Positions 1-25,254 of a stretch of DNA of 25,254 bases are shown here, piece after piece. The notes under the pieces are model-generated. The model was not told the origin of the DNA, ran no database searches, and worked only from the letters and a program-made list of their open reading frames with translations. Numbering within the stretch: position 1 is the stretch's first letter; every line of letters starts with the position of its first letter. Source of the DNA: a virus; IMG/VR virus record IMGVR_UViG_3300028844_004412, positions 1 to 25,254 of that record. One strand, given 5' to 3'. The position numbers were made by a program, and so were the translations under genes.

Positions 1-21
1 ACTTATAACATCAATCATATA

Positions 22-351
22 TTAGAGTATGTCTAAAAAATCCTCAAGTGATAACGTAACGTATGTCTTTGAACGATTACGTTTAAATATTAATAATGGT
101 TTATAGTCACCGCAATTTTCTTCGGCTTGTTCTAACGATGACCATATGTTTAATTTTTCTTGATTTTTACATTCAACAGAAAACGGAAACTTCTGTCTTG
201 CTCCATGGGCCATTTTTATGTCTTCTCCTGATTCTCCCATAACAGCAGTCTTTATATCATCAGGATGTATATCAAATTTTTCTATTAAAAGTTCTCGGAC
301 TTTGTTTTGTAAACGACGGCCTTTAGCCTTTCGTGCGGATGTTGAAATCAT
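22..351 (-). CDS. Small PD-(D/E)XK resolvase-like nuclease
   Basis: A 109-aa protein with the residue pattern of small PD-(D/E)XK nucleases (VRR-NUC or Holliday-junction-resolvase-like). A basic first helix contains E20, a GESGED stretch supplies D44, and the core strand reads VECKN with E60 and K62, followed by a helix containing EQAEE. The likely role is DNA cleavage during recombination, repair or packaging clean-up. The call rests on motif spacing only, so the substrate is unknown. The gene is separated from the upstream structural genes by a 191-base AT-rich gap and so probably has its own promoter or is served by read-through. No good Shine-Dalgarno sequence precedes the ATG. The nuclease family is moderately secure and the biological role is not. 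Confidence 0.6.
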   Translation of the reverse strand: MISTSARKAKGRRLQNKVRELLIEKFDIHPDDIKTAVMGESGEDIKMAHGARQKFPFSVECKNQEKLNIWSSLEQAEENCGDYKPLLIFKRNRSKTYVTLSLEDFLDIL

Positions 352-542
352 AAACTTTAGTTTAGTTAAGTTAATAGTTTTTAAGCTATTATAGTTTTAT
401 TAAGTTATAATAGTTATTTGTTAAGTAAAATTTTTTAATTGTAATCTGTTAGTATATGTCCATAAAGGTATTATAAGGTTTAAATGAAACCTTTTTAAAG
501 ACAATGTATATAACGTTATTACAATAATAAGTAGTGGTTAAA
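352..542 (-). promoter_or_regulatory. AT-rich intergenic leader, the largest gene gap in the window
   Basis: This 191-base stretch lies between the last late structural gene and the small nuclease gene and is mostly A and T. On the minus strand it has TATAAT hexamers at 393-388 and 475-470, but I see no convincing TTGACA at the right spacing. An 8-bp inverted repeat (386-393 with 406-413, 12-base loop) sits inside it, as does the 475-493 hairpin listed separately. It is probably the end of one transcription unit and the start of another. I see no tRNA or open reading frame in it. Confidence 0.35.
475..493 (-). terminator. Weak candidate terminator hairpin
   Basis: A perfect 7-bp stem (AAGGTTT at 475-481, AAACCTT at 487-493) with a 5-base loop lies about 50 bases past the stop of the last structural gene. 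The T-run that would make an intrinsic terminator lies on the plus-strand side (491-496 region), and on the minus strand the stem is followed by ATAATACC. It could slow or end minus-strand transcription but is not a textbook terminator in that direction. Confidence 0.3.
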
Positions 543-1307
543 TTATTTAAAATTCAATTTATTTTTTATCTTCTTAAATTGACCTATAGCCCATTTCTCA
601 GCACGTTCTTCCCATTTATTATCATCGTGAGGGTCTAATCCTTTGTACTGAGCCATTGTACCTGCCTGAGCATATTTCTTTATAAATTTTCTTACTCCAA
701 TTTGTTTAGCATCAAGAGCGTGTTTAATTTCGTGTAAAACGGTTATGATAAATTCTTTCATATTAGGATACGAACTTCTGATTTTTATAGTATCAGTTTC
801 AGGTATGTAATCACCGAAGTCTCTACCTTTACTGAATCTAACTTTAGATTTGAGTCCGTATGATTTAACTAATTCAGTAGCTATATGAAGATAGTCTACT
901 CTTTCGTTTAATTTATTTTCTACAGAATACTTTTTTGTAGAAGATTTAAAATTCTTTTTTCTCATAACCGTTTTTGATATCATATCTATTTCTTGATTTC
1001 TTTTATCATATCTTAATACTACAGGTACATTAATATCTGATTGCATATCTTTAAATAAAACATTTACACCATCAGGTAAAGAAGCTATATGTTTACCAAA
1101 CTTTCTATACACAAGTCTAAATATCTTTATTACTTCAGCAGATGAGATAGGTTTACCATTTCTCGCATCATTTACTCTGTCGTGGAAATGTCTTGTAAAC
1201 TCTACATCAATACCTACTTTAGCCCAAATCTTGTCAAGATGTTTTTCAACTTGACCGAGTTGACTTGGAGAAATATATTCATTTATTATATGTGTTAATT
1301 TAATCAT
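543..1307 (-). CDS. Candidate packaged protein with HExxH metalloprotease motif
   Basis: A 254-aa protein in three parts. Residues 1-10 (MIKLTHIINE) resemble a T4 capsid-targeting peptide ending in an I-x-E motif (I8, N9, E10) of the type cut by the gp21 prohead protease. Residues about 35-125 form a compact domain with an H40-x3-R44 core (TRHFHDR) and a hydrophobic strand near 94-100; similar domains are known in marine T4-like phages, and the pattern loosely resembles small RelE/DUF4258-type folds. Residues about 140-254 carry HEIKH (H192, E193, H196) followed by WEERAEKWA, where E233, E234 or E237 could be the third zinc ligand, as in ImmA/IrrE-type zincins. The gene is last in the late structural operon, 19 bases after its neighbour, with no clear Shine-Dalgarno. 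Packaging and protease activity are inferences. Confidence 0.6.
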   Translation of the reverse strand: MIKLTHIINEYISPSQLGQVEKHLDKIWAKVGIDVEFTRHFHDRVNDARNGKPISSAEVIKIFRLVYRKFGKHIASLPDGVNVLFKDMQSDINVPVVLRYDKRNQEIDMISKTVMRKKNFKSSTKKYSVENKLNERVDYLHIATELVKSYGLKSKVRFSKGRDFGDYIPETDTIKIRSSYPNMKEFIITVLHEIKHALDAKQIGVRKFIKKYAQAGTMAQYKGLDPHDDNKWEERAEKWAIGQFKKIKNKLNFK

Positions 1308-1326
1308 AATTAATCATAAAGTCAAG

Positions 1327-2088
1327 CTATTTTTTCTTTAAACGACTTTTTTCTCTACGACCTCTGTTCTTAGATTGTGATTCGAATCCTACTATCTTTC
1401 CACCTTTATGTGAAGCGTCTTTACCATCACCGTTTCCATAAGTACCTTTTTTACGATTGTACTTATTTAACTCTGCTCTGTACTTTTTAGATTTTTTAGA
1501 AGATTGAAATTTTTTATATTCGTCTTTGTAATCTCTTTTTGCTTTTGCTTCATCCATTACAGATTCTTTCATTTTAGCTAATTTCTTTTCAGCATCTTTT
1601 ATATCTTGTTGAATAAATTTTACATACTTTTTAAACTTTGAATGTTTTTTAGCTAACACTTTAGCATTAGATAATTCTTTATTTAAATCTATGATATAAA
1701 GAGCCATATCATTTCTATCTCTCTGTGGTCCTTCACCTATCATATCATAGCCTATAAGTGCCATTGCTATGTCTCTTGTAGAATCTCCTCTGAATTGTTT
1801 TACTACTCTTTTATAATTTTTTTTAAGCATAGCAGCTGCTTTCTTAGAAGACTTTGTATATTTTGTAAGAAAGTTGTGTAGAACTTTAATCTCTTCTTTA
1901 TTTTCGTTTTGTTTTTTCAGAGTACGAAACGTAGTAACTTTTCTACCATTAATAGTAGGCATCCCGTGTTGGTCAGTTTCTATAGAATTTACTTTAGTCT
2001 TTTTATTCTTGAATCTTCCTGTAAGAATAGTATCACCGACTTCAACATCGATTGTAATTTTTTCATTTAATATGTCTTTTAACTTCAT
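1327..2088 (-). CDS. Candidate packaged protein with degenerate HNH-like C-terminus
   Basis: A 253-aa lysine-rich protein. Residues 1-9 (MKLKDILNE) look like a T4-type capsid-targeting peptide with an L7-N8-E9 cleavage motif. Residues about 11-58 form a small beta domain (VEVGDTILTGRFKNKK, then GMPTINGRKVTTFR) of the kind found in other marine phage proteins. The middle is helical and charged. The C-terminus (from about residue 185) has a YKDEYKKF start and a GDGKDASHKGG segment followed by NRGRR. This resembles the GDGK-x-DH plus N-R layout of phage HNH-type tails, but serine precedes the histidine (S226, H227) instead of aspartate, so it is probably not a working nuclease. A DNA-binding head protein is plausible. 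It lies 8 bases after the 348-aa tail gene and lacks an obvious Shine-Dalgarno. Confidence 0.55.
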   Translation of the reverse strand: MKLKDILNEKITIDVEVGDTILTGRFKNKKTKVNSIETDQHGMPTINGRKVTTFRTLKKQNENKEEIKVLHNFLTKYTKSSKKAAAMLKKNYKRVVKQFRGDSTRDIAMALIGYDMIGEGPQRDRNDMALYIIDLNKELSNAKVLAKKHSKFKKYVKFIQQDIKDAEKKLAKMKESVMDEAKAKRDYKDEYKKFQSSKKSKKYRAELNKYNRKKGTYGNGDGKDASHKGGKIVGFESQSKNRGRREKSRLKKK

Positions 2089-2096
2089 AACTATAA

Positions 2097-3143
2097 CTAT
2101 GAGTTAACATCAAAACGTACAACAAAAGCAAGTGCTAATTCGTCTTCGTTCTTTATTGGGTTAGCTAATTTACCTACAGCCAAGAGCTGATTTTGGTCGT
2201 TATAAAGTCCAATTTGTGTTACATACGGTGCGAACTTAGAACCCGTAACAAAAGGTGCGACTTTCTCTGTTGCACCATATGCTCTTTCGCCATATGAACT
2301 CGCACTGATTGAACTCGGGTGATGTACAGGCGCTCCGCCGGGAGGAAAGAACTTGTATGCAGAACCACTTTCAGGTACTTCTATAGAACCACTTCTTTCA
2401 AATGTCGTAGATATATTTGTAGATTTATTAAATTTAAACTCAGGTACATCACATAGATATTCATACTCTAAGTTCTTTACTGATGATTTTAAATTTATTT
2501 CCCAACCATCACTACCGGTACCTACTCCTACGCCGTTATACAAACTTCCTGTATCTGTGATTACTATTATACCATCAGCATAAAATATGTTGCCAATAAC
2601 TCCGTTTAGTATTTGTGAACCACTATGTACGAGTTTACTTGAATCGTATGATGAAGATTGGTATGCGGCAAACGACGCAGAATAAGTATTATCATACAAG
2701 TTCCCAAAGCTGTCATCAAGCAATGTTAAAGTTTTATGTCCAGGACTATTATCTGTTAACTCGACACTACCTGGTTTTATTTTTTCACCATAAAACGCAG
2801 ATGGTATTGATATTACATTTACCTGTCCGTGTATATCTAATTTAGTGTAAACATTACTACCACCAAAATTATTAAACGGTCCAGGTGTTCTGTCGTCAAA
2901 TTGATTATAATATCTGTTTTTCGCCCAATAGTAAGTTGGTTGTTTAAAAAATGTATACGAAGAGTTTGACGCTGATACAAAAGTAATACCATCACTCGCA
3001 CTCGCATAATTATACAGAGATTGTGAAACCGCTTGATAAGAGTATACACCAAATGAGCCCGTATCATTATTCGTAAACGAGAATGATTTGTGACTCGAAA
3101 ATGGAGTTATGCTAATATCATCAGGAGGTATTCTACGAAACAC
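2097..3143 (-). CDS. Tail/baseplate structural protein, paralogue of its neighbour
   Basis: A 348-aa serine-, tyrosine- and glycine-rich protein typical of phage tail appendages. Its C-terminal 45 residues (YVTQIGLYNDQNQLLAVGKL onward) match the C-terminus of the 350-aa neighbour: 15 of the first 23 aligned residues are identical. Such endings recur in virion proteins of marine T4-like phages. A preceding segment (CDVPEFKFNKSTN) also parallels the neighbour's CRVGNKKFNFSSN. The two genes therefore look like an old duplication whose N-terminal parts diverged. A strong Shine-Dalgarno (AAGGAGG on the minus strand) precedes the ATG in a 15-base gap. The exact position in the virion is unknown. 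Confidence 0.65.
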   Translation of the reverse strand: MFRRIPPDDISITPFSSHKSFSFTNNDTGSFGVYSYQAVSQSLYNYASASDGITFVSASNSSYTFFKQPTYYWAKNRYYNQFDDRTPGPFNNFGGSNVYTKLDIHGQVNVISIPSAFYGEKIKPGSVELTDNSPGHKTLTLLDDSFGNLYDNTYSASFAAYQSSSYDSSKLVHSGSQILNGVIGNIFYADGIIVITDTGSLYNGVGVGTGSDGWEINLKSSVKNLEYEYLCDVPEFKFNKSTNISTTFERSGSIEVPESGSAYKFFPPGGAPVHHPSSISASSYGERAYGATEKVAPFVTGSKFAPYVTQIGLYNDQNQLLAVGKLANPIKNEDELALAFVVRFDVNS

Positions 3144-3158
3144 CTTAGTTCCTCCTTA

Positions 3159-4211
3159 TTAGAAATCAAGTTTAACTTTTACGATAGCTTCTCTTGCAAA
3201 AGACTTTAATAAAGGTTTACTTAACTTAGCAATTGCTAACAATTCATTAGCATCATTATACATACCAACTTGTGTAACATAAGATTTTGGATTCTTAAAA
3301 AATGTTGGATTAGTAAATGAACCATCTGAAGCTGTAAAATATGTTGGGTTACTTGAAAAGTTAAATTTCTTGTTACCAACTCTACAGAAATAATGTGTAG
3401 AACTGATTACTTCTTCTCTACGAGCTTGAAAGTAAGACTTTGCTTTAATAGACTTAAACAATTTATTAGCATTAAAAGCTTCAGCATTACTTGCTGATAC
3501 AATATTAAGATGAGGTGCACCTAATACTTTTAATGGATGCGGATTAAGAACTATCATACCCAAGTCAGGATAAAACAATCCATAAGAACCCATTGTCGTT
3601 TCTGCTGCTGCAGTCGTCTTAATAACCGCATTACCACCTGAAATAGAACCCGATACAACATTAAATACTCGCCCACCTTGATTAACGGTTGGATTAGTAG
3701 TCGCACCTGAATCATCAATAAGTTTTATAGTACTCGTACCACTTGCTCCACTACCACTTATATGTAGTTCCCAATTACCTGGGTCCATCTTTTCACGTAT
3801 TCTCGCTCTTTGTAAAGAAATCACATATGCGTGTTCTAAAACGTGACTACTTGCCATTGTGAATTTATCTTCACCGGGTCCTAATAATATATTTGAAAAC
3901 TGACCATATAATGCCGCAGATGCTCTTTTTCCTGTAGCTCCTTTTGTACCTAAAGAACCACTACCATCATAATGTGCATAAGCTATACTAAATTGTATCT
4001 CAGCAGTAGCATCAGCATCAGGGTCACTTTTGTAAACATCTAAATAATAATTACCTGTTGAGCCTGATTGTGTTGATGAAGTGAAGAATGTAGTTAACGT
4101 ACCTGTGCCACTACTCCACATTCCGGAAGAGATTACATCTCTGAGTCCTGAAATCACATCAGGATTCTCAGGATTTTCAGCTTCTGTTTGAAATCGTTGA
4201 TAAATTGCCAT
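3159..4211 (-). CDS. Tail/baseplate structural protein of marine T4-like phages
   Basis: A 350-aa protein beginning MAIYQRFQTEA and ending with the shared YVTQVGMYNDANELLAIAKL domain and a VKVKLDF finish. The overall organisation (IYQRFQ start, a central region with repeated HYDGSGS-type turns, RARIREKMDPGNWELHISG, then the conserved C-terminus) is one I associate with virion structural proteins of T4-like cyanophages and pelagimyophages. It probably forms part of the outer baseplate or a fibre attachment. It follows the 216-aa gene by 14 bases, with a purine-rich GAGGGGGAA ribosome binding site. I cannot match it to a named T4 gene. Confidence 0.65.
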   Translation of the reverse strand: MAIYQRFQTEAENPENPDVISGLRDVISSGMWSSGTGTLTTFFTSSTQSGSTGNYYLDVYKSDPDADATAEIQFSIAYAHYDGSGSLGTKGATGKRASAALYGQFSNILLGPGEDKFTMASSHVLEHAYVISLQRARIREKMDPGNWELHISGSGASGTSTIKLIDDSGATTNPTVNQGGRVFNVVSGSISGGNAVIKTTAAAETTMGSYGLFYPDLGMIVLNPHPLKVLGAPHLNIVSASNAEAFNANKLFKSIKAKSYFQARREEVISSTHYFCRVGNKKFNFSSNPTYFTASDGSFTNPTFFKNPKSYVTQVGMYNDANELLAIAKLSKPLLKSFAREAIVKVKLDF

Positions 4212-4225
4212 TAGTTATTCCCCCT

Positions 4226-4876
4226 CTACCTTCTTCTACCGAATGTTCTGTTACGATTGACGGTTAAATTAATTGTAGTTGTCGCGGCTGTTTCATTACC
4301 GACTATAGTTAATTGTGTAGTTTGTGTTCTTGTTAACCTCTTTGGTCTTATTTCAACACTTTTACCTACTACAGAAATGCTGTTTGGTAAATCGTCTTCA
4401 TCTAAAAAGAATGGTACCGTTGTACCACCGGCAGATACTTGCGCACCTGCTCTAACTCTGAGTCTTGCCATAGATTGATTGTGAAGAATGAAAGTATAGC
4501 CTAAAGTATCATCAGAACCATTTTGTGTAGATGGATTTATGATACTAACAGAATTTAATCTTCTTAAAGTAACAGCACTTTGTGCTACTTCGAGTATTGG
4601 CATCGCTTGTGTTGATTTAGGTAGAGTTACTAACTTATATCGCATAACGTGATTTTCATCAGGAAATGCTTCAAGAAGAGGCATACTCTCAATTACGTTG
4701 CCGTAGAAATCACTACCATTAGGATGTGTTACATCCCACAAACGATAATCGACTTCATCGTCTGCTAAAGCAAACTTTGTTATGTTGAACTGATTCTCAC
4801 CTTTGGCTAAAAGTTCTCTGCCCTTCTTTGTGAGTACAGCATCAACGGTAATATTTGTATTATTTAAAAATCCCAT
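4226..4876 (-). CDS. Conserved virion structural protein
   Basis: A 216-aa protein starting MGFLNNTNITVDAVLTKKGR, followed by NITKFALADDEVDYRLWD. This start is shared by a conserved structural protein family in marine T4-like phages. The N-terminal half (to about residue 100) is the conserved part. The C-terminal 80 residues are beta-rich and end in a basic RNRTFGRRR tail, possibly an Ig-like or binding module. It is preceded by a good ribosome binding site (TAGGAGT) and by the only sizeable gap inside the tail module (68 bases). The exact role in the tail is unknown. Confidence 0.6.
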   Translation of the reverse strand: MGFLNNTNITVDAVLTKKGRELLAKGENQFNITKFALADDEVDYRLWDVTHPNGSDFYGNVIESMPLLEAFPDENHVMRYKLVTLPKSTQAMPILEVAQSAVTLRRLNSVSIINPSTQNGSDDTLGYTFILHNQSMARLRVRAGAQVSAGGTTVPFFLDEDDLPNSISVVGKSVEIRPKRLTRTQTTQLTIVGNETAATTTINLTVNRNRTFGRRR

Positions 4877-4944
4877 ATTAGACTCCTATTAGATAAATAG
4901 ACTATTCTTCTATATTAAATATTGGTTTATTAAGTTTTTCTTCA
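4877..4944 (-). other. 68-base intergenic gap inside the tail operon
   Basis: This AT-rich gap follows the 2281-aa gene. It holds the ribosome binding site of the next gene near 4885 and a near-palindrome AATAG-A-CTATT at 4896-4906. There is no TATAAATA late-promoter box in the minus direction and no stem followed by a T-run. It may be a processing or promoter site, but the sequence shows nothing decisive. Confidence 0.3.
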
Positions 4945-7900
4945 CTATTCGATGTCAAGTTTCGAATCTCCCGGTTCTTTTGTTACAATTCTTGTTGGTG
5001 AAGTCAATGTTACTTCAACAGCATCCAACCCATCTTGAGTTGTAAATTTTGTATTCTTTACTCCTTCATAAAATAATCTTCTCATAGCAGTAGAACTATC
5101 AGCAGGTACATTGATTTCTGCTGGTTCATATGAAAAACTTGACGGACTTTCTATAGATGCACTATATTCACTACTATAAAATAATTTAATTCTACCCTTT
5201 AAAGGATTAAGTCTTGAACCTGTGACATTAGGCTGTAAAGGTTGTTGGTCTTTAAACGAATCACCAAATGTTACAGATGCCGATGCATAAATGTCACCCG
5301 GCTGTCCTTTTCTTTCAAGTATACTATGTTCAAAGTTTTCTAATCTACTTTGTGAAAGTACTCCTTCATAAAGTTTATTTTCTCCTTGAATACGTACTGC
5401 ACTCGCACTCGCATCATTAGTATAAAATTGTATTGATTGATTTATTTCATCAAACGATGTATCTGTTGAAGGTGAATACGGCTGACCATAAACTTTGTAT
5501 TCTGCTATGCCAGGAGCATAGTATGATTCACTAATCGGTAATAGAGTTTCATAGTATGTGTTTTCAAAGAAAGGTTGTTTACCAACTACTTCTCTCGCTC
5601 TTTCAAGTAAATTAGGTTCTACTAAAATACCAAATCTTGCATTAGCTCTCGCAGGTGTTAATTTTTTAAGTTGCGGAAAGATACTTTGGTCATATGTTTT
5701 TAACAATTTTAAATATTGAAAGAAACTAAATGGTGCATTATACTTTTGCCAATATTTATCTTGAGCCGCATCAAGTCCACGATAAGTTTCTGAATATCTA
5801 TCACGCGGGTCACCGAGAAAATTACCAAAATCTATGTTAGCTAATGATTCTATTATATCCTGATTTATAGCATCTGATGGTGAAAAATATATTCCAACTT
5901 TATTACCATCAGTTGGAGCAAAATCATATCTTCCCCTTCCAATCGGTTTTTCAGATTGTAATTCAGTATACATACCATCACTACCACTAATATACTGAAA
6001 CTCAGGTCTAACAACATTTGCTTCTATTCTAATTTTATTAGTGCTTGGTTTAGATGGCCCTAAGTTTGGTACTAAAGATTTTGTTCTATCTACTACAGAT
6101 TCAAAAGTATTTGATGTAAATCCTACCGCAGTAGCATTTTGAGTTTCTGTTGTCTTAGCAGATACATCTCTAATAACAGGGTCTGATTGTAAATTTTTAT
6201 CATCATCAAAAGAATATCGAGAAACAATGTGTTCATACGATGAAGAAACAGAATTACCATCATATGCTTTTGGGTTACCAACGTGATTATCAAATGAGCC
6301 TGTGTTTAAAGTTTCTGTCCAAACACGAACTTCCATCAATGAACCTGAATATCGTTGTATTGGTAATTTATTAAAATCAACAGAACCTGTTTCCGGACCT
6401 GTTAAAACTGAAGCACCGCCTATATTAAATGTTCCAAAACTATCCCAAGATGAATTGTAAGTTTTACCAGCCGCAGTAGCACCATTAATAGTTAATGTAT
6501 TAGAAGAAACATATTGAAATCTGTCGATACCCGCATCATATTTCTTTATAACTAAATTATAATCTACACTATTTTGTATAGACGCACTTTGTGGTGTTCT
6601 ACGAATCATAGCACTATAAAATTCATCATCGTATATTGGCATTAATGAAGAAGATGTAGCTTTCCATCCATCTGAACCTGATAAGTAAAATAATAAACTA
6701 CCAATATTATCAGCATTGTTATTATCTTTCATTACTATACCCATAGTATTTTTAGCACTACTTACTTTATTCCATATAATTTGATTTTGACTATGCGGTG
6801 CTTTAAATCTCCATTCTACCGTATCAGGAAATTGTGCTGCATCACCTGCTACAGAAGCAGATGCTTCTTGCCAAGTAAAATGTACTCGCTGACCTCCTCT
6901 AAATCCAAGTGCTTTTGTAAATTTTCTGTCGATAGCAAAATTAACAGAACTTGGTGTATCAGGTCCACCATATTCTTTTACTCTTAATATTGAACTCGGT
7001 ATACCATAACAATTAATTAATCCTTTTAATGCTCTTACGGTCCCTTTATTCTTTAAGAAGTACGGCATATTTGAAACTATACGTGACCATATTTCTCTTG
7101 AGATATCTTGTTCAGTTCTTTCTATTTCTTCAAATCCACCCGCAGAACCACTTGAACGCTGGCCTAAAGCAAAATTAGGTAAATCAACTAAATCTTTACC
7201 ATCTGATAATCCCCATCCAAGACTTTTAGCTACAGAATAATATAATTGTTTTGAAAGTCCTTCAGATATATTTTCTCTTCTATCATTTATCATACCTGTT
7301 TGTTTAATATACAACCAAATTTTATCAAACATTTGACCCATCATTTTTATAAAATCCAAGTATGCTTGATTTTCTTGTGTGTTGACAAACTGAGGCATAT
7401 TATTTATAAGATAGTTTCCATTTCTACTATCGTATTCAGAAGAACTAACCATTTGTAAATTAAACCAAGATGTAGCTTCTGAAGATGTAGTATGAGCAAG
7501 AACGTAAGGACTATTCATTGTACCCGCACCACTTAACTTTGGCCAAGCATTGTCGTGAAATGTACCCATCGATGATGAATAATAAGAACTTGATTGTTCA
7601 AACATATATTTTTCAAAACTATCAAAACCATTCTTTACGTTTCTAATTCTTTGATGCCATATATCTGAATCTTGTTTTTCTGTTCCGTAGTTCGCCTGTG
7701 TTATACCTGCACTACTTGCTGAACTTTGTGTATAACTTTCTATTAATTCTAATTTATATTTAAAATTTCTAATTCTTTTTTCAGCTGATGAAAAATGTGT
7801 AAACTCTCTAAAGCCTTTATCGTGCGGTATATTTAATTCTGTTTCTTCTAAAGAACCTGATAAAATAATATTTTGTAATTTCTCTTTTATATCTACATTA

Positions 7901-10900
7901 GATGATAATAAAGTTTCTTCTGTGTGCATCGAAGTAGGTCTCGCTCTTAATGGACTTTCTGAATCTTCAAGCTTCGGACTTAATAAAACGGTACCTTTTA
8001 TATCTTGAGGAACATAATCAATAATATCTATAGAATCTTCATATGGTAACGCCATTTCTTTCACAATACTTACTGAATCAAATTTAGAAACTACATTTCC
8101 TAATGGAGTATACAATTTATAATCTACAGCGTGTGGATAATCAGGTGTAGATTTTTTATCAATTCTAAAATTAGTAGTTAGATATTTTTCTCCACGAACT
8201 TCAATGTAAGTTCTAAGTTCTTCATTATCATTTACACGATAACGTATTTCAAAATTTTTAAACGGTTTAGTTACATCTGCAGGTTGTCCACCTCGTGTTC
8301 TATTTTCTCTTCCTGTATTTGAAGGTACTTGTAACGCACCCAACTCTTCACCTACTTCATCAAAACTCCTATCAAGTTTAATTAAGTCATTACCTTCGAT
8401 TTTCTTTATCGAACCTATGTAGTCTGCATAAATATTTTGATTTGTAGTCTCTCCGGGTTTTTGAAATCTTAAATCAAAATCATCTACCCAAACAATTCCT
8501 TGTGTCGAATTACCATCAGCACCACCAATTCTATGACCTTCTACTATTAATTGCATAGGTTCGTTTGTTAACATATCTTCAGGTATCGGAGCGGTTCCTT
8601 CCATCATCTCCCAATCATTTACTATAGAATTTGCTTGACCATTTAATTCTATAGTCTTATATTCTATAGCGGCGGGTGTATCACCTTGATATTCCCAAAC
8701 TGCATCAGGACCATTCCATTTCCAAAAACCACTTGGAGACATAGTACCATTTTTTAACGGGTCATTACTAACTGAGAAATCACAATTACCACCATTGATA
8801 TTTGGTATGTTTAAACTTTTTCTTAAAGAATAACTTGGTGCATTTAATTTACTTATTAATGTAGATTTTCTTTGTTCTAAGAAAGTTCTACCTTGTAAAA
8901 TATTTGGTTGTCTTTCTTGAGCATTTTCTGCTACTACTTTGACAATTCCACCAAATGGTATGATACCACCTACTTCAGCAGTTTCTATTAAATTTTTCAA
9001 GTTAGTAACAGGATTGTTACCAGCTTCTTCACCTTCAGATATTTCACCATAATTGTTTGCAAAAGGATTAGCACATCCTCTATTTACATATAAATCTTTT
9101 TCACCAACACCCGCATAAACATCTGATATAGGTCTCGGATAACCTGGTAGATATTGTGCTGTAGCACTTAACTCTGTAGCATACACTTGGTCGCCTGATA
9201 TACCAACATATTTTTCACTTGAATCATCACCAAATATAGCTTGAAAAGAACCAAGACCTGTACCAATCCAACTTTCAAAATAATCATCGTTTTTATAAGG
9301 GTCTATAATACGAGCACCACTCGCAGTTCTTGCTCTCGCTGGTTGGCCCGTATCACCTAAGAACCAAAATCTCGGGTCATTTTTATTATCAACATCTTCA
9401 AATACTGCAAATCTTAATTCGTCTAAAGTGCCTAAATCATTTTCACCAGGCTCGACTTCGTTAGAACCAGGACCTTTGCTATAAAATTGACATCCTACTA
9501 TTTTTCCTGGGTTCGCATCACCATCTACACTATATTCTATAATTATACCTTGTGCTTGGTCTTCAGTAGCATTTGCTTCGTTTTCTACAAAATCTCTGTA
9601 ATCTGTAGAAAACTCAACTAACATTATCAAACCTTTTCTTTTATTTGAGTGACCACTTTTGTATCTATGGTATTCTGATATATCTTTAATTCTTCCAAAC
9701 TTTGTCATCAATGTTAATAAGCCAGGACCATTTTCTGCTACAGCCTCACCAATAAAACCATTTGATGTTTTCTTTACTGAAACAGCACTTTCTCCTAATG
9801 TAAAATCATTACTCTGTTTTGTTTTACCAAATAGTGTTGATAATCCAAATCTGTAATTTACAGCATTTTCAGCACCACCAAAACGTGATTGCCAAATATG
9901 ATAATCACCTAAAGTGTCATCATACTTTAGAAAGAAAGTAGCGTGGTCTCCTGAAAACGAATTCCAAGGTGCAACGTGACCAAAATATTCTTTGTGTCTA
10001 CATTTAAATACTACATCAAAATCTCGTGTTGATGGTAAAATAGATTGTTCAAATACACAACTACCATCATCTTCTTGTGCATAACTTTGATAATTTAAAG
10101 CAGAAGCGTCTGTACAACCAGGTATTACAGCAGGTATCTCAGGTAACCAAGTAGTTCCTTTCCATATCCAAGTACGATTTGTACCATCAGTTCCTTCTGT
10201 TTGAATCTGAGCACCTACTTTTCTTATACCAAGAACTCCTTGAGACGCACCATCAGCAGTATTATAATTAGAATAGTTTGGTTCCCATACATACAATCCA
10301 TTTTGTATAGAAGAAACAAACCATTGTTTTCCGGATGATAATAAACCTTCCCCTTGATTGCCTTGTAATTCATCTGAAGGTCTCTGTTCAGTTGGTTCCG
10401 CTAAATATCCTGCAGGTAGTGTGTCAGGAGTTTCTCCTATGTCTTGACCAGGTATATGAAATCCTGCGGGTGGTTCTGTTGGTCTTGGTTCACCAACACC
10501 GAATCCCGCACCATACTTAATACTAATATTAGCACCTTTATTTGTGTCTGATGCTTTTTGAAAATAAGTTATATAAAATAAATCAGCACCTGGTGTTACT
10601 CCATAATTTGAAATAGCAGGAAGACCTGATGAAATTACTAATGGTCTATGTACACCTTGTTCACCGGGCCATTGTGTATCATTTCTGTAAATAGCATTTC
10701 TATCAAGAAACTTTATACATTGACCTCCATTACGACCTTCACCCTTTACCCACTTTGCGTGATATCCTATAGGACCTGTTCCGTAAAATCCTTGTTGAGG
10801 ATTGTTATAAGCTAATATACCATCAGACCATGCTTCTACTTTTATTGCATCAGTATGTAATTCTATGTCTTGTACGCCTATAGGTTTTTGTGGATTTAAA

Positions 10901-11790
10901 TTCTCATCAAACAATATCGTATCACCACTTGGATTACTTAAAATATTATTTTCAGTAATTACAATTTCTTCACGTTCACCTATAATATAAGCATCTTTTA
11001 TTCTAATAGATGCATCTTGCATTATTGGTTTAAAACTAAATCCTGCGGCGTCTTCTAATAATAAATGTGTAGAACTCGTGTCATCATCAACAGGTGGCCC
11101 GCCTGAATGTGCACCAAATCCAAAGTTAGATGGTGAACTCATATTAGGATTAAATGGATTAAAAAATCTTACTACAGGATGTGTACCTGTTCTTTGTCTG
11201 TAGCTTGCATCAGAGATAAAAGTTTTAAAAGCAAATCCTCTATCATATAAATCTTCTTTATAAACATCATCATTTATTTTTTTAGCACGTATTCTTATTT
11301 CTTTTCTTGATGGTGAAATTTCTGCAACTTCATAATTCATTTTTTGTGGTAATAACTGAAATGCGGCTTCTTCTCCCTGTTCTCTTAACTGCTCAGGAGT
11401 ACCCGCGTGATAATCACCATTAGGTTTTAGAAAATATTGACCGTTATATATGTCACCGTAATTACCGTCTTTAGTATTAATTAAAACTACATCTTCACTA
11501 CCTGCTAATCTTCTATAAAACTCATACCTAAAAGAAAATCTACCTGAAGCAAAACCCATCTCTCTTATATCTACACCAGGCTTTACAACAATTTGACTAT
11601 CTATTATATTAGGTTCTACTTCTTTAGAAGTTATGATACGATTAGTAGTAGGTTCTATTATAGATAATTTAATAAAATCATTTTCTTCACCGTTACCAAA
11701 AGGCCCGCCTTCGAATCTACGAGTACCCGGAACAAATGTTCCTCCTACTTTTAATAATTGTTTATCTCTATTTGATAGTTTACTTGCCAT
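4945..11790 (-). CDS. Giant multidomain baseplate/tail structural protein
   Basis: A 2281-aa protein, the largest in the window, placed where T4 has gp7 and other wedge components. Residues about 555-580 hold a cysteine motif (GCTDASALNY, then DDGSC) of a type common in secreted marine bacterial and phage proteins. A second, interrupted version lies at about 903-1002 (GCANPFANNY, later GGNCDFS). Around 1465-1620 is a helical region (YLDFIKMMGQMFDKIWLYIK, later FLKNKGTVRALKGLINCYGI) conserved in marine T4-like structural proteins. This is followed by a LamG/concanavalin-like beta region with VEWRFKAP near 1650-1660 and SGSLMEVRVW near 1812-1822. The start overlaps the upstream stop as TAATG. 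It may act as the wedge backbone or as an adhesin carrier; the first is inferred from gene order. Confidence 0.65.
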   Translation of the reverse strand: MASKLSNRDKQLLKVGGTFVPGTRRFEGGPFGNGEENDFIKLSIIEPTTNRIITSKEVEPNIIDSQIVVKPGVDIREMGFASGRFSFRYEFYRRLAGSEDVVLINTKDGNYGDIYNGQYFLKPNGDYHAGTPEQLREQGEEAAFQLLPQKMNYEVAEISPSRKEIRIRAKKINDDVYKEDLYDRGFAFKTFISDASYRQRTGTHPVVRFFNPFNPNMSSPSNFGFGAHSGGPPVDDDTSSTHLLLEDAAGFSFKPIMQDASIRIKDAYIIGEREEIVITENNILSNPSGDTILFDENLNPQKPIGVQDIELHTDAIKVEAWSDGILAYNNPQQGFYGTGPIGYHAKWVKGEGRNGGQCIKFLDRNAIYRNDTQWPGEQGVHRPLVISSGLPAISNYGVTPGADLFYITYFQKASDTNKGANISIKYGAGFGVGEPRPTEPPAGFHIPGQDIGETPDTLPAGYLAEPTEQRPSDELQGNQGEGLLSSGKQWFVSSIQNGLYVWEPNYSNYNTADGASQGVLGIRKVGAQIQTEGTDGTNRTWIWKGTTWLPEIPAVIPGCTDASALNYQSYAQEDDGSCVFEQSILPSTRDFDVVFKCRHKEYFGHVAPWNSFSGDHATFFLKYDDTLGDYHIWQSRFGGAENAVNYRFGLSTLFGKTKQSNDFTLGESAVSVKKTSNGFIGEAVAENGPGLLTLMTKFGRIKDISEYHRYKSGHSNKRKGLIMLVEFSTDYRDFVENEANATEDQAQGIIIEYSVDGDANPGKIVGCQFYSKGPGSNEVEPGENDLGTLDELRFAVFEDVDNKNDPRFWFLGDTGQPARARTASGARIIDPYKNDDYFESWIGTGLGSFQAIFGDDSSEKYVGISGDQVYATELSATAQYLPGYPRPISDVYAGVGEKDLYVNRGCANPFANNYGEISEGEEAGNNPVTNLKNLIETAEVGGIIPFGGIVKVVAENAQERQPNILQGRTFLEQRKSTLISKLNAPSYSLRKSLNIPNINGGNCDFSVSNDPLKNGTMSPSGFWKWNGPDAVWEYQGDTPAAIEYKTIELNGQANSIVNDWEMMEGTAPIPEDMLTNEPMQLIVEGHRIGGADGNSTQGIVWVDDFDLRFQKPGETTNQNIYADYIGSIKKIEGNDLIKLDRSFDEVGEELGALQVPSNTGRENRTRGGQPADVTKPFKNFEIRYRVNDNEELRTYIEVRGEKYLTTNFRIDKKSTPDYPHAVDYKLYTPLGNVVSKFDSVSIVKEMALPYEDSIDIIDYVPQDIKGTVLLSPKLEDSESPLRARPTSMHTEETLLSSNVDIKEKLQNIILSGSLEETELNIPHDKGFREFTHFSSAEKRIRNFKYKLELIESYTQSSASSAGITQANYGTEKQDSDIWHQRIRNVKNGFDSFEKYMFEQSSSYYSSSMGTFHDNAWPKLSGAGTMNSPYVLAHTTSSEATSWFNLQMVSSSEYDSRNGNYLINNMPQFVNTQENQAYLDFIKMMGQMFDKIWLYIKQTGMINDRRENISEGLSKQLYYSVAKSLGWGLSDGKDLVDLPNFALGQRSSGSAGGFEEIERTEQDISREIWSRIVSNMPYFLKNKGTVRALKGLINCYGIPSSILRVKEYGGPDTPSSVNFAIDRKFTKALGFRGGQRVHFTWQEASASVAGDAAQFPDTVEWRFKAPHSQNQIIWNKVSSAKNTMGIVMKDNNNADNIGSLLFYLSGSDGWKATSSSLMPIYDDEFYSAMIRRTPQSASIQNSVDYNLVIKKYDAGIDRFQYVSSNTLTINGATAAGKTYNSSWDSFGTFNIGGASVLTGPETGSVDFNKLPIQRYSGSLMEVRVWTETLNTGSFDNHVGNPKAYDGNSVSSSYEHIVSRYSFDDDKNLQSDPVIRDVSAKTTETQNATAVGFTSNTFESVVDRTKSLVPNLGPSKPSTNKIRIEANVVRPEFQYISGSDGMYTELQSEKPIGRGRYDFAPTDGNKVGIYFSPSDAINQDIIESLANIDFGNFLGDPRDRYSETYRGLDAAQDKYWQKYNAPFSFFQYLKLLKTYDQSIFPQLKKLTPARANARFGILVEPNLLERAREVVGKQPFFENTYYETLLPISESYYAPGIAEYKVYGQPYSPSTDTSFDEINQSIQFYTNDASASAVRIQGENKLYEGVLSQSRLENFEHSILERKGQPGDIYASASVTFGDSFKDQQPLQPNVTGSRLNPLKGRIKLFYSSEYSASIESPSSFSYEPAEINVPADSSTAMRRLFYEGVKNTKFTTQDGLDAVEVTLTSPTRIVTKEPGDSKLDIE

Positions 11791-12101
11791 TATTCTAACT
11801 CACTAAAATTTCTATTTATAACTTCATCAAGTTCATCACCACGTTTGTACTTTGGTTGTTTTCTTTCTATTTTTATCCAACCTGACGGGTCATCTTGTGC
11901 TGTACCTGTTTCAGGGTCTTCATAACTCAGAATAGGCCCGCCAGGACCTTGTCTCAATAATTGATTGTTATTATCTAAAGAAGACGATGCCGCAAACTCA
12001 GCAACCATTCTTTCTTTCTCTGCTTCATAATCTTTAGAAGCTTCGAGTTTTAAGTTTTGAAAGTACTCGTTATTTTGAAGTTGTTCTTTTGTATAAGGCA
12101 T
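11790..12101 (-). CDS. Small structural-module protein
   Basis: A 103-aa charged protein with a helical N-terminal half (YFQNLKLEASKDYEAEKERM) and a C-terminal half rich in Gly, Pro and Asp (GPGGPILSYEDPETG) ending FSELE. It is sandwiched between the DNRLRE-like protein and the giant protein and overlaps both by one base (TAATG at each end), so its translation is probably coupled to theirs. No enzyme motif is visible. A linker or chaperone for the giant protein is possible but unproven. Confidence 0.5.
   Translation of the reverse strand: MPYTKEQLQNNEYFQNLKLEASKDYEAEKERMVAEFAASSSLDNNNQLLRQGPGGPILSYEDPETGTAQDDPSGWIKIERKQPKYKRGDELDEVINRNFSELE
11813..11820 (-). promoter_or_regulatory. TATAAATA match to a T4-type late promoter
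   Basis: The minus strand reads TATAAATA here, a perfect match to the T4 late promoter core recognised through gp55, and it lies 22 bases upstream of the start of the 2281-aa gene. It is inside the coding sequence of the 103-aa gene (codons for VINR). The same octamer occurs at 7401-7408 and 13624-13631 without nearby starts, and several are expected by chance in such AT-rich DNA, so this is only a candidate. Confidence 0.25.
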
Positions 12102-13216
12102 TATCTTATAAAAAATGTAAAATTGTTATCTATAACTTCAGTATCTATACCTGAACTACCATTATATGAACCACTAATAACTTTTAGTAATAGTTTATAT
12201 TCTCTTTGTTCTTGCAGTCCACTTGTGTTTAAGTCTATATAATTACCACGTGAGTCACAAGATACTAATGAACCTGTACCATATGGTACAACCACATCGT
12301 CTGTATAATTATCTATTATACTATATTGTGAGCCTGAAGGTAAATACTTTACATCAGTATACGCAGATGATGATGGAGAGTTAGTCAATACAGGAAAATT
12401 AGCTCTGCCTACAATTCTAAGTTTACCATCATAATTTATAGTATACTTTGATTTTAGATTTGGGCTATAAATTTGTAAATCTTCTACTTCTCTCGCATCA
12501 AGTTTATCCAAACTACCTGTTGACCACGAATGTGAATTCCAAACTGCTTCTAATCTTGGTGTATAAATTGTATGTGTATCACGAGAAAAGAATTTAAAAT
12601 TTCCTAACTGAGCACTTGAACCTTCATCAAGGTCTACATTATCATTACCCATAGAACCTGAACGCTTTATTATGAATCCATTGTTAGGAATAGTGCCACC
12701 TAACCACTTATTAACAATATCAGTTACATCCATCCTCATATCAAGTTCTGTATCTGTATGTGAAAAAGTTTGAGATGCTTCAAATCCTGAACCACTATAC
12801 CAAGTACCACCAATATCTTTTGTACCACCGGCCCAAAATAATTCTTCATTCTTACCACTTCTATAAGCCCAACTAACACCTTCTGTTTCTGAAGGGTCAT
12901 ATACTTTCTTTCCTCTACCCATTTGCCAAGATTGACTAACAGGATAAGCATATAAAGTTTGTGAAGTAGATAAATTATCACTACCCGCATCATATAGATT
13001 TAAATAGTATTTAGCAGAACTACCTGCTCCTGCGGCATAAATACTTTCACTCATATGAGTTAGATTAAAATTTATTAATACTCTTGATACATCTACGGTT
13101 ACACCCGCCGCATCTACATCTTTTCTTATTTCAAGAATCTCATCTAACCCAAAGTTATTTGATGATGATGCTTCGTATAAAACTGAATCTTCTGTTGCGT
13201 ATGAAAATAAGTGCAT
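12101..13216 (-). CDS. DNRLRE-like stalk/structural protein
   Basis: A 371-aa protein whose first 240 residues follow the layout of DNRLRE (CBM96-like) stalk domains: an opening stretch with N-x-G (SSSNNFGLDEILEIRK), RVLINFNLTHM, a strand with YYLNLYDAGS, YAYPVSQSWQMG, then MDVTDIVNKWLGGTIPNNGF and YTPRLEAVW. These domains form elongated beta structures. The remaining 130 residues are beta-rich, with no motif I recognise. It is preceded by AGGAGT, which overlaps the gp6 stop, and runs into the next gene as TAATG. The gene is conserved just after gp6 in marine T4-like phages as far as I recall. It is probably a baseplate appendage. Confidence 0.6.
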   Translation of the reverse strand: MHLFSYATEDSVLYEASSSNNFGLDEILEIRKDVDAAGVTVDVSRVLINFNLTHMSESIYAAGAGSSAKYYLNLYDAGSDNLSTSQTLYAYPVSQSWQMGRGKKVYDPSETEGVSWAYRSGKNEELFWAGGTKDIGGTWYSGSGFEASQTFSHTDTELDMRMDVTDIVNKWLGGTIPNNGFIIKRSGSMGNDNVDLDEGSSAQLGNFKFFSRDTHTIYTPRLEAVWNSHSWSTGSLDKLDAREVEDLQIYSPNLKSKYTINYDGKLRIVGRANFPVLTNSPSSSAYTDVKYLPSGSQYSIIDNYTDDVVVPYGTGSLVSCDSRGNYIDLNTSGLQEQREYKLLLKVISGSYNGSSGIDTEVIDNNFTFFIR

Positions 13217-13225
13217 TGTTTACTC

Positions 13226-15202
13226 CTAATATCCCGCGCCTGATGTAGAATCACCTACACAATTTGCTTCAATATCTTGAGACGGAAATTTTAACTCAAA
13301 GATACTTGGGTCAAGTGACGGATAAATAACTCCATCTTTAGTTGCAGAATCTAAATCATAAATATTTCCTGAATAACCTGAACCTTTTTCATAACGATTA
13401 AAAATAAGTAATTGACTTTTTTCAGGATTATCTTCAACAGGCGGTACAACTGATGCTACACCATCTACTAATGCTATATCTTGAATTAAGTCTTGTGTGA
13501 TAATTGGTTGATTTATTTGCCACTTATCAGGTGCGAAAAACAATTTTACAGCATCTATACATCTTAATAATACTTCTTGTTTATTATACCCGACTCTTGA
13601 TACAATACTAAATCTAATACCAATATTTATAATATAAGCATCTTTAATATTTACCGCATCTGTAACAGGTCTGTATTCACTTAGATAAGTTGCTAAATTT
13701 CTCTTTACTACATTATTTAATACATTTAATTTTCTTGTTTGAGTATATCCCAACACATATAAATTCAATGCTAAAGGATTAGCAACACGAGTATTAGCTG
13801 TTGGTAAATTCTTACCTGCTGAACCTCCTGTTTTAGGGTCTAAGTCTTTACCTGCTTGTATTTGTTCATCTTGAACAATATATACTTTTGCTACACTACC
13901 GAATCTTGATGGCATTGTCATAACTCTCATCATATAATCTTCTTTAGTTATGGTTCTACCTTGTGCTTGAAAATAAGCAAGAGCGTTATTTTTTACTTCG
14001 ATAACACTTTCTTGACCACGACCACCGGCCGCAGATAATTCATTTGAAATAGCAAAAGAACTTTGTGCATTAGAAATTAAAACTTGAGACAAACCTGAAG
14101 TTGCGGGTGGTCCAAATAAAGCATTTGTAACTCTGTTAATTGTATTTGAATTTACATTATGAGAAGTACCACCACCATATCTATATACTATAGTCAATGT
14201 AGTATTAGCAGGAGCGAGTCCATATGCTTTTGTATTTAAAAAATTACTTGGGTCAAATGTTCTGTCTATACTCGCTACACCTGAAGGTAAACTTGAACCA
14301 ACATTATCAGGATTAGGAATAATTTCTTCATCAGGATTTGAACTAACTCCCGCTCCAAATCTTAATTCAGTTAATCCTTCTGTTGTAATAAAAGTTGTAA
14401 ATCGTCTTGAAGTCTTTTTTAATTTCAATAAGTAAGGAGCTTTATCAGCAAATTGAGAATCTTGTGGACTTAAATCTGCGGTATTATTAGATTCGATGAA
14501 AACCGTATCTTGTGCTAAGAAAGGAACTTGGTGCCAATTATTACCATCACTATCTGTACAAGAAATTATTTCAGTTATTCCTGTTTGTGATAGTCTAATT
14601 TTGTCATATCTTTTCGCATTATTAAAAGAAAATTGTTCTGATTTTTGAGTACCGGACATACACGCTACAGATTTCTTTAGTAAATAAGTTACCGGAGTTC
14701 CTGCAGAACTTTCGTACACACTAATATTCATTGGTGACGCACTTGAAGTAAATTGAAAGCTAATATCTTGACTTGAATAAAATTTTACTCCTGAAGTAGA
14801 AGCAAATTCACTACCTTCTTTTAAAACTTGACCATATCTTAAATCAGCTCGATTTTCTGTGCCTGAACCTATAGCAGGTACCGTTTGAAATACATCTACT
14901 TCAGCATTTGCGGCGGATATAACTCTTGGTTTATATCCCATAGATTGTGCAATTTGATAAACACTTTTAGTTTCTTCCGCATATGCTAATAAAGATTCTT
15001 TAAATTGATTATCTACATAATAAGAAAGGACATCACCTACATAAGCGGCCATTTCTATAAACATCATACCAGGTGATGATTCGTTAAAATCATTATAAGA
15101 ATTTGGAAAGTAAGTTTTTGCGTGTTCTATTAACGCATCTTTAAACTGATTAAAATCTTTATTAAGATACTTGACTTCTTTTTGTTTAACTGCCTGAGCC
15201 AT
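13226..15202 (-). CDS. 6: Baseplate wedge protein gp6
   Basis: A 658-aa homologue of T4 gp6 (660 aa in T4), the wedge protein that forms the baseplate ring and belongs to the baseplate J-like family. The N-terminus has the expected conserved block: MMFIEMAAYVGDVLSYYVDN, then SVYQIAQSMGYKPR. The central part contains the segment starting TKEDYMMRVMTMPSRFG, and the C-terminal part contains INQPIITQDLIQDIALVDGV. The protein ends DSTSGAGY, a glycine-tyrosine tail similar to those on gp25 and the 218-aa protein. It follows gp25 with an AAGGAGA ribosome binding site. This is one of the most secure calls in the window. Confidence 0.9.
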   Translation of the reverse strand: MAQAVKQKEVKYLNKDFNQFKDALIEHAKTYFPNSYNDFNESSPGMMFIEMAAYVGDVLSYYVDNQFKESLLAYAEETKSVYQIAQSMGYKPRVISAANAEVDVFQTVPAIGSGTENRADLRYGQVLKEGSEFASTSGVKFYSSQDISFQFTSSASPMNISVYESSAGTPVTYLLKKSVACMSGTQKSEQFSFNNAKRYDKIRLSQTGITEIISCTDSDGNNWHQVPFLAQDTVFIESNNTADLSPQDSQFADKAPYLLKLKKTSRRFTTFITTEGLTELRFGAGVSSNPDEEIIPNPDNVGSSLPSGVASIDRTFDPSNFLNTKAYGLAPANTTLTIVYRYGGGTSHNVNSNTINRVTNALFGPPATSGLSQVLISNAQSSFAISNELSAAGGRGQESVIEVKNNALAYFQAQGRTITKEDYMMRVMTMPSRFGSVAKVYIVQDEQIQAGKDLDPKTGGSAGKNLPTANTRVANPLALNLYVLGYTQTRKLNVLNNVVKRNLATYLSEYRPVTDAVNIKDAYIINIGIRFSIVSRVGYNKQEVLLRCIDAVKLFFAPDKWQINQPIITQDLIQDIALVDGVASVVPPVEDNPEKSQLLIFNRYEKGSGYSGNIYDLDSATKDGVIYPSLDPSIFELKFPSQDIEANCVGDSTSGAGY

Positions 15203-15212
15203 TTAATTCTCC

Positions 15213-15680
15213 TTAATATCCACCTGCGCTACCACCGGTATCATTATTGTCTCCTTCGTCTCCACTTTCAACAAACGCATCATTAAACTCCAAAGTTTGT
15301 TCAATAACTTCATTATTAAAATCAGATTGGAATGTAGCATTTAATTGTAAAGTATTACCACGAGCTGATGCTGTTGTTCTCAATAACGTAACGTGAGGCA
15401 ACCATTGTGCTAATGCCTCTTTTATTGTTTCTGAACATTTAGTATTTAAAACTGAAGGTTCATTAGGTTCAAAGATAATTTCGTGTATACGACATCCAAA
15501 TCTAACATTACCCGGTCTTTCACCTATTTTAGTCATTATAAGATTTTTAATGTTATCTTGAATTTGATGATAATAAGTTTGGTTCTGTTTAAAGAATCCG
15601 TAACTCTCTCTATCATAGTTTAAAGGAAACCCAATACCAAATTGTTTATCAGGGTCTAAATCTATTTCTTTGATGCTCAT
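15213..15680 (-). CDS. 25: Baseplate wedge protein gp25
   Basis: A 155-aa homologue of T4 gp25 (132 aa in T4), the small wedge protein that joins the baseplate to the sheath and nucleates sheath assembly. The family signature GERPGNVRFGCRIHEIIFEP is present in the middle, preceded by IKNLIMTKI, and IGFPLNY near the N-terminus is typical. The C-terminus is longer than in T4 and ends in an acidic stretch and TGGSAGGY. The start overlaps the upstream 118-aa gene by 4 bases, and gp6 follows, as is common in T4-like genomes. Confidence 0.9.
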   Translation of the reverse strand: MSIKEIDLDPDKQFGIGFPLNYDRESYGFFKQNQTYYHQIQDNIKNLIMTKIGERPGNVRFGCRIHEIIFEPNEPSVLNTKCSETIKEALAQWLPHVTLLRTTASARGNTLQLNATFQSDFNNEVIEQTLEFNDAFVESGDEGDNNDTGGSAGGY

Positions 15681-16033
15681 CTATTATTCATTTTATTCAT
15701 AAGTTCACGATAATCTTTAGTGATAGCTTTTTGTACATCAGGGTCAACTTGGTCAGGTGAAACTCCCGCTTTCTGTGCTATCTCTGCTACACCTGCATTT
15801 GTCATACCGCCTCCGTTTGATTTCATATCACCATAGCCTAATAAGTCAGCCATATCATTTGTACCAAATGTTTTTCCACCCATTGTCGGATATTCTTCTT
15901 TTGTCTTAACAGACTCTTGAATTGGCGTAGACCTTTTAGACTTAATTTCATTAATAAATATCTCGCCGAGTTGTTTTTTGACTTCTTCACTCACTAATCT
16001 ATTGATTATTTTTTTTAACTCATTTGACTTCAT
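15677..16033 (-). CDS. Small helical protein upstream of gp25
   Basis: A 118-aa protein with a charged amphipathic helix at the N-terminus (residues 1-30, ELKKIINRLVSEEVKKQLGE), a glycine-rich middle (NGGGMTNAG) and a C-terminal helical part (VAEIAQKAGVSPDQVDPDVQ). I do not recognise a named T4 counterpart. The start has an AGGAGT ribosome binding site, and the stop overlaps the gp25 start by 4 bases, so expression is coupled to gp25. A wedge accessory or assembly factor is plausible from position alone. Confidence 0.5.
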   Translation of the reverse strand: MKSNELKKIINRLVSEEVKKQLGEIFINEIKSKRSTPIQESVKTKEEYPTMGGKTFGTNDMADLLGYGDMKSNGGGMTNAGVAEIAQKAGVSPDQVDPDVQKAITKDYRELMNKMNNR

Positions 16034-16048
16034 TTTAACTCCTGTATG

Positions 16049-16705
16049 TTAATACCCACCGCCACCGCCGGAGCCTCCTCCGGTTCCACCGGTACTTGTT
16101 GTACCTGTAGCAGTTGTTGTTTTTACAATTCTTGTGACGCCTGTTCCATCATCCTCATCAGCGCCTTCTAATATATCTTCTTGTTCTGATAACAAATCAT
16201 CTAATTCATCTTGTGCAAATTTACTACCATCATCACCTTTAGAATCTTTACCACCATTTTTTACTTTTATAGCTAACAAAGCTATTAGTACCGCTATAGC
16301 TAATCCTTTTAATTCTTTTGTTACTAAAGACACGACAGGCAATTCTGCTTTTGCTTTTGCTATTTCTTCTTTTACTTTCTCTACAATCTTTTCTTGTAAA
16401 ACACCTGCGGCCGCTACCGGAGGAACTAATGCAGAACCAATCTTACCCGCATCTTTAGCTGCTTCCGCTATTGCCTTAGCAGTTTCAATAGCAGTAATAG
16501 CATTTCGTACCGTACGAACAAGTTTTGGTATTTTATCAGCCAACTTTTTAAATTTTTTCATTCTCTCGATATCTTTATCAAGATTAGGAGGAGTTTTTCC
16601 TTCGTCAGCTTCTTTTTGCATTTTAGGTACTTCAGTATCTTTATACTTTCGTATAGAGTCAATAGGTTTCATTACCTTATCTAATATTGGTTTTGTTATT
16701 CCCAT
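16049..16705 (-). CDS. Helical protein with one hydrophobic segment and Gly-rich tail
   Basis: A 218-aa protein. Residues 1-130 are lysine- and alanine-rich helices (AITAIETAKAIAEAAKDAG). Residues about 134-148 form a hydrophobic stretch (GLAIAVLIALLAIKV) long enough to sit in a membrane or a tight helical bundle. An acidic region follows (DELDDLLSEQEDILEGADED), then a Thr/Gly-rich tail ending GGGSGGGGGY. The start overlaps the stop of the gp5-like gene (TAATG). It lies between the hub protein and gp25, so a hub, tape-measure-like or membrane-contacting role is conceivable. I do not recognise the family. Confidence 0.5.
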   Translation of the reverse strand: MGITKPILDKVMKPIDSIRKYKDTEVPKMQKEADEGKTPPNLDKDIERMKKFKKLADKIPKLVRTVRNAITAIETAKAIAEAAKDAGKIGSALVPPVAAAGVLQEKIVEKVKEEIAKAKAELPVVSLVTKELKGLAIAVLIALLAIKVKNGGKDSKGDDGSKFAQDELDDLLSEQEDILEGADEDDGTGVTRIVKTTTATGTTSTGGTGGGSGGGGGY

Positions 16706-17934
16706 TATGATGTAAATACCTTTTTACTTAAATCATTTACTAACTTTTTCTTTATACCATCTATTTTATCGTTAAGTAAATTTATTATTGGTTGTTGTGC
16801 ATCTCCGGTTATCGCACTACCATCTTTATCTACTGCTACACCGCCATCTGCAAGATTTTTAAAATTATCAGTTATGAATTTTAGTGTATCTAAAATGTCT
16901 TCTATCGTTTCTTGATAATTCAATCCTCTCACTACCGGTTGAACTATAGCATTAGGAGAAGTACCAGGGTCTCTGTGACTACCCAAAGAAATACGCCCTT
17001 CAGGAATTTCTTCTTCTCTATCGTGATAAGTTACATCCGGTGTAGTAATAAATACATTCCTAAAAGAATTTAGAAAAATATTTCCTGATGATAACATCGA
17101 TATATCGTGACCGTCATTACGATTCAAACCTTTAGTATAAAATGTTAATGAATCAGAAGACATAAAAATTTGTTCTGAATTACGCATATCGTTATCTCTA
17201 AAAGTTTGAGATAATACTCTATTTTTATATTTAATAAAATGTTTCTTTTTAGCTAAAGAGGTTTCACTATCTAAATCTACACCTGGAGGAGTTCCACCTG
17301 CTAACATATAAATTGAACTACCATCAATGTTAGGATTATAAAAAACAGGCATACTCACATCTTCTGAAACTTGTTTCTCTCTTTCAGGAGTAAAACGATT
17401 AAATCTAATTCTATCAGAAGGTTCTCTACTTCTCATAGAATTTACAAGTCTGAAAGTAGGGTATCCTTTCATATCACTAAACATTAAATTGTTTCCGTAT
17501 CTACCTTGAACAACTACATCACCAGGAGTTACTTGAATAGGATTTTTTGATAAATCAGGTATGAATCTATTAGTAGAACGTGGTATTACTTTTGAATTAT
17601 TTTGTAGTGAATCAAATATAGGTAAAGGATTACCATAATATACATTAGAACCTTTATCATTAAAAATAGGAACATACTCTTGCACCGTAGGTACGGATAT
17701 AAAATGATAAGAAGCAGGCTTTGCAGTTTTAGTTGTAGTTTCATCAAAGTTTTGTATACTTATTTCACTTTGACTATCACCTGGCTCATTTTCTGAAAGA
17801 ACTTTACCAGCAGGTACTGATTGTATAGGACTTCCTGATGAACCTACTACATCATTTACAATTTTTTTTATAAAATGATATGCTCTATCATAGTTAAGAA
17901 TGCCACTATCCGCATAAGATTTATTGTCACTCAT
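16705..17934 (-). CDS. gp5-like baseplate hub protein without lysozyme domain
   Basis: A 409-aa protein resembling the gp5-type central hub protein of marine T4-like phages. The OB-fold-like segment around residues 130-170 has TPGDVVVQGRYGNNLMFSDM, and near residue 270-300 there is a short repeat-like strand region (SMLSSGNIFLNSFRNVFIT) like the beta-helix or spike-linked parts of hub proteins. The muramidase domain found in the middle of T4 gp5 (575 aa) is not visible, which explains the shorter length. The C-terminus is helical. The ribosome binding site is GAGAG, just past the stop of the 133-aa gene. The hub assignment is likely but rests on motif memory. Confidence 0.55.
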   Translation of the reverse strand: MSDNKSYADSGILNYDRAYHFIKKIVNDVVGSSGSPIQSVPAGKVLSENEPGDSQSEISIQNFDETTTKTAKPASYHFISVPTVQEYVPIFNDKGSNVYYGNPLPIFDSLQNNSKVIPRSTNRFIPDLSKNPIQVTPGDVVVQGRYGNNLMFSDMKGYPTFRLVNSMRSREPSDRIRFNRFTPEREKQVSEDVSMPVFYNPNIDGSSIYMLAGGTPPGVDLDSETSLAKKKHFIKYKNRVLSQTFRDNDMRNSEQIFMSSDSLTFYTKGLNRNDGHDISMLSSGNIFLNSFRNVFITTPDVTYHDREEEIPEGRISLGSHRDPGTSPNAIVQPVVRGLNYQETIEDILDTLKFITDNFKNLADGGVAVDKDGSAITGDAQQPIINLLNDKIDGIKKKLVNDLSKKVFTS

Positions 17935-17936
17935 AT

Positions 17937-18338
17937 TTAACTCTCAGGAAACTTAGATTGTGTAGAATCTATATCCTCATTTATTTTATCACTCTGTTCT
18001 TGTATCTCTGCTATAGAATCTGATAAGCCGGACATAAGCTGTTCTTTTTCAAGTTCACTTAGTCCAAACTCATTATCAGAACCTTTAGCTTCTGCACTTG
18101 CAAGTTTTTGTACGATAGCCGCTACTTTAATTAACTGCTCATCATTTTTTACTGCAACATCGAGATAATCTTTTAGGATAGGCACGAGTGCGACCGCAGA
18201 AGCGGTATCTGTAACAAACCTTAATAAGTCTTTCATTAAGACTTCGATTTGCTTTTTGTTTTCTTCCGAATTTGTATAGATATCTTTGAAGACATTCGCT
18301 AACGTTTTGCCTTCAAAAACTTCATAAGAATCTGACAT
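17937..18338 (-). CDS. Conserved small helical protein, first gene of the tail module
   Basis: A 133-aa largely helical acidic protein (SYEVFEGKTLANVFKDIYTN, then MKDLLRFVTDTASAVALVP). I associate similar proteins with this position in marine T4-like phages, but no function is known to me. It is the first gene after gp55, and its Shine-Dalgarno (AAGGAAG) is buried in a 19-bp hairpin immediately before the ATG, so its translation may be regulated. The gp5-like gene follows after 2 bases. A baseplate assembly role is inferred from neighbours only. Confidence 0.5.
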   Translation of the reverse strand: MSDSYEVFEGKTLANVFKDIYTNSEENKKQIEVLMKDLLRFVTDTASAVALVPILKDYLDVAVKNDEQLIKVAAIVQKLASAEAKGSDNEFGLSELEKEQLMSGLSDSIAEIQEQSDKINEDIDSTQSKFPES

Positions 18339-18340
18339 AT

Positions 18341-18387
18341 GTATCTTCCTTAATTAATAATAAATATATATTAATCAAGAAAGATAC
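18341..18387 (-). promoter_or_regulatory. 19-bp RNA hairpin covering the ribosome binding site
   Basis: Arms at 18341-18359 and 18369-18387 enclose a 9-base loop. In minus-strand RNA all 19 positions pair, with two G-U wobbles replacing what would be mismatches on the plus strand. The 3' arm contains AAGGAAG, the ribosome binding site of the 133-aa gene, and the AUG begins 2 bases after the stem. In the minus direction no U-run follows, so it is not a standard terminator. The short T-run (18389-18394) is on the plus-strand side. Confidence 0.6.
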
Positions 18388-18400
18388 GTTTTTTATATGT

Positions 18401-19126
18401 TTATGTGAATACAGAACCTGTAACGTTCTGTTTAAATGAGATACCTTTGTCTCTGAAGTCATTAATTAACGCATTTTGTTTACGTTTCATAGCATTTATA
18501 ACTCTTGTTATGTGTTGAGTATTAGAACCACTCATCTCACGAATTAAGATATATAGTGCTTTCTTATTGAAGTTTTCAATACTCGCATTATTTTTCATTA
18601 AATATAAGATAGCATCTACTACTGCTAAATCTTTTTTCTTTTTGAAAATGCGCATAAAGTTGTCTTCCCAATACTGATACATTTGATTAAACACTTCAAA
18701 TTTAAAATCAGTAACATCAACCATATTCTTTTCATCAGTTGTCTTTCTATTAAAATCCATAACATCAAGTTGGTCGTGTATTTTACCCATCTTATAATTC
18801 TTGTTGTTATTTAAAATTAAATAGTTTTTAGCAACTACTGAAAAGTAACTAAAGGCTTTACCTTTACCTTGTACATACTTGTGCATATTAATAACCATAT
18901 TAGCAACTACTTCATTTATTACTTCTTCAGTAGGATTGTCGAAGTAATAAAACTTATAAGTATGTATTAAGTTTTCTGCAATCTTCCTAATAGGTGCATA
19001 GATTTTCTCTGTAAAAAGTTTATCTCTTTCAGGGTCACCTGGCTCCATCGAGTTATATTGTACTATCGCATCTTCGGTTACTTGACCAAAATACATTTTA
19101 CTTTTTTTTCTACGCTTCTTCGGCAT
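18401..19126 (-). CDS. 55: Late-transcription sigma factor gp55
   Basis: A 241-aa homologue of T4 gp55 (185 aa in T4), the sigma-70-family subunit that directs host RNA polymerase to phage late promoters. The conserved core is visible: KIYAPIRKIAENLIHTYKFY, INEVVANMVINMHKYVQGKG, KAFSYFSVVAKNYLILNNN. The N-terminus is very basic (MPKKRRKKSK). The C-terminal part (about 160-241) is helical and basic. It is preceded by AGGAGT and overlaps the upstream 87-aa gene by 17 bases. It sits between the nucleotide-modification operon and the tail genes it would be expected to switch on. Confidence 0.85.
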   Translation of the reverse strand: MPKKRRKKSKMYFGQVTEDAIVQYNSMEPGDPERDKLFTEKIYAPIRKIAENLIHTYKFYYFDNPTEEVINEVVANMVINMHKYVQGKGKAFSYFSVVAKNYLILNNNKNYKMGKIHDQLDVMDFNRKTTDEKNMVDVTDFKFEVFNQMYQYWEDNFMRIFKKKKDLAVVDAILYLMKNNASIENFNKKALYILIREMSGSNTQHITRVINAMKRKQNALINDFRDKGISFKQNVTGSVFT

Positions 19127-19373
19127 TTTCTACTCCTGTGAATTTATCTAATTTGTTAATTGTTTCTTTTAATCTTCTGAAAGTATCTCCGACTTCATCA
19201 TCCTTTTCAAACCATTCTTTTTCATCAATAACTTTAATTTCTGTTTGTACTTGATTTAAATCTGTTGTCATTTCTTCAAACCAAGTTTCTAAAGTTTCTT
19301 GACGCTTAAGTTGAATAAGATTTGCAGTCATACTTGTAACTAATAGTAATCCTAACATTCCTTCAATAATCAT
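19110..19373 (-). CDS. Small membrane-anchored coiled-coil protein
   Basis: An 87-aa protein with an N-terminal hydrophobic helix (residues about 1-19, MIIEGMLGLLLVTSMTANL), then a charged helical region with LETWFEEMTTDLNQVQTEI and a conserved-looking FEKDDEVGDTFRRLKETI. Small proteins with this layout occur in other marine T4-like phages. Their function is unknown to me. The start overlaps the HD-domain gene by 4 bases (ATGA) with a GGAGAT ribosome binding site, and its end overlaps gp55. It probably sits in the host inner membrane with a cytoplasmic coiled coil. Confidence 0.6.
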   Translation of the reverse strand: MIIEGMLGLLLVTSMTANLIQLKRQETLETWFEEMTTDLNQVQTEIKVIDEKEWFEKDDEVGDTFRRLKETINKLDKFTGVENAEEA

Positions 19374-20179
19374 TTTTTATCTCCAAATAAGTCATCAAAT
19401 AATTGATTCTTGTAATCTTTATCTACCCTAGGTTTTTTTTCAGATTTCGGTTGACTTTGTGGTTTATCCGTGATAGTGACCTCCTCAACCTCATCTTTCT
19501 CAATACCTAAAATATCAGCATAAGGTATGTTAGCATCTTCACCGAACATATAACGTTCCATCTCAAAACGAGTAGCAACCATATCTGCTTGATGAACTAA
19601 CTGAGCAATATTTGATTTTATCTTTTTAGATTCACCAAAACCCATTAGATAAGCTTTGTTAGCTTCTTCATACATACCATCAGCAAGTCTTAATCCTAAA
19701 TATTCTTGTTCAGAATATGTAACACCGAATTGACTTAGAGTATAAACTGCTCTATCAGTAACGGTCATATTATGTAAGTTAGGGTTGATTTCATACATTT
19801 TACCTTGATTGATTCTATGCCATTCAGAAGGATTAGGTCTGTAGTACTCTTCATCGAGGCTACCAAGTTTACCTAAGTCGTGGTGCATCGTACAGAATAT
19901 TACATCAGCTAAATCATATGATAATTTAAAGCCAAAGTCTTCATAAAGTTTAAATAACTTTTTACCTGCTTCTGTTATATTCATAACGTGGTCAATATAA
20001 CCTCCGGGCCACGAGTTATGAAAGTGGTCTGTAGATGAAGCGGGAGCTAACATCATACGTTCTTCAAAATGGTCATACATTTTATTTAACGCTTTAGCAC
20101 GTTCTTCCGTGTTGAAAGATTCAACATGGTCACGAATGTACTGCATACGTTCTTGTAAGTCTTCTACTTTTAGTTTCAT
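19370..20179 (-). CDS. HD-domain metal-dependent phosphohydrolase
   Basis: A 269-aa protein with the HD-superfamily metal-binding pattern: GGYIDHV (H64), TMHHDLGK (H100, D101) and LVHQAD (H196, D199). HD enzymes hydrolyse phosphate esters of nucleotides or nucleic acids. The substrate here cannot be read. The last 50 residues are a charged, lysine-rich tail (SQPKSEKKPR). It is 9 bases downstream of the TGT/DpdA-like gene and shares the operon, so a role in nucleotide supply for that pathway, such as removing competing dNTPs, is possible. HD proteins are also common in marine T4-like phages without such a pathway. Confidence 0.75.
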   Translation of the reverse strand: MKLKVEDLQERMQYIRDHVESFNTEERAKALNKMYDHFEERMMLAPASSTDHFHNSWPGGYIDHVMNITEAGKKLFKLYEDFGFKLSYDLADVIFCTMHHDLGKLGSLDEEYYRPNPSEWHRINQGKMYEINPNLHNMTVTDRAVYTLSQFGVTYSEQEYLGLRLADGMYEEANKAYLMGFGESKKIKSNIAQLVHQADMVATRFEMERYMFGEDANIPYADILGIEKDEVEEVTITDKPQSQPKSEKKPRVDKDYKNQLFDDLFGDKK

Positions 20180-20188
20180 TTTATTTCC

Positions 20189-21403
20189 TTATCCAAAAAA
20201 GTTATTTTCTTTAACAACAAGACTCTTCTTGATGTTAGAAAGTTGAACATAGTCTTTTGAGTATTTATCAAATACCTTACGAGGTGTATCTGATTTTACC
20301 ATTTCATCAATAGACCTTAATACTTTAGCTAAATCCTTAGGAATTATTTGTTCTAAGTTATGTCTAATACCATATATCGATTGTTCAATCAATTCGATAG
20401 TATCTAAGAACAAATAAAAATTGTGTAGTCTCATTCTAAACTGACCATCCCAATTCCATTCACAAACATCTCTCATATTAGCCCACTTCTCAATAAATCT
20501 ATCGAAGTCATTTACACCAATTAGATTTTGTGTTTTTAATTCATCTAACATTTGAGGCATCTCAGGAAGATGTTTTTCTCTTGGCATATTAAGTGCTTCG
20601 AATCTTGTATTCTTAAATGAGAATGAAGTGTAATATAATCCAAACACAACTGCTCTATCCGGAGTAGATGAATCAGTAGTGACTACTATATTAGAACCTA
20701 CATCTTCAAGTGATTTTTGTAATTGTAATAACATAAAGAAATCTTGAATACGTGATGTACCTAAAATATGCAGATACTCGTTTGATTTCTTTTCGTGTTC
20801 TCTACCTTCTAATAAAGTACATACACTTGCCATAAATCTAAATATGTCACCCGCAGTACCACCAATAGACCAACCTTGAAAGTCAAAGTCTTTTACAGCA
20901 TTGTACCACTCTTTATAAGTTGTGTCATCTTCACCTTGTATAACATTTAAGAATTTAGTTCTACCTGATTGATTCTCATTAAAGTATTTAAAGTTTTCCA
21001 TTGAGATATCAAAACATTCTCTAAACTTTCCTGTGTATTTTAATCTTGGAGGTATATCAAGATTCATAGCAATATCAGAATTGTTTTCTAACCACTCAAA
21101 CACTTGAGTCTTTAACTCAGGCTTCCACTTGATGGCACCTGATGCTATCTGATAACCACCTGAGTCACCCATAATTAAATTAGTATCACGTTTGAATCCT
21201 AATTCGTTATAGAAATCTTTACGTGTTCTATGTGCACCTGCTGTGATTAAGAAATCAGGATATCTAAATTCTTCAGGAAACTCTTCTGTATAAAATCTAC
21301 AAGTTAGTTCATCTTTAAATTTATGATTTTTTAATAATCCGTGTCCAAACTCACCTGCTGAGAAGGATGGGAAGTATTTGAATTTACCTATCTTTTTGTT
21401 CAT
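20189..21403 (-). CDS. TGT/DpdA-family guanine transglycosylase
   Basis: A 404-aa protein with the active-site landmarks of the tRNA-guanine transglycosylase superfamily: MGDSGGYQ (D80, substrate-binding aspartate), DIAMNLDIPP (110-119), NVIQGE (153-158), GWSIGG (177-182), LHILG (211-215) and TTDSSTPDR (D244, candidate nucleophile). These enzymes exchange guanine for a 7-deazaguanine base. The C-terminal CxCxxC-H zinc site of bacterial TGT is not visible. Divergent family members in phages, called DpdA, act on DNA. The start overlaps the glycosyltransferase stop (TAATG), with GGAGG upstream. Its operon with FolE and QueD-like proteins supports a 7-deazaguanine role. DNA as target is favoured but tRNA is not excluded. 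Confidence 0.8.
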   Translation of the reverse strand: MNKKIGKFKYFPSFSAGEFGHGLLKNHKFKDELTCRFYTEEFPEEFRYPDFLITAGAHRTRKDFYNELGFKRDTNLIMGDSGGYQIASGAIKWKPELKTQVFEWLENNSDIAMNLDIPPRLKYTGKFRECFDISMENFKYFNENQSGRTKFLNVIQGEDDTTYKEWYNAVKDFDFQGWSIGGTAGDIFRFMASVCTLLEGREHEKKSNEYLHILGTSRIQDFFMLLQLQKSLEDVGSNIVVTTDSSTPDRAVVFGLYYTSFSFKNTRFEALNMPREKHLPEMPQMLDELKTQNLIGVNDFDRFIEKWANMRDVCEWNWDGQFRMRLHNFYLFLDTIELIEQSIYGIRHNLEQIIPKDLAKVLRSIDEMVKSDTPRKVFDKYSKDYVQLSNIKKSLVVKENNFFG

Positions 21404-22434
21404 TACGCCTCCGTTATAATTTTTAACATTCTTTGTACTGCTGTAGGACCTTGTTCGTCTTTTAATTTTTCAGCATTTTCTTTTATAGGTTCTACATATT
21501 CATCATAATGTTCAATAGCAAATTGAATCATTTCACATTGTGCATCTACATCAGAATCTAAATGCGGTTCATACTTGAACATATCAAAATACATTTCTTT
21601 ATATGATAATCTATTAGGAACCATTACAACATTACCTAACCATAAACTTTCAAAAGTAGATATGCCACAAGTTTCTTGTAAACCACCTGACCAACTAACT
21701 TTTGATTTAGCTAATAGTTTATAATAATCATCTTTTGTTTCCGTTACATCTGTAGTAGTTATAAATTCTATATCAGATTTTTTCATTTTCTTAGCAACTT
21801 CTAAAAAGATATCGTGTCTTTTTTCAGGAGCAGTCCTGTGTGGAAAGACAACTATATTTTCTTTCTTAGATGTATCGTAATCTTTTAACCAATCGTGTGA
21901 GAAAGGATAACCTGTTACGTGTATTTTTTCGTTCGGAACATTTCGAGTAGATGATATTAATTGTTTATGAAATTCTGTAGAAGAGAATATACCATCAGTT
22001 GCTTCAAACAAAGAACGTTCAAAATTAGCACCCCAATATCCAAGACCTTTTTGTGCTAATAAATCCCACTCATCATAAGTACCGGCGTGCCATATAGCAT
22101 ATATCTTTACATTGATATCTTGACATTGAGACATATAACGTAGTGCTTGTATACCATAATGCCAACCATCATAGAATAAAAATACATCACCATCACTAAC
22201 TTTACCTTCTTCAAATAAATTAGCAATCTCTATAATTTGTTCACTCTTATAAGTTTGTGTTCTGTTAATATCAAGAAATTGTCCTGATTTAATTTCACCA
22301 TCAGACTTACCTGAAATAGTTTCTACTTCAAACTTCTTTCCACCATACTTCTTTACTAAAGTAGGTATCCACTCTTGCCATTGTTTAGTATATCGTTTTT
22401 CGATAGGTTCTAAATCAACTAAATGTAACTTCAT
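21403..22434 (-). CDS. GT-B (GT4-like) glycosyltransferase
   Basis: A 343-aa protein with the Rossmann-type C-terminal half of GT-B glycosyltransferases. VVFPHRTAPEKRHDIFLEVA is the typical start of the donor-binding domain, and GGLQETCGISTFESLWLG holds the E-x7-E motif (E254, E262). The N-terminal half has DGDVFLFYDGWHYG and an IWHAGTYDEWDLL segment. It would move a sugar from an activated donor to an acceptor. Its position between the phosphoribosyltransferase and the TGT/DpdA-like gene, with 4-base and 1-base overlaps, suggests it may glycosylate the product of the pathway, but a surface or tRNA acceptor is also possible. Confidence 0.75.
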   Translation of the reverse strand: MKLHLVDLEPIEKRYTKQWQEWIPTLVKKYGGKKFEVETISGKSDGEIKSGQFLDINRTQTYKSEQIIEIANLFEEGKVSDGDVFLFYDGWHYGIQALRYMSQCQDINVKIYAIWHAGTYDEWDLLAQKGLGYWGANFERSLFEATDGIFSSTEFHKQLISSTRNVPNEKIHVTGYPFSHDWLKDYDTSKKENIVVFPHRTAPEKRHDIFLEVAKKMKKSDIEFITTTDVTETKDDYYKLLAKSKVSWSGGLQETCGISTFESLWLGNVVMVPNRLSYKEMYFDMFKYEPHLDSDVDAQCEMIQFAIEHYDEYVEPIKENAEKLKDEQGPTAVQRMLKIITEA

Positions 22435-22835
22435 TTTGTCTCCTTTAAATAATCTTGTATTTCTTCTGAATTATCTTGTTCCCACGGATAAACAATCCAA
22501 TCATCACCTTTTTCTTCAACCCAAAAAGCAGGTTCTACTACTGATTGTTTATGATAATGGATTGTTGCAGTATGAGCATTTTTATAAACTTCTGCTCTCA
22601 AGTTGTGTAAAGTCTGTCCGGTATCTGCAATATCGTCAACGATTAAAAACTTCTTACCATAATAACCTTGTAATCTATCAATCATAGGTAATCCTAATTT
22701 GTGACTCATCATAACACCTATGATTAAACCACCTCTTGGTATCGCATAGATGCCTTCGTATTGATTTTCAGGAATCATATCACAAAGTTCGTCAACCAAC
22801 TTCTCTAATTCATCCCAACTAATATATTTTTTCAT
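22431..22835 (-). CDS. XGPRT-like purine phosphoribosyltransferase
   Basis: A 134-aa type I phosphoribosyltransferase. The PRPP-binding loop reads FLIVDDIADTGQTL (D67, D68, with A70-DTG), an early loop reads YAIPRGGL (residues 30-37), and the C-terminus has WIVYPWE (113-119), the motif of xanthine-guanine phosphoribosyltransferases. It would join PRPP to a purine base to make a nucleotide. It overlaps the upstream oxygenase and the downstream glycosyltransferase by 4 bases each. In this operon it could recycle guanine released by the transglycosylase, or act on a deazapurine base. Both are inferences. Confidence 0.8.
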   Translation of the reverse strand: MKKYISWDELEKLVDELCDMIPENQYEGIYAIPRGGLIIGVMMSHKLGLPMIDRLQGYYGKKFLIVDDIADTGQTLHNLRAEVYKNAHTATIHYHKQSVVEPAFWVEEKGDDWIVYPWEQDNSEEIQDYLKETK

Positions 22836-23623
22836 ACTCTCTTTTCCTCTATAGGTATTGGTTTGTAATTTACGAGAATAGGCCCAAATGTAGGTTTTTC
22901 TGTTCTCGATACTTTTTTAGGGTGAAACAATGTTTTATCACGATGATTAAATAAAGACATCATAGATGCCATATCTTGAGGATGTGCCATATTAAAGTTT
23001 ACAGCATATCTAACATCATCTGATGTATTTTCATATCGATGCCAACTACTTAATTCATCTGTTTCATCTCTTTTCAATCTTCGGTCGTCATCACAATTCA
23101 TAAATAATACACTACGATTATCTTTCCATTGTACTTGCATTGTTTTATCACCGGACATTAGTGTAGTACCTTGACCTGTTTCTCCTATATAAATTACACC
23201 GGTAAATGATTTGTAACTAACATCTAAATGTCTTCCATATTTTAATCTTGGTGGATATATGTTAAGTTCAAGATAACTAAAAAAATCTTTTCTCTCAGGA
23301 CTTTTATTTTTCTTATACGGATATAGTTTTACAGATTCTCTCCAAATATCATCTATAGGTGTAGAAACTCTACCGGTCGGGAAAAAAACAACGTATGCAC
23401 TAAATCCTGTTAGAAGTAAATCTTCACTATATGAATGTTTTATTTCCTCATATTGTTTTAGTTTACCATCGACAAAATAATCAGGAAATCTTTTCTGTAA
23501 ATCTTTGTATCCTAATTCAAATGATTCTTTTACCCACGCTAAATCATAATCATCAAAGAAATTATCTACAATTCTATGAGGCCATTTAATATCAGGAATA
23601 CTTTTATGTACCACTATATTCAT
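22832..23623 (-). CDS. 2-oxoglutarate/Fe(II)-dependent oxygenase
   Basis: A 263-aa protein with the double-stranded beta-helix residues of 2OG-Fe(II) oxygenases: H132-L-D134 (YGRHLDVS) and H195 (SWHRYEN) for iron, and R205 (DVRYAVNF) for 2-oxoglutarate. Such enzymes hydroxylate or otherwise oxidise a substrate, and are abundant in marine T4-like phages, where most substrates are unknown. The gene overlaps the QueD-like gene by one base and the phosphoribosyltransferase by four. In this context, hydroxylating a modified base to create a sugar attachment site is a reasonable idea, by analogy with other phage hypermodification pathways. Protein targets remain possible. Confidence 0.8.
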   Translation of the reverse strand: MNIVVHKSIPDIKWPHRIVDNFFDDYDLAWVKESFELGYKDLQKRFPDYFVDGKLKQYEEIKHSYSEDLLLTGFSAYVVFFPTGRVSTPIDDIWRESVKLYPYKKNKSPERKDFFSYLELNIYPPRLKYGRHLDVSYKSFTGVIYIGETGQGTTLMSGDKTMQVQWKDNRSVLFMNCDDDRRLKRDETDELSSWHRYENTSDDVRYAVNFNMAHPQDMASMMSLFNHRDKTLFHPKKVSRTEKPTFGPILVNYKPIPIEEKRV

Positions 23624-23967
23624 TAATATACTTCAGCTCCGTTTTCGTTATCTTCATAAACTGCACAATAGCACAATTCAAATTCTTTATAAATTTCAGA
23701 TGCCAACATCTCACAAGATTGAGAACCAAAATCACAACAATCTATTTCAGGATTGTAATAAGTTTTTTCAATATAATCTCTCATCATTCTTTTAAATACA
23801 ATAAATTCTACATCTCTATCATCGTGAAATACTTCTCTACGTGCATCAATGTGAAACATATGTCTATGAGGATGTTCAAGATATTTCATTGTCGGCTCGA
23901 ATTTACTTGCTTCAGGCCAATTATGAACACCTTCTACTTGAAACTTTACTACTATATTTGTTTGCAT
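23623..23967 (-). CDS. QueD-like (PTPS-family) protein lacking the usual catalytic Cys
   Basis: A 114-aa member of the 6-pyruvoyltetrahydropterin synthase / 6-carboxytetrahydropterin synthase family. The zinc histidines are visible: H15 (GVHNWP), and H34 and H36 in HPHRHMFHI. DRDVEFIVFKRMMRDYI, DFGSQSCEM and the final EDNENGAEV match a divergent phage and bacterial branch. In E. coli QueD a cysteine lies 4 residues before the first histidine of the HGH pair. Here that position is L30, so catalysis may differ. It follows FolE directly (TAATG overlap), which makes a deazapurine or pterin pathway likely. Confidence 0.7.
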   Translation of the reverse strand: MQTNIVVKFQVEGVHNWPEASKFEPTMKYLEHPHRHMFHIDARREVFHDDRDVEFIVFKRMMRDYIEKTYYNPEIDCCDFGSQSCEMLASEIYKEFELCYCAVYEDNENGAEVY

Positions 23968-24590
23968 TATTTCATATCCTTTACAAAGTTATAAAATTCT
24001 TGTCGTACTGAATAATCACCATCTCTAAAAGCACCACTTAGTTTAGATGTTTTCATTTCAGAGTGAGGATGTTTAACACCACGTAAACAAGCACATAAAT
24101 GTTTAGCACTTACCATTACAGCAATACCGCCGTGAGTAACTAATACATCATCTAAGTGGTCGTGTATCTGCATTGTAAGATTTTCTTGTACTTGAGGTCT
24201 ACGTGAATAAAACTCAACCGTACGATTTAATTTACTTAAACCAATAATCTTACCCTCAGGCTTAGCAAGATATGCTACGTGAGCAACACCAAAGAAAGGA
24301 AGATGATGATGTGAACACATTGAATGTACTTGAATGTTTCCTTCAAATACCATACCATCGTATTTATCAACATTATCAAATGCTGTAATCTTAGGAGGTG
24401 CATTGAAACAACCTTCTGCTAAATCATTCACCCACGCCTTAGCAACTCTAAGAGGAGTTTCTGAAGCATTAGGGTCTGTTTCCCATTCAAAGCCGAGAGA
24501 AGACATAAATTTACCGTAATGATATGCCGCGTCTTCTATCGTATTTTGTTTTTCTTTTACTGATAAAACTTTGTTTCCGTTTGATTTCAT
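23967..24590 (-). CDS. folE: GTP cyclohydrolase I
   Basis: A 207-aa enzyme that converts GTP to dihydroneopterin triphosphate, the first step of both folate and 7-deazaguanine (preQ0) synthesis. Key features: TPLRVAKAW, the zinc-site segment VHSMCSHHHLPFFG (Cys and His ligands), GLSKLNRTVEFYSRRPQVQE, and KHLCACLRGV with the second zinc cysteine. Length and motifs match complete bacterial FolE-I, so it is probably active. The start has GGAGGT and overlaps the upstream gene by 4 bases (ATGA). A QueD-like gene follows immediately, so GTP is probably directed into the 7-deazaguanine route. Confidence 0.92.
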   Translation of the reverse strand: MKSNGNKVLSVKEKQNTIEDAAYHYGKFMSSLGFEWETDPNASETPLRVAKAWVNDLAEGCFNAPPKITAFDNVDKYDGMVFEGNIQVHSMCSHHHLPFFGVAHVAYLAKPEGKIIGLSKLNRTVEFYSRRPQVQENLTMQIHDHLDDVLVTHGGIAVMVSAKHLCACLRGVKHPHSEMKTSKLSGAFRDGDYSVRQEFYNFVKDMK

Positions 24591-25138
24591 TTAGACCTCC
24601 ATTTACCGTTACCGAGATATTTTAAATAAGTGTATCTACCTTTAAATGTGTTGTCGTTTAAAACTATTTTACACAATGTAGTAGTTCCGCCATCTTGGTA
24701 CATTTCTTTAATATATTTTTTATTTTTTATAATTGTATTTACAATAAAGTTTTGCATCTTAGGCAAATCATAATATATCATATCATAAGTTTTTTTATTG
24801 AAGTGATACCAACGATGTGCATCTTCTGCTTTTAAAAAGTCTCCTTCTTTACCGCTTTTATATAATTCAACATAACAACCCCAATTATATAGATTAGCTT
24901 TAAGTTGTGTATGTAATTCAAAATCTGAATTTAAAATTATAGTATGGTCAATTCCTCGTTTTTCCATTATCTTACCATCAATAGTATTGAAATCCCAATT
25001 AATAATTTTCTTACTTTTGTCAGAATAATAAGTTTCTAACATTGTATCAAAAACACTTTCTGCTTTCTGACCTTTAGCAAGGTTACGTGTCCATTCAGAT
25101 TTATACACCCTTACTCCATTGTTTCCATCCATACACAT
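24587..25138 (-). CDS. Uncharacterised protein, possible PD-(D/E)XK nuclease-like fold
   Basis: A 183-aa protein with no family I can name. It has the spacing of a PD-(D/E)XK core: an N-terminal helix with GQKAESVFDTML (E27), GIDHTIIL (D64) and HTQLKAN (Q78, K80). This suggests a nuclease or nuclease-derived fold but is weak evidence. The ATG at 25138 has an AGGA 5 bases upstream and overlaps the end of the PnuC-like gene by 38 bases. An alternative GTG start at 25108 has GGAG 5 bases upstream and overlaps by only 8 bases, giving a 173-aa protein. Its end overlaps folE by 4 bases. Confidence 0.45.
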   Translation of the reverse strand: MCMDGNNGVRVYKSEWTRNLAKGQKAESVFDTMLETYYSDKSKKIINWDFNTIDGKIMEKRGIDHTIILNSDFELHTQLKANLYNWGCYVELYKSGKEGDFLKAEDAHRWYHFNKKTYDMIYYDLPKMQNFIVNTIIKNKKYIKEMYQDGGTTTLCKIVLNDNTFKGRYTYLKYLGNGKWRSK

Positions 25139-25254
25139 TCATTCCTAATACAAAGATACTCATTGCTACTTGGGGCATGGCTTGTATAAGTAAAGCGTAT
25201 ATTAAAAAGAAAATATTGCCAACGCCCCATATATAGAAACAGAAGATTTTCTGT
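25101..25254 (-). CDS. PnuC-like membrane protein, C-terminal end only
   Basis: An open frame enters from the right edge and runs for 50 codons to a TAA at 25103-25101. The peptide has two hydrophobic segments (IWGVGNIFFLIYALL and VAMSIFVLGMN) separated by QAMPQ and ends GMNVYGWKQWSKGV. The PQ turn and the final N-x-YGW-x-xW are features I associate with the C-terminus of PnuC nicotinamide riboside transporters, which several large phages carry for NAD salvage. It has no visible start because it is cut by the window. The first part must be read outside this window to confirm the family. Confidence 0.55.
   Translation of the reverse strand, partial: QKIFCFYIWGVGNIFFLIYALLIQAMPQVAMSIFVLGMNVYGWKQWSKGV

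Follow-up and report, generated by a model that had tools for sequence, protein, structure and literature searches.

The window, as we call the whole 25,254-nucleotide stretch of viral DNA analysed here, carries a run of genes that we interpret, with moderate confidence, as a phage DNA-hypermodification operon by which a glycosylated 7-deazaguanine is made in phage DNA after replication. Seven open reading frames at 19370-24590 are all located on the minus strand (Table 1), and their coordinates and near-continuous overlaps confirm the run described in the preliminary description. From FolE through to the gene of the TGT-like enzyme, adjacent genes always share 1 or 4 nt; the HD gene starts 9 nt beyond the TGT-like gene without overlap. 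The 183-aa ORF before FolE has homologues in L004 and L006/G004, at the same place, and in L113, where the gene adjoins the module; we are unsure whether this ORF is a member of the module. The glycosyltransferase (GT), the TGT-like enzyme and the QueD-like protein also occur together in the isolated phages of the Paride/PA5oct group, Phosso, ACP17, X1 and BUCT-ZZ01. Because several phages with different hosts have this gene set, it goes beyond a chance arrangement. We could not find a description of this recurring combination in print; in a literature search that did not reach the likeliest papers, glycosylated 7-deazaguanine in DNA was absent from titles and abstract openings.

Table 1. Genes of the putative hypermodification operon and the ORF preceding it (window coordinates)
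Feature	Position	Strand	Evidence
183-aa ORF before FolE	24587..25138	-	4-nt overlap with FolE; no Pfam or PHROG match
FolE, GTP cyclohydrolase I	23967..24590	-	PF01227 164.4 bits
QueD-fold protein without catalytic Cys	23623..23967	-	predicted-structure match; phrog_17812
2OG-Fe(II) oxygenase-like	22832..23623	-	PF13640 15.9 bits, below cut-off (27); conserved motif
XGPRT-like phosphoribosyltransferase (PRTase)	22431..22835	-	PF00156 34.5 bits (cut-off 26.3); PRPP loop kept
GT-B (GT4-like) glycosyltransferase (GT)	21403..22434	-	invariant motif residues; Pfam 20.0 bits, below cut-off (26.4)
TGT-like (DpdA-like) transglycosylase	20189..21403	-	profile match to solved TGTs; invariant Asp
HD hydrolase-like protein	19370..20179	-	phrog_28876, phrog_5889

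The TGT-like protein (P0007) alone scored 19.9 bits with Pfam TGT (cut-off 26.3) and 16.6 bits with the NCBIfam DpdA model (cut-off 200). Its family profile matched solved tRNA-guanine transglycosylases with an E-value of about 1e-5, and D80, D116 and D244 are invariant in 11 of 11 sequences. Profile and catalytic aspartates place the enzyme in the DpdA/TGT superfamily, which supports the DpdA-like enzyme initially proposed for the operon. In a tree with flagged long branches, the DpdA2 of phage nt-1 forms a clade of 13 rows (support 100/100) that includes the enzymes of ACP17, X1 and BUCT-ZZ01, with the window enzyme outside. As a consequence of this position, DNA targeting by the window enzyme is argued by analogy.

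Two further families of putative transglycosylases were found at related loci. The comp22 family shows the co-linear motifs DSGAFT, LDVI, AGG, HGLG and DSS, and its profile did not match the TGT family significantly in two comparisons (E 0.21 and 0.086); the comp9 profile did so with E-values of 4.9e-5 and 2.9e-5, so that a transglycosylase function is better supported for comp9 than for comp22. No TGT was among the PDB matches of either family, and Pfam TGT found neither of them in 15 records, 13 of which had been picked because they have GT or other pathway genes and showed no TGT-type match next to the gene of the QueD-like protein. The co-occurrence pattern described below needs comp22 and comp9 only as families, whatever their enzyme class.

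The GT was assigned to the GT4-like GT-B enzymes by its R-x3-E-K and E-x7-E motifs, in which R200, E204, K205 and E262 are invariant in 9 of 9 sequences and E254 is replaced by Asp in two. Its distribution was determined in a viral census, consisting of the best 80 of 581 loci with a QueD-like gene, 51 of which contain a GT. Within these best 80 of 581 loci, GT accompanied the TGT type in 36 of 39 cases and comp22 in 12 of 12, and was found in none of the 19 comp9 loci; the three TGT-type loci without GT end 94 to 726 bp beyond the QueD-like gene. The difference between the TGT and comp22 types (48/51) and comp9 (0/19) gave a Fisher p of 2.4e-14, calculated without the 10 loci in which no transglycosylase was seen and ignoring kinship. 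A second set, 28 contigs of prokaryote assemblies, showed the same distribution (10/10 TGT, 5/5 comp22, 0/5 comp9). Thus, in both sets GT is associated with two transglycosylase types and always missing from the comp9 loci. Against a strict tie, GT was still present in 3 of the 10 viral loci (best 80 of 581) and 3 of the 8 assembly contigs in which no transglycosylase was seen. Since GT is repeatedly tied to the DpdA-like enzyme, glycosylation, as first suggested, is a fair prediction.

Alternatively, bare 7-deazaguanine or CDG (7-carboxy-7-deazaguanine) might enter the DNA while GT and oxygenase, neighbours by chance, act elsewhere, on host surface sugars or on another base. GTs are common in phages, and at the 19 comp9 loci (best 80 of 581) no GT is needed for the QueD-like gene to function. 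Furthermore, in near relatives the GT is exchanged for one with 25% identity while the TGT-like protein is still 93% identical. This explanation does not account for the preference for two transglycosylase types over the third in both sets, for the finding that all 51 GT genes lie on the strand of the QueD-like gene, with a median gap of 236 bp (best 80 of 581), or for the overlap of the window GT gene with its neighbours. We therefore regard it as unlikely.

Of four longer relatives, three encode QueE upstream and two encode QueD there, which supports the 7-deazaguanine pathway postulated from the window; QueE, QueD and FolE are found next to the module. QueC (Pfam) exceeded the cut-off in none of 31 GT-bearing records (0/12 and 0/19), many of them fragments and all from outside the window, and the control nt-1 was positive at 5.7e-54. 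For this reason the pathway probably ends at CDG and not at preQ0. G001 encodes a fusion of a radical-SAM and a QueC-like protein about 16 kb from the operon, and weak QueC matches were obtained for X1, G038 and G001, so that an amide or nitrile product is conceivable in these three. PreQ0 could also be supplied by a host QueC.

For the QueD-like protein no Pfam, NCBIfam or PDB-sequence match was obtained. Its predicted model (pLDDT 95) superimposes on E. coli QueD (4ntk) with Z 12.4 and 2.1 A over 104 residues, which identifies a PTPS/QueD fold. Both proteins share the fold, three histidines and the base-side glutamate. Unlike QueD and PTPS, the QueD-like protein has Leu in place of the catalytic Cys and a new invariant Ser-Cys-Glu; H15, H34, H36 and S84-C85-E86 are invariant, the zinc histidines thus being kept. 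The catalytic CxxxHxH was present in none of the 80 QueD-like proteins (best 80 of 581 viral loci), in contrast to the canonical QueD of the same loci (CxxxHGH in 15/39, CxxxHG in 38/39). Due to the loss of this cysteine the protein is probably not the CPH4 synthase. The earlier identification as QueD-like consequently holds for the fold and the zinc ligands and not for the catalysis, a separate QueD being encoded in relatives. We regard the QueD-fold protein as a candidate CDG-processing enzyme.

Sugar-nucleotide and IMPDH-like genes at some loci also speak for the proposed modification. In L110, GT is followed by GalE (294.7 bits, cut-off 262.3) and a nucleotidyltransferase, the sugar-nucleotide genes overlapping GT, and the same order was found in L099; of the module copies, only 6 of 22 and 5 of 16 have such genes next to them. 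An IMPDH-like gene lies upstream of the QueD gene in G001 and immediately follows GT in L103, L104 and L144, and G004 gave no IMPDH-like match. Separately, removal of the CDG carboxylate would leave no obvious acceptor atom for a sugar.

A target in tRNA, where a glycosylated queuosine-like base would retune host translation, appears quite unlikely. TGT is a tRNA enzyme family, tRNA TGTs are the best solved relatives of the window enzyme, and glycosylated queuosine is present in animal tRNA. The queuosine mannosyltransferase QTMAN is likewise a GT acting on a 7-deazaguanine derivative, with the difference that its substrate is tRNA; a search with PF12038, which carries the name QTMAN_N, gave no match in 8 phage records and none in the controls. 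Against a tRNA target, the cysteines that we take to be the zinc ligands of TGTs are absent from the invariant columns of the TGT-like alignment, and the TGT-like and GT genes of Paride sit amid replication genes, including DNA polymerase. Moreover, the related phage family DpdA2 puts its base into DNA: dPreQ0 in nt-1 (PMC6884629) and dPreQ1, at 15% of dG, in 6E35.1a (PMC12028318).

The oxygenase was classified as a 2OG-Fe(II) enzyme by its HxD...H plus Arg motif (H132, D134, H195 and R205, invariant in 3 of 3 sequences); a model from these three sequences reached a pLDDT of 41. A pattern scan matched 57 stretches, five of which were relatives, all on contigs of the window clade, and tblastn found none in 50,697 phage records. 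It had been proposed that this enzyme makes the hydroxyl for the GT. This was not borne out: the oxygenase is present in 1 of 80 loci compared with 51 for GT (best 80 of 581), and it is absent from the GT-bearing near relatives L011 and L044. Because it was found in the window clade only, and GT is common at loci that lack it, the oxygenase is an extra and not the maker of the attachment point of the sugar. For the HD protein, matches were confined to PHROG, one of them bearing the name metal-dependent phosphohydrolase. Its gene lies in the run in the same direction, as described before, but was present in only two loci, L044 and L045, of the best 80 of 581 and belongs to the lineage of the window, not to the recurring module. 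The PRTase scored 66.4 bits with the XPRT equivalog model (cut-off 138). That it makes a 7-deazaguanine nucleotide for insertion by the polymerase, the TGT-like enzyme having another role, is very improbable despite its place in the operon and its intact PRPP loop, since the TGT catalytic aspartates are kept and transglycosylases are the regular partner, many modules lacking a PRTase (clean cluster in 26 of the best 80 of 581 loci, counted from first-pass clusters, as the second-pass profile also picked up FolE).

We propose that FolE together with QueD and QueE, encoded upstream in relatives and outside the window, would convert GTP to CDG. The QueD-fold protein, taking over from QueC, would process CDG, with decarboxylation as the most likely reaction, and the TGT-like enzyme would then swap guanines of replicated phage DNA for the processed base, and the GT would transfer a sugar from a nucleotide sugar onto it. 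Conversion of the released guanine to GMP by the XGPRT-like enzyme could pull the exchange forward and refill GTP, and in the window clade the oxygenase would probably oxidize base or sugar further. In a highly speculative and doubtful variant, the QueD-fold protein bares a nucleophilic C7 to which the GT adds a C-C-bonded sugar, followed by further oxidation in this clade; if true, the C-glycosylated 7-deazaguanine in DNA would resist ordinary glycosidases.

A route past CDG without QueC is reportedly also used by phages with the CDG decarboxylase DpdL, and phages with dDG and dCDG are said to have been described with it. A further point in common is Cellulophaga phage phiST, in which the QueD-like gene was found as well. 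We know of no GT in these descriptions, and the QueD-like family may be a counterpart of DpdL. In phage T4, hydroxymethylcytosine is glucosylated after replication by GT-B enzymes. In the proposed system, too, a GT-B enzyme would act after replication to put a sugar on a modified base, with another base, route and GT family than in T4; no T4 glucosyltransferase family appeared in the Pfam result. With the DpdA and DpdA2 phages nt-1 and 6E35.1a it has FolE, QueD and QueE in common, as well as a TGT-like enzyme for base exchange (PMC6884629, PMC12028318). Different from these, the module adds the QueD-fold protein and GT, its GT-bearing records gave no QueC over the cut-off and the window enzyme belongs to another clade.

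From this operon we predict that 7-deazaguanine carrying a sugar is present in the DNA of a broad range of phages, a few of them in culture (the Paride and PA5oct group, Phosso and BUCT-ZZ01). The operon also offers a candidate enzyme for the post-CDG step where QueC is missing. We propose, as a testable rule, that glycosylation of the base can be read from the type of transglycosylase. Hosts possess systems against DNA with 7-deazaguanine, such as GrwAB (PMC12137116), so that a sugar on this base could serve as a counter-defence; an arms race of this kind would be in keeping with the exchange of GT genes among near relatives.

The operon has the gene set and the overlapping junctions that the preliminary description gave it. 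In this IMG/VR virus record of 25,254 bases, every junction from a 183-aa ORF to the TGT-like gene overlaps by 1 or 4 nt, and the HD gene begins 9 nt beyond the TGT-like gene. Baseplate-wedge genes lie to the left of the operon.

FolE was clearly identified by Pfam. The TGT-like protein, taken singly, falls below the Pfam cut-off; its family profile matched solved tRNA-guanine transglycosylases (approximately 1e-5), and D80 (DSGG), D116 and D244 are conserved in 11 of 11 aligned members. The glycosyltransferase (GT) has the motifs R-x3-E-K and E-x7-E, the PRTase retains its PRPP loop, and HxD, H and R of the oxygenase are conserved in the three sequences compared. A structural model of the 114-aa QueD-like protein showed the QueD fold (Z 12.4). 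Among the best 80 of at least 581 relative viral loci with a QueD-like gene (the census), all 80 QueD-like members lack the catalytic cysteine of QueD and have an invariant Ser-Cys-Glu, whereas the canonical QueD proteins encoded at these loci have CxxxHG in 38/39 and CxxxHGH in 15/39. We take the QueD-like protein as a further pathway enzyme, not as the CPH4 synthase.

Features outside the core operon genes and in relatives (L, relative locus; G, longer contig of a relative)
Record	Position	Feature	Remark
Window	24587-25138	183-aa ORF	No family match; by sequence, GIDH...ELHTQLK stretch looks like a PD-(D/E)XK nuclease core; homologue in L113, close to another QueD-like gene
Window	18401-19126	Downstream ORF	Kept in lineage; no family match; looks like a late sigma factor
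Window	19110-19373	Downstream ORF	Kept in lineage; weak Rz-like spanin match
G001 (contig of L002)	21908-23602	564-aa ORF	By sequence, looks like a radical SAM part joined to a QueC-like part, with SGGCDS and CxxCxxC
L123	8370-8894	176-aa family before QueD-like gene	No Pfam match; also in 15 other loci; GT in 15/16
L123	5781-6509	242-aa family beside TGT-type gene	No Pfam/NCBIfam match; also in 22 other loci
L051	8156-9004	Possible FolE-PRTase fusion	Matches both profiles (PRTase profile contaminated)
L052	6492-7340	Possible FolE-PRTase fusion	As L051
L066	8209-8985	Possible FolE-PRTase fusion	As L051
L141	6047-9424	TGT-type, QueD-like and GT genes	Aurantimonas sp. VKM B-3413, isolate contig

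Genes past the right edge, where the preliminary description suggested looking for queE and queC, were read in four longer relatives. In three of these (G001, G004, G009) QueE is encoded upstream of FolE, and in two (G001, G004) QueD is; the G002 contig begins within the operon and that of G009 within QueE. In G001, QueD is preceded by an IMPDH-like gene (402 aa, Pfam 339 bits, below the NCBIfam IMPDH cut-off), of which a search of G004 found no match; in L103, L104 and L144 such a gene directly follows GT.

QueC was searched with the Pfam model in records that include 18 of the 51 census loci with GT. None of 15 records in a first set (12 GT-bearing) and two of 25 in a second (19 GT-bearing) exceeded the cut-off. 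These were nt-1, whose annotated cluster includes QueC, and D479, with no GT in the stretch examined; weak matches occurred in X1, in G038 and in G001, there to the 564-aa radical SAM/QueC-like ORF. Because QueC did not exceed the cut-off in any GT-bearing record searched, the pathway seems to end at 7-carboxy-7-deazaguanine (CDG), which makes the QueD-like protein a natural candidate for the following step. A CDG decarboxylase, DpdL, was reportedly proposed in phages in 2023.

GT presence followed the type of transglycosylase. With partner families assigned by local profiles, GT was found among these best 80 of at least 581 loci in 36 of 39 TGT-type loci, the three others being on contigs that end 94, 185 and 726 bp past the QueD-like gene. 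Two further putative transglycosylase families occur at these loci: comp22 (GT in 12/12) and comp9 (0/19). Loci with no transglycosylase seen had GT in 3/10, and no locus of the 80 combined the TGT type with another. A second sample, 28 prokaryote-assembly contigs that come mostly from metagenome bins, gave 10/10 (TGT-type), 5/5 (comp22), 0/5 (comp9) and 3/8 (none seen). Fisher tests, which exclude the 'none seen' loci and ignore kinship, gave p = 2.4e-14 (census) and 6.4e-5 (second sample). By profile comp9 resembles the TGT family; comp22 does so by motif order only. A phiST gene can be aligned to comp9 and has the residues that are invariant in that family.

Typical bacterial genes, such as those for a periplasmic binding protein and GGDEF/EAL domains, surround the L141 genes, and a queuosine precursor transporter was matched weakly, below cut-off, between TGT and QueD-like. 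L141 may hold a bacterial form of the module.

Among named phages, Paride, ACP17, X1 and BUCT-ZZ01 encode GT, QueD-like and TGT-like proteins together. Phosso carries its TGT-like gene elsewhere in the genome, and the remaining PA5oct-group records gave tblastn matches to all three. A QueD-like gene with no GT in the stretch examined was found in phiST, MA9V-3, Bakedbeans, Roos, RHph_I1_18 and D479. The abstract of PMC3936114 gives the Pseudomonas phage PA5oct genome as approximately 375 kbp by pulsed-field electrophoresis; record NC_071039.1 has 286,783 bp. The discrepancy could reflect an altered mobility of the DNA, or else terminal redundancy.

Across 13 near-relative loci, TGT-like identity to the window is 76-95%. 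GT identity is 94% in L002, 76% in L011 and approximately 25% in L003-L006 and L008; that of the oxygenase is 59% in L002, 41% in L003-L006 and 48% in an L008 fragment (L003-L006 have identical figures and are possibly near-duplicates). L011 lacks the oxygenase, and the remaining six loci do not include that stretch. FolE is followed by a methyltransferase-like gene in G004, G002 and G009 (the L004 copy is below the Pfam cut-off) and by an HNH-like gene in G001. Thus the decorating part varies and the base-exchange part is constant. Genes that would supply the sugar adjoin GT in some loci: in L110 and L099 an epimerase gene overlaps GT and then a nucleotidyltransferase-like gene, and the L110 epimerase exceeds the GalE cut-off. 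In the census, sugar-nucleotide genes of this kind are found 60 bp or less from a module gene in just 6/22 and 5/16 copies.

The interpretation first put forward holds in part. Hydroxylation by the oxygenase ahead of glycosylation is not the general scheme, since GT does not need the oxygenase, which occurs in 1/80 of these best census loci of at least 581 (the contig of L003) compared with 51/80 for GT. In a tree of 51 TGT-like proteins, with long branches flagged, one set joins DpdA2 of nt-1 with ACP17, X1 and BUCT-ZZ01 (13 rows), a second holds the window's TGT-like protein (10 rows) and a third the Paride and Phosso enzymes (27 rows), with a single further row, Illi-2, standing apart. Phages with DpdA2 carry the modified base in DNA, according to passages of PMC6884629 and PMC12028318, and this analogy favours DNA as the target of the TGT-like enzyme. 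The best reading, in which we have somewhat more confidence than doubt, is that the phage DNA would contain a glycosylated 7-deazaguanine.
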